A stretch of 64,000 nucleotides of DNA from Croceimicrobium hydrocarbonivorans (GTDB lineage Bacteria; Bacteroidota; Bacteroidia; Flavobacteriales; Schleiferiaceae): NCBI RefSeq assembly GCF_014524565.1, contig NZ_CP060139.1:2425501-2489500 (forward strand), given 5' to 3'. Below the pieces are notes generated by a model that searched no databases, was not told the origin of the DNA, and worked only from the letters and a program-made list of their open reading frames with translations. The translations under genes and the position numbers were made by a program. Position 1 is the stretch's first letter. Each line of letters begins with the position of its first letter. Of the stretch, positions 1 through 64,000 are shown in pieces.

Positions 1-1892
1 TTTTCCGATCGAAATAGGAAATGCAAGGGATGGTAGTCTTTCTCCAAATCCTTTTGCCAGGCAGCGGTATCGGAACCAATAAGAGCCAGCTCATAAAAAT
101 TGGGATCCTGATAAAGCGCTAAGCGTGACCAGTTGGCATAGGATTCACCATATTCCAAAAATTGGCTTTTAAGATGCCCTAAATTTTGCTGAGCTTGTTC
201 GGTCCAAAGGCTTTTGGCAAAGACTAAGCCCAGTTTAAATAAATTATGGGCCATGGTTGAATTGGCGGAAGGCATCACATTATCCTGGGTTTCCATGCCC
301 GGACTAATTAATTTTTCTCCGCTCATAGGTCGGGTGTAAAATAAGCCACTGCTGCGGTCTTCAAAATCCTGGCTTACTTTTTCTGTCCAGGCTTTCGCCT
401 GATGAAGATATTCCTCCTTAGCGCTGATTTGCCATAATTGAATAAAGGCTTCAATGCTAAAGGCATAATCTTCCAGCAGACCCTCAATATGAGCTTCACC
501 ATCCTGCCAGGCATGGAATAGCTGATGGGCATCACCGCTTTGATGCTCTAAAATCCATTGGGCCGTTTCCTCCGCTATTTTAAGATATTGATCCTGGCCT
601 GTTGCTCGATAAGTTTCGCAAGCAGCGCTAATCATCAAAGCATTCCAGCTACAAAGAGCCTTATTGTCCAGGCCAGGTTTAATGCGCTGCTCTCTTTCTT
701 TAAGTAGGATGTTTTGCCAGGTCTTAACCTTGACTTTTAAATCAGCTATTTCAATTCCAAAGCGATGGGCCAGGGCTTCCGCTGATTCTCTTCGCAGAAG
801 GATGTATTGACCATTTTCCCAATATCCATTTTCGTTAATGGAATAATAGGCGGCAAATAAGGCCCAGTCTGTTGCCGGAATAAGCTTTTGTAATTCGTCG
901 GCCGTCCAGATATAGTATTTTCCTTCTTCACCCTCGCTATCGGCATCCAAGGCAGAATACCAGGCTCCAGACTCGTCTCTCATCTCGCGAAGTAGAAAAT
1001 CCCAGCTTTGCTCCAGCACCTCCAAATAAAGTTCTTTTTTAAAATGGCGATAAGCTTTGCTGTAAAGCGCGATTAACTGCGCATTGTCGTAGAGCATCTT
1101 TTCAAAATGAGGAACCTTCCAAAGGGCATCTACCGAATAGCGGGCAAAACCACCACCGATTTGATCATAGATTCCGCCCATGGCCATTTTATCCAAACTA
1201 AATTCCACCTGATTAAGGGCAGCTTCATTTTGACGGCTTATTCCGTAATCGAGTAAATAGGACCAATTAACCGGCATGGGGAATTTCGGCGCTCTTTTGG
1301 TGCCCCCTTCTTCGAGGTCAAAGCTGCGTTGCCAAATCTTAAATTGACTATCCAGATCTTCAGGAGCAATTTCAAAAGGTCGACGTTCCAGGCTTAGGAG
1401 CATACTTTGTTGAATACCCTGGGTAAGCTGATCACCGTAATTGATAACCTGTTGTCGGTCTTCACGGTACATTTCGGCGAGCTGGCTTAATACTTTCAAC
1501 CATTGATCTTTGGGGACGTAAGTACCGCCCCAAATAGGTTTCCCATCGGGCAAGCATACCATGTTTAAAGGCCAGCCTCCTTGCCCTTTCATTAGTTGAA
1601 GGGCACGCATATAAATTTCGTCAATGTCGGGTCTTTCCTCCCGATCTACTTTTATGGAAATGAAATCTTGATTCATCACCAGCGCAGCATCTTCCTGCTC
1701 AAAAACTTCTCGCTCCATCACGTGGCACCAATGGCAGGCACTGTATCCAATGCTTAAAATAATAAGTCGGTCGGTTTCAATGGTCTTCTCAATAAGCTCT
1801 GCCGACCATTCTTGCCAATGTACAGGATTGCTGGCATGCTGTTTCAGATAAGGGCTTTTGGCAGATTTAAGGACATTTTGATCCAGAAACAT
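1..1892 (-). CDS. DUF255/YyaL-type thioredoxin-domain protein, partial (C-terminus off the left edge)
   Basis: The minus-strand reading frame starts with ATG at 1892 and stays open to base 1, giving about 630 residues of a family usually near 670-700 aa. The N-terminus contains SPYLKQHASNPVHW and then a CHWC thioredoxin-like motif at residues 53-56, followed by VDREERPDID; these are hallmarks of the DUF255/spermatogenesis-associated protein 20 family. The remainder should be the alpha/alpha-barrel glycoside-hydrolase-like domain (family knowledge). Biochemical function is unsettled; a redox or sugar-related role is only suggested by the fold. It is divergent from the phosphate permease gene, with 134 bp between the two starts. 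Confidence 0.9.
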   Translation of the reverse strand, partial: MFLDQNVLKSAKSPYLKQHASNPVHWQEWSAELIEKTIETDRLIILSIGYSACHWCHVMEREVFEQEDAALVMNQDFISIKVDREERPDIDEIYMRALQLMKGQGGWPLNMVCLPDGKPIWGGTYVPKDQWLKVLSQLAEMYREDRQQVINYGDQLTQGIQQSMLLSLERRPFEIAPEDLDSQFKIWQRSFDLEEGGTKRAPKFPMPVNWSYLLDYGISRQNEAALNQVEFSLDKMAMGGIYDQIGGGFARYSVDALWKVPHFEKMLYDNAQLIALYSKAYRHFKKELYLEVLEQSWDFLLREMRDESGAWYSALDADSEGEEGKYYIWTADELQKLIPATDWALFAAYYSINENGYWENGQYILLRRESAEALAHRFGIEIADLKVKVKTWQNILLKEREQRIKPGLDNKALCSWNALMISAACETYRATGQDQYLKIAEETAQWILEHQSGDAHQLFHAWQDGEAHIEGLLEDYAFSIEAFIQLWQISAKEEYLHQAKAWTEKVSQDFEDRSSGLFYTRPMSGEKLISPGMETQDNVMPSANSTMAHNLFKLGLVFAKSLWTEQAQQNLGHLKSQFLEYGESYANWSRLALYQDPNFYELALIGSDTAAWQKDLEKDYHPLHFLFRSE

Positions 1893-2026
1893 CACGATGA
1901 AATTTGAGACCAAGGTAAGCTCAAATGCTTGGATAGTATTTATTGCCTAAGCTTTTGCTCTCTTAACTTGGAGATAACATTAGAATTCAAAATTTGCAAA
2001 CAATCTAAGATGCACGGCATATCCTT

Positions 2027-3565
2027 ATGGACATATACTTAATTCTTGTCATTGCCCTTCTCATTCTGGCCATTGGAGATCTGGTAGTAGGGGTTAGTAA
2101 CGATGCTGTGAACTTCTTGACTTCTGCAATTGGCTCTCGTGTAGCCACGCAAAGAACGATATTAATCATAGCCGCAGCGGGGGTTTTTGCCGGAGCCGCA
2201 TTTTCGAGTGGTATGATGGAGGTGGCCCGAAAGGGAATCTTCAATCCTAGTTTTTTCAGTTTTGCGGATGTGATGATCATCTTCATGGCGGTGATGATTA
2301 CCGATATCATCTTATTGGATGCCTTCAATAGCTTTGGTATGCCCACCAGTACCACGGTTTCCATAGTTTTCGAATTATTGGGGGCCAGTGTAATGGTAGG
2401 TTGGTTGATGTTGCGTCGTGGTGAGCATCAAGAACTGGAATTACTGGACTTGATCAATACCAGCAAGGCAGGCCAGATTATAGCCGGGATATTTATATCT
2501 ATAGGGGTCGCCTTTAGCGTAGGGGCCTTATCACAATGGGTTTCCCGCCTGTGGTTTACCTTCAATATTCGTCGGGGTGTAAAAAAATACGGGGCTCTCT
2601 TTGCCGGAATCTGTATGACCATAATCATATACTTCTTGGTAATCAAAGGAATTAAAGGAGCTCAGTTCGGTGGAGATATCAGCGCCTTTTTCATGAAGAA
2701 TGCATTGGTAATTGTGGCGGGCTCTTTCCTCTTCAGCACGATTGTATTATTTGCCTTGCAACGTCTGTTCGATGTGAACCCACTTAAAATTGTAGTATTG
2801 GCCGGAACCTTTGCTTTGGCAATGGCTTTTGCGGGTAACGATTTGGTGAATTTTATTGGGGTGCCTATTACCGGCTATCAATCCTACAATATGTGGCAAG
2901 ACTCTGGTTTAGCGGCGGAGGCTTTTAGTATGAGCTCATTAGCCGAAGCGGTGCAAACTCCAAAAGAATTACTTTTTATCGCCGGCTTAATTATGGTGGT
3001 TACCCTCTGGTTTTCAGCGAAAGCAAGAAAGGTTACCGATACCTCCGTGAAATTAGGATCACAGGGTGCCGTAGATGAGCGTTTTAAGCCCAATATGATT
3101 TCCAGCGGAATTATTTCGGTGGCCACTGGTTTTTCCAATTTCTTTACTGCTGTGGTTCCCAATCGTGCCTTAGAAAGAATTGACGCACGCTTTAAGTTTG
3201 AAGAAGTTACTGAGAAGGATCGTCCTGCCTTTGACTTGCTAAGGGCTGCCGTAAACTTGGTTATTGCCAGTATCTTAATTGCATTCGCATCCAGCTTAAA
3301 GCTGCCTCTTTCTACTACCTATGTTTCCTTTATGGTGGCTATGGGAGCAAGTTTGGCGGATCGGGCCTGGGGTGCAGGCAGCGCTCCTTATCGAGTGGCT
3401 GGAGTAGTGAATGTAATTGGAGGTTGGTTCCTTACCGCTATTGTGGCTTTTGTTGCTTCGGCACTGATTGCCCTCTTAATCAATATGGGCGGAAATTGGG
3501 TGGCCGTGGGATTGTTTCTAGTGGCGTTAGCCGCCTTATTGCACAGTAACCGTCGTAAGAAATAA
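2027..3565 (+). CDS. Inorganic phosphate transporter, PiT/Pho4 family
   Basis: This 512-aa protein is strongly hydrophobic, with roughly ten or more membrane spans. It carries the two inverted PiT signature repeats: GVSNDAVNFLTSAIGS near residue 22 and GNDLVNFIGVPI near residue 270, each with the conserved ND pair that in this family binds phosphate and the coupling cation. An inserted region between the halves is longer than in E. coli PitA, as in other Bacteroidota homologues. It probably imports phosphate by cation symport in the inner membrane. It stands alone, convergent with the dipeptidase gene and separated from it by a shared hairpin. Substrate (phosphate versus another oxyanion) is inferred from family. 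Confidence 0.93.
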   Translation: MDIYLILVIALLILAIGDLVVGVSNDAVNFLTSAIGSRVATQRTILIIAAAGVFAGAAFSSGMMEVARKGIFNPSFFSFADVMIIFMAVMITDIILLDAFNSFGMPTSTTVSIVFELLGASVMVGWLMLRRGEHQELELLDLINTSKAGQIIAGIFISIGVAFSVGALSQWVSRLWFTFNIRRGVKKYGALFAGICMTIIIYFLVIKGIKGAQFGGDISAFFMKNALVIVAGSFLFSTIVLFALQRLFDVNPLKIVVLAGTFALAMAFAGNDLVNFIGVPITGYQSYNMWQDSGLAAEAFSMSSLAEAVQTPKELLFIAGLIMVVTLWFSAKARKVTDTSVKLGSQGAVDERFKPNMISSGIISVATGFSNFFTAVVPNRALERIDARFKFEEVTEKDRPAFDLLRAAVNLVIASILIAFASSLKLPLSTTYVSFMVAMGASLADRAWGAGSAPYRVAGVVNVIGGWFLTAIVAFVASALIALLINMGGNWVAVGLFLVALAALLHSNRRKK

Positions 3566-3568
3566 AAA

Positions 3569-3599
3569 AAACCGCCAAGCCCTTTCGGACCGGCGGTTT
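3569..3599. terminator. Bidirectional Rho-independent terminator between PiT and M20 genes
   Basis: An 8-bp perfect stem (aaaccgcc at 3569-3576 with ggcggttt at 3592-3599) lies 3 bp after the PiT stop codon and about 20 bp past the end of the convergent dipeptidase gene. On the minus strand the stem runs into a strong U tract; on the plus strand the tract is weaker. It probably stops both transcripts. Confidence 0.8.
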
Positions 3600-3620
3600 C
3601 AGTAGACTTTTGTATTTCTA

Positions 3621-5012
3621 TTATTCGCTTTTCAGCGCAGCAAAATGCTTAAAGAAATGAGGGATGGTTTCGATTCCCTTGTAGTAGTTGAATAAGCCAT
3701 AGTGCTCATTAGGCGAGTGAATAGCGTCGCTATCCAAACCAAAGCCCATCAGGATACTTTTAAGGCCTAATTCCTTTTCAAATAAGGCCACAATAGGAAT
3801 ACTGCCACCACTGCGCACGGGCACAGGAGTTTTTCCAAAACTATCTTCCATGGCTTTGCTTGCAGCTCTATAGCCCGGATCGTCGGTTGGCGAAACATAA
3901 GGCAATCCACCGTGATGAGGGGTCACTTCCACCTTCACAGACTTAGGGGCAATCGCTTCAAAATGCTTTTGGAAAAGCTCAGTGATTTTCCCGGGTTCTT
4001 GATGAGGTACCAGACGCATGGAAATTTTGGCTTTAGCCCAAGATGGAATTACCGTTTTGGCACCTTCACCCTGATAGCCTCCCCAAATACCATTAACATC
4101 TAAGGTTGGGCGGATAGAAGCACGTTCCATGGTGCTGTAACCTAATTCGCCATCAACATCGCTAAGATCAAGGGCCTTTTTGTAATTATCCAAATTGAAG
4201 GGGGCCTTAGCCATTGCTTCTCTTTCGGCATCACTAAGTTCCTGAACATCTTCGTAGAAACCCGGAATGGTGATATGCTTATTGTCATCCTGCAGGCTGG
4301 CAATCATATTGGTCAAAACGTTGATGGGGTTGGCCACCGCACCACCGTAAAGTCCGGAGTGTAAATCGCGATTGGGTCCGGTAACTTTTACCTCCACATA
4401 GCTTAAACCACGCAGGCCGGTAGTAATGCTAGGACTGTCGTTAGCGATCATTCCGGTATCCGAAATCAGGATCACATCAGCGGCTAATTTCTCTTGATTG
4501 CGACTTACGAACCAACCTAAATTTTCGGAACCTACTTCTTCTTCCCCTTCAATCATGAACTTTACATTGCAAGCTAAGGTTCCAGTCTGGTTCATTACTT
4601 CCAGAGCTTTTACATGCATAAACATTTGGCCCTTATCATCACAGGCACCGCGGGCAAAAATGGCTCCATCGGGGTGAATTTCGGTTTTGCGAATTACTGG
4701 CTCAAAAGGCTCGGTAGTCCATAAATCCAGAGGATCGGGTGGTTGTACATCGTAGTGGCCATATACCAATACCGTGGGTAAAGAAGGGTCTACAATTTTA
4801 TCAGCATAAACGATGGGATAGCCGGGGGTCTCACAAATTTCAACGTTCTCGGCACCTGCTTTACGAAGGCTTTCCGCCACCGCATCAGCAGTTTTTAAAA
4901 CATCATTTTTATAGGCACTATCGGCCGAAATACTGGGAATGCGCAGTAATTCAAAAAGCTCTTCTACAAAGCGCTCTTTATTCTGCTCAAGGTATTCTTT
5001 TTGAGAGGACAT
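3621..5012 (-). CDS. M20 family metallodipeptidase (CNDP/DapE-like)
   Basis: A 463-aa cytosolic protein with the full metal-binding pattern of M20 peptidases: GHYDVQP (His near 86), RGACDDKGQ (bridging Asp near 125), IEGEEEVGS (catalytic Glu near 157), a downstream Asp in LISDTG, and a C-terminal His in SDAIHSPNEH. The dimerisation lid lies between, beginning around VKVTGPNRDLHSG. The family hydrolyses dipeptides and short peptides with two zinc or manganese ions. Length and motif order match the beta-Ala-His/CNDP-like dipeptidase group. No signal peptide is present. It is a single gene facing the PiT permease. Confidence 0.93.
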   Translation of the reverse strand: MSSQKEYLEQNKERFVEELFELLRIPSISADSAYKNDVLKTADAVAESLRKAGAENVEICETPGYPIVYADKIVDPSLPTVLVYGHYDVQPPDPLDLWTTEPFEPVIRKTEIHPDGAIFARGACDDKGQMFMHVKALEVMNQTGTLACNVKFMIEGEEEVGSENLGWFVSRNQEKLAADVILISDTGMIANDSPSITTGLRGLSYVEVKVTGPNRDLHSGLYGGAVANPINVLTNMIASLQDDNKHITIPGFYEDVQELSDAEREAMAKAPFNLDNYKKALDLSDVDGELGYSTMERASIRPTLDVNGIWGGYQGEGAKTVIPSWAKAKISMRLVPHQEPGKITELFQKHFEAIAPKSVKVEVTPHHGGLPYVSPTDDPGYRAASKAMEDSFGKTPVPVRSGGSIPIVALFEKELGLKSILMGFGLDSDAIHSPNEHYGLFNYYKGIETIPHFFKHFAALKSE

Positions 5013-5164
5013 TAAATAAGGATTTGTGTAAAGGTAAGGCTCATTTGAGAATTAGCTAAAAGCCCCTTAATAAGCTTTGGGCTTTTATTTTTTTGATGAT
5101 GAATTTGGCCTGCGATTTAATTTCGATCTTCACAATTCTTCAAAGCAAAAGAGCTTAAAATGGT

Positions 5165-5509
5165 ATGAGAGTTTTCTTAATCGACTTTTCTTCAGAGCAG
5201 AAATGGGCAAGGCAGATTGATCAAATAGCCGGATTGGAATTTCATTGTGAAAATCAGGATGGTGCACAGGCCTATAGGGATGTGGCTCTGCTTGAGCCCG
5301 ATTTAGTTCTAGTTAATATGGCGGCCAAAGCCAGTCACGGAAAGCAAAGTGCCCAAGCTATTTTAAAGCGGAAGAAGACTGCTCAAATTCCTTTTTATTT
5401 TTTAGACTGCCCGGTTGATTATGTCGAAACTTGCGGGGCTTTAGGTCAATTGTTAAGCTCCGAGGAGCTACCCAGAGATTTGGAGGGATTTAGATCCTTA
5501 GTCCAATAA
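5165..5509 (+). CDS. Small hypothetical protein with receiver-like pattern
   Basis: A 114-aa soluble protein of unknown function. The start (MRVFLIDFSSEQ), alternating hydrophobic stretches (ALLEPDLVLVNMA) and a later PFYFLDCPVDYVE resemble the alpha/beta repeat of a response-regulator receiver domain, but the usual acidic pair after strand 1 is reduced and no DxxMP phosphorylation motif is present. If it is a receiver fold it is a degenerate, non-phosphorylated one. It lies 29 bp upstream of the kelch protein gene and may share its transcript. I do not recognise the family. Confidence 0.6.
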   Translation: MRVFLIDFSSEQKWARQIDQIAGLEFHCENQDGAQAYRDVALLEPDLVLVNMAAKASHGKQSAQAILKRKKTAQIPFYFLDCPVDYVETCGALGQLLSSEELPRDLEGFRSLVQ

Positions 5510-5538
5510 GTACAAAGGCCTTTCGTTTGATTCTTGCC

Positions 5539-6612
5539 ATGCGTACTTTGCTTATTCTCCTTCTTTTATTACCAGGTCTAAGAGCCCAAAATTGGCAGTC
5601 TCTGGCGGATTATCCGGGTATTGCGGTGGATGATGCTTCGGCATTTAGCATTGGCGATTCCGCTTATTTTGGTGCAGGCTTAACATCCTGGTGGGCTCCA
5701 CGCGCCAATTTCTTTGGTTTGGATTTACAGAATTATCAATGGTTCCCAATTGCTGCTTTGCCTGCAGGAAAAGAGCGACATTATGCCGCTGCTTTTAGTA
5801 CCAAGAGTCATGGATATTTGTTTGGCGGTTACAATGGTCAGAACTTCTTAAATGACCTTTGGCGCTACGATCCTCAATTAGATCAATGGACAGAATTAAG
5901 TCCCATGCCCGATTCAGGAAGATCGGGGATGGCTTGTTTTCGACTTGGTGATACAGCCTATTTTGTGGGGGGTAAGAATGATTCGAATTATGCTTTAGCA
6001 GAAGTATGGGCTTATGCTATAAGTTCAGACACCTGGCATCAATTGCAGGATTTTCCATTTGGCGCTCGCTGGGCGGCCTCAGCCACGGCATTTAATGGAA
6101 GTGGCTATTTGTTGTTTGGTCGTAATGAGCAGGATGAATTTCAAAAAGGCTTTTACTCTTATCATCCACAAAGGGATCAATGGACCCATTTATCCAACTT
6201 TATGGGATCGGGTCGTTCGCATGCCTCTTTGCAGAGGATAGGGGCTGAGTTATATGCAGGTTTTGGCATCGATAGTGCGGGAAATTATTATTCCGATTTG
6301 CAGATATACGATAGCCTCAGTCAAAGCTGGCAGAACCTTAATGCTATTCCAGGTGCAGCTCGCAAGGGCGGCATGGCAATTAGCACGGAAGGTAAATTTA
6401 TTTACTGCACCGGGATTATTTCAGGAGGGCAATGGTCTAAAGAAACCTGGCTTTTTGAGGCTCAGTTGGGACTAGCGGAAAATAAGTCTAAAGGAAATCG
6501 AAAGCTTCTTCAAATAGTAGATCTTTTGGGAAGACCTATTTCGGAGGAAGCGAAGGGTATTCAAATTTGGCTTTACTCTGATGGTAGTAGTGAAAAGCAT
6601 TGGTGCCCCTAA
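5539..6612 (+). CDS. Secreted kelch-repeat beta-propeller protein with short T9SS-like tail
   Basis: The frame extends to a TTG at 5527, but ATG 5539 places the signal peptide (MRTLLILLLLLPGLRAQ) at the very N-terminus, so it is preferred; this gives 357 aa. The body is made of kelch repeats (for example HGYLFGGYNGQNFLNDLWRY and TAYFVGGKNDSNYALAEVW) that should fold into a beta-propeller. The C-terminus has LLQIVDLLGRPI followed by IQIWLYSDGSSEKHW, a pattern common at the end of T9SS-exported proteins, though the canonical YPNP box is missing. It probably acts at the cell surface or outside the cell; ligand unknown. The GH10 lipoprotein gene follows 54 bp later. Confidence 0.82.
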   Translation: MRTLLILLLLLPGLRAQNWQSLADYPGIAVDDASAFSIGDSAYFGAGLTSWWAPRANFFGLDLQNYQWFPIAALPAGKERHYAAAFSTKSHGYLFGGYNGQNFLNDLWRYDPQLDQWTELSPMPDSGRSGMACFRLGDTAYFVGGKNDSNYALAEVWAYAISSDTWHQLQDFPFGARWAASATAFNGSGYLLFGRNEQDEFQKGFYSYHPQRDQWTHLSNFMGSGRSHASLQRIGAELYAGFGIDSAGNYYSDLQIYDSLSQSWQNLNAIPGAARKGGMAISTEGKFIYCTGIISGGQWSKETWLFEAQLGLAENKSKGNRKLLQIVDLLGRPISEEAKGIQIWLYSDGSSEKHWCP

Positions 6613-6666
6613 GATTTTTTGAAATCCTAAGCGAAGGCTTATCTTCCCTTTATCAAATAAACGCGA

Positions 6667-7701
6667 TTGTACCGAAAGCTTCTGATACTGTTGATATTGG
6701 CGGTTGCCTGTAAACCCAAGCAAACTGAATCTTGCGCTTTGCAGCCCGCTTTGTATCAGTTATCCGATTTTCCAATTGGCTGTGCCGTCGATCTAAATAA
6801 GCTGGATTATAATCCGACCTATGCTCAGTTATTAGGGCAGCAGTTTAACCAGCTTAGCCCTGAAAACATAATGAAGCCTGAGCACATTCATCCCCAGCCT
6901 AATTATTACCATTGGTCTGAGGTGGATAGCCTGCTTAGCTATTGCCAAAAGGAGCATAAAAGCCTGCATGGTCATACCTTAATTTGGCATCAACAACTTC
7001 CACCTTGGATGGAAGAATTTGAAGGTACCACAGCCGAATGGGAAGCAATGTTTAAGGATCATATTCAAAGTATTTGTAGGCATTTCAAAGGAAAGGTTCG
7101 GGCTTGGGATGTGGTAAATGAGGCTTTTAATGAAGATGGAACCTTGCGCAATTCTATTTGGAAGCAGCATTTAGGGGCCGCTTATATTGAAAAGGCTTTT
7201 CGCTATGCCCATGAGGCGGATCCGGATGCGCTCTTGTTCTACAATGATTTTAACCTGGCTATAAATCCCAAGAAAAGAGCAGCTGTTTTAAGCTTGCTGA
7301 AGAATTTGAAGCAGCGCGGCCTTGCCCTTGATGGCATAGGATTGCAAATGCATATTTCAATAGCCTTTCCTGAGAATAGAGTGATTGAATCAGCCTTTCA
7401 AGATTTTTCGAAAGCTGGTTTTTTGGTGCATATATCTGAACTGGATATTTCGGTAAACCCTTATGGGGGCGACTTTCAAGCTGGCGCTGAAATCTGGGAA
7501 CGCCAGGCGCAAAAGCTAGCTGCGGTAATTAGCTTGTATAAGCAGATAGAAAACTCCCAACGCTATGGAATCACGTTTTGGGGATTAAGTGATGCGGATA
7601 GTTGGATTCCCAGCGCCTTTAATCGAAAGGATTATCCATTACTCTTTGATGGGAATTATCAAGCGAAAGCTGCCTATTGTAAAATGAAAGAAAGTTTATG
7701 A
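6667..7701 (+). CDS. Glycoside hydrolase family 10 endo-1,4-beta-xylanase, lipoprotein
   Basis: A 344-aa GH10 enzyme. HGHTLIWHQQLPPW (101-114), WDVVNEAF with acid/base Glu near 152, and HISELDISV with nucleophile Glu near 258 are the family catalytic signatures; both catalytic residues are present. The N-terminus reads MYRKLLILLILAVAC, a lipoprotein signal with Cys 15, predicting membrane anchoring. The only start that includes this signal is a TTG at 6667, so translation may be modest. It should cleave internal xylan bonds. Unusually for this phylum no SusC/SusD pair or other xylan enzymes are nearby; its partners are a kelch protein upstream and an overlapping small beta-barrel gene downstream. 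Confidence 0.93.
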   Translation: MYRKLLILLILAVACKPKQTESCALQPALYQLSDFPIGCAVDLNKLDYNPTYAQLLGQQFNQLSPENIMKPEHIHPQPNYYHWSEVDSLLSYCQKEHKSLHGHTLIWHQQLPPWMEEFEGTTAEWEAMFKDHIQSICRHFKGKVRAWDVVNEAFNEDGTLRNSIWKQHLGAAYIEKAFRYAHEADPDALLFYNDFNLAINPKKRAAVLSLLKNLKQRGLALDGIGLQMHISIAFPENRVIESAFQDFSKAGFLVHISELDISVNPYGGDFQAGAEIWERQAQKLAAVISLYKQIENSQRYGITFWGLSDADSWIPSAFNRKDYPLLFDGNYQAKAAYCKMKESL

Positions 7702-8138
7702 AGCTGCGAACTTTAATCTTAGTCCTTTTTATGATGCTAATGGTTCAAAAGGCTTGGGCTCAAGTTTCGGTGGGCTATTATCCTTTTCAATCTACTTTGA
7801 GTATCGCTACCGATACGGAGAAACTTATCTGGGCTGATATTCGAATTGAATCCAATAGTTTTTACGGCAATCTAAATTCAGAATTGGATTTGATGTGGAA
7901 TTGGAAGCGGAGTGATTGGGTGAATTATTACAGCGGACTAGGTTGGAATTTTGCTCCCTTTGCCGGAGCTTCAGATTTGGAATTTACGAATGGCTATGTA
8001 TTAGCCTCCGGAGTACGCATTAAACCCTGGGCAGCTCATCGAAACTTTCAAGTCCTCTTTGAAGTGGGACCCTATGTAAATCGTCAATTTGACGGAGGAA
8101 TATTTCGCACCAGTTTAGGCCTGGCTTATAATTGGTGA
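7698..8138 (+). CDS. Small outer-membrane-like protein co-translated with the xylanase
   Basis: A 146-aa protein with signal peptide MKLRTLILVLFMMLMVQKAWAQ. The mature part alternates aromatic and polar residues (WADIRIESNSFYGNLNSELDLMWNW, LGWNFAPFAG) and ends in an aromatic residue (GLAYNW), which suggests a small outer-membrane beta-barrel. Its ATG overlaps the xylanase stop (ATGA, 4 nt), so the two are translationally coupled. I do not recognise the family; a role connected with the xylanase is inferred only from this coupling. Confidence 0.75.
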   Translation: MKLRTLILVLFMMLMVQKAWAQVSVGYYPFQSTLSIATDTEKLIWADIRIESNSFYGNLNSELDLMWNWKRSDWVNYYSGLGWNFAPFAGASDLEFTNGYVLASGVRIKPWAAHRNFQVLFEVGPYVNRQFDGGIFRTSLGLAYNW

Positions 8139-8226
8139 ATAATCGGAAAAATTACTTTTCCCTTAATCTTTCCGCTAGCTCTATTGCTTACATTTCAAAG
8201 ACTGTAGTAACCTAAATATATCCAAT

Positions 8227-8664
8227 ATGACCACCGTAAATGTATACCTCACTTTTAATGGCAATTGCGAAGAGGCCTTTAATTTTTACCGTTCCATTTT
8301 TGGAGGTGAATTCGCTATGTTTTCCCGTTTCAATGAGATGCCCTCTGATGAAGGAAATCAAATGCCGGAGGAAGAAGGAAACCGAATTATGCACGTGGGT
8401 TTGCCTATCAGTAAGGAAACCATGCTAATGGGGAGTGATACCGGTGGAGAATGGGCGGCAAATTTTCAGACAGGGAATAATTTCTCTATTTCTGTAAGTA
8501 CTGATAGTCGTGCTAAGGCCGACCAGTATTTCAATGATTTGGCAGTAGGAGGTCAGGTAATTATGCCCATGAATGATACCTTTTGGGGGGATTATTTTGG
8601 GATGTGTGTAGATCAATTCGGAATTAACTGGATGGTCGGTTTTAATGCGGAGATTGCTAGATAA
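8227..8664 (+). CDS. VOC superfamily (PhnB/glyoxalase-like) protein
   Basis: A 145-aa cytosolic protein starting TVNVYLTFNGNCEEAFNFYRSIFGGEF, the standard opening of PhnB-type vicinal oxygen chelate proteins, and ending in DYFGMCVDQFGINWMVGF, the typical second half. These two-beta-alpha-beta-module proteins include glyoxalases, bleomycin-resistance proteins and 3-demethylubiquinone-methyltransferase-like members; the substrate cannot be told from sequence. The gene stands alone between the xylanase operon and a T9SS gene. Confidence 0.9.
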   Translation: MTTVNVYLTFNGNCEEAFNFYRSIFGGEFAMFSRFNEMPSDEGNQMPEEEGNRIMHVGLPISKETMLMGSDTGGEWAANFQTGNNFSISVSTDSRAKADQYFNDLAVGGQVIMPMNDTFWGDYFGMCVDQFGINWMVGFNAEIAR

Positions 8665-8776
8665 TTAGGAGAAGGGTTTTAAGGGGCTGTTTTTCATTGA
8701 TTTAAAATTGGTTAACTTCAGGCATCTGTATTTACCTCTGACTGGGTATTGCCCTTCAGCCTTTATTTATGCCCCT

Positions 8777-9658
8777 ATGAAAAAAATTATTCTCTCTGCT
8801 TATATAGTGATGGCTGCTTGCATTAGTGGACAGGCCCAATGTATGCTGGATTTAGGTCCGGACCTTTATGCCTGTGGCACGTTTCAAGGTAATGACACGC
8901 TGGACTTGGGTAGTCAAATTAACCTTCAGAATACAGTGGGCTCCCTTACTTATACCTGGGAGGCACATTATTTTCAACAATTGGGCTCTACCACCATTGA
9001 GCTTTGGGCTTCTGATGTTTTAGATGATACTACATCTGCCAATCCCAAATACACGGCTGCCCTCGACTCCATGCAGTTTTTTCTGACCATCAGTGATTCA
9101 CTTGGAAATACTTGCCGAGATTCCGTTCAAGTTTATTTGTCCTCCTTTGTAAGCACTTTGGGGACCATCCATGCCAGCATTCAGGAAGGGGACTCGATTT
9201 TCCTGAATTTTGGATCGAATATTAGCGGAGGAACCGGGCCTCTCAGCTACCTGTGGCGGCCAAATCATGGTTTGGTAGACTCTACCTTGGCGAATGGCTT
9301 TTGGACTAAACCCAGTCATAGCATTGCCTACTATGCTACGGTTTGGGATACAGTTGGCTGTAGTGCCGTGGGGGCACCCTATTATTACATTACGGTGAAC
9401 CCATTGAGCGAGAAGGAATTAAGATTGGCAGATCACTTTAAGATATATCCTAATCCAAGTTCCGGTGTTTTGTTTATCGAGAGCAACTTGGAAGATGTTA
9501 GGAGTTTTAAATTGATTAGTGCCGCTGGTAGGACTGTCCTATCCTTAGATCATTTACCCATGCAACTTGACTTAGGAGCTTATACGAATGGTTTGTACTG
9601 GTTACAAGTGAACACAGCCAGAGAAATCTTTAGTGAGAGACTTGTATTGCAGAACTGA
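8777..9658 (+). CDS. Secreted T9SS type A sorting-domain protein
   Basis: The open frame begins at 8708, but the signal peptide MKKIILSAYIVMAACISGQAQ starts at ATG 8777, which I choose; this gives 293 aa. The middle looks like one or two PKD/Ig-like modules (Cys-rich LGPDLYACGTFQGNDTLDLG, then GGTGPLSYLWRP). The C-terminus has IYPNPSSGVLFIES and LYWLQVNTAREIFSERLVLQ, a canonical T9SS type A sorting domain, so it should be exported through the outer membrane and attached or released. No enzymatic motif is visible. Confidence 0.9.
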   Translation: MKKIILSAYIVMAACISGQAQCMLDLGPDLYACGTFQGNDTLDLGSQINLQNTVGSLTYTWEAHYFQQLGSTTIELWASDVLDDTTSANPKYTAALDSMQFFLTISDSLGNTCRDSVQVYLSSFVSTLGTIHASIQEGDSIFLNFGSNISGGTGPLSYLWRPNHGLVDSTLANGFWTKPSHSIAYYATVWDTVGCSAVGAPYYYITVNPLSEKELRLADHFKIYPNPSSGVLFIESNLEDVRSFKLISAAGRTVLSLDHLPMQLDLGAYTNGLYWLQVNTAREIFSERLVLQN

Positions 9659-9894
9659 TAGGCCGGGTTTTTGGTAAGGTGTTTTATTGAGTATCTAGTT
9701 TCGGACTGAATTTTTCGGATTAAAAAATGTCTGGTAAATTTTTAATGCCTTTCACTCTAATTAAAATTTCAGAGTATTTTTTTAATACCCGATCTCCTTA
9801 TTTAAGTTTTTGGCCAATTTCTTAAATAAAGAAATCTTGAACCTTGATCAATTTTGTCTGACACCCTAGATTAAAGAAATTGCATCTCTTCAAT

Positions 9895-10776
9895 CTACCC
9901 CAACCATATCAAGCTTACAATACCCCCAATAATCAGCAGTCTGTATAGATGGTTGAGGTAATGGAAGTGCTCCTTCTTTTCGGCGAAAGCCAGAAGACCC
10001 GCACTAAAAAACAGACCGGCCAGGCCCAAAGCAAGGTAGTAGCCAATACCATTTAAGCCCACCTTATAGAATATGGCTCCGGCGGGAATTAATCCTGCCA
10101 GGGTGAATACGGCTACCAGCCATTTGGTTTTGCGCAATCCCAAAGTTACGGGCAGGGTGGGGTAGCCAAGTATTATATCGCCTTTTAGGGCTTCCAGGTC
10201 TTTGATAATCTCACGAATGAAAATGACCAGGAGCACAAAACTCACATAGGTGAGAATCACTAAATCTTCAAGATGGAAATAGAGGAAGATGGCAAAGAAG
10301 GGAGTGATGCTCAATAGGGCGGCCATCATATTGCCAATGAAGGTGATCTTCTTCAGTTTATGGGAATAGAACCAGAGTGCAAAATTAAAGGCCGCGAAAA
10401 AGAGAAATACATTAAAACTCACCAATGATCCCAGTAAGCTACCGCTGATGGCAAAGAGGAAATACAGGCGCAGAGTGGTACTCTGCTTGAGGATTTTCTC
10501 ATAAAGGGTTTTGTCGGGCCTATTGATGAGATCCTTCTCGAGGTCGTAAAAGTTATTGATGATATAACCTCCGGCCACTGAAAAGAGGGAGGCAAATACA
10601 ATGGCATGGACCTTAAAATCCAGAACTAAAGCCAACCAATTATGGGGATCGTTCAGAACAAAGATGACCGCTAAATACTGGGCGAGGGCTAAAAAGAAAA
10701 TATTATACCACCGCACCAGGGAAAGCAGTGCGGAGAGCTTAAAGATTAGGATCTTGTCTCTCCGGCGCAGCGCCAT
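9895..10776 (-). CDS. UbiA-family prenyltransferase (geranylgeranylglycerol-phosphate geranylgeranyltransferase-like)
   Basis: A 293-aa membrane protein with about eight or nine hydrophobic helices. The first Asp-rich motif NNFYDLEKDLINRPDKT lies at residues 74-90 and the second, DLEALKGD, near 195; both bind the prenyl diphosphate through magnesium. In Flavobacteriales this branch is usually annotated as digeranylgeranylglyceryl phosphate synthase-like. It directly follows the GHMP kinase gene (no intergenic base) and the mevalonate decarboxylase gene, so isoprenoid supply and use are co-transcribed. A GGGPS homologue that could make its acceptor is at 43338-44084. Alternative acceptors (quinone or pigment precursors) cannot be excluded. 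Confidence 0.85.
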   Translation of the reverse strand: MALRRRDKILIFKLSALLSLVRWYNIFFLALAQYLAVIFVLNDPHNWLALVLDFKVHAIVFASLFSVAGGYIINNFYDLEKDLINRPDKTLYEKILKQSTTLRLYFLFAISGSLLGSLVSFNVFLFFAAFNFALWFYSHKLKKITFIGNMMAALLSITPFFAIFLYFHLEDLVILTYVSFVLLVIFIREIIKDLEALKGDIILGYPTLPVTLGLRKTKWLVAVFTLAGLIPAGAIFYKVGLNGIGYYLALGLAGLFFSAGLLAFAEKKEHFHYLNHLYRLLIIGGIVSLIWLG

Positions 10777-11715
10777 TTACAGACGGTATATCAATTCGGT
10801 TTCGTAGCCTTTAAGCAAAGTTTTGGCCTGGTCGTAATCAGGCGTAAAGCCTAATACAAAACCACCGCCTCCGCTGCCACAAAGCTTAAGGTAATAGGCA
10901 TTGGTTTCGATCCCTTGTTGCCATAATTCCTTCATACTGTGAGGAATCATCGGGCTGAAGTTTTCAAAAACCAAATGGCTCAATTTCTTGAGATTATTGA
11001 AAAGAGGCTTGGTGTCTCCTTTCAGGAAAGCAGCAATACAAGCATCATTGTACTTGGTAAACTGCTCTTTCATTACTTTTCTGAAACCCTCATTTTTCAT
11101 CTTATCCATAAAGATGTTTACCATGGGTTGGGTTTCACCAGGCTGACCACTATTCAATAAGAAAATGGCTCCTTTGCCTTCTTGTCTTTCAGGGATATGC
11201 ACCGTGCCTAATTCGTCTTTCGACTGAATTAATACGGGTAATTTGAGGTAGCAAATAAGAGGATCGAGTCCGCTGCTTCTTCCGTGGAAGTAGGACTCCA
11301 TCTGACCTAGAATCTGCTTAAGCTGCTGAATGTTTTCTTTGCTGATATCCGCTTCCGGATCGATGCGGTTTAAGGCATAACGATCGTAAATCGCGGCACA
11401 TAATGCCCCACTACTTCCTACTCCATATCCTTCCGGGATACTGCTGTCGAAATAGTAATTGGCTTCTAAATCTTTGCGGAAAGCTTCTAAATCGAAATGG
11501 GCTAAACTATCGCCACTGGCTTCCAATTCCTCCAGGTAATTGAAGAACTTCCATAAGCTCTGATTTGAGCGCTCGGCGGTCTCCGACAATTCAGCTTCTT
11601 GCTTAAAGGCACCTTGATAATAGTTATAAGGAACCGATAAACCCTGCGAATCGTTTATAATGCCATACTCTCCGAAGAGAAGGATTTTGGCGTAGTAAAG
11701 CGGGTTATTCTTCAT
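10777..11715 (-). CDS. GHMP-family kinase, mevalonate kinase-like
   Basis: The open frame begins further upstream at 11754, but MKNNPLYYAKILLFGEY at 11715 matches the family start and overlaps the preceding stop by one base (TAATG); this gives 312 aa. The N-terminal YAKILLFGEYGII is the GHMP opening motif. GYGVGSSGALCAAI (near residue 115) is the ATP-binding glycine/serine loop, and LCGSGGGGFVLGF near the C-terminus is motif 3. The neighbours (diphosphomevalonate decarboxylase and UbiA) support mevalonate kinase; a phosphomevalonate kinase role remains possible, since no other GHMP kinase is visible here. Confidence 0.85.
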   Translation of the reverse strand: MKNNPLYYAKILLFGEYGIINDSQGLSVPYNYYQGAFKQEAELSETAERSNQSLWKFFNYLEELEASGDSLAHFDLEAFRKDLEANYYFDSSIPEGYGVGSSGALCAAIYDRYALNRIDPEADISKENIQQLKQILGQMESYFHGRSSGLDPLICYLKLPVLIQSKDELGTVHIPERQEGKGAIFLLNSGQPGETQPMVNIFMDKMKNEGFRKVMKEQFTKYNDACIAAFLKGDTKPLFNNLKKLSHLVFENFSPMIPHSMKELWQQGIETNAYYLKLCGSGGGGFVLGFTPDYDQAKTLLKGYETELIYRL

Positions 11716-12761
11716 TATGTCAGCTTCGTTGGACCAGGTCCAACCTGATCGCAAATATACTCTCCGTTTTTTAAATAGCCTTTTATAGTGCTGTTAACGA
11801 AATCCAAAGCTTCTTGTTCGATGCTGGCAGGATAAAGTAAATGCACATTGGCACCGGCATCTAAAGTGAAGTAGAGCGGCTTAAGAGTTTCGCGGCGGAA
11901 ATTCCAAATCTCTTCAATGATCTGAAGGGTATTGGGCTTCATCAATAAAAAATAAGGACGAGAGCTCATCATCATGGCGTGGAGGGTGAGGGCTTCACTT
12001 TCTACCAATTCACCAAATGCCTCCAAATCACCCTTAGCTAATATACTTTGTAGGCTGGCCATATTGCGATGGGCCTGTGCAAAGCGTTCCTGTGCAAATG
12101 GATGTCCATTCATTAAGCCATGTCCGGCAGTGCTACTCACCGCTTTCTGCCCTTTTTCCACCAATAAAATAGTGTCCTTAAAGTCCTGGAAAACGGGGTC
12201 TACTTTCCCGGCATAGGGGATGGCATATTCATCACTACTTTCGGCAATGCCTTCTGTTTTGCCCCATAAGCCCAGTCCACCAAACAAAGAGCGACTGGCC
12301 GAGCCAGATCCCAAACGGGCCCATTCGCTGGCCTTGCGGTAGAATTCGCTTTCGCTGAGTTTTTGTCCTTCCGGGGAGAGGGATAATAAACAAAGGGCTA
12401 AGGCCGACATTCCACTGGCGGAACTGGCAATGCCACTACTATGTGGAAAGCTGTTATAGGTGTGGATGCTGAATTTATGTCCTTTCAAGAAGTCGAGCTC
12501 ACTTTCAATTCGCTTTAAGAATTGCTCAATCTTAGGTTTGAAATTATCCGCTTTGCGGTAATCTAAATAGACCTCAAAATCGAAGTCTGCCTCACTGATT
12601 TCCTCCTGAATTTCCAGCTTGGTTTCGGTATAGCTTTCTTTGAGTGTAAAGCTAAGGCTGGGGTTCGCAGGTAATTGGGGCTCATATTTTCCCCAGTACT
12701 TCACCAGGGCAATATTCGAGGGGCTACGCCAACTGCTGGACTTCGAATTCATGGACTTCAA
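11715..12761 (-). CDS. mvaD: Diphosphomevalonate decarboxylase
   Basis: A 348-aa GHMP-superfamily enzyme. SNIALVKYWGKYEPQLPANPS near the N-terminus, SGIASSASGMSALALCLLSL (near 118) and GSGSASRSLFGGLGLW (near 155) are the diagnostic decarboxylase signatures, and FTLDAGANVHLLYP is the C-terminal active-site segment with the conserved Asp. It converts diphosphomevalonate to isopentenyl diphosphate with ATP, the last step of the classical mevalonate pathway. It is first in a tight minus-strand operon with the GHMP kinase and UbiA genes, 33 bp downstream of fabD. Confidence 0.95.
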   Translation of the reverse strand: MKSMNSKSSSWRSPSNIALVKYWGKYEPQLPANPSLSFTLKESYTETKLEIQEEISEADFDFEVYLDYRKADNFKPKIEQFLKRIESELDFLKGHKFSIHTYNSFPHSSGIASSASGMSALALCLLSLSPEGQKLSESEFYRKASEWARLGSGSASRSLFGGLGLWGKTEGIAESSDEYAIPYAGKVDPVFQDFKDTILLVEKGQKAVSSTAGHGLMNGHPFAQERFAQAHRNMASLQSILAKGDLEAFGELVESEALTLHAMMMSSRPYFLLMKPNTLQIIEEIWNFRRETLKPLYFTLDAGANVHLLYPASIEQEALDFVNSTIKGYLKNGEYICDQVGPGPTKLT

Positions 12762-12794
12762 TTCTGTGCTTTAAAGCTCGGGTTTAATCTGCAA

Positions 12795-13667
12795 TCAGGC
12801 GCTTTGAGTTTCCGCTTCGCGGTGAATTTTTTTCACCAATCCTTGTAATACCTTACCAGGACCTACCTCAATAAAGGTGCTGGCTCCATCGGCTACCATG
12901 TTCTGAACGCTTTGGGTCCATTTAACCGGAGCGGTTAATTGCTTAATCAAATTGCTTTGGATTACAGCAGGATCACTAATAGGGGTGGTGCTCACATTTT
13001 GATATACCGGGCAGATAGGCTCTTGGAATTTAGTGGCATTAATGGCGGCGGCTAATTTTTCTTCCGCGGGCTTCATTAATGGAGAGTGGAAGGCGCCACC
13101 TACGGGTAGGAGTAAAGCGCGTTTAGCACCCGCTTCCTTCATCAGCTCACAAGCTTGCTCAACCGCGGGAATAGCACCAGAGATCACTAATTGTCCGGGG
13201 CAGTTGTAATTGGCAGGCACTACAATTCCGTCTACTTGTGCACAAAGCTCTTCTACCTTCGCGTCTTCCAATCCTAAAACGGCAGCCATGGTGCTGGGCT
13301 CTGCTTCGCAAGCTTCTTGCATGGCTAAGGCCCGAGCTGAAACCAATTTTAAGGCATCTTCGAAAGCTAAAGTTCCATTGGCTACCAAGGCAGAAAATTC
13401 ACCCAAAGAATGACCCGCTACCATATCCGGTTTAAAGTCATTGAGGCTTTTAGCCAGAATTACCGAATGTAAAAAGATCGCAGGCTGCGTTACTTTGGTT
13501 TCCTTCAAATCCTCAGCCGATCCTTCGAACATGATATCGGTAATGCGGAAGCCTAAAATGTCATTCGCTTGTTCGAACAAAGCTTTGGAGGCCTCAGATC
13601 CATCATAAAGATCTTTTCCCATTCCGGTGAATTGGGCTCCTTGGCCGGGGAAGATGTATGCTTTCAT
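12795..13667 (-). CDS. fabD: Malonyl CoA-ACP transacylase
   Basis: A 290-aa protein with the FabD opening YIFPGQGAQFTGMGKDLY, the nucleophile elbow GHSLGEFSAL (catalytic Ser near 91), and the His of GGAFHSPLM. It loads malonyl units onto acyl carrier protein for fatty-acid synthesis in the cytosol. It probably shares a transcript with the downstream mevalonate genes. Upstream it is separated from queD by a small inverted-repeat unit carrying a four-helix-bundle gene, which may have pushed it away from an older promoter. Confidence 0.95.
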   Translation of the reverse strand: MKAYIFPGQGAQFTGMGKDLYDGSEASKALFEQANDILGFRITDIMFEGSAEDLKETKVTQPAIFLHSVILAKSLNDFKPDMVAGHSLGEFSALVANGTLAFEDALKLVSARALAMQEACEAEPSTMAAVLGLEDAKVEELCAQVDGIVVPANYNCPGQLVISGAIPAVEQACELMKEAGAKRALLLPVGGAFHSPLMKPAEEKLAAAINATKFQEPICPVYQNVSTTPISDPAVIQSNLIKQLTAPVKWTQSVQNMVADGASTFIEVGPGKVLQGLVKKIHREAETQSA

Positions 13668-13691
13668 GTTTAGTAGTTAGTTTATGAGATA

Positions 13692-13716
13692 TTAGACGAT
13701 AGATCTTAGAAGTTAG
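13692..13716. repeat. Left arm of inverted repeat framing the four-helix-bundle gene
   Basis: The reverse complement of these 25 bases matches 14156-14180 at 23 positions by hand alignment. The arm is rich in tagac/gatag/ttaga words. Together with the right arm it delimits a unit of about 490 bp holding only the gene at 13746-14102. Confidence 0.75.
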
Positions 13717-13745
13717 ATGGATTGATCTTCATAACTAAGAATTGT

Positions 13746-14102
13746 CTAAAGGGTTTGAAATTTGTTTTGCAAGGTTCGATTTATTTTTTGGATTTCATCC
13801 AAATCACTAAAAAGCTCTTCAAGACTGGTCATTTTGAAATAGCCTAAATCTGTTGCTAGATAGAGTTGAGTAGCAAGCTCATAGGATGAGCCTTGAGCTA
13901 TGGATAAGAATTTTACAAATTCTTTATTACTGTTTCTACCGGCACCTTCAGCAATATTGGAAGGTATTGATATGGCAGCTCGCCCAATTTGGCTTCGAAG
14001 GCCGAATCGTTCGATTTCAGGAAGTTCAGGTAATAGCTGATAGACTTTTTTTACCAAGCTGCGGGATTTTCGCCAAAGAATTAACTCACGATAATTATGC
14101 AT
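13746..14102 (-). CDS. Four-helix-bundle protein, S23/IVP family
   Basis: A 118-aa helical protein. YRELILWRKSRSLVKKVYQL, RFGLRSQIGRAAISIPSNIAEGAGR and FLSIAQGSSYELATQLYLA are the characteristic three segments of the family first seen in 23S rRNA intervening sequences (PF05635, TIGR02436); the avd proteins of diversity-generating retroelements are relatives. It forms pentameric helical bundles in known cases; its role is unknown. The gene sits inside a pair of 25-bp inverted repeats between fabD and queD, breaking an otherwise dense gene run, so it looks like an inserted unit. No reverse transcriptase or variable repeat is in the window. Confidence 0.9.
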   Translation of the reverse strand: MHNYRELILWRKSRSLVKKVYQLLPELPEIERFGLRSQIGRAAISIPSNIAEGAGRNSNKEFVKFLSIAQGSSYELATQLYLATDLGYFKMTSLEELFSDLDEIQKINRTLQNKFQTL

Positions 14103-14155
14103 GGATCAGAGGTTTTGGTTTGAAGGCAATTTAATGAATCTTCCACCGGAAACCT

Positions 14156-14180
14156 CTAACGTCTAAGGTCTATCGTCTAA
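14156..14180. repeat. Right arm of inverted repeat framing the four-helix-bundle gene
   Basis: It starts ctaacgtctaaggtctatcg and is 23/25 identical to the reverse complement of 13692-13716. A further agtctaata follows, partly repeating the same words. The arm ends about 20 bp before the queD stop codon. Confidence 0.75.
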
Positions 14181-14201
14181 AGTCTAATAACCAGCCTCTT
14201 C

Positions 14202-14612
14202 TCACCCAAAATACTCCACCGCGTTATTAATCGTCTCTTCCAGGCGAATGCGATGCAGTTGACAGCCATGTTCGGCGATGGCGGGTTCGAGGATTTTCCA
14301 GAATTCTTCGGCTAGAACTTCTGTAGAGGCAAATTTACCCAGCATGAAGTCCACATCGTGGTTGAGGTTGGCATGGTCTACCTTCTCGATTACCTGCTCC
14401 TGAATGATTTTCTTCAGGTCTACGAGGTTCATCACGAAACCCGTGTCGGGGTTGATCTCTCCTTTTACGGTTACAATGAGGGTGAAGTTATGGCCGTGAA
14501 AATTCTTGTTGGCACATTTCCCAAATACCGCATCATTTTGCTCTACCGTCCAATTGGGATTGTATAATTGATGAGCAGCGCTAAAACGCTCCTTCCGCTC
14601 GATATAAATCAT
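14202..14612 (-). CDS. queD: 6-carboxytetrahydropterin synthase / 6-pyruvoyl-tetrahydropterin synthase family
   Basis: A 136-aa T-fold enzyme. RFSAAHQLYNP supplies the first zinc His, and GKCANKNFHGHNF the catalytic Cys (CANKN) and two further zinc His residues; DHANLNHD and the C-terminal RLEETINNAVEYF complete the pattern, the Glu binding the pterin. In bacteria this is usually the queuosine-precursor enzyme QueD (7,8-dihydroneopterin triphosphate to carboxytetrahydropterin). No other queuosine gene is nearby. A good -7 box lies 23 bp upstream. Confidence 0.92.
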   Translation of the reverse strand: MIYIERKERFSAAHQLYNPNWTVEQNDAVFGKCANKNFHGHNFTLIVTVKGEINPDTGFVMNLVDLKKIIQEQVIEKVDHANLNHDVDFMLGKFASTEVLAEEFWKILEPAIAEHGCQLHRIRLEETINNAVEYFG

Positions 14613-14634
14613 GATCGTCGCGTCAAATTTTTTG

Positions 14635-14642
14635 CAAAGATA
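14635..14642 (-). promoter_or_regulatory. Bacteroidota-type -7 box TATCTTTG upstream of queD
   Basis: On the minus strand the octamer TATCTTTG exactly fits the TAnnTTTG -7 consensus of Bacteroidota sigma factors. A TTG about 21 bp further upstream could serve as the -33 element. The short leader to the queD ATG fits. Confidence 0.55.
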
Positions 14643-14659
14643 GCCAATACTGAGGCGCT

Positions 14660-14989
14660 CTACTTCAATTTGGCATTGTTGTGATGACGGTCGTGATCGC
14701 GCTTTGTTTTAGCCTCCATTTTTCGATCGAAGGCCGCTTGTAAATCCGTGTCAGTTTGATTGGCTAAACAAAGCACTACAAAGAGTACATCGGCTAGCTC
14801 TTCTCCCAGATCCTTAGCCTTATCACTTTCCTTTTCGCTCTGCTCGCCATAGCGACGGGCAATAATGCGCGCTACTTCCCCTACCTCTTCAGTAAGTTGA
14901 GCCATATTGGTAAGCTCATTAAAATAGCGTACCCCATGATTTTGAATCCACTCGTCGACCTGGCCTTGTAATTCGGTAATTCCTTTCAT
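14660..14989 (-). CDS. MazG-like nucleotide pyrophosphohydrolase
   Basis: A 109-aa all-alpha protein. The magnesium-binding pattern is clear: QLTEEVGEVARIIARRYGE gives ExxE, and LGEELADVLFVVLCLAN gives ExxD. It is a single-domain MazG/RS21-C6-type NTP pyrophosphatase, half the length of E. coli MazG, likely a house-cleaning enzyme that hydrolyses non-canonical or excess (d)NTPs. Seven bases separate it from the T9SS protein gene upstream on the same strand. Confidence 0.9.
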   Translation of the reverse strand: MKGITELQGQVDEWIQNHGVRYFNELTNMAQLTEEVGEVARIIARRYGEQSEKESDKAKDLGEELADVLFVVLCLANQTDTDLQAAFDRKMEAKTKRDHDRHHNNAKLK

Positions 14990-14996
14990 ACTTATC

Positions 14997-16415
14997 TTAT
15001 CGCTGCAAGCTTAGGAATTTTTTATAAATCTCCCCTTCCCATTGCAATTGCAAAAAGTAGGTTCCTGTTCCGCAGGCCTGGCCTTGGTATTTTCCATCCC
15101 AGGCAAAGTCCATTTGAGAGCTGTGAAAGACCTCCAAACCGTAGCGATCAAAAATGCGAACATCGAAATCAGCAGGGGCCCGATTGATATCAAAATGATA
15201 AGTGTCGTTCATGAAATCCCCATTAGGACTGAAGATATTGGGAATGATCGGCAACTTTAATTCCGAATCAGGGATGTACAGCCAATAGGAAATGCTGTCG
15301 CCACAACCTTCACTATCGGAAACCCAAAGGCTAACTTTAAAGGGACCTTCTCCCTCGAATTGGTGTTGGGGGTCGAAGAGGGTAGTGCTGTCTCCATCAC
15401 CAAAGTCCCAAAGAACACCATCTACACTACCCGTGCTGTAATTCTGAAACTGGATTTGTGAGGAATCGGCGGTAGGATATTGCCAGCTAAAATCAGCCTG
15501 TGGTCCGGTGAATCGGATTTCGACATTGATAATACTATCACAGGCACCTGCATTGAGTTTTTGGTGAATGAAATTGGTGTCGTTTCGGAACCAGCTATTA
15601 TTATAAAAGAGGGAATCCTGGCGACAGGCACTTAAACTGACCTGTCCTAATGAAGCTTGTTTTAAGCTTAATTGCAATTGGGTGATTTGCCCGCAAGTTC
15701 CTCCTGTGCTGAGGGTGTCGAAATAAGTGCCCGGACTTTTCAAATACTGACCATTAAAGAGGAAGCTATCTCCTTGGCAAATGCTCTCGTTTAAGGTATT
15801 ACCAATACTAAAAGGGCTAAAATTGGAACCGCTACTTAAGCAGGTGGGAGGATCTACCTGCCAGCCGGTCACCGAAACGGAGGCGCTAGAGGGCCAACTA
15901 TTAGCACTGCTGCCATCGGTGGAGGTATAGCGAGTACAATTCCCATTGAGGCGCACCAGCTTTTGCCATTTCAAGGCATTATTAACTCCGGCCACTTGAT
16001 TTTTCACAGCCACCCCATAGAGGCCCACCATATCCACGAAAGTGTTGGTATTGCCCAGGGTAATGGCAATACAATCATCATTATTTACACCTCCTAAATT
16101 GGTGCGCACCTGATCGGAGCAGGCTTTGAAATCGGCACTGGAACCCGTATTGTCGGCATTGGAGATGATAATGCTTGCTCCGGCATTGAGGATTCCTCCT
16201 AGTTGTACTGAGCCGGTAGAGCTGGTATTGGAGCCATTGTAAACCTGAACATAATAAGCGTTTAAGTTTATAGGGTTGGCGGTGGGATTGTAAATTTTGA
16301 TGGCCCATCCACTGCCGGGATCCCAGTCCACATATTCGGTGATCATCAGGTCATTTGCCTGACCAAAAACGGTTAGGGAGCAGAGGGCTAGGAAACTAAG
16401 AAGCAGGGCGCGCAT
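14997..16415 (-). CDS. Secreted lamin-tail/PKD protein with T9SS type B (CHU_C) sorting domain
   Basis: A 472-aa protein with signal peptide MRALLLSFLALCSLTVFGQ. Residues about 20-150 (LMITEYVDWDPGSGWAIKIYN onward) resemble a lamin-tail domain. A PKD domain follows (VLWDFGDGDSTTLFDPQHQF), and the last 85 residues, IPNIFSPNGDFMNDTYHFD to YFLQLQWEGEIYKKFLSLQR, form a gliding-motility-type CHU_C/T9SS type B sorting domain. It should be exported by the SprF/PorV-linked route of T9SS; the function of the cargo is unknown. It lies between dtd and the MazG-like gene. Confidence 0.9.
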   Translation of the reverse strand: MRALLLSFLALCSLTVFGQANDLMITEYVDWDPGSGWAIKIYNPTANPINLNAYYVQVYNGSNTSSTGSVQLGGILNAGASIIISNADNTGSSADFKACSDQVRTNLGGVNNDDCIAITLGNTNTFVDMVGLYGVAVKNQVAGVNNALKWQKLVRLNGNCTRYTSTDGSSANSWPSSASVSVTGWQVDPPTCLSSGSNFSPFSIGNTLNESICQGDSFLFNGQYLKSPGTYFDTLSTGGTCGQITQLQLSLKQASLGQVSLSACRQDSLFYNNSWFRNDTNFIHQKLNAGACDSIINVEIRFTGPQADFSWQYPTADSSQIQFQNYSTGSVDGVLWDFGDGDSTTLFDPQHQFEGEGPFKVSLWVSDSEGCGDSISYWLYIPDSELKLPIIPNIFSPNGDFMNDTYHFDINRAPADFDVRIFDRYGLEVFHSSQMDFAWDGKYQGQACGTGTYFLQLQWEGEIYKKFLSLQR

Positions 16416-16475
16416 TTGCAGGAGTTTTGGGCGGCGAAGTAAGCAAACAGAAGTTAGCCCGATATTAAACCTTCT

Positions 16476-16931
16476 TTATTCTTTGTTTTTTGTGTCGATC
16501 CAGATGGTAACGGGCCCATCATTTATAAGCTCTACTTCCATATGTGCACCAAACTGTCCTTGCGAAACCCGGCTTTCGCCGATGATTTTACGGGCTTCTG
16601 CCAGAAATTCTTCATAAAGCTGATTGGCCATATCGGGAGGAGCGGCCTTAGCATAGCTGGGGCGCGTGCCCTTTTTAACCTTGGCGTGAAGGGTAAACTG
16701 ACTCACCACTAAGAGGCTGCCTTGCACATCTTCAACCGAGAGGTTCATTAGGCCTTGCTCATCATTAAAAATGCGCAGTTTTAAGATTTTTTGCAGCAAC
16801 CAATCTCGATCTTCGGCTTCATCATCAGGACCTATTCCCAATAAAATCAGGAGGCCTTTATCGATGGCTCCCACCATTTCTCCTTCTACTTGAACCGAGG
16901 CTTTTTGAACTCTTTGAATTAATGCGCGCAT
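16476..16931 (-). CDS. dtd: D-aminoacyl-tRNA deacylase
   Basis: A 151-aa protein matching DTD along its whole length: MRALIQRVQKASVQVEGE start, LLVVSQFTLHA (the SQxT active-site motif) and ELINDGPVTIWID (the NxGPVT motif with the Gly-cisPro signature). It removes D-amino acids wrongly attached to tRNA. It starts 6 bp after the rsgA stop, so the two translation-quality genes are one transcript. Confidence 0.96.
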   Translation of the reverse strand: MRALIQRVQKASVQVEGEMVGAIDKGLLILLGIGPDDEAEDRDWLLQKILKLRIFNDEQGLMNLSVEDVQGSLLVVSQFTLHAKVKKGTRPSYAKAAPPDMANQLYEEFLAEARKIIGESRVSQGQFGAHMEVELINDGPVTIWIDTKNKE

Positions 16932-16937
16932 AAGCTT

Positions 16938-17891
16938 CTATTCGCTGTAAATATCCTTACGATAGGGTTCGTCGTCTTCCTGGCCTTCAATAAAGTTCAG
17001 GTAACTCTCATAGCGAGTAAAGGCCAGCTTATGTTCTTCAACCGCTGCTTTTACGGCGCAACCTGGCTCATGTTGGTGCAGGCAATTGTGGAATTTACAG
17101 TCGCCTTTTAAGCGAAAAATTTCCGGGAAATAATCACCCATTTCGGCGGGCTCCATATTTACCAAACCGAAGCCGCGAATTCCGGGAGTGTCAATAATAT
17201 AGCCACCCTTTGCTAAGGGGTGCATTTCCGCAAAGGTGGTGGTATGTTGTCCTTGCTCATGCGCTTCAGAGATGGCACGAGTCTTTAGGTTTAAATTTGG
17301 ATCAATGCGATTGATGAGGCTGCTTTTACCTACTCCGGAATGACCGCTGAGCAGGCTAATTTTAGATTGAAGTAAGGAGTTTAGTTCCTCCAAACCCTCA
17401 CCACTTTGGGCGGAGCATTCCATCACGGTATAACCGGCTTGCTCATATACGATGCGCAGGAATTCCAGTTCTTCAAAATGCTCATCAGTATAGAGGTCAG
17501 TTTTATTAAAGACCAATACAAAGGGAATGTCGTAGGCCTCGGCGCTTACGGCAAAGCGATCGATAAATCGAAGGTGGGTTTTGGGTTGGTCTAAAGTGGC
17601 GATGAGTAGCGCCTGATCTACATTGGCAGCTAAAATCTGAGTTTGCTTGCTGAGGTTTACGGATTTGCGAATGATGTAGTTTTTACGATCCAGGAGCTTA
17701 GTAATTGCTCCATGACCTTCTTCTGTTTCACTCACCTCTACCAATACTCGATCTCCAACTGCTACTGGATTGGTGCTCTTAATGCCTTGTAAGCGAATTT
17801 TCCCGCGAATACGGCAATCGAGCAGAGCCTTGGCAGTTTGCACCTTATACCAGAGGCCGGTAGATTTTATGACCAGTCCTTCTTCAATCAT
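16938..17891 (-). CDS. rsgA: Ribosome small-subunit-dependent GTPase A
   Basis: A 317-aa circularly permuted GTPase. An OB-fold covers residues 1-70. G4 is VFNKTDLY (127-134), G5 ECSAQSGEGLEEL, G1 GHSGVGKSS (183-191) and G3 DTPGIRGFG, and the C-terminal zinc knuckle is GDCKFHNCLHQHEPGC. This G4-G5-G1-G3 order is diagnostic of RsgA/YjeQ, which aids maturation of the 30S ribosomal subunit. It is divergent from gldA with only 66 bp between the two starts. Confidence 0.96.
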   Translation of the reverse strand: MIEEGLVIKSTGLWYKVQTAKALLDCRIRGKIRLQGIKSTNPVAVGDRVLVEVSETEEGHGAITKLLDRKNYIIRKSVNLSKQTQILAANVDQALLIATLDQPKTHLRFIDRFAVSAEAYDIPFVLVFNKTDLYTDEHFEELEFLRIVYEQAGYTVMECSAQSGEGLEELNSLLQSKISLLSGHSGVGKSSLINRIDPNLNLKTRAISEAHEQGQHTTTFAEMHPLAKGGYIIDTPGIRGFGLVNMEPAEMGDYFPEIFRLKGDCKFHNCLHQHEPGCAVKAAVEEHKLAFTRYESYLNFIEGQEDDEPYRKDIYSE

Positions 17892-17895
17892 TTTG

Positions 17896-17937
17896 CAAAG
17901 GTGCAGAATCTCCTGCCTTGGGCAAAAGCTTTACCTT
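17896..17937 (-). promoter_or_regulatory. Probable rsgA promoter
   Basis: On the minus strand there is TTTTG (17933-17937), a 29-bp stretch, and CACCTTTG (17896-17903), one mismatch from the TAnnTTTG -7 consensus. The box ends 4 bp before the rsgA ATG, which would make a leaderless or nearly leaderless mRNA, so this is tentative. Confidence 0.35.
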
Positions 17938-17957
17938 CGTGCGTCTAAAATTGAAGC

Positions 17958-18854
17958 ATGTCGATTGAAGTATCTAAGCTAACTAAGCTTTACGGCGAAC
18001 AGAAGGCTCTGGATGAGGTCTCTTTCGAAATTAAGAAAGGGGAGATTGTGGGATTTTTAGGCCCGAATGGCGCGGGGAAATCGACGATGATGAAAATCCT
18101 GACCGGCTATATTCCGCAGTCGGAGGGCCAAGCTAAACTTTGTGGATTAAATGTAGAGTCCGAGAGCATTGCGGTGCGCGAAAAAGTGGGCTATTTACCG
18201 GAGCATAATCCCTTGTATCTTGAGATGTACGTAAAGGAGTATCTCAATTTTATGGCTGGGATTCATTCGGTTTCGAAGGAGCAGGTAGACGCGATGATTA
18301 CAAAAGTGGGATTGGAGCCTGAGAAGCATAAAAAGCTGGGGCAACTCTCTAAAGGTTATCGTCAAAGGGTAGGCTTAGCGGCCGCACTTTTACATGAGCC
18401 GGAAGTATTGATTTTAGATGAGCCAACCACTGGTTTGGACGTAAACCAATTGGTGGAGATTCGCCAACTGATAAAGGAGGCGGGAGCCAATAAAACGGTG
18501 ATGTTGAGTACCCACATTATGCAGGAGGTGGAATACCTCTGTGATCGGGTGATCATTATCAATAAAGGGAAAATTGTAGCCGATCGGCCTATTGCTGACT
18601 TAAAGGAACTCACTTTAGGGACGGTCTATCAAGTAGAATTCGACAAGGAATTTAGTAAAAGTGCCCTGCGTAAAATCAATGGCATAAAGCACGTGGAGGA
18701 GCTGGGGGCCAACAAATGGTTACTGGAAGGTCGACCGGATATTGATTTACGGACCGGGGTATTCGAATTTGCCGTAGAACAAGGCGCTGCCGTTCTCGAA
18801 ATTCAAAAACGCGCCGCCAGTTTAGAGGAGGTATTTAAAAAACTAACCAATTAA
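17958..18854 (+). CDS. gldA: Gliding-motility ABC transporter ATP-binding protein GldA
   Basis: A 298-aa ABC ATPase: Walker A GPNGAGKST (35-43), signature region LSKGYRQRVGLAAALL, Walker B VLILDEPTTGLD, H-loop STHIMQE. The long C-terminal extension and overall sequence match GldA, which with GldF and GldG forms an ABC exporter linked to gliding in flavobacteria. gldF and gldG are not adjacent here, as in several relatives. It starts 66 bp from rsgA, and a MORN-repeat lipoprotein gene follows after 4 bp. Confidence 0.88.
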   Translation: MSIEVSKLTKLYGEQKALDEVSFEIKKGEIVGFLGPNGAGKSTMMKILTGYIPQSEGQAKLCGLNVESESIAVREKVGYLPEHNPLYLEMYVKEYLNFMAGIHSVSKEQVDAMITKVGLEPEKHKKLGQLSKGYRQRVGLAAALLHEPEVLILDEPTTGLDVNQLVEIRQLIKEAGANKTVMLSTHIMQEVEYLCDRVIIINKGKIVADRPIADLKELTLGTVYQVEFDKEFSKSALRKINGIKHVEELGANKWLLEGRPDIDLRTGVFEFAVEQGAAVLEIQKRAASLEEVFKKLTN

Positions 18855-18858
18855 TCAA

Positions 18859-19689
18859 ATGCGAAAAATTAATCTGCTTTTTGTCGTAGCGGTGTTGTTT
18901 ACTGCTTGCGATGTTCGCACTGTTTCCAAAGCTGCCAAAGCTATAGATCGTGCTAGTCAGGTTGAAGCCAAAGAGGTAAATATGGAGCGCATTCAGGAGG
19001 CAGAGGCTAAACTGGAAGCGCGTAAATCCTATACCGGTACCAGAACCGAAGTAAATCCTCAAACCAAGGTAAAGACTGTGATCCCCTTTGTAAATGGCGT
19101 GAAGGAAGGGGAGGCCATTGCCTATTATCCGGAAGGAGAAGTGTGGAAGCGCACTAATTATAAAGCAGGCAAACTGGATGGCAAGGCTCAAATATTCCGT
19201 CAGGATGGAACGCTTAAGCATCAGGCCGATTATGTGAAAGGCGAATACGATGGTGACTATATAGACTACTTTAAAAGTGGTAATCCACAGCTGGAAACTA
19301 GCTTTAAAATGGGCAGACCCCTACCGGGATTTGTAGATCGTGATTATCGGGGTAATGAGAAGAAGAACCCAGACTTTGTGATCCAGGAAGGTGAAAAGAT
19401 GGTGAATGGTCAGAAGGTGGTGAGCATTAATGTTGGGATGTCCGAGCGCGTGGTGGATCCGGTTTATTATATTTTACCGTCTGACATTAGCTGGGCGGAA
19501 TCATCGGGGGATGTACTCCGGAGCTACAAGTTAAATTCAGTGGCAGGTGGAAATGGCGAAATAGAGGTAAGCCTAGAGCCTAGTCAATTTTTGGCAATCG
19601 ACGGTCAATTAATAGTGCAGTATATGTATAAAGGTAAACTGCGCGTAGCCCAAAGTAAGTCGATTAAGCTGAGTTACGAGAATCTTTAG
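18859..19689 (+). CDS. MORN-repeat lipoprotein (YwqK-like)
   Basis: A 276-aa protein with lipoprotein signal MRKINLLFVVAVLFTAC. Residues about 60-170 contain MORN-type repeats of the YwqK variety (GVKEGEAIAYYPEGEVWKR, GKLDGKAQIFRQDGTLKHQ, GEYDGDYIDYFKSGNPQLE). The C-terminal 90 residues form an unassigned beta-rich region. Such proteins are sometimes labelled toxin-antitoxin YwqK family, but nothing here indicates a TA role. It sits 4 bp after gldA and its end overlaps the convergent neighbour by 4 nt. Confidence 0.85.
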   Translation: MRKINLLFVVAVLFTACDVRTVSKAAKAIDRASQVEAKEVNMERIQEAEAKLEARKSYTGTRTEVNPQTKVKTVIPFVNGVKEGEAIAYYPEGEVWKRTNYKAGKLDGKAQIFRQDGTLKHQADYVKGEYDGDYIDYFKSGNPQLETSFKMGRPLPGFVDRDYRGNEKKNPDFVIQEGEKMVNGQKVVSINVGMSERVVDPVYYILPSDISWAESSGDVLRSYKLNSVAGGNGEIEVSLEPSQFLAIDGQLIVQYMYKGKLRVAQSKSIKLSYENL

Positions 19690-21248
19690 ATTTTACGATA
19701 ATAGTCTTTAAGTCCTAGGAGTAGAGAGTTGCTTGGGGCATACTTTAAGCCGCGTTCTATCCAATTTTGAGCCTCTCTTTTACTGCTTCGGAAGCTGTAA
19801 TGCGCCACTTTGCTATAGGCTAAGGCCACCCGTTCTTCATTAACAGTTTCGGGCAGACTGCCACCTAAGGTTTCTTCCAACTCTTCCAAATTGCGTTTGG
19901 CACTGCTAAGTTGATTGCGGTTTACATGGTTTACCGCCTCCAGAATATAAATTTCAGCCACCAGGTTTCGGTAAATTGGATTTTCCAATAAGGAAGGGTA
20001 ATGATGGTTGTAAGATCGGAGACTGTCTGAAATAGAAGATTCCATCCATTTTCCAGCTTGAATTTTCATGGCGATACCGCTCATCACTAAGGTGATACCG
20101 CTTTGATCATTTGGAAGTTCATCTAAACAATTCTTGCCGTTTTCCAGGGTTTCGGAAATCTTTCCTTTTTGAAAAGCCTCGGTTCCAAGAGTGATAAATC
20201 GATTAGCACGAATGTACTTTAGGGCGGAGTCATTGCTGAGGTAAGCTTCCTGGAAGAAGTCAAACCAGGCCTCGTAAATAGAGCGATCAATTTTCTTTTC
20301 TAAATAACGTGCACAGTAGTATTCAAAGGCCTCCAGGTTTTCGAGCTTTTCCTTTTCAGAAAAGAAAGTCCAATTCACCCGACAGAGATCGAAATAGTAG
20401 GGCTTGCTATAATCTTCTTGTTCAATCCAGGTGCCAATGATGAATGCGGCTTCTTCGTAATCGGCATCAGGAGCTAAGAAGCGGGCTTTTAAATGGTTTT
20501 GAAGGGCTGAGTGGTAATTCTCTGCTTCAAGGTCGTAGAGTGATTGGTTTTGATATTGAATGGCGACCAACCGACTAGGGTTCACAAATTCACGATCATC
20601 GAAGCTGCCTACAATAGAATCGAGTTTTGGATCATTCAATTGCTTGGGGCTGATCAGTTTTCGAGCCAAGTATTCTTCAATTAATTCCTCCCGACTTTGC
20701 ATTTCAATTTCATAGAAACCTTGTCGGGGATCGGTGCTTTCTACAACCCAGGTTTCGTCGTCGTGCATGACCATAACGTAAACATGGCCCGGGATTTCAA
20801 CCATTATATGTGGAATTCCCAGCCGTGAAAAAAAGTAGGAATACATACCCGAGGCAGAAACACAGTTGTAAAAGCCCGTTTCGAATATTTCGCAAAACTG
20901 ATTGTTGGATTCATATTTATAGAAGATTTCTTCGTGAACCCTATTGAAGACCGTTTTGACAATTTTCTTGGTGCTCTTGCGAACCAATTTAGCAGAGTCC
21001 AGAGATTGGAAGATTTGCTCCAATTTCTCTTGATTTGCGAGGGCTGTGCTGGAGTCCATACGACCGCCGGCTGCTAAAAGAAGATAAAGATGATTCGTGT
21101 CGCCTTTAGCCGCGGCTTGAAAACTGTTTTCTTCAAAGGTATTGCTGAACTCCAGCCACTCAATGGGCATTTTGAGCGCTTGAGCAGAATTTACAAAGGG
21201 ACTAAAAAACAGTAGGAGCAAGCTGAGGCTGCGCAGTAAGCTTTTCAT
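19686..21248 (-). CDS. Exported transglutaminase-like protein with helical repeats
   Basis: A 520-aa protein with signal peptide MKSLLRSLSLLLLFFSPFVNSAQA. Around residues 125-180, FYNCVSASGMYSYFFSRLGI, GHVYVMVMHDD and WVVESTDPRQGF place Cys, His and Asp in the order of the transglutaminase/papain-like triad. The rest (about 215-520) is alpha-helical and TPR-like, ending LERGLKYAPSNSLLLGLKDYY-like repeats. It may be a periplasmic cysteine protease or peptide-crosslink enzyme, or an inactive scaffold. The substrate is unknown. Confidence 0.72.
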   Translation of the reverse strand: MKSLLRSLSLLLLFFSPFVNSAQALKMPIEWLEFSNTFEENSFQAAAKGDTNHLYLLLAAGGRMDSSTALANQEKLEQIFQSLDSAKLVRKSTKKIVKTVFNRVHEEIFYKYESNNQFCEIFETGFYNCVSASGMYSYFFSRLGIPHIMVEIPGHVYVMVMHDDETWVVESTDPRQGFYEIEMQSREELIEEYLARKLISPKQLNDPKLDSIVGSFDDREFVNPSRLVAIQYQNQSLYDLEAENYHSALQNHLKARFLAPDADYEEAAFIIGTWIEQEDYSKPYYFDLCRVNWTFFSEKEKLENLEAFEYYCARYLEKKIDRSIYEAWFDFFQEAYLSNDSALKYIRANRFITLGTEAFQKGKISETLENGKNCLDELPNDQSGITLVMSGIAMKIQAGKWMESSISDSLRSYNHHYPSLLENPIYRNLVAEIYILEAVNHVNRNQLSSAKRNLEELEETLGGSLPETVNEERVALAYSKVAHYSFRSSKREAQNWIERGLKYAPSNSLLLGLKDYYRKI

Positions 21249-21442
21249 GAACAGGATTAAGGCTTCAAAGGTATTTCAATTTCTCTAGCGGGAGAGAGGG
21301 CTAATTATAGTTGTTTCAAATTCAGTGATATATAAATTAGCTTCATTGATATACATACTCATGGACTCACAATTTTTAAATGAAAAATCTTGAGATTATG
21401 GCGTACTTTGTTTCGCTTTTTTAGGCCATAAATCAATTTTGC

Positions 21443-22981
21443 ATGATCAGGAAAGTCCTGTTTTTGTTTTGGATAGCAACGCTAAGCTTGAAGGCTCAGG
21501 TTTATCATCCGGCCCCGCATCAGCAGCAGCATGATTTACCACGCGGTGCCTATGTTGCCTGTGTAGATAATATGGTGCAGGAGATGGCCGGTGGCAGCTC
21601 TCAACAATTGCAAGATTTAATCGGAACTATTGAGCGTCATGATTTAAGTTTTTTAGCCTTTTATGGCTTGCACTATGTAGTGGATAATAATCCACAGGAT
21701 AATCCGGAAGAAGCCCAATTGCGGGTATTACTTAATCAATTACGCAGTCGTTTTCCCAAACTACAAATTGCGGCTGTGGGCGGTGGCTTGCAAAACCCCA
21801 GTGCCGGTAAAATCAAGGCTCAGGAGTTTCAACATCTAAAGACTGATAATTTTCTTTTTAAAGCGATAAGCGATGAGGCTTGTCCCAATCAGAAACCAGG
21901 CTTGGTCTCAGTAGGCAAGTTGAATGCGGTAATGAATCCGCGGAATCCCAATGCTCAAGAACAGTATCAAGCGGAGGTGCTGAAGCTTTTTGCCCGAATC
22001 GCCTGTTCATTTGGCTTTGCCAACCCTGCTTCGCGCAGTGCTATGGGCTCGGGGAAAACTTTGCAAACACAGGATTACTTCGATCATTTGGTTTTGGAAG
22101 ATGAATGGTGGTGGCGCAATGGTTTGGTTGCAGACCATTTGAATGATCATGAGGATTTACTGCGTGCCATGCGCAGCATATTGCAATTGAGCCATGCTTG
22201 TGAAGCTAAGGTGATGACCTATGAAAGTCTGCAAATTGATAGTAGTGGTTTGGTTCCCATGGATCAGCAGGCACAAGAGATTGCCGCTTTGGCCGATCGG
22301 GTTTTTGTAACCCACTATTTTAAGTGTGTCCCCAATACCTTGGAACGCTATTGTGAAGTAATTGAAGCCTGGGGTAAGTTGAGTGGTGCCGAAGTGGAGC
22401 TATGGCCACTTTTCTCTTCCGAAGATCAATCGGCAAAAGTTTCTTGCAGTCGTTTTGATCCTAGCAAATCCTGGAACGACTTCTGGGGTGAGTGGATGGA
22501 TACCAGTTTTACGGCAGCCAATCCTCCTCCTGATTTTTGTCCGGGTCCGGGTCGCCCAGGCTATGGCTATCCCTACGAAACCGATGAGGCAGAAGACTTG
22601 TATTTGGAGCGCTTGGATAGTGCGGGCACAGCACGTTTATTACCCAATAGCACTTGTCCGGTCTTTCATCGAGGAAGCTATGAGCCAGAGGGTTTTATGT
22701 GGTTTATTGCCCATTTAATGGATCCTTATAATCGCAGTCGGGTAGGGCTTGCAGAGGCAGAAAGCTTTAAAGCCAGTCCAGTGCTTTTCCCTAACCCCGC
22801 TAATGAAAGTGTAAGCCTAAGTTATGGTACTTTGATTTCCATTAGTGGCCTATCAGGCGAAAGCCTAAACCAAAAAATAAAAGGGAGCAAGGCACAATTG
22901 AATGACCTGGCTCCCGGATTGTATTTGGTAAAGGTGTGGGCTAATGAACGCTACTATTTTCTGAAGCTTCAGAAGTCCTAG
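21443..22981 (+). CDS. Secreted protein with T9SS type A sorting domain
   Basis: A 512-aa protein with signal peptide MIRKVLFLFWIATLSLKAQ. The middle (FYGLHYVVDNNPQDNPEEAQ, LVLEDEWWWRN, ADRVFVTHYFKCVP) looks like a TIM-barrel hydrolase-type fold with acidic residues at strand ends, but I cannot assign a family. The C-terminus VLFPNPANESVSLSYG to LYLVKVWANERYYFLKLQ is a T9SS type A sorting domain. It should be exported to the surface or medium, and its stop is 3 bp from the convergent der stop. Confidence 0.8.
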   Translation: MIRKVLFLFWIATLSLKAQVYHPAPHQQQHDLPRGAYVACVDNMVQEMAGGSSQQLQDLIGTIERHDLSFLAFYGLHYVVDNNPQDNPEEAQLRVLLNQLRSRFPKLQIAAVGGGLQNPSAGKIKAQEFQHLKTDNFLFKAISDEACPNQKPGLVSVGKLNAVMNPRNPNAQEQYQAEVLKLFARIACSFGFANPASRSAMGSGKTLQTQDYFDHLVLEDEWWWRNGLVADHLNDHEDLLRAMRSILQLSHACEAKVMTYESLQIDSSGLVPMDQQAQEIAALADRVFVTHYFKCVPNTLERYCEVIEAWGKLSGAEVELWPLFSSEDQSAKVSCSRFDPSKSWNDFWGEWMDTSFTAANPPPDFCPGPGRPGYGYPYETDEAEDLYLERLDSAGTARLLPNSTCPVFHRGSYEPEGFMWFIAHLMDPYNRSRVGLAEAESFKASPVLFPNPANESVSLSYGTLISISGLSGESLNQKIKGSKAQLNDLAPGLYLVKVWANERYYFLKLQKS

Positions 22982-22984
22982 ACC

Positions 22985-24289
22985 TTATTTTTTACGCATA
23001 AAGATTTGGATGGGCACACCGTTGAAATCATAGTGCTGGCGCAATTGATTTTCGAGAAAGCGCTTGTAAGGATCCTTGATGTACTGCGGTAAATTGGCAA
23101 AAAAGGCAAATGAAGGTACCCGAGTTGGTAATTGGGTACAGAACTTAATTTTGATCAATTTGCCTTTGGTGGCAGGAGGTGGAGTAGCCTGAATAATAGG
23201 GAGCATCAGATCATTGAGCTTACTGGTGCTGATCTTTTGCTGGCGACGTTCAAACACGTTTACGGCTTCTTCTACGGCCTTGTAAATCCTTTGTTTGTTT
23301 AATACCGACATGAAGATGATCGGAATATCGCTAAAGGGTGCGATTTTTTCGCGGATATTGTCTTCGAAGCGCTTGGCGGTATGGGTGTCTTTTTCCACCA
23401 AATCCCATTTATTAACCAGCACTACGATGCCTTTCTTATTACGTTCGGCCAAAGAGAAAACGGCTAAATCCTGACCTTCAAAACCTCTTTCAGCGTCTAC
23501 AATCAAAAGACATACATCCGCATCTTCAATAGCGCGCACCGAGCGAAGAACGGAGTAAAACTCAAGGTTCTCGTGGACCTTACTTTTCTTTCGCAATCCT
23601 GCGGTATCAACCAAGAGGAAGTCTTTGCCAAAGAGGTTGTAGCGGGTATTGATAGAGTCGCGGGTAGTGCCAGCAACATCCGTTACAATATTGCGCTCAA
23701 TTCCGGTAATGGCATTGATGAAGGAAGATTTACCGGCATTGGGACGACCAATTACGGCGATTTTGGGAATGTCTAATTCTTCCTCTTCAGGGTCTTCGGG
23801 CAAGGCGGCAATCATCTCGTCGAGAAAGTCACCCGTACCCCCACCATTCATGGCAGAGATATTATGTACTTCTCCTAAGCCCAGACCGTAGAACTCGGCA
23901 CTTTGGGTTTGGCGCATGGCATTGTCGACCTTATTGGCCACCAACATCACCTTCTTTTCGCTGCGGCGTAAAAGATTGGCTACTTCTTCATCCATTCCGG
24001 TTATACCATCTTCGGCATCTACCAGAAAGAGAATGAGATTGGCTTCGTCTACGGCAATTTGCACTTGCTTCCGGATTTCGCCTTCAAACACATCGTCGCT
24101 GCCTATGATATAACCACCGGTGTCGATAACTGAAAATTTGCGACCGGCCCATTCGGCTTTGCCGTATAAGCGATCACGTGTAACACCGGCAATAGAATCA
24201 ACGATAGCCTTACGTTGACCGGTTAAACGATTAAAAAGAGTAGACTTCCCAACATTGGGTCTACCGACGATGGCTACAATATTGCCCAA
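22985..24289 (-). CDS. der: Ribosome biogenesis GTPase Der (EngA)
   Basis: A 434-aa double-GTPase protein. The first G domain starts [20 protein letters not shown]; the second has [19 protein letters not shown] near residue 180; each has a DTAG/DTGG and NKxD element, and a C-terminal KH-like domain follows. Two tandem G domains are unique to Der, which is needed for 50S subunit assembly. It has its own -7 box even though nadE lies just upstream on the same strand. Confidence 0.97.
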
Positions 24290-24303
24290 AGCTTAAATTT
24301 TGG

Positions 24304-24311
24304 GCAAAGAT
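24304..24311 (-). promoter_or_regulatory. -7 box TATCTTTG upstream of der
   Basis: An exact TAnnTTTG match on the minus strand, 14 bp before the der ATG and within the der-nadE gap. No convincing -33 TTTG is seen at the right distance, so confidence is limited. Confidence 0.45.
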
Positions 24312-24327
24312 AGTTTAAAGCTGAGGC

Positions 24328-25122
24328 TTAGTCACTAAGAAGGTCTTCCGGAATTTCGCAAACCGGAATAGGCTCCATTTTATGGCGATTGTTGCGGTGG
24401 TAGCGCTGGTAAATTTCTATTACCTCTTTTTCGCGTCCATGGAAGTGATCGGGCTTCTTGCCTTCTTTTTGCTGTTCCATAGCCCATTCGAGCTCGGGAT
24501 AGCTGGCGCCGATTTGATCTTCGTCGGTGCGATCATCGCCCCACAGTCCATCGGTAGGAGGTGCGTCTAAGATTTCCTGAATCACTCCCATTTCTTCGGC
24601 TAATTCGAAAACCTGAGTTTTATAGAGGTCAGCAATGGGGCTTAAGTCCACTCCGCCGTCACCATATTTGGTATAGAAGCCTACGCCGAAGTCTTCTACT
24701 TTGTTGCCGGTACCTACCACTATTTTGCTTTCCAAGGCAGCAAAATAGTAAAGGGTGGTCATGCGCAAACGCGCGCGTGAATTCACCAAACTCATTTCAC
24801 GGGCTTCGCTGCCGGGAACATTGGGAAGGGAGCCAATAAACTGATCAAATACCGGGGTGAGGTCTACTTCAACCCGACTTACATTAGAGTGGCGCTTTTG
24901 CAATTCTTCAATATGCTTGCGAGCACGACTTACCTGATCTGGACTTTGATAAATAGGCATCTCAACCAAAGTAACCGGAAAGCCGGTTGCGGCAGCCAGA
25001 CTGGAGGTTAGAGCAGAGTCGATTCCTCCCGATACTCCAACTACATAGCCTTTGGTGCCCGATTTTTCGGTGTATGCTTTTAACCAGTTTACAATATGGT
25101 CAATGATGGCGGCGCGATTCAT
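24328..25122 (-). CDS. nadE: NH3-dependent NAD(+) synthetase
   Basis: A 264-aa enzyme with the PP-loop VGVSGGIDSALTSSLAA at about 27-43 and the later GTGNKVEDFGVGFYTKYGDGGVD stretch typical of NadE. No glutaminase domain is present, so it uses ammonia to convert nicotinic acid adenine dinucleotide to NAD. It lies between an outer-membrane protein gene and der on the same strand. Confidence 0.95.
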   Translation of the reverse strand: MNRAAIIDHIVNWLKAYTEKSGTKGYVVGVSGGIDSALTSSLAAATGFPVTLVEMPIYQSPDQVSRARKHIEELQKRHSNVSRVEVDLTPVFDQFIGSLPNVPGSEAREMSLVNSRARLRMTTLYYFAALESKIVVGTGNKVEDFGVGFYTKYGDGGVDLSPIADLYKTQVFELAEEMGVIQEILDAPPTDGLWGDDRTDEDQIGASYPELEWAMEQQKEGKKPDHFHGREKEVIEIYQRYHRNNRHKMEPIPVCEIPEDLLSD

Positions 25123-25131
25123 GCTTATGCT

Positions 25132-25755
25132 TTAAAACAGGATACCTACACTTAATGAAACGTAATCGAAGCGATAATTAAACTGATCGCTCAAACGAGG
25201 ATCTTCATCACTCAGAAGGTTGTCGGTTAGGGCGCGATGGTATTGCAGGCGTCCTAAGAGTTTAGTTTGACCTCCAAGGTCGTATTCCATTCCCATTCCA
25301 ATGCGGAAGGTCGCGTCGAATAAGCTAATCAGACTACCGAAATCTCTAGTGGTGGCTGGGTCCCAGCTTACTTCTTCACCGGTTTCGAAACCAATGGCAA
25401 AGCCCATTTCAGCGAAATAGGTGCTGTAGCCAAATTGACGAGTACGCATTTTAATTTGCAAGGGAATCTGGATGAAGCCAGCTCGGTAATCAGTGGTCGT
25501 GTCATTGATTTCCAAAGAACCACCACGGTTTAAATATTCGAAGCCGGAGGTGAAAGCATAGCGATCGGCAAAGGAATATTCGGCTAAACCGCCAAAGCCA
25601 AAGAGCAGGGCGGAGCCGGTATTGGCATTTCCCTGATTGCTGTTGAGGTAACTAAGTTGGCTGCTGCCAATAATTCCCAGTTGAAAATTGCGTTCCTGAG
25701 CTAATAAACTACCGCTGCTAAGAAGCAATAAAGCGGCATAGAGATAGATTCGCAT
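25132..25755 (-). CDS. Outer-membrane beta-barrel protein (PorT-like)
   Basis: A 207-aa protein with signal peptide MRIYLYAALLLLSSGSLLAQ. The body has alternating strands with aromatic girdles (AFTSGFEYLNRGGSLEI, AGFIQIPLQIKMRT, FRIGMGMEYDLGG) and ends YVSLSVGILF, a terminal-aromatic beta-signal. It belongs to the OMP_b-brl/PorT-like eight-stranded barrels common in this phylum; a specific link to T9SS PorT is not demonstrated. It precedes nadE by 9 bp. Confidence 0.78.
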   Translation of the reverse strand: MRIYLYAALLLLSSGSLLAQERNFQLGIIGSSQLSYLNSNQGNANTGSALLFGFGGLAEYSFADRYAFTSGFEYLNRGGSLEINDTTTDYRAGFIQIPLQIKMRTRQFGYSTYFAEMGFAIGFETGEEVSWDPATTRDFGSLISLFDATFRIGMGMEYDLGGQTKLLGRLQYHRALTDNLLSDEDPRLSDQFNYRFDYVSLSVGILF

Positions 25756-25794
25756 AGATGCTTAGTTTTGAACAAAATTAAGACCCTTCCAACA

Positions 25795-26769
25795 ATGAAG
25801 CGCCTTTTGTTATTTGTTTTCTGCACAATCCTGTTCACGGTTTCTTGTGATGAGGATCCACAGATTGATTTGGATCAGATTTCTATTAGCACAGAAGTAC
25901 AACGTTTTGATCGCGCCTTTTATACTTTGGATACGGCTCATTTTGAGGAGGGTCTAAATGCGATTACGGAAAAGTATGCGCCCTTCTTTAGTAATGAGGC
26001 AGAAATGATCTTTTGGCAGAATCAACGTAAGGATGAATTGCAGAACAAGCTATTTGCGCTCACCGAGAAGGAATTTGGCGACCTGAAGGATTGGGAGCAG
26101 GAGCTTAATCGTTTGATGAAGCGTTACTATTATTATTTCGGAACGCAGGATAGCCTTGAGGTCTTTACCTATATCTCTCGCCTGGATTTTAATTATCCGA
26201 TCGTGGTTTCCAAGCCTTATATATTTATTGCCCTTGATCTCTATATTGGCGAAGCGGCCAAAGAGTATTATGAAATCTTACCTCAGTACTTGCAATACCA
26301 TCGGCAGTCGCAGTTTATGTTGCGGGATGTGGCCTATGCCCTGGCGGAGAAACGCGTACCTAAGCCCGCGGAACCGGTAAGTCTTTTGGATGCGATGCTC
26401 TATCAGGGAAAGCTCTTGAAGCTTACCGAATTGTTGCTAGGTAAGGTAGATGAAGCAACCCTATTGGTGTATCCACCTGAGAAGCACAAGTTTTGTGTAG
26501 AGCATGAAAAGGAGATGTGGATTTATTTCATTGAGCAACAAATGCTCTTTAAAAGTGATGAAGAGCTCAAACGTCGTTTTATGTCGGTTGCCCCATTTTC
26601 GAAATTCCGGACTAATATCGATGCAGAAACTCCTGGTCGTGTAGGTTGGTGGTTTGGTTATCGCGTTTTGGAAACTTATCTCGATGAATATCCAGAGCAA
26701 GAGCTTGCCGAATGGCTTAATGAGATGGACAGTCGCAAGATTCTAAAGCTCTCCTCTTATAAGCCTTAG
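25795..26769 (+). CDS. gldB: Gliding-motility lipoprotein GldB
   Basis: The frame begins at a TTG (25768), but ATG 25795 starts the lipoprotein signal MKRLLLFVFCTILFTVSC, so I use it; this gives 324 aa. The sequence IERFDxxFY-like opening (EVQRFDRAFYTLD), the central FNYPIVVSKPYIFIALDLYIGE and the C-terminal GRVGWWFGYRVLETYL are GldB features; distant similarity to DUF2268 Zn-protease-like domains is known for this family, without clear catalytic residues here. GldB is required for flavobacterial gliding. gldC follows. Confidence 0.9.
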   Translation: MKRLLLFVFCTILFTVSCDEDPQIDLDQISISTEVQRFDRAFYTLDTAHFEEGLNAITEKYAPFFSNEAEMIFWQNQRKDELQNKLFALTEKEFGDLKDWEQELNRLMKRYYYYFGTQDSLEVFTYISRLDFNYPIVVSKPYIFIALDLYIGEAAKEYYEILPQYLQYHRQSQFMLRDVAYALAEKRVPKPAEPVSLLDAMLYQGKLLKLTELLLGKVDEATLLVYPPEKHKFCVEHEKEMWIYFIEQQMLFKSDEELKRRFMSVAPFSKFRTNIDAETPGRVGWWFGYRVLETYLDEYPEQELAEWLNEMDSRKILKLSSYKP

Positions 26770-26810
26770 GAAAGGAAGCGAAAATTGCGGTCCAATTAAA
26801 TCGGGGCTTT

Positions 26811-26818
26811 TACCTTTG
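26811..26818 (+). promoter_or_regulatory. -7 box TACCTTTG upstream of gldC
   Basis: An exact TAnnTTTG match 14 bp before the gldC ATG, in the 63-bp gldB-gldC gap. It suggests gldC has its own promoter in addition to any gldB read-through. The -33 element is unclear. Confidence 0.45.
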
Positions 26819-26832
26819 CCAAAAATTTGAAT

Positions 26833-27174
26833 ATGGCAGTAGCGCATCGCTCCGATATAAACTTGAACATTGGTCTGGACGAAAATCGGGTTCCCGAGGA
26901 AATGACCTGGTCTGCCGCCGACAGTGGCGTAGAAAACTCGAAAACCAAGGCAGCGATGATCTCCATTTGGGATGAAAAAGCGCAAGAGACTTTACGCATT
27001 GACCTTTGGACCAAGGATATGCCCTTGGATCAAATGAAGAAATACATTCACCAAAACATTATGGCCTTAGCCGATACCCTGGAGCGTGCCGGGGGTGAGG
27101 CTGATTATGCCAAGGACTTACGAGAGTATGCCCTGGATTTAGGTGAGAAAATGAATGTTCTGAAGCGCGGTTAA
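26833..27174 (+). CDS. gldC: Gliding-motility protein GldC
   Basis: A 113-aa soluble protein starting [21 protein letters not shown], with PEEMTWSA and the C-terminal helix pair typical of GldC ([26 protein letters not shown]). A TTG-initiated form two codons longer is possible, but ATG 26833 fits the family. GldC increases gliding efficiency; its mechanism is not known. It ends overlapping the convergent engB gene by 4 nt. Confidence 0.93.
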
Positions 27175-27776
27175 TTCACTTCTAATTTTCGATTGATCTC
27201 AGCGATATAGCTGAGGATTTCTGTTTTGCCAGCTCCGGTTTCTGCTGAAGTGGCAAAATAAACGGGTATCTCAGCCCAGCTTTCCAGCATCTTTTTGTGA
27301 TAGGTATGAAGGTTCTTATTGAGCTGATTGGACTTAAGCTTATCAATCTTGGTGTAAACCATAGAAAAAGGCACTTGGTTTTCGCCTAGCCATTCCATGA
27401 ATTCCAAATCGATTTGCTGAGGAGGAATCCTCGAGTCGATTAGAACGAATAGGTTTATCAGATTAGGACGTTCCAGAATGTAGTCCTCAATCATTTTCTG
27501 GAATTTTTGACGGGAGTTCTTGCTCACCTTGGCGTAGCCATATCCGGGTAGATCTACTAAGTACCAGGTCTCATCCACAATAAAGTGATTGATTAATTGA
27601 GTTTTTCCTGGTTTTGAAGAAGTGTGGGCCAGCTTTTTATTATTCGCCAGGCAATTGATCAAACTGCTCTTACCCACATTAGAACGACCAATAAAGGCGT
27701 ATTCGGGCTTTTTGTCTTGAGGGCACTTGGCAATATTGGTATTGCTGATTACGAATTCGACCTGCTTAATTTCCAT
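27171..27776 (-). CDS. engB: Ribosome biogenesis GTP-binding protein YihA/YsxC/EngB
   Basis: The open frame runs to 27806, but [19 protein letters not shown] at 27776 is the family start and leaves a -7 box just upstream; this gives 201 aa. G1 is [13 protein letters not shown]3 [12 protein letters not shown]4 TKIDKL, G5 SAETGAGK. These identify EngB, needed for 50S assembly. It is convergent with gldC. Confidence 0.96.
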
Positions 27777-27780
27777 GCGG

Positions 27781-27788
27781 CAAAGGTA
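27781..27788 (-). promoter_or_regulatory. -7 box TACCTTTG upstream of engB
   Basis: An exact TAnnTTTG match on the minus strand, 4 bp before the chosen ATG, implying a very short leader. It supports choosing 27776 over the longer frame start at 27806, which would lie upstream of the box. Confidence 0.45.
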
Positions 27789-28256
27789 GGCATGATAAAG
27801 AATCATTGACTCGAAAATCCGAAATCCTAAAAATTAGAACCCTAAGCTAGTTATTAGACGTGAAATTGACCCTCGGAATTTAGTGGGGAAGAGTTTAAAA
27901 TGGAATATTTTAATGCTTGAAAATTGAGTTTTAGGAAAAATATTAGGGTCTTCAAAATGACATAAAATTCAAGAATAGAATTTGCGATACTGGTAAATTT
28001 TAAGGGTTTTGGTTTTTTTGTTGAAGAAAATTTGATAATGTAATTTTAATTTAAACTGTCAAGAAATTAGGGTTTTAGAATTTAGTATTGGGTGTTAAGC
28101 CTAGTTTGTGCTTAATGTGATGGTAAATTTATTATAGCACTATTTGTGTTAATTAATTGTTTGATTTAATGAACTTTAAGTTCAAAATTTGGGTAAAATA
28201 AATATTGACTTAAAATTCATTTTTAGCTAGGTTTAGACAAATCAAAAATTAGAACA
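27789..28256. other. AT-rich intergenic region without a recognisable gene
   Basis: About 470 bp, markedly richer in A/T than its surroundings, with many short oligo-A/T tracts and no open frame of useful length on either strand. I see no hairpin or repeat strong enough to name. It may hold the promoter of the lipoprotein gene at 28257; tttgtgcttaatgtgatgg followed by taaattta (about 28107-28133) is a loose -33/-7 candidate. Confidence 0.5.
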
Positions 28257-28910
28257 ATGCAAAGGAATGTGTACTTAGTCGCTGTGTTGATGTTTAGCCT
28301 CCTATTAACGCAATGCGGTAAAAATGAAACTTGGCAGGGAACAAGTAAACAAGGGGTCGAATTAAAGGAGAGCGATTTTAAGCTTTCTATGAAGAATGGG
28401 ACTTTTCAGGAATACTTGGTGGTTCCGGATGCTACTTGTGGAACAGAGTCGGGTATTAAAGCCAGTCCACAATATTTTTTCAGTGCATGCGCTGCAGGTG
28501 AATTGCGGATGTTCATCTTGGGTGAGCAAGAACAAGAAATTGCCAATGCTTCGCAGGTCTTGAATTGGATGACAAGTGAATTTGGAACCTATACCAAGGA
28601 TCTGAAGTACTATATGGAAGAGCAGTATGCGGTTTCCGATTATCTGATTCAGCAGATGAACATTGCTACCGGTGACGGTTTTTTTGGAGTGATTTTCAAA
28701 GTGAATACTTCCAATGGAGATGAAGTTTCGGTACTGGTATCGAATGTGTCTGAAGGTATTCGCAATGTGGTAGATTGTTTTGGCTCTTGCAGCGATGAAA
28801 GCAGAGATTGCGCAGAACGCTGGGTGATGGCCACTCCTCCCTATGCCGAATGTACTTGCCAGGGAGATGATTGCCGGATGAATGTTTGGCCAATGATTGG
28901 GGAGGAATAG
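28257..28910 (+). CDS. Hypothetical lipoprotein with Cys-rich tail
   Basis: A 217-aa protein with lipoprotein signal MQRNVYLVAVLMFSLLLTQC. The body has no recognisable domain. The last 55 residues are Cys-rich: CFGSCSDESRDCAERW and AECTCQGDDCRMNVW give seven cysteines, plus CGTESG and FFSACAAG earlier, suggesting disulphides or a metal site. It stands alone downstream of a long AT-rich region. Function unknown. Confidence 0.75.
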   Translation: MQRNVYLVAVLMFSLLLTQCGKNETWQGTSKQGVELKESDFKLSMKNGTFQEYLVVPDATCGTESGIKASPQYFFSACAAGELRMFILGEQEQEIANASQVLNWMTSEFGTYTKDLKYYMEEQYAVSDYLIQQMNIATGDGFFGVIFKVNTSNGDEVSVLVSNVSEGIRNVVDCFGSCSDESRDCAERWVMATPPYAECTCQGDDCRMNVWPMIGEE

Positions 28911-29071
28911 AAATGGGCTCCTCCTAAAGAAATGCAAAGTGGGAAGGGTAGCATGAGCCCTTTTATAGCCGTCGGATAAAGGTGTTTAGCAACAATACTT
29001 TTTGTTCGGCGGCTTTCCAGTTTTAGGGAACCAGGTTCTTTGTCAATGCTTAGCTTAGTACCTTAGCGAAA

Positions 29072-29773
29072 ATGACCATGGTTATGCGCAGTATCTACTT
29101 TTTAGGTTTCATTTTATGGGCTTGTGCTAAGGGGACTGCACCGGACTCTGTACCATCAAATACCCAGAATAGCTTTTCCTATCTGGCTTTGGGGGATTCC
29201 TATACAATTGGTACCGCCATTGGGGAAGATAGCTCCTATTCGGCCCTATTGGTTGATTCTTTGGAGGGGGCTCCTTCCCAGTATACTGTGGAGTACCAAG
29301 TGGTAGCCAAGAATGGCTGGACTACCCAGGACCTTATTCAAGGGATGGCCAAAGCTGATTTAGATACGACTTATGATTTGGTGACGCTCCTGATCGGAGT
29401 GAATAATCAATATCAAGGTCGGAGCCTAGAGGAGTATAAACAAGAGTTCTTGCAGATTGTAAATCAAGCTAATGCACTGGCAAAGAAGGGTTATGCCTCC
29501 ATGCTGGTGATTAGCATCCCCGATTGGGGTCAAAGTCCGGCAGGCAGTGGGAGTCGTGCTCAGATTTCCGCGGAGATTGATGCATTTAATCAAGCGCAAA
29601 AAGGCATTTGTGATAGCCTCGCCATTCAGTTTGTGGATATCACCGATTTGAGTCGAAAAGACCCTAATTCGGAGGCTTGGATTGCTAATGATGGTCTGCA
29701 TTTTTCCAGAGCCATGCATCAATTATGGATGCGAAAAATCTACCCTTTTAGCCATGCCCTTTTACAGGATTAG
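29072..29773 (+). CDS. SGNH/GDSL hydrolase lipoprotein
   Basis: A 233-aa protein. YLALGDSYTIG is block I with the nucleophile Ser; LLIGVNNQYQG is block III (GxN); NDGLHFSRAMHQLW is block V with the catalytic Asp-x-x-His. Three in-frame ATGs lie at 29072, 29078 and 29084; the last gives the cleanest lipoprotein signal (MRSIYFLGFILWAC), so the true start may be 29084. It is an esterase/lipase or deacetylase anchored at a membrane, with unknown substrate. The downstream gene overlaps it by 20 nt. Confidence 0.87.
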   Translation: MTMVMRSIYFLGFILWACAKGTAPDSVPSNTQNSFSYLALGDSYTIGTAIGEDSSYSALLVDSLEGAPSQYTVEYQVVAKNGWTTQDLIQGMAKADLDTTYDLVTLLIGVNNQYQGRSLEEYKQEFLQIVNQANALAKKGYASMLVISIPDWGQSPAGSGSRAQISAEIDAFNQAQKGICDSLAIQFVDITDLSRKDPNSEAWIANDGLHFSRAMHQLWMRKIYPFSHALLQD

Positions 29774-30857
29774 CCCATTTTTATTGGGTCTTGGTCTTTC
29801 ATTTTCGCTCTCCTTAAAGGCGCAGAGCCCTATTTCGTTTCAGGCCGAAGCCGAATATGGTTTTTTGTTTTTGCATAGTCAGGATGTAGCTCCAATCGGG
29901 CAATCCTATCCTTCTGCTTTTGGTTTGAGTGTTCAGCGCTGGCTCTTGACCGAAAAACATTGGGAAAATTGCTTTTGCTATCCTCGCTTGGGCTTGAGCC
30001 TTGCTATTCATAATTATGATAATCCGGAAGTCTTGGGTTATGGGCTGCCCGTCTATGGTTTTTTAGAGCCCTGGTACAAGATTGGCGGATCCTGGTATTT
30101 TAATTTAAGAGCTTCGGTAGGTTTAATTTATTTGAGCCAACCTTATGATGCTCTTGAGAATCCTTTGAATTATAGTTACTCATTGCCAGTGAGCGCCTAT
30201 TTGGTATTAGGCTTGGGTACTGCCTATCAGTTTAATGATCATTGGCGAATGTCGCTGCAAGCTCGATACAATCATTCCAGTAATGGAGGGGTGAGGGAGC
30301 CGAATAAGGGTTTAAATTATCCCACCTTGGCTGTGGGACTTGATTATAGCATTGTATCCATAATGCCTCAGGCGAAAGCCAAACAAGCATTTGACCCTAA
30401 GAATCGCAAAAAACTCCTGAGCTTACACGGGATTTTAGCCGCTAAAGCGGGAGGAATGGTGGGGGAAGGAGTAGATGAACGCGAGGTGACCTATTTGGTT
30501 TCCGGCGCGGCTTTGCGGTATTCGCATCAGATTGCCCGAACCTCGGCTTTAATTCTCGAAACAGAATGGATTAGCAATTTGGCTTATCGCAAACAAATTG
30601 AGCGACAAGGTGGAAGGCAAAGTCATCAGCAATGGGGCTTAGAATTGGGCCATGAGTTTATATTGGGGAAATTCACCTTTAGTCAGGCTGCGGGCTTTTA
30701 TCTTTTTAAGGAATACGGTGCCGCTGCTTCATGGTATCAGCGTTATACCTTGCTGTATAGGCCGCTGCCAGGTTTGGCATTAGGGCCGGGTTTAAAAGCC
30801 CATGCAAATGTGGCGGAATTTCTGGATTTTAGAATTGTTTATGAGCTAAGGCTGTGA
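29754..30857 (+). CDS. Acyloxyacyl hydrolase (PagL-like) outer-membrane protein
   Basis: The frame opens at 29682, but ATG 29754 begins the signal peptide MPFYRISPFLLGLGLSFSLSLKA, giving 367 aa. HWRMSLQARYNHSSNGGVREPNKGLNYPTLAVGL has the His-Ser arrangement (NHSSNG) of PagL-type lipid A 3-O-deacylases. The barrel N-terminus (YGFLFLHSQDV) and LGLSLAIHNYDNPEVLGYG also fit this family. The protein is longer than enterobacterial PagL, with a second barrel-like half (residues 215-367). It may remodel lipid A; activity is inferred. Confidence 0.7.
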   Translation: MPFYRISPFLLGLGLSFSLSLKAQSPISFQAEAEYGFLFLHSQDVAPIGQSYPSAFGLSVQRWLLTEKHWENCFCYPRLGLSLAIHNYDNPEVLGYGLPVYGFLEPWYKIGGSWYFNLRASVGLIYLSQPYDALENPLNYSYSLPVSAYLVLGLGTAYQFNDHWRMSLQARYNHSSNGGVREPNKGLNYPTLAVGLDYSIVSIMPQAKAKQAFDPKNRKKLLSLHGILAAKAGGMVGEGVDEREVTYLVSGAALRYSHQIARTSALILETEWISNLAYRKQIERQGGRQSHQQWGLELGHEFILGKFTFSQAAGFYLFKEYGAAASWYQRYTLLYRPLPGLALGPGLKAHANVAEFLDFRIVYELRL

Positions 30858-30870
30858 GCGTTTCATTCCG

Positions 30871-30878
30871 TAATTTTG
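30871..30878 (+). promoter_or_regulatory. -7 box TAATTTTG upstream of the OmpH-like gene
   Basis: An exact TAnnTTTG match 17 bp before the ATG at 30896, in a 38-bp gap. No clear -33 element. Confidence 0.4.
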
Positions 30879-30895
30879 CAGAAAATTAATTATCC

Positions 30896-31498
30896 ATGAA
30901 GAATCGGGCTTTCCGTTTAAGTCTTTTGGCCGTGGCCAGTGCAAGTATTATCAGTGTAAGTTGTAATGAGGCTCAGTCAGCTAGCACGCCTGCCAGTCAG
31001 CCTAAATCTGAGGGATCTGGTATCTCTATGGCTTATGTGCACAGCGATTCTCTTTTAGCTAAGTACGAATTACATCAGATGTACAAAAGCCAGTTGGAAG
31101 AGAAAGCAAAAGAGATTGAAAGCGAATTGCAGCGTCGCAGCGCCCTATTTCAGGAGAATGTAGCCAACTTTGAGAAAAGTGCCGGATCTATGTCTCAAGC
31201 TCAAATTCAACAAGAGCAAATGGAGTTGCAGCAATTGCAGCAAAACTTGATGCGTTACCGCGATGAGCGTGGTCAGGAATTAGCCGATGAAGAGCAAGGT
31301 CTCAATGAGTTAATTATGGCAGATATGGATAGCATTCTGAAGATTATTCAGGAGCGCGAGGGTTATGATTTTATTTTCAGTTATGGACCCGCTTCTGAGC
31401 TTTTGCTAGCCAACCCCGCTTACGATATTACCGATATAGTAGTAAAGGATCTTAATGAAGCTTATCAAAAAAATAAAGCCTCTAAGAAGGAGGACTAA
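30896..31498 (+). CDS. OmpH/Skp-family periplasmic chaperone, lipoprotein-like
   Basis: A 200-aa protein with N-terminal signal MKNRAFRLSLLAVASASIISVSC ending at a lipobox-like Cys. MAYVHSDSLLAKYELHQMY begins the OmpH domain, and residues about 60-130 form a Glu/Gln-rich coiled coil (the Skp tentacle). The ending RDYDFIFSYG-like stretch (EGYDFIFSYGPASELLLANPAYDITDIV) is the standard OmpH C-terminus. Skp-type chaperones escort outer-membrane proteins. The possible lipid anchor is unusual for Skp but common in this phylum. Confidence 0.88.
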   Translation: MKNRAFRLSLLAVASASIISVSCNEAQSASTPASQPKSEGSGISMAYVHSDSLLAKYELHQMYKSQLEEKAKEIESELQRRSALFQENVANFEKSAGSMSQAQIQQEQMELQQLQQNLMRYRDERGQELADEEQGLNELIMADMDSILKIIQEREGYDFIFSYGPASELLLANPAYDITDIVVKDLNEAYQKNKASKKED

Positions 31499-31898
31499 GT
31501 CCCTTCTTAGTTGGGCTTTGGCCCTGCTAGTTTTAAGCTTGGTCGCCTGTGAATCAGACGATCCGAGTGAAAACCCTGTGGCTATTCGTGATAAGTATTT
31601 GGGGCAGTGGAATGTTACCGAGAATACCGGTATAAACCACCCCCAATTTTATCAAGTAAACATTGTGGCTGGCGATGCCGATGATGAGATTGTAATCGAA
31701 GGACTCTACAATGAGGTGAACTCCAAGGTGGTAGCCTTAGTGTCGGGAACTCAACTAAGTATTCCTAATCAAAACTCGGCGGGAATAAGCTATGTGGGCA
31801 GTGGAACAGCGAATGCTGATTACTCCCAAATAGCTTTGAGCTTCACGGCCAATGATGGCAGTGGTCCTGATCAGATAGAAGCGGTGCTTGTGCCCTAG
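31455..31898 (+). CDS. Hypothetical lipoprotein overlapping the OmpH gene
   Basis: A 147-aa protein with a basic N-terminus (MKLIKKIKPLRRRTK), then a hydrophobic core and lipobox LVLSLVAC. The mature part starts DDPSENPVAIRDKYLGQWNV, similar in style to lipocalin-like/DUF lipoproteins, with alternating strands. It overlaps the end of the OmpH gene by 44 nt, so the true start might be a later non-ATG codon that still keeps the signal. It ends overlapping the convergent barrel gene by 4 nt. Function unknown. Confidence 0.7.
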   Translation: MKLIKKIKPLRRRTKSLLSWALALLVLSLVACESDDPSENPVAIRDKYLGQWNVTENTGINHPQFYQVNIVAGDADDEIVIEGLYNEVNSKVVALVSGTQLSIPNQNSAGISYVGSGTANADYSQIALSFTANDGSGPDQIEAVLVP

Positions 31899-32638
31899 AA
31901 ACGGATGCGAACGCCGGTGTTTAAGCCGAAGTTAAGTAAGGTTTCACGTGGCCAGCTATAGCCATCAGGGTCAACGATGTCGTTCAAGAGATAGCGTACC
32001 GAACCACGGGCAAAAATTCCGAATTCACTACTTACCCAATAGGTACCCCCTAAAGCAATACCTACCGACCAATTCAGTTTGGTGAGATCCTTATTCAAAT
32101 TGAAAGTTGAATCAGCTGGAGCATTCGGATTGCCATTATAGCTGATCTTTCCATTGTATTGATCCAGGAAATTCATCTCCACCATCGGTACTACCTCCAA
32201 GCTGAAAACATCTGAAATACGGGTAGTGAAATTCACTTTGATAGGAATGGAGAACATGGTGATGTCCACTTCATTATCGGCCAGGAAACTGGGGTTTAAA
32301 GTGTCGAGTACCACATCTTGCCAAGTGTAGCCACCATGAGCTCTCACGATACCTATTCCTAAATGGAAGGAAGGGCCTATTTCATAAAATAGATCCAGGC
32401 CATAATCCAGTTTAAAGGAACCTGTGGCTTTGAACTCTTCAGAATAGGTGTTGAATAAACTATTGGAAGCATCACTATTAATCAACCGCATATCGGTGTA
32501 ATAGGGGTTGAGGTTCAAAGCCAGGTTGAAGCGCGATTTGTTTACATCCGAATCGGTGTAATAGTGAATATCATCATCTACTTGTCCCATCAGGCTTAAG
32601 CCGATGAAAACGAATCCCAGAGTGAAGAGTTTACGCAT
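31895..32638 (-). CDS. Outer-membrane beta-barrel protein
   Basis: A 247-aa protein with signal peptide MRKLFTLGFVFIGLSLMGQ and strands rich in aromatic/glycine alternation (FHLGIGIVRAHGGYTW, WSVGIALGGTYWVSSEFG), ending LNFGLNTGVRIRF with the terminal-aromatic beta-signal. It is an OmpA-like/OMP_b-brl barrel of unknown role. It lies 2 bp downstream of alaS on the same strand. Confidence 0.8.
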   Translation of the reverse strand: MRKLFTLGFVFIGLSLMGQVDDDIHYYTDSDVNKSRFNLALNLNPYYTDMRLINSDASNSLFNTYSEEFKATGSFKLDYGLDLFYEIGPSFHLGIGIVRAHGGYTWQDVVLDTLNPSFLADNEVDITMFSIPIKVNFTTRISDVFSLEVVPMVEMNFLDQYNGKISYNGNPNAPADSTFNLNKDLTKLNWSVGIALGGTYWVSSEFGIFARGSVRYLLNDIVDPDGYSWPRETLLNFGLNTGVRIRF

Positions 32639-32640
32639 CT

Positions 32641-35265
32641 TTATTGTAATAAGGTTTTAGCCTTTGCTAAGGCTTGTTCTATTCCTTCGGGCTTACTGCC
32701 ACCAGCCATAGCAAATCCGGCCTGGCCACCGCCACCGCCACCAATTTCGGCGGCCAATTCTTTAACGAGATTTCCTGCTTTCCAGTCTTTGGAAGCTAAA
32801 ATCGCATCTCCCAAAGCTACAGCAATATTCGCTTTTCCATCATTCTTAGATGCGATTACCGCTGCCAACTGAGGTTTGTCGGCCTTTAATTGGAAGAGGG
32901 CATCCTTAATGCTTTTAGCATCGAGACTGGTTTCTAAAATCAGGCGATCCACGCCATCAATACTTTCAATGGCTTGAGCCCAGGCTTTACGCTCTTGTGC
33001 GGCTTGCGCTTGTTGGAAGGCTTCAACTTGCTTTTTAAGTTGAGCGTTTTCTTCCTTCAATTTCAGCAATCCCGCCAAGGGATCTTTGGGGTTTTTAAGC
33101 TCCTGCTGAAGGCTGCTTAATAAGCTTGCCTTTTCATTTAAATATTGGAGTGCCGCATCTCCGGTGCAAGCTTCAATCCGGCGAATGCCAGCGGCTACTG
33201 CACCTTCGGACATAAGGGTGAATAAGCCAATTTCGCCACTGGCTTGCACGTGAATACCCCCACAAAGTTCAACGCTGTCGCCAAACTTGATTGCCCGAAC
33301 GAGATCTCCATATTTTTCACCGAAAAGAGCTATAGCGCCCATTTCTTTCGCTTCATCCATGGGGATGCTACGGTATTCTTCCAAGGGGAAGTTGGCTCGA
33401 ATTCTTTGGTTTACCAATCTTTCGATTTCGGCTAATTGCTCATCTTCTACCTTACTGAAATGGCTAAAGTCGAAACGCAAGTAATCGGGATTTACCAGTG
33501 AACCTTTTTGTTCTACATGCGTGCCCAAAACTTCGCGGAGTGCCTGATGAAGCAAGTGGGTAGCGGTATGATTGAGGCTGGTGCTCTTTTGACGTTTGCT
33601 GTCGACACGAGCTTTGAATTCGGCCTGAGGATTTTCGGGCAACTTATCACAAAAGTGAATGATTAGCCCATGTTCTTTTTTGGTGTCGTAAATGCTGATT
33701 TCTTCATTTTCGGAAATCAATTTTCCATGATCACCTACTTGTCCACCGCCTTCCGGATAGAAAGGGGTGAGGTTTAATACAATTTGGAAAGACTCCTTAT
33801 TCTTGGCTTTTACCTTGCGATAGCGGGTAATGCGCACTTTGGCTTCTAAATGGTCGTAGCCGATAAATTCCTCGCGATCATCTTCTTCAATCACCACCCA
33901 ATCGCCGGTATCTACCTTAGTGGCAGAACGGGCACGATCTTTTTGCTTTTGCATTTCCGACTCATAAGAGGCAATGTCGAAGCTCATGCCTTCTTCTTTC
34001 AAAATCAAAGCGGTAAGATCCGGTGGGAACCCGAAGGTGTCGTATAATTCAAATACCCGAGCGCCATCTACTGTTTTGCTCTGACTCTCTTGGCGGATTT
34101 GATCCAAGCGGTTAAGGCCTTGCTCCAAAGTGCGCAAGAAGCTTTGCTCTTCTTCCAAAATCACCTTTTCCACCAATTCCTTCTGATCGCGGATTTCAGG
34201 GAAGAACTCCGCCATTTGCTGCGAAAGGATGGGGATTAATTTATGGATAAAGGCCTCTTTCAAATTCAGATAGGAGAAGCCATAGCGAATAGCGCGACGT
34301 AAAATGCGACGGATAACATAGCCCGCCCCATTGTTGGAAGGTAATTGTCCATCCGCAATAGCGAAGGCAACAGCCCGCACGTGGTCAGCAATTACACGTA
34401 GTGCGATATCGCTTTTTTCTGCCGTACCGTAAGTAATGCCGCTTAATTCACTTAAACGAGTAATTAAGGGTTGGAATACATCCGTATCGTAATTGGATTG
34501 CTTGCCTTGCAGGGCCATGCACAAACGCTCGAAGCCCATTCCGGTATCCACGTGTTTGGCTGGAAGCGCTTTTAAGGCACCATCCGCCTGACGGTTAAAT
34601 TCCATGAATACCAGGTTCCAGATTTCCACCACTTGGGGGTGATCTTGATTTACCAGGCTGGCACCTTCTACCTTGGCACGCTCTTCATTGGAGCGTAAAT
34701 CCATATGGATCTCAGAACAAGGTCCACAAGGACCAGTGGCGCCCATTTCCCAGAAATTATCTTTTTTGTTGCCATTTAGGATACGCTCCTGTGGAACATA
34801 GGCTTTCCAGGCATTAGCCGCATCATCGTCGCGCTCCAGGTTTTCGGAGGCATCGCCTTCAAAAACGGTGACATATAAACGCTCTTGGTCGAGGCCATAA
34901 ACTTCAGTGAGGAGTTCCCAAGCCCAGGCAATTGCTTCGGTTTTAAAATAATCACCAAAGCTCCAGTTGCCCAGCATTTCGAACATGGTATGGTGGTAGG
35001 TATCATGACCTACTTCTTCCAAATCATTGTGTTTTCCGCTTACCCGCAAACATTTTTGGGTATCGGTAATTCGGGAGCTGCTGGGTTGACGGTTCCCTAA
35101 AAAGGCTTCTTTAAATTGATTCATCCCGGCATTGGTAAACATCAGGGTGGGATCCCCTTTAATTACCATCGGTGCCGAAGGAACTACTTCGTGTCCCTTA
35201 TTTTGGAAAAAGTCTAAAAATTGCTGGCGAATCTCCTTCGCTGTCCAGGACTTATCTTGAGCCAT
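32641..35265 (-). CDS. alaS: Alanyl-tRNA synthetase
   Basis: An 874-aa enzyme of standard length. The class II catalytic core starts [20 protein letters not shown], with [19 protein letters not shown] and [10 protein letters not shown]. The editing domain has [19 protein letters not shown] (the HxxxH zinc motif) and LCGGIHV (CxxxH), and the C-terminal Gly-rich region [15 protein letters not shown] is typical. It charges tRNA-Ala and edits Ser/Gly mischarging. It heads the minus-strand pair with the barrel gene. Confidence 0.98.
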
Positions 35266-35371
35266 AGGAATTACACAAGATTGTGTTTATTATATTATTG
35301 CAACTTTGCATTGAGATAGAGCTTTGCAGTAACTTGCAATTCTTCTCAAATGATGGCCAAAATTAAGGAAT

Positions 35372-36343
35372 ATGGCGAAGGTCAAGTACTATTACGACCC
35401 TAAAACACTTTCGTACCGTAAAATTGAAAAGACGCCTGCTTATCGCTTGCGTCGTAGTCTATTTTATCTGACCTCTATCCTTTTGACCAGTGTCTTGCTC
35501 TATATGGTGGCGGATAGTTTTATTGACTCCCCCAAAGAGAAGCGTTTGCGTCGGGAATTGGATAATATGAAGATTCAGTATTCCATCCTCAACGAGCGTT
35601 TTGATCAGGTTTCGGATGTTTTGGATGATCTGCAAGAGCGTGATGATAATATTTACCGGACCATTTTCGAAGCGGAACCGATTCCTAATTCGGTGCGTCA
35701 AGCAGGATTTGGGGGTGCTAATCGCTACAAGAAATTAGAAGGATTTGAAAATTCTGAATTAATTAAATCTACGGCCAGTCGCTTGGATCGTATCACCAAA
35801 GAAGTGTACGTTCAAAGTAAATCTTTCGATGAGATTGTAGAGTTGGCCAAGGATAAATCCGAATTTTTAGCCAGTATTCCAGCTATTCAGCCCGTGGCTA
35901 ACGAGGATCTAAAGCGGATGGCTTCTGGTTATGGATGGCGTACTGACCCCTTTACCAAGACTCGTAAATATCACCATGGTATGGACTTCTCGGCTGAGAC
36001 TGGTACTCCGGTTTATGCTACAGGTGATGGAGAAGTAATTCGTGCAGATAGCAAATCCAGTGGCTTTGGCCGTCATATCCGGATTGATCACGGCTATGGA
36101 TACATTACTATCTATGCCCACTTGAATGATTACAATATTCGTGTTGGTCAAAAAGTGAAGCGTGGCGATTTAATTGGCTTTGTAGGGAATACCGGGCGAT
36201 CACGCGGACCTCACTTGCATTATGAAGTGCATTTGAATGGTGAGCGTTTAAATCCGGTGAACTTCTACTATGGCGAATTAACGGCCGAAGAATTCAGTCG
36301 CTTGATTGAAATGGCCAGTCAAACTAACCAATCCTTTGACTAA
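35372..36343 (+). CDS. M23 family metallopeptidase (membrane-anchored endopeptidase)
   Basis: A 323-aa protein. The N-terminus is cytosolic, with one transmembrane helix at about 28-48 (LFYLTSILLTSVLLYMVAD) and a coiled coil at about 55-95. The LytM domain contains HHGMDFSAETGTPVYATGDG (zinc His and Asp), YGYITIYAHLNDY and RGPHLHYEVHLNG (HxH), so all zinc ligands are present. It should cleave peptidoglycan cross-links in the periplasm, as MepM-like enzymes do. Its stop overlaps the MerR start by one base (TAATG), so the two are coupled. Confidence 0.93.
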   Translation: MAKVKYYYDPKTLSYRKIEKTPAYRLRRSLFYLTSILLTSVLLYMVADSFIDSPKEKRLRRELDNMKIQYSILNERFDQVSDVLDDLQERDDNIYRTIFEAEPIPNSVRQAGFGGANRYKKLEGFENSELIKSTASRLDRITKEVYVQSKSFDEIVELAKDKSEFLASIPAIQPVANEDLKRMASGYGWRTDPFTKTRKYHHGMDFSAETGTPVYATGDGEVIRADSKSSGFGRHIRIDHGYGYITIYAHLNDYNIRVGQKVKRGDLIGFVGNTGRSRGPHLHYEVHLNGERLNPVNFYYGELTAEEFSRLIEMASQTNQSFD

Positions 36344-36693
36344 TGGACGAGGGTTTCGACGAAGAAAAGCGCTATTACAGCATTGGCGAAGTAGCCGCCT
36401 TATTTGAGGTGAATACTTCCTTGATCCGCTTTTGGGAAAAGGAATTTGAGATCCTTAAGCCTAAGAAAAATAAGAAGGGAAACCGCTTGTTTACGCCGCG
36501 GGACTTGCAAAACCTTAAGGTGATTCATCATTTGGTGAAGGAGCGGGGTTTTACCCTCAAAGGCGCGAAAGCCAAGTTGAAGGAGAATCGAGAGGATACT
36601 GCCCGCATTGCGGAGGCGGTAGAAAAGCTGAAGATGATTAAGCAGGCTCTGGGTGAAATTCGCCGGGACCTGGATACAGGCCCCGACGAATAA
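36343..36693 (+). CDS. MerR-family transcriptional regulator
   Basis: A 116-aa protein with a winged-helix DNA-binding region: YYSIGEVAALFEVNTSLIRFWEKEF (helix-turn-helix) and KNKKGNRLFTPRDLQNLKVIHHLV (wing and helix), then a short coiled-coil dimerisation tail. No effector domain or Cys metal site is present, so the signal is unknown. Coupled to the M23 gene, a pairing widely seen in Flavobacteriales, it may regulate envelope functions. Confidence 0.92.
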   Translation: MDEGFDEEKRYYSIGEVAALFEVNTSLIRFWEKEFEILKPKKNKKGNRLFTPRDLQNLKVIHHLVKERGFTLKGAKAKLKENREDTARIAEAVEKLKMIKQALGEIRRDLDTGPDE

Positions 36694-36698
36694 ATGGC

Positions 36699-38654
36699 TT
36701 AGTAGGACCAGCGATAACGCAATCCTGCCTGCAGCCATAAGCCGGGCATTTCTACATTACCACGATCAAAGTATTTCTTGTTCAAGAGATTTTGTCCTTT
36801 CAAGGAAAGGGTGAAATCATGGATTTGATAATCCAAACTAGCGTTCACTAAAAAAACATCAGGATAGTCAGTAAGATCTCCGGTATTCGCTTCGCGGTAT
36901 TGCCCTTGACGATCTTGATAGCTGAGGAAATAATGTAAGCTGAGTTTTTTGCTAATACGGTGCCCCACACGTAAGGTGATTTTATGGCGCAGGTGATCAA
37001 ATACATAGAGAGATCGGTATACCTTATCCTTACTGGGACTACTGCTTTGCAGATAGGTGTAACTCAATTCAGCGAAGTTTAAAGCCAGAAAACTATTTTC
37101 AGGATTTAAGTTTTTACGCAGGCTGAATTCGCCTCCCATAAAGTTAACTTCTGAGGTGTTGCCGGCAATTAAATCACAGGTATCGCAGGCTTGGGTCCAG
37201 TCGATGATATTCTGTCCATTGCGATAGAAAGCGCTCACATTGCCATACCAATCATAACCAAAGAAGCGGTAACCTGCCTCATAATTGTAAGATTCTTCTT
37301 CCTGTAAATCCTGGCTTCCACGTGCACCTCCTAATCGATAATAAAGGTCCGTGTAGGAAGGAAAGCGGAAGGAGCGATTAAAGCTGGTATACACCTTATG
37401 TGATTTCCCTAAACGTAAACCGGCATTTAAAGCTGGGTATAGACCAAAGCCGAAATCGGTGTTATAGTTGGCCTGCAAGGCAGCACTTATTTGCCATTGC
37501 TTGATGCGGAACAAATGCTGGCCAGAGAGTGAAAGGTTTTGGCGTTCGGCTCCTAAATAGTAAGCACCGCGGCTATTGTTAATCGGGATGAAATCACTGA
37601 GGCTATCTCCCAAATTATTGCTTCGAACCTGCTCATGTCTTAAATCTAGGTTTAAAGCAGTGGTCCCCAATTTAGAGTCGAAACTCATTTGACTTTTAGC
37701 GCCCATCACATCACTGCGATGGTAATTATGACCGGCGTACCAGCTGGGTGCAGTGTCGTTGCCCGCGATAAAAAGTCCATTTCGATACTGGTAAAAATCA
37801 GCACCTTCCTCGCGGAAAAGTTGAAATTCATCCCAATTACGGCGCCAGTATAGGTTGTGATTCCAGCGGATTTTTTCACCGCTGCTTATATCTACGCTAC
37901 CAAATAGGGTGCGGGTTTTTTCATATTGATCCGGATAGGCATCGGAATAGAAATTCTGGGCTCCGAATCCTTGATCGGTATAGCCCCCTTGCACTTTGAT
38001 GTTTTGATGGCCCAAATTGAAATCACTTTGCAAGGAAACATTGCTGTTTACAAAGTCGGTGTTTTCCTTAAAACCATCACTGCGATTATGTGAAACGGAG
38101 ATCCTACTTTGATGCTTTTCACCTTTGATTTCTTGTTGCAATCCAGTTTGTAGGCTGTTAAACATGCCATAGTCTAGATTGAGGCTGGTGGCATTGCCTT
38201 TGGCTTCTTTGGTGATGATATTAATGGCACCGGAAAATGCATTGGCGCCAAAAATATAGGAGCCTCCACCCAACAGTATTTCAATGCGTTCGATGTCGTT
38301 TTTTGCCACTGGCAAGTTCATCAAATGGTGACCCGTTTGTGGGTCGCCCAGGCGTACTCCGTTTACCAAAACCAGTACTTGTTCGAAACTTCCTCCCCGA
38401 ACACTAAGGTCGGTTTGGGTTCCGTAAATCCCGCGTTGACGGGCATCGATTCCGGTAGCAAAATCCAATAATTCTGCTACGCTGTTCACCGGTGCCTTTT
38501 CCAACTCTTCCCCGGAGAGGATCTGGACATTGCGGTTACTGTTCATCAAGCTTTGCTCGAAAAGGGCAGCCGAAACCGTAACGGTATCTAGCTGAATCTG
38601 TGCGCTCAGACTTCCCCCAATGAGCAGGCTAAGAAAAAGATTTCGAGTTTTCAT
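36699..38654 (-). CDS. TonB-dependent outer-membrane receptor (BtuB-like)
   Basis: The frame runs up to 38720, but MKTRNLFLSLLIGGSLSAQ at 38654 gives a signal peptide and lies downstream of a -7 box; this gives 651 aa. The plug domain has VQILSGEELEKAPVNSVAELLD and IYGTQTDLSVRGGSFEQVLVLVNG, then IERIEILLGGGSYIFGANAFSGAINIIT. The C-terminus is LLNKKYFDRGNVEMPGLWLQAG, the last-strand signature. The plug resembles vitamin B12 receptors; no cobalamin riboswitch is visible upstream, so the substrate is open. It is divergent from the TPP-riboswitch locus. Confidence 0.88.
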   Translation of the reverse strand: MKTRNLFLSLLIGGSLSAQIQLDTVTVSAALFEQSLMNSNRNVQILSGEELEKAPVNSVAELLDFATGIDARQRGIYGTQTDLSVRGGSFEQVLVLVNGVRLGDPQTGHHLMNLPVAKNDIERIEILLGGGSYIFGANAFSGAINIITKEAKGNATSLNLDYGMFNSLQTGLQQEIKGEKHQSRISVSHNRSDGFKENTDFVNSNVSLQSDFNLGHQNIKVQGGYTDQGFGAQNFYSDAYPDQYEKTRTLFGSVDISSGEKIRWNHNLYWRRNWDEFQLFREEGADFYQYRNGLFIAGNDTAPSWYAGHNYHRSDVMGAKSQMSFDSKLGTTALNLDLRHEQVRSNNLGDSLSDFIPINNSRGAYYLGAERQNLSLSGQHLFRIKQWQISAALQANYNTDFGFGLYPALNAGLRLGKSHKVYTSFNRSFRFPSYTDLYYRLGGARGSQDLQEEESYNYEAGYRFFGYDWYGNVSAFYRNGQNIIDWTQACDTCDLIAGNTSEVNFMGGEFSLRKNLNPENSFLALNFAELSYTYLQSSSPSKDKVYRSLYVFDHLRHKITLRVGHRISKKLSLHYFLSYQDRQGQYREANTGDLTDYPDVFLVNASLDYQIHDFTLSLKGQNLLNKKYFDRGNVEMPGLWLQAGLRYRWSY

Positions 38655-38677
38655 TTGTGCTTTTTTGTTAGAGGCGG

Positions 38678-38685
38678 CAAAGCTA
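38678..38685 (-). promoter_or_regulatory. -7 box TAGCTTTG upstream of the BtuB-like receptor gene
   Basis: An exact TAnnTTTG match on the minus strand, 23 bp before ATG 38654. It supports the shorter start. The -33 position is weak. Confidence 0.45.
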
Positions 38686-38709
38686 CTTGCAATGTTCAAT
38701 TTCGCTCTA

Positions 38710-38740
38710 TTGGATTCCAAGAAGTCTTGTCATAGCTTTG
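38710..38740 (+). promoter_or_regulatory. Promoter of the TPP riboswitch transcript
   Basis: TTG at 38710-38712, 20 bp, then TAGCTTTG at 38733-38740, an exact TAnnTTTG -7 box. It ends 2 bp before the predicted 5' end of the riboswitch, which is the expected arrangement. Confidence 0.6.
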
Positions 38741-38742
38741 CG

Positions 38743-38846
38743 CCTTCTCACGGGGTGCTTCTCAAATTATAGAGAGGCTGAGATTATACCCAGGGTGGTT
38801 CTGCCATCCATACCTGATCCGGGTAATGCCGGCGTAGGGAAAAGGA
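38743..38846 (+). ncRNA. Thiamine pyrophosphate (TPP) riboswitch
   Basis: The THI-box conserved blocks are present in order: acggggtgc (38750-38758), aggctgagattataccc (from about 38775), then acctgatccgggtaatgccg and gcgtagggaaaagg. The P1 helix is formed by ccttc near 38743 and aagg near 38842. About 80 bp of leader separate it from the TonB receptor start, containing an oligo-A/GGAG stretch. TPP binding is expected to shut down the receptor gene when thiamine is plentiful; whether by translation or termination is not clear from the sequence. Confidence 0.95.
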
Positions 38847-38925
38847 GCACAATGCGCGCTTCAATCAATATTTAATTAACCGCAAAAGGAGCATACCCCG
38901 GTTTCTTTTCATAACATTTTGTTTT

Positions 38926-40998
38926 ATGAAAAGGCAACTACTTGTTCTTGCTTTATTGGGATTGAGCCCTTCCCTTATTCGGGCTCAGGAAACGGACACC
39001 TCCAAAGTCCATCAATTGGAAGAAGTAACCATTTCTACGGTTCGGGCTTCCGCCGATGCGCCAGTAGCTCAGGTAACTCTCACAAAAAAGCAAATTGAAA
39101 AAGTGTTCCAAGGTCAGGATGGCGCTTTTATCCTGGAAAGATTAAGCCCTTCTTTGGTGGCTTATTCGGAGTCGGGGACCAATTTTAGCAATTATGGTCA
39201 AATGCGCTTACGCGGTATCGACCAAAGTCGGATTAACATTACTCTCAATGGAGTGCCCTTAAATGATATGATGGATCAAGGGGTGTTTTTCTCCAATTTC
39301 ACGGATTTTGGAAATAGCGTAGAGTCGGTTCAGATTCAGCGTGGGGTAGGAACTTCCAGTAATGGTGTGGCTTCCTATGCCGGATCCGTCAATTTTGAAT
39401 CCATTTCGCTAACTCGCCAAAAGCCCAGTACCGAACTGCAATTAACCGGTGGGTCTTTCAATACCCTGCGTGCCAGTGCTGAGGTGCATACAGGATTGAT
39501 GGAAAACCGCACCGCCTTTTATGCAAGAATGAGCCGTTTGCAGAGCGATGGCTATCGTCGCCATTCGGGCACGGAATCGAATTCCCTCTTTTTCTCCGGC
39601 GGCTATTTTGGTGATGAGCATGCGGTGAAATTCACGGCCTTTGCCGGGAATACCCAAAATGATTTGGCCTATTCGCCCGTTCCTTTGGCGCAAATTAAGC
39701 GGGATCCTCGTACTAATATTTTGAACGAAACCGACATTGATGATTTTTCACAATGGTTGTTTCAATTGCAACATACCTGGCGATTAGGGCTTAAGAATTC
39801 TTGGGTAAACACCATTTATTATGGTGGTGCTGGTGGCGATTTTCCTTATTCCTATCCAGACAGTAGCAGTCCTTCGGGTCTAACCGCTATCAATTATCCG
39901 CTCTATAATGATCATTATGGTTGGCTTTCAAATTTCAATTGGAACTCTAATTTGGGCTCCTTTAATTTCGGAACTCACCTTTATACCTTCTTGCGTGAAA
40001 ATGCGGAGTATGTAGTGCCTAATCGCCTAAACCCTTATTATCAGGATAAGAGTACTAAAGATGAGTTTTCAATTTTTGCAAAATGGGAGAAAGCCTGGGG
40101 ACCTCTTAAATTTTATGCCGATGTTCAAGCTCGTCAAGTGTATATAAGCTTGGGTGGAGATGCTAGCTATTTGGGTGAGGATCCTGCTATCCCAAGCCGC
40201 GATTATTTCTTCCTTAATCCTAAGGCAGGAGTGACCTATGACTTGAAATCCAATTGGCAACTCTATTTATCCTTTGGTCGCAGTGGTCGCGAGCCAACCC
40301 GTTCCGACATTTTAGGTGGCCTGCAGGTAACGCCTTACAATATTGCTAATGTGCGCAGTGGAGCCAATGTAAGTCCGGAATATGTAAATGACCTGGAGCT
40401 TGGAACTCGCTTTGAATACCAAAAATTGAAGGTGGATGTAAACGCTTATTACATGACCTTCGAAAACGAAATTGCTCCCATTGGAGCTTATATCAGCGAA
40501 GGCTTTTACCAGATTTATTTGAATCAGGATCCTAGTTTCCGTCGTGGAGTAGAATTGATGGCCGATTACAGTTTCTTGAAGCGTTTCAATGTGAGAGCAC
40601 AAATGGCTTATTTGGATGCGCGCATTAGCACCTATGCCCCGGTAAATGCCAATGTGGTATACGAAAATGTTCGTCCGATTTTAAGTCCGGAATGGAATGG
40701 TTCGATATTCTTGAACTATGCAGTAAACTCCAGGTTGAACGCCGGAATTCGCGCACGTTTCCTCAGTGAGCAGTTTATGGAGTTGACTAATGATCCTAGC
40801 TTGGTGGTGCCAGCCTCTACGGTATTGGACTTTGTAGCGGATTGGCGCTTTTATAAGGAACATCAAATTAGCCTGCAGGTAAACAACATTACGGATGCTC
40901 TTTATTATACCTATGGAGCACCTGCTTTTGATGGTACTCCTGGCTATTTAGTGCAAGCGCCGCTTAATGTTTACGCTACCTTAAGACTGGTATTCTAA
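38926..40998 (+). CDS. TonB-dependent receptor under TPP-riboswitch control (thiamine or precursor uptake)
   Basis: A 690-aa outer-membrane receptor with signal peptide MKRQLLVLALLGLSPSLIRAQ. The TonB box/plug region begins HQLEEVTISTVRASADAPVAQ; the plug has GQMRLRGIDQSRINITLNGVPLNDM and VQIQRGVGTSSNGVASYAGSVNFES; and the final strand is NVYATLRLVF. The riboswitch directly upstream is the evidence for thiamine, its phosphates or its pyrimidine moiety as cargo, as known for such Bacteroidota receptors. The ThiY-like lipoprotein gene overlaps its stop by one base. Confidence 0.93.
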   Translation: MKRQLLVLALLGLSPSLIRAQETDTSKVHQLEEVTISTVRASADAPVAQVTLTKKQIEKVFQGQDGAFILERLSPSLVAYSESGTNFSNYGQMRLRGIDQSRINITLNGVPLNDMMDQGVFFSNFTDFGNSVESVQIQRGVGTSSNGVASYAGSVNFESISLTRQKPSTELQLTGGSFNTLRASAEVHTGLMENRTAFYARMSRLQSDGYRRHSGTESNSLFFSGGYFGDEHAVKFTAFAGNTQNDLAYSPVPLAQIKRDPRTNILNETDIDDFSQWLFQLQHTWRLGLKNSWVNTIYYGGAGGDFPYSYPDSSSPSGLTAINYPLYNDHYGWLSNFNWNSNLGSFNFGTHLYTFLRENAEYVVPNRLNPYYQDKSTKDEFSIFAKWEKAWGPLKFYADVQARQVYISLGGDASYLGEDPAIPSRDYFFLNPKAGVTYDLKSNWQLYLSFGRSGREPTRSDILGGLQVTPYNIANVRSGANVSPEYVNDLELGTRFEYQKLKVDVNAYYMTFENEIAPIGAYISEGFYQIYLNQDPSFRRGVELMADYSFLKRFNVRAQMAYLDARISTYAPVNANVVYENVRPILSPEWNGSIFLNYAVNSRLNAGIRARFLSEQFMELTNDPSLVVPASTVLDFVADWRFYKEHQISLQVNNITDALYYTYGAPAFDGTPGYLVQAPLNVYATLRLVF

Positions 40999-42020
40999 TG
41001 CGGAAATTAGTAATGCTTGCAGGACTGGTGCTTAGCCTTTGGTCCTGCACGAATCCTGCGAAAGAGAGCGCAGCTTCTGATAAGGAGGAGCTGCTCGAAA
41101 TGGATACCCTGCGTTTGGCTTTAGACTGGACGCCCAATGTTTTGCATACTGGGATTTTTTATGCGGAATCACAGAAATGGTTTCAAGAAGCGGGCATCCA
41201 CTTGATTTGGGATACCCCGGAAAGGGATAATTATACCAAGAAGCCCATCTTTAGATTATTAGATGGGGAAGTAGATTTAGCGGTAGGCCCTTCAGAACAT
41301 TTATTTGCCTTTGCGGCAGATAGTGCCCAGGTACATGCCCAGGCTGTAGCCAGCTTATTGCAAAGCGATCGCAGTGCCTTTGTGGTTAAGAAATCATCGG
41401 GGATAAAGCGACCTGCGGATATTGGCTCTGCAACTTATTTGGGCTACCACACGCCTTTAGAAGAGCATATCCTTAAGGCAATGATCGAAGCAGATGGTGC
41501 TGTGGCGAAATTCGGAACCGAAACTCCGGGTCGCCTTCAGGTCTGGGATGCTTTTCGGAAGGATTCGGGCGAGGTGGCCTGGGTGTTTTTGCATTGGGAA
41601 GCCATGCAATCGGAATTAGCCGGAGATAGTCTTAATACCTTTATCCCTAATGATTATGGTGTGCCTTATGGCTATTCATCCGTAATTATGGCTCCTAAGG
41701 TTTTGGATGCCGATCAGGCGGATTTAATTCGTCGCTTTTTAGACATCTGCCGAAAGGCTTATCAAGAATGTAATAATCATCCGGATTTGGTTTTGGACTC
41801 CATATTGGATCATATCCAGCATCCCAATTTCGTGAATCATGTTTTTATGCGGCAGGCTTTCGCCGATATCCGCCCTCATTTTGGCACGGATCAATGGGGG
41901 GTGATGGCAGATCAAAAATGGTTGGACTATGCCCAATGGTTGGAAGAGCGAGGTTTGAATGATTTACAAGCTCATGCCGTTAAGGAATTCTACAGCAATG
42001 AATTTTTAGAACCTAAATAG
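40998..42020 (+). CDS. ThiY/NMT1-like substrate-binding lipoprotein
   Basis: A 340-aa protein with lipoprotein signal MRKLVMLAGLVLSLWSC. LALDWTPNVLHTGIFYAESQKWF is the diagnostic N-terminus of the ThiY/THI5/NMT1 family, which binds formyl-aminopyrimidine or thiamine-pathway pyrimidines. Continued matches include LLDGEVDLAVGPSEHLFAF and IKRPADIGSATYLGYH. It is translationally coupled to the receptor gene and so part of the riboswitch operon. No cognate permease or ATPase (ThiX/ThiZ) is in the window, which is unusual for a binding protein of this type. Confidence 0.88.
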   Translation: MRKLVMLAGLVLSLWSCTNPAKESAASDKEELLEMDTLRLALDWTPNVLHTGIFYAESQKWFQEAGIHLIWDTPERDNYTKKPIFRLLDGEVDLAVGPSEHLFAFAADSAQVHAQAVASLLQSDRSAFVVKKSSGIKRPADIGSATYLGYHTPLEEHILKAMIEADGAVAKFGTETPGRLQVWDAFRKDSGEVAWVFLHWEAMQSELAGDSLNTFIPNDYGVPYGYSSVIMAPKVLDADQADLIRRFLDICRKAYQECNNHPDLVLDSILDHIQHPNFVNHVFMRQAFADIRPHFGTDQWGVMADQKWLDYAQWLEERGLNDLQAHAVKEFYSNEFLEPK

Positions 42021-42024
42021 ACTC

Positions 42025-42543
42025 TTAAAGCAATTTTTGAAGAGCGTCCAGTGCATTGCTGAGGCGCTCTTTTTTTTGCCCCTTCACAATGGCATAAGGC
42101 CGATTGTACTCTTGAATCAAAGCCAGGTTTTCATGGAATATATCCAATCGATCAATGGGATTTTCTCGCAGGGGGTCGGGCTCCCATTCCAAATCCGGAT
42201 AGCAAAGCAAATAGGAGTGTTCTTGTTCTCTCTGGATTTGCTCCATTAAAGGCGCGGGATCAAAGTTGAAAACCCGTCGATTCCAAATTAAATAGTTGAA
42301 ACTATCGGTGTCTAAGAGGATGTTTCCTTCCGGGTGTTTTTCCAGGGCTTGGGCCTGATGGGCCAGGTGTTCCTGATAGATTTCCTGTAAACTGGCTTTG
42401 TTGTATTCGGGCCCATTTTTTTCGAGATATATACGGGCATATTCTGCTACCCAGGGAATATCCAGCTTTTCACTCAGCTCCCGGCATAATTGCGATTTAC
42501 CTGAACTTTCAGGTCCACTTACTACGATAATGCGCCGCTCCAC
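42025..42543 (-). CDS. NadR-like P-loop kinase in the thiamine-transport operon
   Basis: A 172-aa ATP-binding protein with Walker A VVSGPESSGKSQLC near residue 8 and then WVAEYARIYLEKNGPEYN and ILLDTDSFNYLIWNRRVF; these are features of the ribosylnicotinamide kinase domain of NadR, here without the adenylyltransferase or HTH. Placed after a PnuC-type permease, it would phosphorylate the imported vitamin and trap it. Substrate may be nicotinamide riboside or, given the surroundings, thiamine; this is inference. It overlaps the permease gene by 22 nt and ends 4 bp from the convergent ThiY-like gene. Confidence 0.82.
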   Translation of the reverse strand: MERRIIVVSGPESSGKSQLCRELSEKLDIPWVAEYARIYLEKNGPEYNKASLQEIYQEHLAHQAQALEKHPEGNILLDTDSFNYLIWNRRVFNFDPAPLMEQIQREQEHSYLLCYPDLEWEPDPLRENPIDRLDIFHENLALIQEYNRPYAIVKGQKKERLSNALDALQKLL

Positions 42544-43076
42544 AAGAGGTAACCGTTAATGGATAGTAAGGTATAAATAAGAAAAAGCAAGGCGCTGAGC
42601 TTTAAGCCTCTTTGGAAATAGAGCCAGATACTTACGGTGTCAATCACGATCCAATAAATCCAATTCTCCGGGTAAAAGTTCACCATTAAGATGGTGGCGG
42701 CAATACTGGATATGGTGGTGAAGGAGTCTAAATAGGGGAGCTTAGAGTCGGTAAAATGACTTAAAGCGTAGCCGCTAATTCCAATCAGGAAAATACAGGC
42801 GGCAATGATATAGAGATGGATGTTAAGATCTAGCGGAGGGAGGGTTTTAAATTCTGCGCCCCAATTCAGATAGCCATAAACCGCGGTAGCGAGGTAAAAA
42901 CCTTGCAGTGCTAATTCGGCGTAAATCTTTCGGCGAAAACAAAGGACGCTGAAAAATATGGAGGCCAAAATGGCAAATAGCCAAGACCAGATGCTTTCGT
43001 AGCTCAGCAGAATGGTATAAAGTAAACTGCTGATTACGGCTAAAACCTCAAGGCTATTCCACCTTAATGCTCTCAA
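42522..43076 (-). CDS. PnuC/PnuT-family vitamin permease
   Basis: A 184-aa inner-membrane protein with about six or seven helices. LYTILLSYESIWSWLFAILA and LQGFYLATAVYGYLNWG match the PnuC family core, and QIDTVSIWLYFQRGLKL-type Asp/Trp spacing (IVIDTVSIWLYFQRGL) ends the barrel. PnuC members transport nicotinamide riboside and PnuT members thiamine by facilitated diffusion; the neighbouring YkoF-like gene and the convergent TPP-riboswitch operon favour thiamine (PnuT). It overlaps the upstream YkoF-like gene by 4 nt (ATGA). Confidence 0.88.
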   Translation of the reverse strand: MRALRWNSLEVLAVISSLLYTILLSYESIWSWLFAILASIFFSVLCFRRKIYAELALQGFYLATAVYGYLNWGAEFKTLPPLDLNIHLYIIAACIFLIGISGYALSHFTDSKLPYLDSFTTISSIAATILMVNFYPENWIYWIVIDTVSIWLYFQRGLKLSALLFLIYTLLSINGYLLWSGALS

Positions 43077-43336
43077 TAGTCTTTAATTTCCATGGAAAAA
43101 AGATCCCCTTTCAAGACTTTCAGTACGAAAGGACTCTGACCATCTTCAAATGAACGGGTGATCTCTTGTTGCAGGATAGGGAAGAGCTTTTCTGCCGGAC
43201 CAAAGATTTGAGTACTGATGGGATTTACCTGAATTTTAAGCTCAGGATGTTGATGTAATCTTTCCAAAAAATCATCCACTCCATCGAGGTATGCATCCCG
43301 CAGGGGATATTTAGAAATTTCAATGCTAATGTCCAT
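43073..43336 (-). CDS. YkoF-like thiamine-binding protein
   Basis: An 87-aa protein that matches one ACT-like half of the YkoF/MTH1187 (DUF77) family: MDISIEISKYPLRDAYLDG, VDDFLERLHQHPELKIQV and TQIFGPAEKLFPILQQEI. Bacillus YkoF binds thiamine and accompanies its transport; single-domain homologues probably dimerise. It is the middle gene of a tightly coupled set: 1 bp after the GGGPS stop and overlapping the PnuT start by 4 nt. Ligand inferred from family and context. Confidence 0.75.
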   Translation of the reverse strand: MDISIEISKYPLRDAYLDGVDDFLERLHQHPELKIQVNPISTQIFGPAEKLFPILQQEITRSFEDGQSPFVLKVLKGDLFSMEIKDY

Positions 43337-43337
43337 G

Positions 43338-44084
43338 CTAAAAACTGTGTATGGCCTCGGCGATATCGGCCATGGCTTCCGGATTTTGTTCGAAGAGATT
43401 TCCCACTACAATCACATCGGCACCAGCCTCCACTAAAGCACGGGCGGTGGCCGCATCGCGAATTCCTCCTCCTACGATTATAGGGCGGTCAATCGACTTG
43501 CGTACTGCCTTCACCATTTGGGGGCTTACCGATTTAGAAGCTCCGCTGCCACCATCCAAATAGAAATAACGCAGACCTAAAAACTCACCAGCCATAGCAG
43601 TGCAAGCAGCAATGTCGGGCTTCTCATAGGGAAGGGCCTTGCTATTGCTCATGTAAATAGCGGTGGTGGTAGTTCCGCAATCTACCAGCATATAGGCTGT
43701 GGGTAGAACTTCAAGCTTGGAGCTTTTCAGGTAGGGAGCGGCGATTACGTGATTGCCAATCAACAAATCCGGATTGCGACCAGAAATGAGACTGAGGAAT
43801 AAAATTCCATCCGCCTGATCCGAAATTTGCAAAACACTACCCGGAAAAAGCAAAACTGGAATCGAAGTATGCGCTTTAACGGTGCGTAAACACTCTTCCA
43901 AACTATCACGACTAAGTAAACTTCCGCCTACAAAAATGAGGTCGGCTCCGTTTTCACTCGCCTTAGTACAAAGCTCAATGAGCTCCTTTTCAGAGGGTTT
44001 GTCCGGGTCGATAAGTACGGCCAACATCTTTTTTCCACGCTGTTGGGCGCCGTCGATGATATGCGAAACTTTGGGCATCTCCAT
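43338..44084 (-). CDS. Geranylgeranylglyceryl/heptaprenylglyceryl phosphate synthase (PcrB/GGGPS family)
   Basis: A 248-aa TIM-barrel protein. LAVLIDPDKPSE, ADLIFVGGSLLSRD, VLLFPGSVLQI, YLDGGSGASKSVSPQMVKAV and PIIVGGGIRDAATA are the GGGPS phosphate- and prenyl-binding signatures. The enzyme joins sn-glycerol-1-phosphate and a polyprenyl diphosphate to make an ether-linked lipid precursor, the archaeal route; the Bacteroidota enzymes have been shown to have this activity in family studies. The following gene starts after 1 bp, so it is cotranscribed with thiamine-transport genes. A UbiA partner is at 9895-10776. Confidence 0.92.
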   Translation of the reverse strand: MEMPKVSHIIDGAQQRGKKMLAVLIDPDKPSEKELIELCTKASENGADLIFVGGSLLSRDSLEECLRTVKAHTSIPVLLFPGSVLQISDQADGILFLSLISGRNPDLLIGNHVIAAPYLKSSKLEVLPTAYMLVDCGTTTTAIYMSNSKALPYEKPDIAACTAMAGEFLGLRYFYLDGGSGASKSVSPQMVKAVRKSIDRPIIVGGGIRDAATARALVEAGADVIVVGNLFEQNPEAMADIAEAIHSF

Positions 44085-44151
44085 GAGCCCACAAACCTAC
44101 TAAATTCTGCCCTTCAAGCCCCTGAGCCCAATGTGATGAAAGTGAAAATAA

Positions 44152-44778
44152 TTAATGAAGGGTAAAGCAAAGGCAGTAATTATTCTCCATTTTAAAATAT
44201 AAAGGGAAGATTTCCTGATCCTTGCCTTTGCGGATTAAACCTCGACTTACGGCACTGCGACCTTTGGCAAAGGGGGCAATTCGTATTTCTTTTCGAAGAT
44301 CCAGATCAGGCGCATCATTTACTTTGATCAATGCTTCCTTAGCAGACCAATAGGCTGCAAGCATCTCCAGTTCTGGTTCTTTGCCCAAAGCGCCTAACTC
44401 CTGTTTACTCATATATCGACTGCAGAGCTGTAGCATTTGGGGACGATAAGCCTCTAAATCTAATCCTACTTTAAAATGCCTGCTGACCATTACCGCAGCG
44501 TAGTCTTTATTATGACTGATGGATAGACCTTTCCAATTTGGAATGGATGGGGCCCCATTGGAGCTGTACTCTATTTGCGGAGTTTCTTCTAAGATGTGTG
44601 CTAAAGCAGCGCGAGCCGCTAAAAATTCGGCTTTGCGATTGGGGTTTTTCAATTCTTGCAACCTTTTTTGGTCGCTACCGGAAAGCTCAGTTAAGGGGAA
44701 GTCCGGGCTTTCTTCCGCTTCTATTGACCAGATCGCCAGGTGGAAGTGTTCCCATCGATGCTCTTTATATAATGGCAT
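44152..44778 (-). CDS. 4'-phosphopantetheinyl transferase, Sfp-type
   Basis: A 208-aa enzyme. [25 protein letters not shown] (the magnesium-binding GxDxE motif) and [11 protein letters not shown] (WxxKEAxxK) are the family signatures. It transfers phosphopantetheine from CoA to carrier proteins such as ACP. Its length places it in the Sfp/Gsp class rather than the short AcpS class. It lies 67 bp upstream of the GGGPS gene on the same strand and divergent from ahcY. Confidence 0.92.
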
Positions 44779-44796
44779 ATTGCTTTAGGATAGAGT

Positions 44797-44826
44797 TTTG
44801 CAGCCGAAGCATTTGCGGTATCTTTG
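44797..44826 (+). promoter_or_regulatory. ahcY promoter
   Basis: TTTG at 44797-44800, an 18-bp spacer, and TATCTTTG at 44819-44826, an almost ideal Bacteroidota -33/-7 pair, 32 bp before the ahcY ATG. It lies within the start region of the divergent PPTase gene. Confidence 0.75.
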
Positions 44827-44858
44827 CCGAAATTCGCAAAAAATCAGAAGATAATAGT

Positions 44859-46175
44859 ATGAGTACAGCAGTTGGAAAATATATTCCTTATAAAGTAAAG
44901 GAAATTTCGTTAGCCGAATGGGGACGTAGAGAGATTGAGTTGGCAGAGGCTGAGATGCCCGGTTTAATGGCCCTTCGTGAAGAATATGGTAAAGAGAAGC
45001 CTTTGAAAGGTGCGCGTATTGCCGGATGTTTACACATGACCATTCAAACTGCTGTTCTTATCGAAACTTTGGTTGAATTAGGTGCTGAGGTTACCTGGTC
45101 ATCTTGTAATATTTATTCTACTCAAGATCATGCTGCTGCGGCCATCGCTAAAGCGGGTATTCCTGTTTATGCCTGGAAAGGAATGAATGAGGAGGAGTTT
45201 GATTGGTGTATCGAGCAAACTTTGTTCTTCGGAGAAGAACGTAAGCCTTTAAACATGATTTTAGATGATGGTGGTGATCTTACCAATATGGTATTGGATC
45301 AGTATCCAGAATTAGCTGAGGGCGTAAAAGGCTTAAGTGAAGAAACTACCACCGGTGTTCACCGTTTGTACGAGCGTATGCGTAAGGGAACCTTGCCTAT
45401 GCCTGCGATTAATGTGAATGACTCAGTAACCAAATCTAAGTTTGACAATAAATACGGTTGTCGCGAATCTGCAGTAGATGCTATTCGTCGTGCAACTGAT
45501 ATTATGATGGCGGGTAAAGTAGCCGTTGTTGCTGGTTATGGTGATGTGGGTAAAGGAACTGCAGCTTCATTGCGCGGTGCTGGATGTCGTGTTATCGTTA
45601 CCGAGATTGATCCCATTTGTGCTTTACAAGCAGCCATGGATGGTTTCGAGGTAAAGAAAATGATCAATGCGGTTGAAGAGGGAGATATCATCATTACTGC
45701 TACAGGTAATAAGGATATCGTTACCGGAGCCCATTTCGAGAAAATGAAGGACAAAGCCATCGTTTGTAATATTGGCCACTTCGATAATGAAATCGATGTA
45801 GCTTGGTTGAAGTCGAATCACGGCTCTAGCCACGTAGAAATTAAGCCACAGGTGGATAAGTATACCATCAATGGTAAAGATGTGATTCTTTTAGCGGAAG
45901 GTCGTTTGGTGAACTTAGGTTGTGCAACCGGTCACCCAAGCTTTGTAATGTCGAACTCTTTCACGAACCAAACTTTGGCTCAAATCGAGTTGTGGAAGAA
46001 CAGCGGTGATTACAAGAATGAAGTGTACACCTTACCTAAGCATTTAGATGAGAAAGTAGCTGAATTGCACTTGGCTAAGATTGGTGTAGAGCTGGATATT
46101 TTATCAGAGGAGCAGGCTCAATACATTGGTGTTGAAAAAGCTGGACCCTTTAAGCCAGAGTACTACAGATATTAG
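44859..46175 (+). CDS. ahcY: Adenosylhomocysteinase
   Basis: The open frame extends far upstream (to 44538) across the divergent gene and promoter, but [22 protein letters not shown] at 44859 is the true start; this gives 438 aa. The substrate/catalytic region has [18 protein letters not shown], and the NAD-binding Rossmann motif is [19 protein letters not shown]. The C-terminus [24 protein letters not shown] is family-exact. It hydrolyses S-adenosylhomocysteine to adenosine and homocysteine, sustaining methylation reactions. Confidence 0.98.
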
Positions 46176-46200
46176 AATTTTAATTCTAGATTTTTTCACA

Positions 46201-46227
46201 AAGCCCGTATTCATGCGGGCTTTTTTA
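46201..46227 (+). terminator. Rho-independent terminator of ahcY
   Basis: A 7-bp stem (aagcccg 46201-46207 with cgggctt 46216-46222) is followed by a T run, 25 bp after the ahcY stop. Confidence 0.85.
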
Positions 46228-46309
46228 ATTTATTACGCGTCGGAATCGCTTATTTATCTTAAGCTTAAGCGATTTTTGTTGTATTATTGTTACCGAAAGA
46301 GCGACTCTA

Positions 46310-47389
46310 ATGTTTTCTACGATGAACGTTTTTCAGTTGATTGCAACGCATACGACCGATTTGGTTTGTTTGCATGATGCTGATAATACAATACGTTTTG
46401 CCACGCCTAGTTCCATGCGAGTTTTAGGCTATAAGGCGGAAACCCTAGTAGGGCGAAAACTCACCGATTTTTTGAGTGAGGATTTCATCAATGAGATGGA
46501 CTTTACCACATTAATGCGCTTTTTCGATCAGCCTGGCACCCGGATTCGATATCAGATCAATCATGGTGAGGGCCGATTACGGTGGTTAGAGACTACTTAC
46601 ACAGAGCTCGAGGGAATCGGCAATGTGCAGTACCGTAGCTTAAGTACCACCCGTGATATTACGGAGAGTGTGCATTTAACGGAAGATCTGATGAATGCCC
46701 TATCCAAGGAGCAGGAACTTTCTAAGTTTAAAACCAATCTGTATTCTGTAGCCAGTCATGAGTTCAAAACGCCCTTAGCGGTGATTCAGGCCAATATTGA
46801 AATGCTGAAAGTAAAGCATACTCCCAAGATGATTAATCTGGGTCTGATCACTATGGAGGAGGAGGTAGATCGCCTCAATACCATGATCATGGATATGTTG
46901 GAACTGAAGAAGCTTACAACCGGTAGGCGAAACTTTAATTTGAGTAAAGTTGATTTTGTACAGATAATTAAAGAACTGATCAAGGAACACCAGGAATCCG
47001 GAACCAATAGCTGTAAATTAAGCTATCAGGTACTGGGAGAGTCCACGGAATTCCAGGCTGACTATTCTTTAATTCGCTACATTTTCAGCAATTTACTGGG
47101 AAATGCCATCAAGTTTTCAGATCCGGGATCGGAGGTGAAAGTGATGTTGGATTTCGAAAAAGATGATTTGGAGGTATCTTTTATAGATCACGGAATTGGA
47201 ATTCCAGAAGAAGATCAATCCAAGGTTTTTCAATCCTTTTACCGCGGTTCAAATGTCAGCAATGTGCCTGGCACCGGGGTGGGATTATCGATCGTTTCCG
47301 AGTTTGTAAAGCTTCATAAAGGAAAAATTAAATTGGTGAGTGAGGTAGGAAAGGGAAGTACTTTCACGCTGAGCTTGCCTAAACTCTGA
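46310..47389 (+). CDS. Cytosolic PAS-domain sensor histidine kinase
   Basis: A 359-aa kinase without membrane segments. Residues about 8-115 form a PAS domain (LVCLHDADNTIRFATPSSMRVLGY). The H-box is YSVASHEFKTPLAVIQANIE near 145, the N-box NLLGNAIKFSDPG, and the G-boxes DHGIGIPEED and GTGVGLSIVSEF. It should autophosphorylate in response to an internal cue. The two response-regulator genes follow immediately (5 bp, then a 4-nt overlap), so the three form one signalling module. Confidence 0.93.
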   Translation: MFSTMNVFQLIATHTTDLVCLHDADNTIRFATPSSMRVLGYKAETLVGRKLTDFLSEDFINEMDFTTLMRFFDQPGTRIRYQINHGEGRLRWLETTYTELEGIGNVQYRSLSTTRDITESVHLTEDLMNALSKEQELSKFKTNLYSVASHEFKTPLAVIQANIEMLKVKHTPKMINLGLITMEEEVDRLNTMIMDMLELKKLTTGRRNFNLSKVDFVQIIKELIKEHQESGTNSCKLSYQVLGESTEFQADYSLIRYIFSNLLGNAIKFSDPGSEVKVMLDFEKDDLEVSFIDHGIGIPEEDQSKVFQSFYRGSNVSNVPGTGVGLSIVSEFVKLHKGKIKLVSEVGKGSTFTLSLPKL

Positions 47390-47394
47390 TTGTT

Positions 47395-48135
47395 ATGCAA
47401 AAGAAACTGCTAATTGTTGAGGACAACGAGAAACTGTTGAACTCTATGACCGCTCTCTTTGAAGACTACTTTCTGGTTTTCGAAGCGCACAACGGAATGG
47501 AAGGCTTGGAAAAATGCCGCCTGAACATGCCCGACATCATCATTAGTGATATCATGATGCCGGAAATGAATGGCTACGAGCTTACCGAAAGCGTGAAGTC
47601 TAATGAACGTACTTCACACATCCCCATCATTTTATTAACGGCCTTAGGTGAGGACGAACGCCGAATCGAAGGATATAACTTCGGGGCGGATGATTACATC
47701 GTAAAACCTTTTAAATTCGACATCCTCTTAGCAAGGGTAAATAACCTGCTAAAGACTCGGGAGCAATTGCGAAGAATTTACGATACTTCGGCTCCAATTA
47801 ACCATGAGTTTGGGATTAAGGATCCCGTACTGTCACATATGGAAGCGCTTTTGGTGAACCATTTCCGATTCCGTAATTTCAGTATTCCTCAAATTGCCGA
47901 GCTCATGAATATGACCACGCCCAAGCTGGAGCGTGAAGTAAAGCGATTAACAGGAATGACGCCTATTCAGTATATCAATGATTTCCGACTGCATAAGGCG
48001 AAAAATATGCTGCAAACCGAGGATATGAGTATATTCGAAGTGTCTCACGCTTTGGGTTTCCGCAGCTTGAGTTATTTTGGGAAAGCCTATAAAGATAAAT
48101 TTGGAATTTCCCCTTCAAAGACAAAACAACTATGA
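47395..48135 (+). CDS. Response regulator with AraC-type DNA-binding domain
   Basis: A 246-aa protein. The receiver (residues 1-120) has phospho-acceptor Asp in IIISDIMMPEMNG (Asp 52) and the switch Lys in DYIVKPF. The C-terminal AraC HTH has RNFSIPQIAELMNMTTPKLEREVKRLTGMTPIQYINDFRLHKAKNML split over its first helix pair, and FEVSHALGFRSLSYFGKAYK in the second. It is the likely transcriptional output of the upstream kinase. Confidence 0.94.
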   Translation: MQKKLLIVEDNEKLLNSMTALFEDYFLVFEAHNGMEGLEKCRLNMPDIIISDIMMPEMNGYELTESVKSNERTSHIPIILLTALGEDERRIEGYNFGADDYIVKPFKFDILLARVNNLLKTREQLRRIYDTSAPINHEFGIKDPVLSHMEALLVNHFRFRNFSIPQIAELMNMTTPKLEREVKRLTGMTPIQYINDFRLHKAKNMLQTEDMSIFEVSHALGFRSLSYFGKAYKDKFGISPSKTKQL

Positions 48136-48545
48136 GTAATTCCGGGGTAAGCATCATGATCGTTGATAATGATCAGGTAAACAGCTTTGTACTCAAGAAC
48201 ATAATCATGCGTAATTATGCCGATGCCAAGGTAGAATTGTTGCCCGATGGTGCGGAGGCCCTGGAAGAACTTAAGCGGATGGACCAGAGTTCGGAAGATT
48301 TTCCGGCGGTTATCCTTCTCGATATTTATATGCCCGTAATGGATGGTTTTGAATTCCTTGATGCTTATGTGAAGGAATTTGCTCACAAGCAATCCATCAT
48401 TTTTGCCATGAGTAATTCACTGATCAAAGAAGATCAGCAAAGAGCCAATGAATACGAAGTGGTAAAAGGATTTATTACCAAGCCATTGATTTATAATAAT
48501 ATCGAATTCATCATCGAAACCTACCTCCAGGAACGCGATAATTAA
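48132..48545 (+). CDS. Single-domain response regulator
   Basis: A 137-aa stand-alone receiver. ILLDIYMPVMDGFEFLDAY contains phospho-acceptor Asp 64; FAMSNSLIKEDQQRANEY and GFITKPL supply the Thr/Ser and Lys switch. Lacking an output domain, it may act as a phosphate sink, a shuttle or a protein-binding output of the same kinase. It is coupled by a 4-nt overlap (ATGA) to the AraC-type regulator and followed by a terminator. Confidence 0.93.
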   Translation: MSNSGVSIMIVDNDQVNSFVLKNIIMRNYADAKVELLPDGAEALEELKRMDQSSEDFPAVILLDIYMPVMDGFEFLDAYVKEFAHKQSIIFAMSNSLIKEDQQRANEYEVVKGFITKPLIYNNIEFIIETYLQERDN

Positions 48546-48600
48546 TGCCTTCCTAAGACCTCGCACAAGGTCATGAAACGAAACAACCATAACAATCCTG

Positions 48601-48633
48601 GCCGTCTTGCTAATACCGAGGCGGCTTTTTTTT
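48601..48633 (+). terminator. Rho-independent terminator of the kinase/regulator operon
   Basis: An 8-bp stem with two G-U pairs (gccgtctt 48601-48608 with gaggcggc 48618-48625) is followed by eight T residues. Confidence 0.8.
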
Positions 48634-48748
48634 GCTTGAATGATATCGCTAACTAGTTGGAGTTTTTTTCTTCTGCTATTCTGATTAGCTTTAAGGTCTT
48701 AAGCCGATTTTTAATCTTTTTTCCAGCTTCTGATCTTGATTCGCTTTT

Positions 48749-50833
48749 ATGGCACGCTTCATATTTCAGGTTTTCTTTGTTCTCTTGGGTTTTGTGCTTC
48801 AGGCTCAAGTCCAAGGCTTAAATCCGACTAATTATGGGCTCAGGGTTCAGGCTTTGACCCCTTATGGAAATCAGTTCCTCGCGACCACCCTGCAACCTTA
48901 TTTTCTGAAATTTGATCAAAGTAGCCTTAGTCCCAATGGTTATACTGACTTTCAGGCCAGCTTTAAAGTAGAGAATTTAGCCGCATTGGGGGATACTATT
49001 CTTTACGAATGGAAGCAGCCTTATTTAAGCCAAGCTTGGGTGGTTTCTTATTCTAAGGATGCTGGGCAAACCTGGAACTTGCATCCGCATTTGCGCAACT
49101 ACTCAGGTCAATTACACTTCTTTGACTCCCTCTTTGTAGTAGATGGGGAATACAGCTTAATCCGATATACCCTAGATGGAGGGAGAACCTACGATAGTTT
49201 GAACTTGGCAGGCGCGTCAATCTTGGGTAAAGATGCAAATGGGCTGTTTTTACGTAAATCTTTGGGAGATAGCCTGATGTACCTCGATGCCTCTGGGCCA
49301 AGTGGTATTGGGCTTTTAGATAGCAGTTTGGGCTCTTTAAATCATCTGCATAGGGGAGGGGGACATTATTTCTTGCTTCATAATTGGAGTGAGCTTATTG
49401 AATTAGACTCGGCTTTTAATTGGCTGCGTTCGGTACATCATTTTGATCCAGGCTTAAATTCCGATTTTAAATCATTTAAAAATGGAGATACGCTGGTTTA
49501 TGCGAAGGGGGATTCTGTTTTGTATTCTTTGGATGTGGGTCAGTCTTGGTCAGTTGAGGGGATTAATGCTCCTTTAAATCGGGATCGTAAGTGTTTAGGG
49601 CTGCAAGGTTCCCAACTTATATATAGCCATGGGGCCGGTACTCTTTTGTTGTTCGATTTAAAGAATAGTACCCTTAGTTATAGTGGTCAGAATGCCTATC
49701 CGGGCCTTTATGAGCTTTGTGCAGCAGGACCTCAGTATGTAGGATTAGCGCCCCAGAGTTTTGCGGGATTAAATCCTGCCTTTAGTATTTTTCATCGTAT
49801 GGATCAGCAAGGGAAATCCGTGGATACTAGCTTGGTTCCTTTTGCCTCAAACAGATTAGCTCCTGCTATGGCCTTTAAAGATTCCTTGAATGGTATTTAT
49901 GCAGATCTAGGAATCTTTTATTACAGCAGTGATGGTGGCAAGTCTTGGCAATCTGTGCCAGATTCTGATACTGCTCAATACTTTAATATACAGGTTTCCA
50001 GAGACGCGAATTGTTATTTTGGATATGGTATAAGTAAACAAGGTGTTTTTCTATCGCGCGTAGATGATCTGGGAAATCGATCGGCACTCAATTTTAATTT
50101 TAGCGGCGGTAATAGAATTCGTGATATTGCCTTTAGCTCTTGTGATACCGGTTTAGTGGTTTCTGATTATGGGATCTATAAAACCACGGATGGCGGCCTG
50201 AGTTTTCAACTTGTACATCAGAGCTCTAAACTTTCTTGGCACTTGCAGTTTAAGCAGGATACGCTCTTTTTAGCAGGTCGCGATAGCAATTATTACTCCC
50301 TTGGTTATACCGGACCATTTATTCCGATTGCCGCCCAGCCTCATTATAATTGGCATGGAGAAAGTGGGCCTTATTTTTTCTTTAATTCCCATCGAGTAAT
50401 TAGCTATGATGCAGATGAGAGCAAGTTTAGGATTGCCGATACTCGCCATAATTATAGTCAGAGCTTGAGCCTACCGGTGGATTATATTTATGATTTTCTG
50501 CCTAGTGATTTTGGTGCGGTAGCCATTGGCGCTGGAGGGCAGTTCTACGGTATTCGTGAGGAGGCTTTGTTTCCTGCGGATATTGCTTTGATTGAAGGGC
50601 TGTCATTGCAGCCTGAGATTAAAGTGTATCCAAATCCCAGTAAAGGTTATTTGATCATTGAAGGAGGGGATTTTAAAGAGTATAAGCTCTATAGCCTTAA
50701 AGGGTACTTACTGGATTCAGGTTATATAAATGAGCGTATTGATATTTCGAAGTTCCAATCTGGAATTTATATTTTGGAATTGAATGGCTTTGAAGAGTCT
50801 AGTTCGGTTCGTCGACTGATTTATCGAGAATAA
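48749..50833 (+). CDS. Secreted repeat-rich protein with T9SS type A sorting domain
   Basis: A 694-aa protein with signal peptide MARFIFQVFFVLLGFVLQAQ. The body contains Asp-box/sialidase-like propeller segments (YSKDAGQTWNLHPHL, YTLDGGRTYDSLNL, YSSDGGKSWQSVP, KTTDGGLSFQLVHQ). The C-terminus VYPNPSKGYLIIEGG to YILELNGFEESSSVRRLIY is a T9SS type A sorting domain. It probably forms a large extracellular beta-propeller like BNR/Ycf48-type photosystem-repeat proteins; no catalytic residue can be named. Its stop is adjacent to the convergent sensor kinase gene. Confidence 0.85.
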   Translation: MARFIFQVFFVLLGFVLQAQVQGLNPTNYGLRVQALTPYGNQFLATTLQPYFLKFDQSSLSPNGYTDFQASFKVENLAALGDTILYEWKQPYLSQAWVVSYSKDAGQTWNLHPHLRNYSGQLHFFDSLFVVDGEYSLIRYTLDGGRTYDSLNLAGASILGKDANGLFLRKSLGDSLMYLDASGPSGIGLLDSSLGSLNHLHRGGGHYFLLHNWSELIELDSAFNWLRSVHHFDPGLNSDFKSFKNGDTLVYAKGDSVLYSLDVGQSWSVEGINAPLNRDRKCLGLQGSQLIYSHGAGTLLLFDLKNSTLSYSGQNAYPGLYELCAAGPQYVGLAPQSFAGLNPAFSIFHRMDQQGKSVDTSLVPFASNRLAPAMAFKDSLNGIYADLGIFYYSSDGGKSWQSVPDSDTAQYFNIQVSRDANCYFGYGISKQGVFLSRVDDLGNRSALNFNFSGGNRIRDIAFSSCDTGLVVSDYGIYKTTDGGLSFQLVHQSSKLSWHLQFKQDTLFLAGRDSNYYSLGYTGPFIPIAAQPHYNWHGESGPYFFFNSHRVISYDADESKFRIADTRHNYSQSLSLPVDYIYDFLPSDFGAVAIGAGGQFYGIREEALFPADIALIEGLSLQPEIKVYPNPSKGYLIIEGGDFKEYKLYSLKGYLLDSGYINERIDISKFQSGIYILELNGFEESSSVRRLIYRE

Positions 50834-53737
50834 TCAGGATCTTTTAAAGGGGAGCAGGAAGCTAACTTGGGTACCGGGGTAAATAAGGTCCTCGCTTAAA
50901 GAGTTGATGATAATCAAGCCAGTTTCATCTTGATTGTTGAATTGCATTAGCCTTTCTCGAACTAATTGGATGCCTCTGGAAATATGTTTGGATTCCCTTT
51001 CTCTTGGATTCTTTTTCCAACCCAAGCCATTATCTTCAATACAAACTTGCAGTTGTTCAGGATTTTGAAGTTTAATTCGGAGCTTTAATTTTTTGTCTTT
51101 TTCGCGTTTCCTTAACCCATGCCACAGGGCATTTTCAATGAAAGGCTGTAGCATCATGGTGGGGATAAATGTTTCTTGAATATTTAGTTTTTCATCTACC
51201 TCAATCTGGAATGTTAGTTCGGAATCAAGGCGAACGGACTCCAGTTCAACATATAGCTTCAGGCGTTTGATTTCTTCTTCCAAACTAATGCGATTGTGAA
51301 ACAAGGACTCTAATTGGAGTTTTAAGAGTTTCGAAATGCCGCTGATATAATGAATGGCCTTGATGTCCTTATATTTTGAGGCAAAGTGTTGCACTGTATT
51401 CAACGAGTTGAATAGAAAATGCGGGTTCATCATGGCGGTTAATGAGCGTAATTCTAATGCCTTTACTTGTTGCAGTACTTCAAGTTTTTGGGCTTCTTCC
51501 ATTCTGACTTGTTTTACGCGAATTAGGGCAATCCAAACCATAAGAGCCACCAGGCTTAAGCCAAGCACTAATTGGAAAAAGATGTTTTGCCAAAAAGGGG
51601 CGGCAATGCTAAAAGTGAAGCTTTGGGTGGGGGAGGCGTCAAATGGAGAATTCGACATCCTGATATTCAGTTCGTATTTACCGGGATGTAAATTGAAGAG
51701 TTCGATAAGATCATTATTCATTGGCAGCCACTGGCCAGCAGTGGAGTTGATTTGATAATAGGCATAGGCTTTATTTCCTGGACGGCCTTTGCGTTTTAAA
51801 TGGAAGCGAATATTGTTCTGATCGTATTGAAATTCGGGGATTGAGCCCTTATTAATGTCCATAGTTTTCCCCGGGATCAGGGTATAGGAGTCCAGGTAAA
51901 ATTCAGGGAAGCTGCTTTTGAATTTCTGCCAATCTTCGGCTTTTAAAATGCTTAAACCTTTATTACCGCCAACCCATATTTGATCCTCATCTTGATCATA
52001 AAAAAGGTAGCTTACTTCGTCCGAAAGTAGTCCGGAATGCTTGCCGAGATAAAGTGTGTCCTGCTCAGAAAAGCAAAAGAGTCCTTTCTTGGTGCCGGCA
52101 TAAATACGTCCTAGTTTATCCGTACAAACTGAGGTGTAGATGGATGGGTCTTCATCCGGACTTATCTTTTGGAATCGCCCTTCCTTAAAGTAATAGAGCC
52201 CTATAGAGGAGGCGATTAACAATTCGCCTTTTTGGTTTAGGTGGAGGTCGTTAATAGGTGAGTTAAGTAACTCGGGTGCAGTTTTTACAATGAGAAAATC
52301 AAGATTAACACTATCTTTTCGATAGCGATGAAAAAGGTGTAAGCCTGTTTTTGTGGCTACTGCGCTAAGGCCCTTCTTAAAAAGGATGATATCCGTTAAT
52401 TGTCGACCGGTAAATCGAATAATTTCCAGGGTCTTGTTCTGGTATTTTTTCAAAATGGTGCCAGCGTAGGTTCCGGCATATACCGTGTCGCCATCATGGC
52501 TTAAGGTGGAAGCAGGTATATTGTGTACCCGGTTATTTATTGGGTATTCAGCTGCAAAATAGTCTTCCGGTTTTCCCTTGGATAGGCCTGTGTAAATAGA
52601 ACCCGAATTGAGGATAAGTACATCATTACAATAGGACCGAAGATTCTTGGAGCTTCGAATAGGTCGTGCTCTAAAGTTGGAATCAATAAGATCCAAGCCA
52701 GCGCCACTAGCGGCTAAAAACTGCTTATCACCGAGGGGTTCAATTCTATTGATGAAATTGCTACCCAGGCCCGATTCGATATTGATGTATTTAAATGGCT
52801 TATTGGGAATGCAGAGCAAGCCATCATAATTGGTAGATATCCAAAGATTCTGATTAATATCTACATAGAGGTAATTAACATGTTGATTTTCCAGCGAAAG
52901 CTGATGGGTTTGATCCAGCCACTGTCCATTATAATACTGCAAAATTTGCATGCTCTTGGTAGCCAGCCAGATGTTGTATCGACCCATATTGCAATAGGCC
53001 CTAATTTCATCTGAAACCGGCAGTTCCAAGCTGTCTTTAAGTTTGAGATCTTGATTCAGGAAGTAGATTTTCTGGTTTTGGATTAAGGATATTAAACCCG
53101 CCTGATCTTGAAACAGCGCCCCAACTTCCTGCCTTCGGTTTTTTAGCGAATTTATTTCCAGGAACTGATCATCCCGAAAAAGAAAGGGTCCGTGGTCTGT
53201 TCCAATAAGTAGGCGGCCTTCTTTTAATTGAATTAGGGAATTGATACGCGGCCTTAGCAGTGGGTCATTGACCAAGTATATTTCTTTGTGAATAGTACCC
53301 TTGCGGTTGGAGAATAAAATTTCCGTTTCCTGATAGCTGATCAAGGAAGTGTCGTCATCTTTAAACTGAAGGTCTAAATGCCGCGGGGATCCGGTGCTTA
53401 TGGTGCTTAGGTTTTGGCCATTATAATGCAGGGTCTGAAAAAGTTTTAGGTGACTCAGCCAGATGTTTTGGTCGTCTAAAACTACAATGCCTTCTACCAG
53501 GCCTAGTTTGGTGTTTTGCAGGAAATCTGGGACAATAAACCGATTGCCATCGTAGTAAACTACACCATTGGCTGTGCTTACCCAAAGTTGCTGCCATTGA
53601 TCTTCATCAATGCGATAAACCTCATTGCTGGGGAGGCCATCTTTTAGGTCATAAGTCTCGTAGAGCAGAGTCGCCTGAGCCCATAATTCAGTGCAGCTTG
53701 GAATTATTGTCAGTAATAAGAGTAGGTAATTTTTCAT
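50834..53737 (-). CDS. Two-component-regulator propeller sensor histidine kinase (LytS-type)
   Basis: A 967-aa protein with signal peptide MKNYLLLLLTIIPSCTELWAQ. It has a long periplasmic region with about ten Reg_prop repeats (for example DGLPSNEVYRIDEDQWQQLWV, GLLSDEVSYLFYDQDEDQIWV), a Y_Y_Y Ig-like domain near 640-730, a transmembrane helix (FFQLVLGLSLVALMVWIALI), a His_kinase domain (MMNPHFLFNSLNTVQHF) and an HATPase (MLQPFIENALWHGLRKR). It senses an external signal through its propeller pair and passes phosphate to the LytTR regulator, whose gene overlaps by 4 nt upstream. Confidence 0.94.
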   Translation of the reverse strand: MKNYLLLLLTIIPSCTELWAQATLLYETYDLKDGLPSNEVYRIDEDQWQQLWVSTANGVVYYDGNRFIVPDFLQNTKLGLVEGIVVLDDQNIWLSHLKLFQTLHYNGQNLSTISTGSPRHLDLQFKDDDTSLISYQETEILFSNRKGTIHKEIYLVNDPLLRPRINSLIQLKEGRLLIGTDHGPFLFRDDQFLEINSLKNRRQEVGALFQDQAGLISLIQNQKIYFLNQDLKLKDSLELPVSDEIRAYCNMGRYNIWLATKSMQILQYYNGQWLDQTHQLSLENQHVNYLYVDINQNLWISTNYDGLLCIPNKPFKYINIESGLGSNFINRIEPLGDKQFLAASGAGLDLIDSNFRARPIRSSKNLRSYCNDVLILNSGSIYTGLSKGKPEDYFAAEYPINNRVHNIPASTLSHDGDTVYAGTYAGTILKKYQNKTLEIIRFTGRQLTDIILFKKGLSAVATKTGLHLFHRYRKDSVNLDFLIVKTAPELLNSPINDLHLNQKGELLIASSIGLYYFKEGRFQKISPDEDPSIYTSVCTDKLGRIYAGTKKGLFCFSEQDTLYLGKHSGLLSDEVSYLFYDQDEDQIWVGGNKGLSILKAEDWQKFKSSFPEFYLDSYTLIPGKTMDINKGSIPEFQYDQNNIRFHLKRKGRPGNKAYAYYQINSTAGQWLPMNNDLIELFNLHPGKYELNIRMSNSPFDASPTQSFTFSIAAPFWQNIFFQLVLGLSLVALMVWIALIRVKQVRMEEAQKLEVLQQVKALELRSLTAMMNPHFLFNSLNTVQHFASKYKDIKAIHYISGISKLLKLQLESLFHNRISLEEEIKRLKLYVELESVRLDSELTFQIEVDEKLNIQETFIPTMMLQPFIENALWHGLRKREKDKKLKLRIKLQNPEQLQVCIEDNGLGWKKNPRERESKHISRGIQLVRERLMQFNNQDETGLIIINSLSEDLIYPGTQVSFLLPFKRS

Positions 53738-54507
53738 AAACCCGGACGGGTGCAGAACTCCTCTAATCTGCGTTTAAAATCAAGTAGTTTTCGTTTAGCG
53801 ATGGGAACCCTTTCGCCATTTGTCATAATAACCATGCTTCCTCCTTCCGTGGTAAAGGAGCTCATGAAATTCATGTTTATCATATGCGAATTATGGGGGC
53901 GAAAGAACAATTCTTGAGGAAGGGCTTTCTCAAATTCTTTCAGGGTTTTGGAGACTAATCGATTGCCATCGGGATTTAATTTTAAGTGGGTATAGCAGCC
54001 GTCGGCCTCTAATCGAATAATCTTGTCTAAAGCTAAGATCTCCATCCCATTCGCTTTGGGTATCGCAATTCTATTAACTGATTTAGTGGGTTTGTGAATT
54101 TGTTCTCTTTTAAGTGCAAGGGCTTTTTGACATGCCCTTTGCAATTCAAAGGGGTCTATAGGTTTGGTAATGTAATCCAGAGCGGAGGCTTTAATGGCTT
54201 CAATGCCGAAGTCATTAAAGGCAGTTACAAATACTAATGCCGGTTTAGACTTTAAAAAATTGATTTTTTCCAGAAATTCGAATCCATCGGTATCTGGCAT
54301 TTTAATGTCTAAAAAGAGGAGATCGAAATCTTCAAGCATTAAAATGTCGGTAGCCTCATTTGCCGAGGAGGCCATGCTAATGGAGTCTATTTGTTCCGCA
54401 CAAAATTGTTCTAGTAGAGAAGATAGGTTTTCGCGCGCAAGACGCTCGTCATCAATAAGTAAAGTTCTCAGTTTCATCGAGCCTTGAGTGTCAATTACAG
54501 CATTCAA
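53734..54507 (-). CDS. LytTR-family response regulator
   Basis: A 257-aa protein as drawn; MKLRTLLIDDERLARENL at 54477 is an equally likely start (247 aa). The receiver has phospho-acceptor Asp in LLFLDIKMPDTDGFEF and LDYITKPIDPFEL. The LytTR DNA-binding domain spans about residues 150-255 (KIIRLEADGCYTHLKLN, RPHNSHMINMNFM). It is the partner of the propeller kinase immediately downstream. The target promoters are unknown. Confidence 0.94.
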   Translation of the reverse strand: MNAVIDTQGSMKLRTLLIDDERLARENLSSLLEQFCAEQIDSISMASSANEATDILMLEDFDLLFLDIKMPDTDGFEFLEKINFLKSKPALVFVTAFNDFGIEAIKASALDYITKPIDPFELQRACQKALALKREQIHKPTKSVNRIAIPKANGMEILALDKIIRLEADGCYTHLKLNPDGNRLVSKTLKEFEKALPQELFFRPHNSHMINMNFMSSFTTEGGSMVIMTNGERVPIAKRKLLDFKRRLEEFCTRPGL

Positions 54508-54673
54508 AAAGTTTCCTGGTCTTTGAATGAAGAAACAGATCTTGATCTGTGGGGCTTCAAATACAAGCTGAGGTAGGGGCCTTATTTCTGGTCCTCCAAA
54601 TTTTTAACCGATATAAAAGTGCTAATTAGCTTGGAATTAATCAATTCTGATTGGGAGGAAAATCCCTGTTTTT

Positions 54674-54710
54674 AAAAATCAGAGGATACCATAATAGGTA
54701 CCCTCTGATC
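54674..54710 (-). terminator. Rho-independent terminator downstream of 54719-55408
   Basis: On the minus strand a 12-bp stem with one G-U pair and a 6-nt loop (arms at 54697-54708 and 54679-54690) is followed by U-rich sequence at about 54674-54678, just past the T9SS gene stop. Confidence 0.8.
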
Positions 54711-54718
54711 TGGCTTCT

Positions 54719-55408
54719 CTATTTTATAACAATACTTCTACTGATCAGCCTTTCTTCCAGCTGAATATTGATATAATACATTCCCGGACTTAGCTGGGAC
54801 ACATCTAATGTGAAGCATTGATTCTCTTCGTTAATATTGAGCTTCATGCTTTGTCCTAAGCTGGAATACAATTGAATGTCGCCTGGCTTAAGGTCCGCAA
54901 ATTGATGTTCAATTTTTAGATAATGATCCACCGGATTCGGGTAAATCCGCAATAAGGATTCCGTTTCCTTTAAAGCTAATTGAGCGGCACTCAAAATGAG
55001 TTCCTCATCCTCCATACGGGCACTATTATAGGCGATAAGCTCATTGGCTGAATTGATTTCCAATTGATCTAAAAGGCGATCAAGGAGCTCGAGGTTTTGC
55101 CAACTTTTGCCTTGATCATCAGAAAAGATGACTTCGGTTTTAGCTAGCGCCACATTTAGTCGCAGGACATAAAGTCGACCAGCACTCTTGAGGACCGATT
55201 CGACGGTATAAAAGTTGTCCGCAACCAGAATTCGAGTATTGGATTGACCATCTACCTTGTAGAGTCCTGGGGCATCCGTATTTTTTTGGATGTAGAAGGA
55301 ACTTTCATTTTTGGTTTTGCTTTCTGAGCTTGTGCCCTGAGCAAAAATCGACGGACTAAGGATTATGCTGAAAGCTAGTAAAGCCCTTTGTATTCTGTAT
55401 GATTTCAT
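54719..55408 (-). CDS. Small secreted protein with T9SS type A sorting domain
   Basis: A 229-aa protein with signal peptide MKSYRIQRALLAFSIILSPSIFAQ. It has a short propeller-like or BNR segment (EVIFSDDQGKSWQNLELLDRL), then IYPNPVDHYLKIEHQ and MYYINIQLEERLISRSIVI, a T9SS type A sorting domain. It begins 7 bp after the stop of the 818-aa protein gene on the same strand, so the two are cotranscribed. Function unknown. Confidence 0.85.
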   Translation of the reverse strand: MKSYRIQRALLAFSIILSPSIFAQGTSSESKTKNESSFYIQKNTDAPGLYKVDGQSNTRILVADNFYTVESVLKSAGRLYVLRLNVALAKTEVIFSDDQGKSWQNLELLDRLLDQLEINSANELIAYNSARMEDEELILSAAQLALKETESLLRIYPNPVDHYLKIEHQFADLKPGDIQLYSSLGQSMKLNINEENQCFTLDVSQLSPGMYYINIQLEERLISRSIVIK

Positions 55409-55415
55409 AATTAGC

Positions 55416-57872
55416 TTATTGGTAATTCACATTAGGTGTACAGTCGTTGCAATAGCTGTTGTTATTGGTGATGTTGCCCAGCATGTCACCAACATTGCTG
55501 TCGCCAGAAAGATGAGCGGCTTTATCACAGGCATCGCCGCAGCTTAGGAAGCCAGGATTATTATTGATTACATATTCAATAAAGGGAGTGAGGTCTATGA
55601 TATGGCAGCGACCAGGTGCGCTAGGAAGTGTGTTTGGCGGCATATTCCAGATAGGGCAGTTTTGCGGACCTTGGCTAAACATTTCCACTTCTTCTAAAAT
55701 GGGATCAACGAAATCCTCACAAGGAGAAGGGTCTTCCGCTAAGCAACGGAATTCATTGTTTTGAATATCGCTATGCCAAACCGTCCCATTAGGGTCGGCA
55801 CAGGTGCACATTCCTAGCCAGGCATGGGGGGTAAAGAGAATATCAGTGTAGTTCTGGGTGAAGATGGAGCTATACACTCGTGCAACACCGCCTGCATAAG
55901 TATAGTCGTACAATGCACCGGGATCTCTTTTCCCTAGGAGGATACCAACACTGGCGTCTCTCAATACCATTTCATTGGCGGTTAATTGCCCCATGATGCT
56001 AAAGTCATTAGAGCAGGCGTCCATATGGCCCCAGACTTCGATTCCCAGCCATTCGCAAAAGCCTAAGCTCGAGCCATCAATAATTAGCTCAGCACCTCTT
56101 TGTACTTCTATTTTACTGCAATTACGCATAATGATAACGGAATTGCTGATGTTGAGAGTGGCATTGGTTTCGATTACAATATTGCCATCAAAAACCAAGG
56201 TGTCATTTGAGTACTGTGCAGAGTTGCCATTGAAAATGGTGTCCCCAAGGGGGTAGTTAGAGGGCTTGGCGCAGCAGGGTTCAATTTCAATTTCAAAGCT
56301 GGCTGTTGCCTGGCAAGCGCTGTCTGGACCATAAACGGTAACCTCATAAAGGCCTGGGTTAAGGGCCATGATGCTGGATGTGCTCTCACCTGTATTCCAG
56401 TGGTAAGTTAGATTGCTGCCTGAGGTTATGGTATTGAGCTGCATACCACTTAGGGGTAAGCAGGGTAAGTCCTCGCCCTCGATACTAACTGAAACGGCTT
56501 CATAAACATCAATATCGATGGATTTGGAGTCGGTACAACCGAAGGCATTGGTATAGCTATATTCAATATTGTGCGTGCCAGGTCCGGCCAGTCCCGGATC
56601 GAAAATTCCACTGGCATTAACTCCGGTTCCGCTGTAGCTTCCACCTGTTGGTGTGGCATTTAAGTTTACGGAAGGGTCGGTGACACAAAAACTACCGGCA
56701 GGATTTAGTTGAACATTGGGCTTGGGGTTGATGGTGATTTCAATTGTATCCGTGCCATAGCAATCGGGTAAAACCCAAACTTCAACAATATAGGTTCCGC
56801 TTTGATTAACAGTAATTGTTTGGGTTCCTTCGCCGGTATTCCAATGGTAGAGCGCGTTTTGGAAATAACCGGCATCTAATTGGAAGGATGCAGGTTCGCA
56901 GGCTTCTTGATCCGGACCAAGGTCTATTTCCATGGAGTTAACCACTACGGTTACAGTATCCTTGGCTGGGCAGTTAAGCTCCACAAAATTCCGGGTCACT
57001 TCATATTGGGTGGTCACATTAGGGCTTACTGTAATAATGGCAGTATTGCCTTCGGGTTGACCGGTATTGAGGTTAATCCAGGAATAAGTGGGGGTGAGGT
57101 TTAAGGAATTGCATACCCGGCCGATGTCAACCGATTGAGTGGTATCGCAAATAAGGGTATCCGGACCGGCAAAGTCGAAGTTCTCAATGATTTCGATGTC
57201 GTCTACTGTCGCTCCAATGGTCGCGCTTAATGAATCAGGGTTGCTGCTGTAGAGCCAAATATTACTCCAGGCGCTGTCAGGATAGAAGCAATCTGCATAA
57301 AGCATAAAGCTGCTGCTGTTTGGCTCGAAGCTAAGCAGGCTTTGACTTCCACTAACCGAAGGTCGGGCCCATCCACCTTGATGGAGGGAGCTTGTGGGTA
57401 ATGGGGCAGTGCTCGTTACTTCAACTTCCACATAGGCCGCTCGAGTGGAGGAGGCTAAAGAGCTATTGATACGTTTAGATTGCAGGGCAACAATGTATTG
57501 TTTACCGGGTACCAAGGTGGAAATGCCCTGAGTGAAGCCCTCGCTAAACATTTGTTGGCCGGCGGGTCTTCCCGAACGATAGGTGGCAACAAATTCCATG
57601 GCCGAAGGAGAGGAGCTAGCCGCGGTAGTGGCATGCGGTGATCCGTGTGAGTTTCGCCAGGGTGGGAAGTAATTGTTGCTGGGTACATTCATGGGGTTCC
57701 AGCAGGGAGCTAGCGGTGTGCCAGACCAGCAAGGCGGTGTGCCGGTCCAGGTTAATTCGCCATTGGTGACGAGATTGTCGCACTGGCCATAGCTAGTGCC
57801 TGAGAACAGCAAAAAAAGGAAGGCGCCTAGCCCCTTAAAAAGCGGTCTTTTTGTTAATAAAAGTGCTTTCAT
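55416..57872 (-). CDS. Large secreted Ig/PKD-domain protein without its own T9SS tail
   Basis: An 818-aa protein with signal peptide MKALLLTKRPLFKGLGAFLFLLFSGTSYGQ. Residues about 30-240 form a carbohydrate-binding/jelly-roll-like domain (CDNLVTNGELTWTG, VDDIEIIENFDFAGPDTLIC). It has two or three Ig/PKD-like repeats (YHWNTGEGTQTITVNQSGTYIVEV, YHWNTGESTSSIMALNPGLYEVTV) and a Cys-rich parallel-beta-helix-like C-terminus (VIETNATLNISNSVIIMRNC). The extreme C-terminus (NSYCNDCTPNVNYQ) is not a recognised T9SS sorting signal. It may be secreted by another route or be retained in the periplasm; no frameshift was found. Confidence 0.8.
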   Translation of the reverse strand: MKALLLTKRPLFKGLGAFLFLLFSGTSYGQCDNLVTNGELTWTGTPPCWSGTPLAPCWNPMNVPSNNYFPPWRNSHGSPHATTAASSSPSAMEFVATYRSGRPAGQQMFSEGFTQGISTLVPGKQYIVALQSKRINSSLASSTRAAYVEVEVTSTAPLPTSSLHQGGWARPSVSGSQSLLSFEPNSSSFMLYADCFYPDSAWSNIWLYSSNPDSLSATIGATVDDIEIIENFDFAGPDTLICDTTQSVDIGRVCNSLNLTPTYSWINLNTGQPEGNTAIITVSPNVTTQYEVTRNFVELNCPAKDTVTVVVNSMEIDLGPDQEACEPASFQLDAGYFQNALYHWNTGEGTQTITVNQSGTYIVEVWVLPDCYGTDTIEITINPKPNVQLNPAGSFCVTDPSVNLNATPTGGSYSGTGVNASGIFDPGLAGPGTHNIEYSYTNAFGCTDSKSIDIDVYEAVSVSIEGEDLPCLPLSGMQLNTITSGSNLTYHWNTGESTSSIMALNPGLYEVTVYGPDSACQATASFEIEIEPCCAKPSNYPLGDTIFNGNSAQYSNDTLVFDGNIVIETNATLNISNSVIIMRNCSKIEVQRGAELIIDGSSLGFCEWLGIEVWGHMDACSNDFSIMGQLTANEMVLRDASVGILLGKRDPGALYDYTYAGGVARVYSSIFTQNYTDILFTPHAWLGMCTCADPNGTVWHSDIQNNEFRCLAEDPSPCEDFVDPILEEVEMFSQGPQNCPIWNMPPNTLPSAPGRCHIIDLTPFIEYVINNNPGFLSCGDACDKAAHLSGDSNVGDMLGNITNNNSYCNDCTPNVNYQ

Positions 57873-58072
57873 AATGTTAGTTTATGATTTGCACTTAAGT
57901 TCCGTCCTTAGGCCAAGCTTAGGAAGATGGATTAAGCAGATGGGGGAGATGGCTAAGCGATTGGGCGATGGATTGGGCTAAATGGGAAAGGGGTTTTTAA
58001 AGCAATTGAAATGATGAGCTTTAAGGCAATAGAATTAGCACTAATTTTAGGTGGGGCACGTTAATTTTTAGG

Positions 58073-58477
58073 ATGAGGATGAATTTTTTTTTTCTGCTGT
58101 GGGCTCCTGTTTTCCTTTATGGACAAGAGGGTGATGAGTTCTTTCGGCTTCGGGATTTTATATGGGACTCGGTGCAGGTTGCTAATGCCCTCGATTTTAT
58201 TCAAGGAAGAGATGATAGCATAGGTTTAAAGTCTGATTCGCCGTTTTTTAGAGATGGTAGTGACTTTAAGGTGGGGCATGTTAGAGTAAGCCTCTTTCGA
58301 GGAGGTCAATACTTATATAGTGTGGTTAGCATTGGGAGTCATCGTGAAAAGGAGATTGATGAATTGTATCAAATGTGTGAGAAAGGTGATTCTCTCCTTA
58401 TTGAGGATATTACAGTTTATTATAAGCGCGAGCGTGCCTTTAAAATTGGTGAATCGCTATCAGTTGTTTTAAGATGA
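58073..58477 (+). CDS. Exported hypothetical protein with weak GldM-C-like pattern
   Basis: A 134-aa protein starting with a hydrophobic signal (MNFFFLLWAPVFLYGQ). The pattern FKVGHVRVSLFRGGQYLYSV, SLLIEDITVYYKRERAFKIG resembles, by eye only, the beta-rich C-terminal repeat of GldM-like proteins. No family is assigned. Its stop overlaps the next start by 4 nt (ATGA). Confidence 0.6.
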   Translation: MRMNFFFLLWAPVFLYGQEGDEFFRLRDFIWDSVQVANALDFIQGRDDSIGLKSDSPFFRDGSDFKVGHVRVSLFRGGQYLYSVVSIGSHREKEIDELYQMCEKGDSLLIEDITVYYKRERAFKIGESLSVVLR

Positions 58478-59238
58478 GAGTTTTACTTCGGATCCAGCTT
58501 TGTGTTTTGTTTCTAACAATGGTTAGTGTTTGCTCGGGACAGAGCAGGTCTCCCGAAATTCGTATTCATACCGTGTCAAGAGTGGAATCCGTAGTGCATA
58601 TACTGAATGCGGAAATTAAGCTCCACTCCTCGGGTAAATTCTATTTGCTCAAGGAATTGCAAAGCTTGGGACCGGATTCTATCTTTCATCTGGCACTAAG
58701 GAAGGAACATATTCCATATGAGGATCTGTGGCAAGAGCAAGAGTCAGGGACAATTATTGATACTCTAAGTTTAGCATTAGTCGATTCATTTCTGAATTCT
58801 CTGGAAGCGAAACCACTTAGTTTTGCTTGCTATCTGGATTCTATGGCTTATCAGAGTTTTATGGTAGATAGTATTCATGAGCTATGGCAATTGAAAGAGG
58901 AGGGAAGTTTGTTGCCACAAGCCTACAAAAGGGATCCCTATAAGTTTGAACAATTGCTTTTAAGGCCTGAATTTGAATTTTCGCAACTAATAATGGTAGG
59001 GATACTAAGTCAGGATGGGGATACCCTTTGGTTGGAGTCCAGGAGTAAATTGAACTTTATGCTTCCTTGGCAATTGGAAGCGAAGGTTTATTATAATCCG
59101 TCTATTAGTCGAAGTTTATTTGCGCTCTTGAAAGCTTTGGGTGCCTATCCAAACCGTCAAGTTCTCTCTGGAAGAGGGACTCTGATTAATAATTATCCAG
59201 AATATTATGCAAATCAATTTCTTACAGAGGAAAATTAG
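58474..59238 (+). CDS. Exported hypothetical protein, coupled to the preceding gene
   Basis: A 254-aa protein with signal-like N-terminus MRVLLRIQLCVLFLTMVSVCSGQ. It is mixed alpha/beta with no motif I recognise. The AT content and the amino-acid style (many Leu, Ser, Glu) fit the host genome. It is the last gene before the repeat-rich boundary at 59.25 kb and translationally coupled to 58073-58477. Function unknown. Confidence 0.65.
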   Translation: MRVLLRIQLCVLFLTMVSVCSGQSRSPEIRIHTVSRVESVVHILNAEIKLHSSGKFYLLKELQSLGPDSIFHLALRKEHIPYEDLWQEQESGTIIDTLSLALVDSFLNSLEAKPLSFACYLDSMAYQSFMVDSIHELWQLKEEGSLLPQAYKRDPYKFEQLLLRPEFEFSQLIMVGILSQDGDTLWLESRSKLNFMLPWQLEAKVYYNPSISRSLFALLKALGAYPNRQVLSGRGTLINNYPEYYANQFLTEEN

Positions 59239-59248
59239 ACTCGGTTGC

Positions 59249-59416
59249 AATGAAGTTCTTTAAAACGGCTGTTTTTTACTGAAAATGGAAAACCATAGTC
59301 AATAATCTCGGTCTAAACTTAAAGGTGTGTTTCTTGGAGATATACTTAAGCTCTGGAGTTCAAGCTTAAAATGAAAAAAGCCTCAGAGCTGTTGCTCTAA
59401 GGCTTCGCTAGTAGCG
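59249..59416. repeat. 168-bp direct repeat, copy 1
   Basis: It matches 59950-60117 at about 164 of 168 positions with no gap (offset exactly 701 bp). It contains a leader block, a minus-strand terminator (59374-59405) and the start of a tRNA-3'-end-like sequence. Duplicated non-coding DNA at a boundary to accessory genes. Confidence 0.92.
59374..59405 (-). terminator. Minus-strand terminator, repeat copy 1
   Basis: On the minus strand the 11-bp stem (59379-59389 with 59394-59404, one G-U pair, 4-nt loop) is followed by six U residues. It lies directly after the tRNA-like block at 59410-59464, the normal position for a tRNA terminator. Confidence 0.8.
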
Positions 59417-59464
59417 TGGCTAGGTTCGAACTGACGTCCGCCTATGGCGGATAAGAGCCCAACT
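59410..59464 (-). pseudogene. tRNA-3'-half-like remnant A
   Basis: Read on the minus strand: it has a gggctc element, a ttcgaac T-loop and an end ccacgctact resembling the 3' half of an initiator tRNA-Met gene, followed by the terminator. The anticodon stem is replaced by a small palindrome (tccgcc/ggcgga), so it cannot fold as a tRNA. It abuts the stop codon of the GIY-YIG gene. Interpretation as a decayed tRNA end is inference. Confidence 0.5.
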
Positions 59465-59718
59465 TAAAAATATCGTGGGAGTATTTGATTCCTGATAAAA
59501 TCGCGACCATGGCCAGACTTAAAATAATTTTCCTTTTCCATGGCCTCTTTTTTTGTATTGAAGCAACAAACTTCAATCACGAACCATGGTCTATACTTAA
59601 CAGTGAACCCCTTAGTGGCGAGTTGTTGATGTGATTTAAAACGATTAATAAGGTCGCTTGTGTAGCCAATGTATAGGCGATTATACTTAAAAGAATAGAG
59701 CACGTAAGTGACATACAT
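59464..59718 (-). CDS. GIY-YIG domain nuclease-like protein
   Basis: An 84-aa protein of the UPF0213/YhbQ-type single-domain group: YVTYVLYSFKYNRLYIGYT contains the YVL...YIG strands, NRFKSHQ the conserved Arg/His, and AMEKENYFK the catalytic Glu. Such proteins are predicted endonucleases and are often found in repeated copies in Bacteroidota genomes. It lies between copies of the 168-bp repeat and next to tRNA-like remnants, which suggests it is part of a small mobile or duplicated unit. Confidence 0.88.
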   Translation of the reverse strand: MYVTYVLYSFKYNRLYIGYTSDLINRFKSHQQLATKGFTVKYRPWFVIEVCCFNTKKEAMEKENYFKSGHGRDFIRNQILPRYF

Positions 59719-59800
59719 ATTTAAGACGATGAATCTCTTACGGGGGCGGTTTGAATTTAGAGTTTTTTTTGAAGCTTAGATGATGAGTAAGCCTAAAATG

Positions 59801-59832
59801 AAAAAAGCCTCAGGGCTGTTACTCCAAGGCTT
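59801..59832 (-). terminator. Minus-strand terminator, remnant B
   Basis: The same hairpin as at 59374-59405 with several substitutions (arms agcctcagggc and gctccaaggct-like, with mismatches), followed on the minus strand by a U tract. Confidence 0.6.
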
Positions 59833-59836
59833 TTCT

Positions 59837-59891
59837 AGTAGCGGTGCTAGGTTCGAACTGATGTCCGCCTATGGCGGATAAGAGTCCAACT
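59837..59891 (-). pseudogene. tRNA-3'-half-like remnant B
   Basis: It shares about 50 of 55 bases with remnant A by hand alignment (agtagcgg, gctaggttcgaactg, the tccgcctatggcgga palindrome, agagtccaact). It again precedes a minus-strand terminator. It lies between the GIY-YIG gene and repeat copy 2 and is not part of the 168-bp duplicate, so it is an independent, older copy. Confidence 0.5.
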
Positions 59892-59949
59892 TGTAAGAAA
59901 TGTGGTAATATGTGGTTTGGGAAGAAATTAAATCCTCTGCTAGCCTCGA

Positions 59950-60117
59950 AATGAAGTTCTTTAAAACGGCTGTTTTTTACTGAAAATGGAAAACCATAGT
60001 CAATAATCTCGGTCTAAACTTGAAGGTGTGTTTCTTGGAGATATACTTTAGCTCTGGAGTTCAAGCTTAAAATGAAAAAAGCCTCAGAGCTGTTGCTCTA
60101 AGGCTTTCCTAGTAGCG
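59950..60117. repeat. 168-bp direct repeat, copy 2
   Basis: About 98% identical to 59249-59416. The identity ends within gtagcg (60112-60117), at the start of the tRNA-end-like segment; beyond that point copy 1 and copy 2 differ completely, which marks a junction. Confidence 0.92.
60075..60106 (-). terminator. Minus-strand terminator, repeat copy 2
   Basis: Same 11-bp hairpin and U tract as in copy 1, preserved in the duplicate and placed right after the tRNA-end-like core at 60111-60132. Confidence 0.8.
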
Positions 60118-60132
60118 GGGGCCAGATTTGAA
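60111..60132 (-). other. Putative attachment site: 3' end of an initiator-tRNA-like gene
   Basis: On the minus strand the end reads ttcaaatctggcccccgcta plus ct, closely resembling the T-arm and acceptor 3' end of bacterial initiator tRNA-Met. No 5' half of a tRNA follows to the right; instead foreign-looking genes begin. This is what is left behind when an element integrates into a tRNA 3' end (the att core). Assignment as an att site is inference. Confidence 0.5.
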
Positions 60133-60189
60133 AATCAAGGAAAATCGCTCTGAATCCTGCATTATACCGTTGTTATATTGCTTCTAATT

Positions 60190-60210
60190 GTCCCGTATCT
60201 GTCCCGGGAC
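60190..60210. promoter_or_regulatory. Palindrome with extra half-site near the island end
   Basis: gtcccgggac (60201-60210) is a perfect 10-bp palindrome, preceded by another gtcccg (60190-60195). It lies between the putative attachment core and the end of the XRE gene. It could bind a recombinase or regulator; no direct proof. Confidence 0.3.
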
Positions 60211-60233
60211 AAATCGCGTCAACTGTAGATATA

Positions 60234-60524
60234 TCAATGCTTTTGGCGCAATTCGTGATTTTCTTCTAACACTTTCACGTACTTATCCTTTAATTCTTGC
60301 ACTTCAGGAAGTGGCAAAGCTTCAGGATGAATGTCTGTTTTGTCAATAAATAGGCGCGGATCAACCTTCAAGATTTTAGAAATTTCCTCTAAAGTTTGAA
60401 CAGTTAAAGTTTCTCTCTCTATGGATTGCCATAAACCAGTACGGCTAACATTTAATTTTTTGGCAATTTGATTCAGGTTAAATCCTTGTGATTCAATCTG
60501 ATGCTTTAGGAGTTTGTAGTTCAT
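60234..60524 (-). CDS. XRE-family helix-turn-helix regulator
   Basis: A 96-aa protein. GFNLNQIAKKLNVSRTGLWQSIERETLTVQTLEEISKIL is split over the five helices of a Cro/C1-type HTH (residues about 12-60), followed by KVDPRLFID and a short coiled tail. It is divergent from the operon at 60627, with an AT-rich 102-bp gap that should hold both promoters and operators. It resembles a phage or mobile-element repressor controlling the neighbouring operon. Confidence 0.88.
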   Translation of the reverse strand: MNYKLLKHQIESQGFNLNQIAKKLNVSRTGLWQSIERETLTVQTLEEISKILKVDPRLFIDKTDIHPEALPLPEVQELKDKYVKVLEENHELRQKH

Positions 60525-60626
60525 TAGTGAATATTATGCGAAAAGAATAATAAAATATTTGCTTAGTGTAGAAAATTCTACTAATATGTTGCTCAATATT
60601 TATTGTTTTAATAATAATATCTATAA

Positions 60627-60860
60627 ATGAGCAAAAATACAATAATTGAGAAAGCGCACTTAGAAGTGCGAAAAGGCATGGCCTTAAGATATTCGGCAGG
60701 AATGGAAATTCCTGATATCTACTCATGGGCCGCGAGTGAAACCGACCAATCGATAAAGTATCTTAAAATACGGCATCGTTTAGGAGAAATTCGAGAGCTA
60801 TTGAGGGAAATGAAGGCAAAGGAATTGGCTGAATTTTCCAAAATGCCTGCTTCAATATGA
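60627..60860 (+). CDS. Small hypothetical protein, first gene of island operon
   Basis: A 77-aa, mostly helical protein (MSKNTIIEKAHLEVRKGMAL, then a basic/acidic C-terminal helix RLGEIRELLREMKAKELAEF). No signal or membrane segment is present. It could be a phage-type small structural or regulatory protein; the family is not recognised. Its stop overlaps the next start by 4 nt (ATGA), supporting it as a real gene. Confidence 0.7.
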   Translation: MSKNTIIEKAHLEVRKGMALRYSAGMEIPDIYSWAASETDQSIKYLKIRHRLGEIRELLREMKAKELAEFSKMPASI

Positions 60861-61645
60861 AAGTGGCAATATTGACAGCCGTTTGGCAGCGTCCATTGAT
60901 TTGGGCAATTTGGCTGCAGCACCACTTTCCAATTTTTTCGGCATTAGATCATGATTTTACAATTTACGTAGCCGGAAATGAGATTGAGCATAAACAGCAC
61001 CTTGAAAAGTTTTCCAAAGCTTATGGTATATCCGTGGTTTGGGTGGAAGTTGAAAACCACCCTGTAAGTCGAAAATTTAATAAGGCTGCAAAACGAGCCT
61101 TTTCTAAAGGTTATGATCAGTACTGCATTATTGGCAGTGATGATTTAATGACTAAAGGGTATATCGAAACTGCATTATTGTTAAATGCTCCTATTTGTGG
61201 AACCAGGGAAGCTCCTGTAGTTAAAATAAATACAGACTGTAGCACTTATTCCACTGTTCGAGAGATCGTTCATCAAAATACGCCTATCAGTTATTTTGGA
61301 CCTGGTAAACTTCCTCTATTAGGATCTGCTCGCTTCTTAAGTCAAGTTGTAATGCAAGGCTTAAAGGGAAGCTTATACGATCGCATTATGAATTCTGGAT
61401 TAGATGCGGCATTAGACCGTAGATTATTTGCTCTACACAGAGAGATATCACTAATCCCCATGAGTTTCGAAGATGATACCGTGGTTTTTGTTCTAAAACA
61501 CGGTGAGAATATAAATAATTGGGTTTGGTTTCAACACTTAGAGAAATTAAGTGTACCAGATCAGAATATTCGCAAGTTAGAACTTTTGATTCGATCAGCC
61601 AAAGCTTTTTATGTAGAACCAAAAATAGTAAAGCAAGATGCATAA
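60857..61645 (+). CDS. GT-A-fold glycosyltransferase-like protein (island)
   Basis: A 262-aa soluble protein. MKVAILTAVWQRPLIWAIWL starts like a family-2-type GT-A domain. SRKFNKAAKRAFSKGYDQYC followed by IIGSDDLM (residues about 71-98) matches the pattern ahead of the metal-binding DxD-like motif; SDD at 94-96 would hold it. A later LPLLGSARFLSQVVM and DRRLFALHR could be acceptor-side elements. No membrane helix or signal is present, so the acceptor is likely cytosolic; DNA, protein or a phage component are possibilities. Substrate unknown. Confidence 0.65.
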   Translation: MKVAILTAVWQRPLIWAIWLQHHFPIFSALDHDFTIYVAGNEIEHKQHLEKFSKAYGISVVWVEVENHPVSRKFNKAAKRAFSKGYDQYCIIGSDDLMTKGYIETALLLNAPICGTREAPVVKINTDCSTYSTVREIVHQNTPISYFGPGKLPLLGSARFLSQVVMQGLKGSLYDRIMNSGLDAALDRRLFALHREISLIPMSFEDDTVVFVLKHGENINNWVWFQHLEKLSVPDQNIRKLELLIRSAKAFYVEPKIVKQDA

Positions 61646-62453
61646 AAAGGAAAATACTCTATTCAATATAGTGGTGCATGAAAATTGGCTTTATGATGCT
61701 GTACCAGTTCTTTCGGTTTGTATGCCGATTCGCAAAATGCATCACACCTATCATATTGCTTTAAAAGCCCTCTGTAACCAAGATTCGGACGTGCCTTGGG
61801 AATTACTGATTTTTGCTGATCATGATTCAATTACTGAAATAGCGTTACTTCAATATTTTAAGTTTTTACGAGAAGCTGGCTGCTGCCGACTAGTTATAGT
61901 AAAAGACAAGCGTTTAGATTATTCTTGCCATCTTTCCTATAAGTGGACTTTCCTTTTTCATATTGCCTCGCCTACTTCTTTGGTTTTTGTTCTGCAAGCA
62001 GCGGATTGTTATAGTGATGCCGATCGTTTAAGTAAGCATTTTAGGTATAGACTTGCACTATGGCAACATTATTCATCCGGTCACTTTTATGACTTAGGGA
62101 CAAAGCAATTAAGCCAATTTCGATTACCATATAAAGCTAAAACCGGATTGGACATGGCTATTCGAGCCCGGGAAGCGCGTAAAATTTCATTAGTCGATGA
62201 AACTAACAATGTTAGTAAATCGGTAGATGGTTGGTTATTCAATCAGGTTAAAGCAAATTTTATGCAAACCAAGGATTTAGGACCAAAGCAGCAGGGTTTT
62301 GATTTGCATGGTACAAATCTAATTAGCAAAGAAAGGGGGGCAATGATCAATAGCTTCTCACCTCCGTTTTTCCCTCCTTTAGATGATTTTGCTTTACCAG
62401 AAGATTGTATGGATCTATTAGCCCAGGCTGAAAAAGATTCGAAAACTGCTTAA
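61638..62453 (+). CDS. Second GT-A-like glycosyltransferase candidate (island)
   Basis: A 271-aa soluble protein overlapping the previous gene by 8 nt. VPVLSVCMPIRKMHHTYHIA and LCNQDSDVPWELLIFADHDS follow the first strands of GT2 enzymes (N-terminal CMPIR, then a D-rich strand), and VFVLQAADCYSDADRLSKHF gives a later acidic loop in the DxD position. It is a divergent relative of the gene before it in style, not in close sequence. A role in the same modification is likely from coupling; the acceptor is unknown. Confidence 0.6.
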   Translation: MHKKENTLFNIVVHENWLYDAVPVLSVCMPIRKMHHTYHIALKALCNQDSDVPWELLIFADHDSITEIALLQYFKFLREAGCCRLVIVKDKRLDYSCHLSYKWTFLFHIASPTSLVFVLQAADCYSDADRLSKHFRYRLALWQHYSSGHFYDLGTKQLSQFRLPYKAKTGLDMAIRAREARKISLVDETNNVSKSVDGWLFNQVKANFMQTKDLGPKQQGFDLHGTNLISKERGAMINSFSPPFFPPLDDFALPEDCMDLLAQAEKDSKTA

Positions 62454-62568
62454 TTCTTAAGCATTCAAGCACTTTTTAATAGACAGTGCATCATCCTAAA
62501 GTCTGCATTATCATGCAGGTTTCAGTACAACAATTATGTAATTAGGTAATACAACACGAAATAATCGG

Positions 62569-64000
62569 ATGTATATAGATCAGCAGGAAATCTTTGCTAA
62601 AACTAATGGTGGCCTTCAAATCATCTTAGATTACTATAAAAATGCACAAGATGCACTCGATAAGAAAGGTCAAAAATTTAAAATCAGGGATTCCGAAAAA
62701 ACCGCTTCAGCTTCTTTAAAGCAAACAAGTGATGGTAACTGGATTGTTACCGATTTTGGTGGTGATGGTGAACACCGCAACGGTATTCAAGTCTGCATGC
62801 TCGAAGAGGGTATTGAAGAATACCGCACCGCTCTACTATTTCTAGCACGCAAATATGGTGTAAAGGGTGAAGATGGTAAATCATTAGGTTTTGATCGCGG
62901 ATATGAGAAATTACCGATAGAGGATGGCATGGAGGAAAACCAATACCTCTATAAGATCAAGGATTTTACTGATAATGAGCTTTTGGTATTAGGGCCTGGC
63001 GTTACGAGAGAATTATGTCGAAATCACCATTTATATAGTTTAGAAAGCTACACTTATGTTTCAAAGGATAAGAAAACCGGTGAATTAGTTCAGCATATTT
63101 GGAAAAGCACCGATCATTATCCTGTATTTCAATTCAATTTTGAGAGTGGCCAAAATGAATGGAATAAAAGACTGGAGCCCAAGGCGCTAAAGAAATCCGA
63201 GCGCTTCCGGTATAATGGGCAACGTCCTAACGGCTACATAATGGGCTTACATTTAGCTCAACAGCGATTTGATAAGCTAAATGCTGATGTTTCAGAAGTA
63301 GAGTATGATTCTATGGATGAAATGGAAAAAGCGGAAAGCCGGCAAGATAAAAAGCTGCCGGAAATTATTATTTGTGGGGGAGATCGTGATGCATTAGCGA
63401 CGGAAGCGGCTACCGGGTGTACTGTGGTTTGGTTTAATTCGGAAACTGCCAAAATCACTTTTAAAGACATGAAAAAGCTTCAGCAATTGGCTTACAAAGT
63501 CTATTACCTGGGAGATATTGATTCAACTGGTTTAAAGGTGCAACATTCGCTTGGAATGCAACATTTGGACTTGCATTTAATACGGTTGCCTATGGACCTA
63601 CTTAAGAAAAAGGACCACCGTGGTAATCCTTGCAAAGATGTGCGTGAATATCTGAACTATTATAAAGCGTATGATCTTAAAAAGTTAATTGAGGTAGCAG
63701 TGCCATATCGTATGTGGGATGTGCGCTTGGTAAAGCATCCTACAATTGAAAAAATGTGGATTCGAAAATATGAAGTCAACAATCTACAACTTTATAATTT
63801 CCTCGAAGGAAATGGATTCTATCGATTTAAACTACCTAATGTAAAAACAGGGTATATCTATATCCGTGTACAAAATGGAGTAGTAGAGGAAATTGATCAT
63901 GTGGAAATTAAAGCTTTCATCAATCAATTTCTTGAAGGCAATAAAGCCGAGCCGGCATTAAGAAATGCATTCTATCGATCGCGTCAACATTTAGGAGAGC
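62569..64000 (+). CDS. TOPRIM primase-like protein, partial (runs off the right edge)
   Basis: ATG 62569 opens a frame still open at 64000 (477 codons). Residues about 15-75 (FKIRDSEKTASASLKQTSDG, NWIVTDFGGDGEHRNGIQV) resemble the fold of the CHC2 primase zinc domain, but the zinc Cys/His residues are absent. A TOPRIM domain follows, with EIIICGGDRDALATEAA (acidic motif) and VYYLGDIDSTGLKVQ (DxD). The tail, with RKYEVNNLQLYNFLEGNGFY, resembles phage/plasmid primase-helicase linkers; a helicase may follow beyond the edge. It is the strongest evidence that this island encodes its own replication. Confidence 0.78.
   Translation, partial: MYIDQQEIFAKTNGGLQIILDYYKNAQDALDKKGQKFKIRDSEKTASASLKQTSDGNWIVTDFGGDGEHRNGIQVCMLEEGIEEYRTALLFLARKYGVKGEDGKSLGFDRGYEKLPIEDGMEENQYLYKIKDFTDNELLVLGPGVTRELCRNHHLYSLESYTYVSKDKKTGELVQHIWKSTDHYPVFQFNFESGQNEWNKRLEPKALKKSERFRYNGQRPNGYIMGLHLAQQRFDKLNADVSEVEYDSMDEMEKAESRQDKKLPEIIICGGDRDALATEAATGCTVVWFNSETAKITFKDMKKLQQLAYKVYYLGDIDSTGLKVQHSLGMQHLDLHLIRLPMDLLKKKDHRGNPCKDVREYLNYYKAYDLKKLIEVAVPYRMWDVRLVKHPTIEKMWIRKYEVNNLQLYNFLEGNGFYRFKLPNVKTGYIYIRVQNGVVEEIDHVEIKAFINQFLEGNKAEPALRNAFYRSRQHLGE

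Follow-up and report, generated by a model that had tools for sequence, protein, structure and literature searches.

Gene content of the locus

The window analysed here (the whole 64,000-nucleotide stretch of Croceimicrobium hydrocarbonivorans DNA) contained at its right end the first 3.9 kb (60110-64000) of an element of 27,911 bp, referred to as copy A (C1:2485610-2513520). The left edge of copy A was formed by a 17-bp attL core, TAGTAGCGGGGGCCAGA, at 60110-60126 on the minus strand, identical in sequence to the tRNA-Met gene at its 3' end. Adjoining this core, and displaced by the insertion, was the native tRNA-Met terminator, an inverted repeat with a T run recognised by eye on the minus strand at about 60079-60107. 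Further left, outside the element, was a GIY-YIG endonuclease ORF (59464-59718, minus strand), which is probably an insertion unit that entered this tRNA tail earlier. GIY-YIG genes were seen behind tRNA genes, and duplicated tRNA tails often followed.

Beside attL was a helix-turn-helix regulator (60234-60524, minus strand), described initially as an XRE repressor. The regulator itself stood, but its HTH_3 (XRE) score fell under the Pfam cut-off, while the cut-offs for HTH_8 and, narrowly, MobC (23.8 vs 23.2 bits) were passed; a match to the PHROG for the terminase small subunit had an E-value of 0.08. It is likely to repress the divergent operon that follows on the plus strand (60627-62453), which was present as first described. 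This rightward operon began with a 77-aa protein (60627-60860; bDLD3 match below cut-off), followed by proteins of 262 aa (60857-61645) and 271 aa (61638-62453), the latter with a frame broken in copy B. Neither of these two had a significant database match, and PDB searches were likewise without a match; the 262-aa protein we take, by eye, to be glycosyltransferase-like. The TOPRIM primase-like gene noted initially started at 62569 on the plus strand and ran to the window's edge at 64000, encoding a primase-helicase that was intact in copy B (941 aa) and broken further right in copy A. It was 38% identical to a protein of Polaribacter phage Leef_1, annotated as 'DNA primase/TOPRIM', and 35% identical to its counterpart in Bacteroides phage BT-TP2. 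The rest of copy A, including an ATPase, a capsid candidate, membrane proteins, lysozyme and integrase, was located to the right of the window, as was the whole of a second copy (copy B).

Insertion site

The 17-bp core was found twice more, once after each of the two tandem units: an identical core lay between the copies (C1:2513521-2513537) and another at the right end (C1:2541439-2541455), in and beside an intact minus-strand tRNA-Met gene with a CAT anticodon (C1:2541441-2541514) that shares it. The initial annotation had placed a minus-strand, tRNA-3'-end-like core at 60111-60132 and predicted an intact tRNA-Met sharing it to the right. Both features proved real, but the shared core was confined to the 17 bp at 60110-60126, and the six bases following it, to 60132, were the element's own and not tRNA. 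A 23-base pattern (60110-60132) occurred exactly twice in the 4.04-Mb genome, against 0 occurrences of its reversed control; the third copy of the core agreed for 17 bases and then diverged, its continuation being the tRNA. Chance was excluded because the sequence from 60110 onward recurred over 27.9 kb at 99.9% identity. ARAGORN identified zero tRNAs within the window and Rfam found nothing at gathering score for the tRNA-like stretch there, which fits an intact tRNA located beyond the window.

An empty site was available within the genus. In genome G014 (locus L063), tRNA-Met ran directly into a near-identical terminator, which bore out both the terminator first described beside the core and the comparison proposed with a relative lacking the element. 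In each of the six further congeneric genomes searched, a tRNA-Met gene lay next to the flanking gene, and none of the six had a match to the element's ATPase. The locus combined a direct-repeat core at both boundaries with an intact tRNA on one side and a displaced terminator on the other, the arrangement by which integration into a tRNA 3' end is recognised. A matching tRNA and a recombinase were present, and the gene order was not that of a core genome; the proposal of an integrated element at a tRNA 3' end was supported by these sequence features.

Tandem copies

The two units were arranged head-to-tail, each of 27.9 kb and 99.9% identical, which went beyond what the initial annotation had expected. 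They differed by 1 mismatch and 20 gaps, many of these in runs of a single base. The element's 43 genes were chosen manually among the ORFs of all six frames, no gene caller being used, and their start sites are uncertain. Of these, 10 had a broken frame in either copy A or copy B and none in both, as expected of read errors that cannot be polished within a repeat. These patterns favour an assembly artefact, whereby one integrated copy was combined with reads of an excised, amplified circle. An excision-type junction was present solely as the att sequence between the tandem copies, which corresponds to the hybrid site that would be expected of the circular form (attP). This perfect hybrid junction stands against the artefact, and a true double lysogen would produce it also. 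On balance, an artefactual duplication is quite possible, if somewhat short of an even chance; it bears on copy number and can hold alongside the tailless prophage proposed below.

Element genes beyond the window

Each unit ended in a tyrosine integrase gene adjoining the core, in the direction where the initial annotation had expected one. Its 372-aa product (Phage_integrase, E 1e-11; phrog_1, E 3e-33) was intact in copy B and broken in copy A. The element also encoded a lysozyme and a second, M15-type endolysin. Phage or ICE structural genes had likewise been anticipated to the right; phage genes were indeed found there, but structural genes of tailed phages were not recognised, save for a lectin-like ORF that matched a 'tail protein' PHROG (E 3e-14). 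A PHROGs scan of all 43 ORFs identified no large terminase, portal, HK97 capsid or tape measure, allowing that very divergent genes could be missed, and a match of a 187-aa ORF to Phage_tail_L was below cut-off (E 0.05). In the 26 of 43 ORFs that were scanned with Pfam, there was no match to a relaxase, VirB4 or coupling protein, the narrow MobC match of the regulator aside. The N-terminal region of a 1247-aa protein matched gp43 of the tailless phage SSIP-1 (E 6e-13; 2.5e-18), a protein annotated as structural in JN880423, but as a DNA methyltransferase in RefSeq.

Membrane spans were predicted in 11 of 43 ORFs, six small ones being consecutive; one of the 11 was the ATPase, whose start is probably placed too far upstream, and the tally leaves out the lysozyme. 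Control phages gave 12/36 (P23-77), 10/30 (PRD1), 4/21 (PM2) and 6/57 (SSIP-1, a membrane phage), while tailed phages gave 4/48 (Leef_1) and 9/46 (BT-TP2); these counts overlap among controls and fail to separate the phage classes.

Packaging-type ATPase

The ATPase family was represented by 14 loci, of which one (L028) entered neither alignment. The first alignment (A2) comprised 13 sequences, including the false member L027, which was rejected as Maf-like by eye; the second (A6) was A2 minus L027. When the A6 profile of 12 sequences was compared using hhalign, it gave a probability of 96% over 150 columns with the P23-77 packaging ATPase and 87% over 132 columns with PM2 P9, while the best of five P-loop controls reached 49%, over 20 columns only. 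The value for PRD1 P9 (45%) was no better than the best control. Among PDB sequences, the STIV packaging NTPase B204 was matched nearly end to end (E 2e-7 with A2; about 2e-6 with A6). A narrower profile of the two closest ATPases (A5) gave 77% with P23-77, 18% with PM2 and up to 13% with controls, and did not find STIV B204 among PDB sequences. In the PDB lists, three recA fusion records ranked first or close to it through Walker A motifs matched repeatedly, and designed TIM barrels scored through partial matches; both were discarded. The ATPase of one relative (G416) matched a PHROG named terminase large subunit (E 1.4e-5). The profile matches identify the element's protein as a predicted FtsK/HerA-type packaging ATPase, the kind of ATPase that is characteristic of Helvetiavirae/Singelaviria (P23-77, SH1).

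The 209-aa capsid candidate

A gene for a 209-aa protein was located three genes behind the ATPase; in P23-77 and PM2, the capsid genes are two to four behind. Two sequences yielded a first structural model of low quality (pLDDT 49); it was replaced by one of moderate confidence built from five (mean pLDDT 63), in which 11 of 14 ten-residue blocks between residues 61 and 200 averaged 70-88. Beta strands made up most of this region, along with three short helices, and the model showed one beta-sandwich domain. Its structural matches (Z 4.5-5.5) included coat proteins of satellite virus, cowpea mosaic virus and SPV1 among other beta sandwiches; the best Z-scores, belonging to nucleoplasmin-type proteins, YomS, C1q heads and a Cry toxin, were tied with those of the coat proteins, and all fall in the range that a common fold gives. 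Foldseek returned no hit in the PDB at E 0.001 and a single hit in a viral library, an uncharacterised Harvfovirus protein; C1q-like proteins were among the viral-model matches. P23-77 VP16 and VP17 were absent among the structural matches listed, which does not exclude them. By sequence, the best hhalign value against 175 proteins of P23-77, PRD1, PM2, SSIP-1 and Leef_1 was 8%, and a PDB search gave two chance-level rows only (E 0.6-0.8). The protein was among the few of the element with relatives in genomes G416, G241 and G846, and a weak match was seen in G088 (E 1e-4). Considering the modelled fold and gene position, this jelly-roll-like protein is likely to be the capsid protein.

Relatives in genomes and virus collections

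A related element of 25.4 kb was identified in Phaeocystidibacter luteus LMG 25704 (G029, NZ_WBVO01000001.1), at another tRNA-Met gene with a 19-bp core, and matched 14 of the 43 proteins, three of them weakly (E 0.001-0.005). The order of ATPase, capsid candidate and small membrane proteins was kept in P. luteus and partly in G416 and G846. No similar integrase was seen in the stretches fetched for the G416 and G241 relatives. Pattern scans of IMG/VR with the ATPase, an ATPase pair, capsid alignments and the 1247-aa protein found no relative, although such scans need short conserved peptides and would miss distant ones. Neither the ATPase nor the 209-aa protein (hits of E 0.5 only) had a significant match among INPHARED phages by tblastn; a 168-aa protein and the ATPase of G004 gave nothing significant among phages, and a plasmid DNA search found no relative. 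Since IMG/VR provided no relative and INPHARED no significant match, prophage finders keyed to tailed-phage genes may miss this element.

Interpretation

The sequences show the repeat with its cores, an intact tRNA, a gene for the integrase and, within the genus, an empty site. The locus is probably best explained as a temperate, tailless and probably membrane-containing phage-like element of ~27.9 kb, integrated at tRNA-Met, assembled as two copies and known here from its genes. The morphogenesis genes suggest that the virion has no tail and probably contains an internal membrane. The tyrosine integrase would cross over within the 17-bp core; the tRNA would stay whole because the element brings in a replacement for the tRNA end and, on its right, a terminator-like hairpin. 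The regulator beside attL probably keeps the divergent replication operon silent. The FtsK/HerA-type ATPase would pump DNA into a preformed capsid of the 209-aa protein, lined by single-span membrane proteins, and lysozyme and the M15-type endolysin would breach the wall.

The same tailless, membrane-type prophage might instead use the 209-aa protein as a spike or C1q/TNF-like trimer, the true capsid being another, unrecognised ORF. The tied Z-scores of coat proteins, C1q heads, TNF-family ligands and nucleoplasmins, the C1q-like viral matches, and the two major capsid proteins of P23-77 where one candidate was found here, all lend themselves to this; but the gene sits near the usual P23-77/PM2 capsid position and is among the few with relatives in G416, G241 and G846, and this alternative is considered unlikely. 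A defective tailed prophage, or a satellite borrowing the capsid of a tailed helper, would account for the primase-helicase held in common with Leef_1 and BT-TP2, which have portal and other tailed-phage genes, for the tail-protein match, and for an integrase, regulator and lysis genes that are usual in tailed phages. This is improbable given 28 kb and 43 ORFs without a match to large terminase, portal, HK97 capsid or tape measure, and a module of ATPase and membrane proteins that was kept in a second element at another tRNA. A non-viral identity, as a genomic island or an integrative element that is mobilizable or conjugative, is more improbable still: a tyrosine integrase at a tRNA and the regulator's MobC score would suit it, but relaxase, VirB4 and coupling protein went unmatched in the 26 of 43 ORFs scanned with Pfam, and lysozyme, a second endolysin and a phage primase were present.

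A wider reading, rather unlikely at present, is that these elements are a temperate virus family combining one kind of single-jelly-roll capsid protein with a P23-77-type packaging ATPase, maintained in flavobacterial chromosomes; they would be a living link between the SPV1 state (one barrel, ATPase-less) and the two-barrel Helvetiavirae. 

Under the main explanation, a flavobacterial relative carried in the chromosome would be a genetically tractable, perhaps inducible, member. It would also bear on the origin of the two single-barrel capsid genes, since the archaeal virus SPV1 has been suggested to resemble the state that preceded their duplication (PMC8812541).

Comparison with known viruses

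The P. luteus element shared the order of its genes for the integrase, the ATPase, the 209-aa family, the membrane proteins and a counterpart of the 1247-aa protein, which was shorter there, but differed in length, core, tRNA-Met gene and primase. Of the three viruses compared by hhalign, P23-77 (Matshushitaviridae; kingdom Helvetiavirae, now realm Singelaviria) gave the best ATPase match. Its ATPase gene lies a short way ahead of the single-barrel capsid gene(s), as that of the element does ahead of the capsid candidate, and many small ORFs follow; its genome is a 17-kb dsDNA with a circular record. The element has 28 kb, and P23-77 has two vertical single-barrel (single-jelly-roll) major capsid proteins, whereas the element had one candidate without sequence similarity to them and no second candidate was recognised; the primase-helicase and chromosomal tyrosine integrase were features of the element. 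SSIP-1, described as a membrane-containing icosahedral phage (PMC6356626), shared the gp43 region as the only clear match among its 57 proteins, but has dissimilar capsid proteins and a genome of 43.8 kb. STIV and PRD1/PM2 are double-barrel capsid viruses, and the FtsK/HerA-type ATPases STIV B204 and PM2 P9 were matched by that of the element; in contrast, no double-barrel capsid protein was recognised here, the 209-aa candidate being a single domain in the model. Leef_1 and BT-TP2 have the primase-helicase in common with the element, but carry tailed-phage gene sets that include a portal.

Insertion site and tandem arrangement

The source genome comprised a single contig (C1; 4,035,598 bases), on which the window occupied C1:2425501-2489500. 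When window positions 59230-60240 were compared with this genome, a second, exact copy of all sequence to the right of the tRNA-like core was recovered. Self-comparison that took in the DNA to the right of the window resolved the element into two tandem units, A (C1:2485610-2513520; 27,911 bp) and B (C1:2513521-2541438; 27,918 bp). The initial annotation had placed a tRNA-3'-end-like core at 60111-60132; its left-hand part was indeed the 3' end of a minus-strand tRNA-Met with terminator, but sequence comparison defined the core proper as 17 bp at the left edge of the element (window 60110-60126, minus strand). The predicted intact minus-strand tRNA was found beyond the second unit, where the core recurred (C1:2541439-2541455, minus strand) as part of a tRNA-Met(CAT) (C1:2541441-2541514, minus strand). 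Its anticodon stem is GGG/CCC, which marks an initiator tRNA. No RNA gene was identified within the window itself by ARAGORN, or by Rfam at gathering score. A terminator-like hairpin was noted by eye just within the right end of each unit, and the rebuilt tRNA-Met gene would therefore retain a terminator.

The proposed comparison with a relative lacking the element supplied the empty site: in G014, a genome of the same genus, tRNA-Met ran directly into a terminator near-identical to the displaced one at window 60079-60107. A 680-aa gene to the right of tRNA-Met was present in all seven genomes of the genus (including the source) and adjoined tRNA-Met in each of the other six, none of which contained the element ATPase.

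Self-comparison showed units A and B to be 99.9% identical, with one mismatch and 20 gaps. Of 43 ORFs, 33 were open in both copies, four only in A and six only in B, while none was broken in both. Many differences were single-base changes within one-base runs, a pattern that resembles uncorrected read errors in repeated sequence. Units A and B may represent a genuine double lysogen or may have been produced by the assembly.

Gene content

Rightward from the left core, the element encoded a regulator, a 77-aa protein and two larger proteins (all three without significant matches), a primase-helicase, a cytosine methylase and small ORFs; then a 278-aa protein with a membrane span, the ATPase, two small ORFs, a 209-aa protein and a 181-aa protein; and finally six consecutive small membrane-span ORFs, a lysozyme, a 1247-aa protein, a lectin-like protein (marginally under the Pfam cut-off) and an M15-type endolysin. 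At the right end, a Tad2-like gene and then the integrase were read leftward; a tyrosine integrase had been anticipated further right. The Tad2-like protein (L007:9140-9463, minus strand) matched Pfam at E 4e-15, under a name that refers to Thoeris anti-defence. The lysozyme matched Phage_lysozyme (Pfam, E 4e-29); its N-terminal hydrophobic stretch was seen by eye only and was unflagged in the membrane-span count. The 1247-aa protein carried primase-like and zeta-toxin-like regions, and its N-terminal part appeared ParB-like by eye, although no search named it so. At L005:2681-6424 it joined regions similar to gp43 of SSIP-1 (a tailless, membrane-containing phage), to primase (phrog_19458) and to zeta toxin; the only matching counterpart in Phaeocystidibacter luteus was a shorter version, 453 aa long, that has the primase-like region.

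Pfam was applied to 26 of the 43 ORFs and PHROGs to all 43, at thresholds from 0.1 to 0.01. Large terminase, portal, HK97 capsid and tape measure were without PHROGs matches among the 43 ORFs at these thresholds, although a few weak matches pointed the other way.

Packaging ATPase and capsid candidate

The element ATPase matched 3 of 88 genomes in the family and 12 of 395 in the class, with the source counted each time; among the 12, the match in G314 was judged false, being Maf-like by eye. In hhalign comparisons, a 12-sequence family profile gave 96% with the P23-77 packaging ATPase over 150 columns, 87% with PM2 P9 over 132 columns and 45% with PRD1 P9 over 91 columns. The controls (Era, AtpD, a TerL, the zeta region and the primase-helicase) reached at most 49%, on 20 columns, and the PRD1 value is therefore not above control. 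A two-sequence profile gave 77% with P23-77 over 108 columns and 18% with PM2, against controls of up to 13%. Among PDB sequences, STIV B204 was matched almost full length by ATPase family profiles, and not by the two-sequence profile. In G004, a relative of the ATPase (L016:14491-16118) lay near a protein with the LPD1 domain of large polyvalent phage proteins; the family is thus shared by elements of different kinds.

The 209-aa family was matched in 4 of 395 genomes of the class (the source and one weak match among them), 3 of 296 order genomes (counting the source and a fragment in G030), 3 of 45 genomes in the family of G416, and the source alone among 395 in the phylum sample. A model built from five sequences had a mean pLDDT of 63; across residues 61-200, a chiefly beta part that also contains three short helices, the average was at least 70 in 11 of 14 ten-residue blocks. 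Foldseek placed virus coat proteins mostly on top in the PDB, none at E 0.001, and its one match below 0.001 in the viral library was an uncharacterised Harvfovirus protein. VIA-align returned tied Z-scores of 4.5-5.5 for nucleoplasmin-type proteins, YomS, C1q heads, Cry toxin, satellite virus and cowpea mosaic virus coats, SPV1 and others. Comparison with 175 proteins of five phages by hhalign produced nothing (best 8%). The protein is thus likely to form a jelly-roll-type sandwich and could plausibly serve as a capsid protein; no claim of membership is warranted.

GIY-YIG ORFs beside tRNA genes

To the left of the element lay two degenerate tRNA tails and a GIY-YIG ORF (pattern region at window 59249-60132, minus strand; also at L064, L073, L074, L079, L083, L089 and L098). 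A direct repeat of 168 bp, 97.6% identical, was observed at window 59249-59416 and 59950-60117, each copy ending with a terminator and the start of a tRNA-Met tail; elements that inserted there more than once may have left it behind.

Within the bacterial family, 38 matches to the ORF left 31 loci to be read (about 1.5 kb per side, less on short contigs), seven having no locus. ARAGORN found a tRNA in 20 of 31, compared with 0 of 16 control loci similar in size and unmatched for intergenic position; the source locus was among the 11 without. The ORF was placed by tblastn in 30 of 31 loci (no match at L055; probably spurious at L094). All 21 tRNAs at 19 loci shared its strand, 17 being upstream by 13-233 bp and four downstream by 4-90 bp. 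A copy of the last 28 bases of the tRNA followed the ORF at 7 of 15 loci with an upstream tRNA, two of the seven (L073 and L095) being one tandem array; 24-28 bases were identical, against at most 18 in shuffles. In the duplicated 3' half, the anticodon arm was replaced by a palindrome (by eye) ahead of the tail, as in the Met example TTATCCGCC-CAA-GGCGGA. ORF and tail may constitute a small, as yet undescribed, selfish unit of tRNA genes. None of the literature titles listed concerned such units; the nearest were a review on group I introns in bacteria (PMC3984707) and a paper on phage homing endonucleases (PMC13096335).

Related elements

In P. luteus, 14 of 43 element proteins were matched (three at E 0.001-0.005), and the element there, of 25,367 bp, was flanked by 19-bp cores at another tRNA-Met. 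G030 held a decayed remnant with an integrase relative. G416 and G241 possessed the 209-aa family and a primase, G416 additionally having an ATPase and several small membrane-span ORFs; no integrase similar to that of the element occurred in the stretches fetched from either. Their 209-aa-family elements (L034/L035 and L036/L037, respectively) adjoined gyrA- and clpC-like genes, named by eye. The literature titles listed included none on such an element in Flavobacteriales, which leaves absence unproven. Putative archaeal proviruses related to sphaerolipoviruses are described with an integrase and tRNA genes nearby (PMC5332951).
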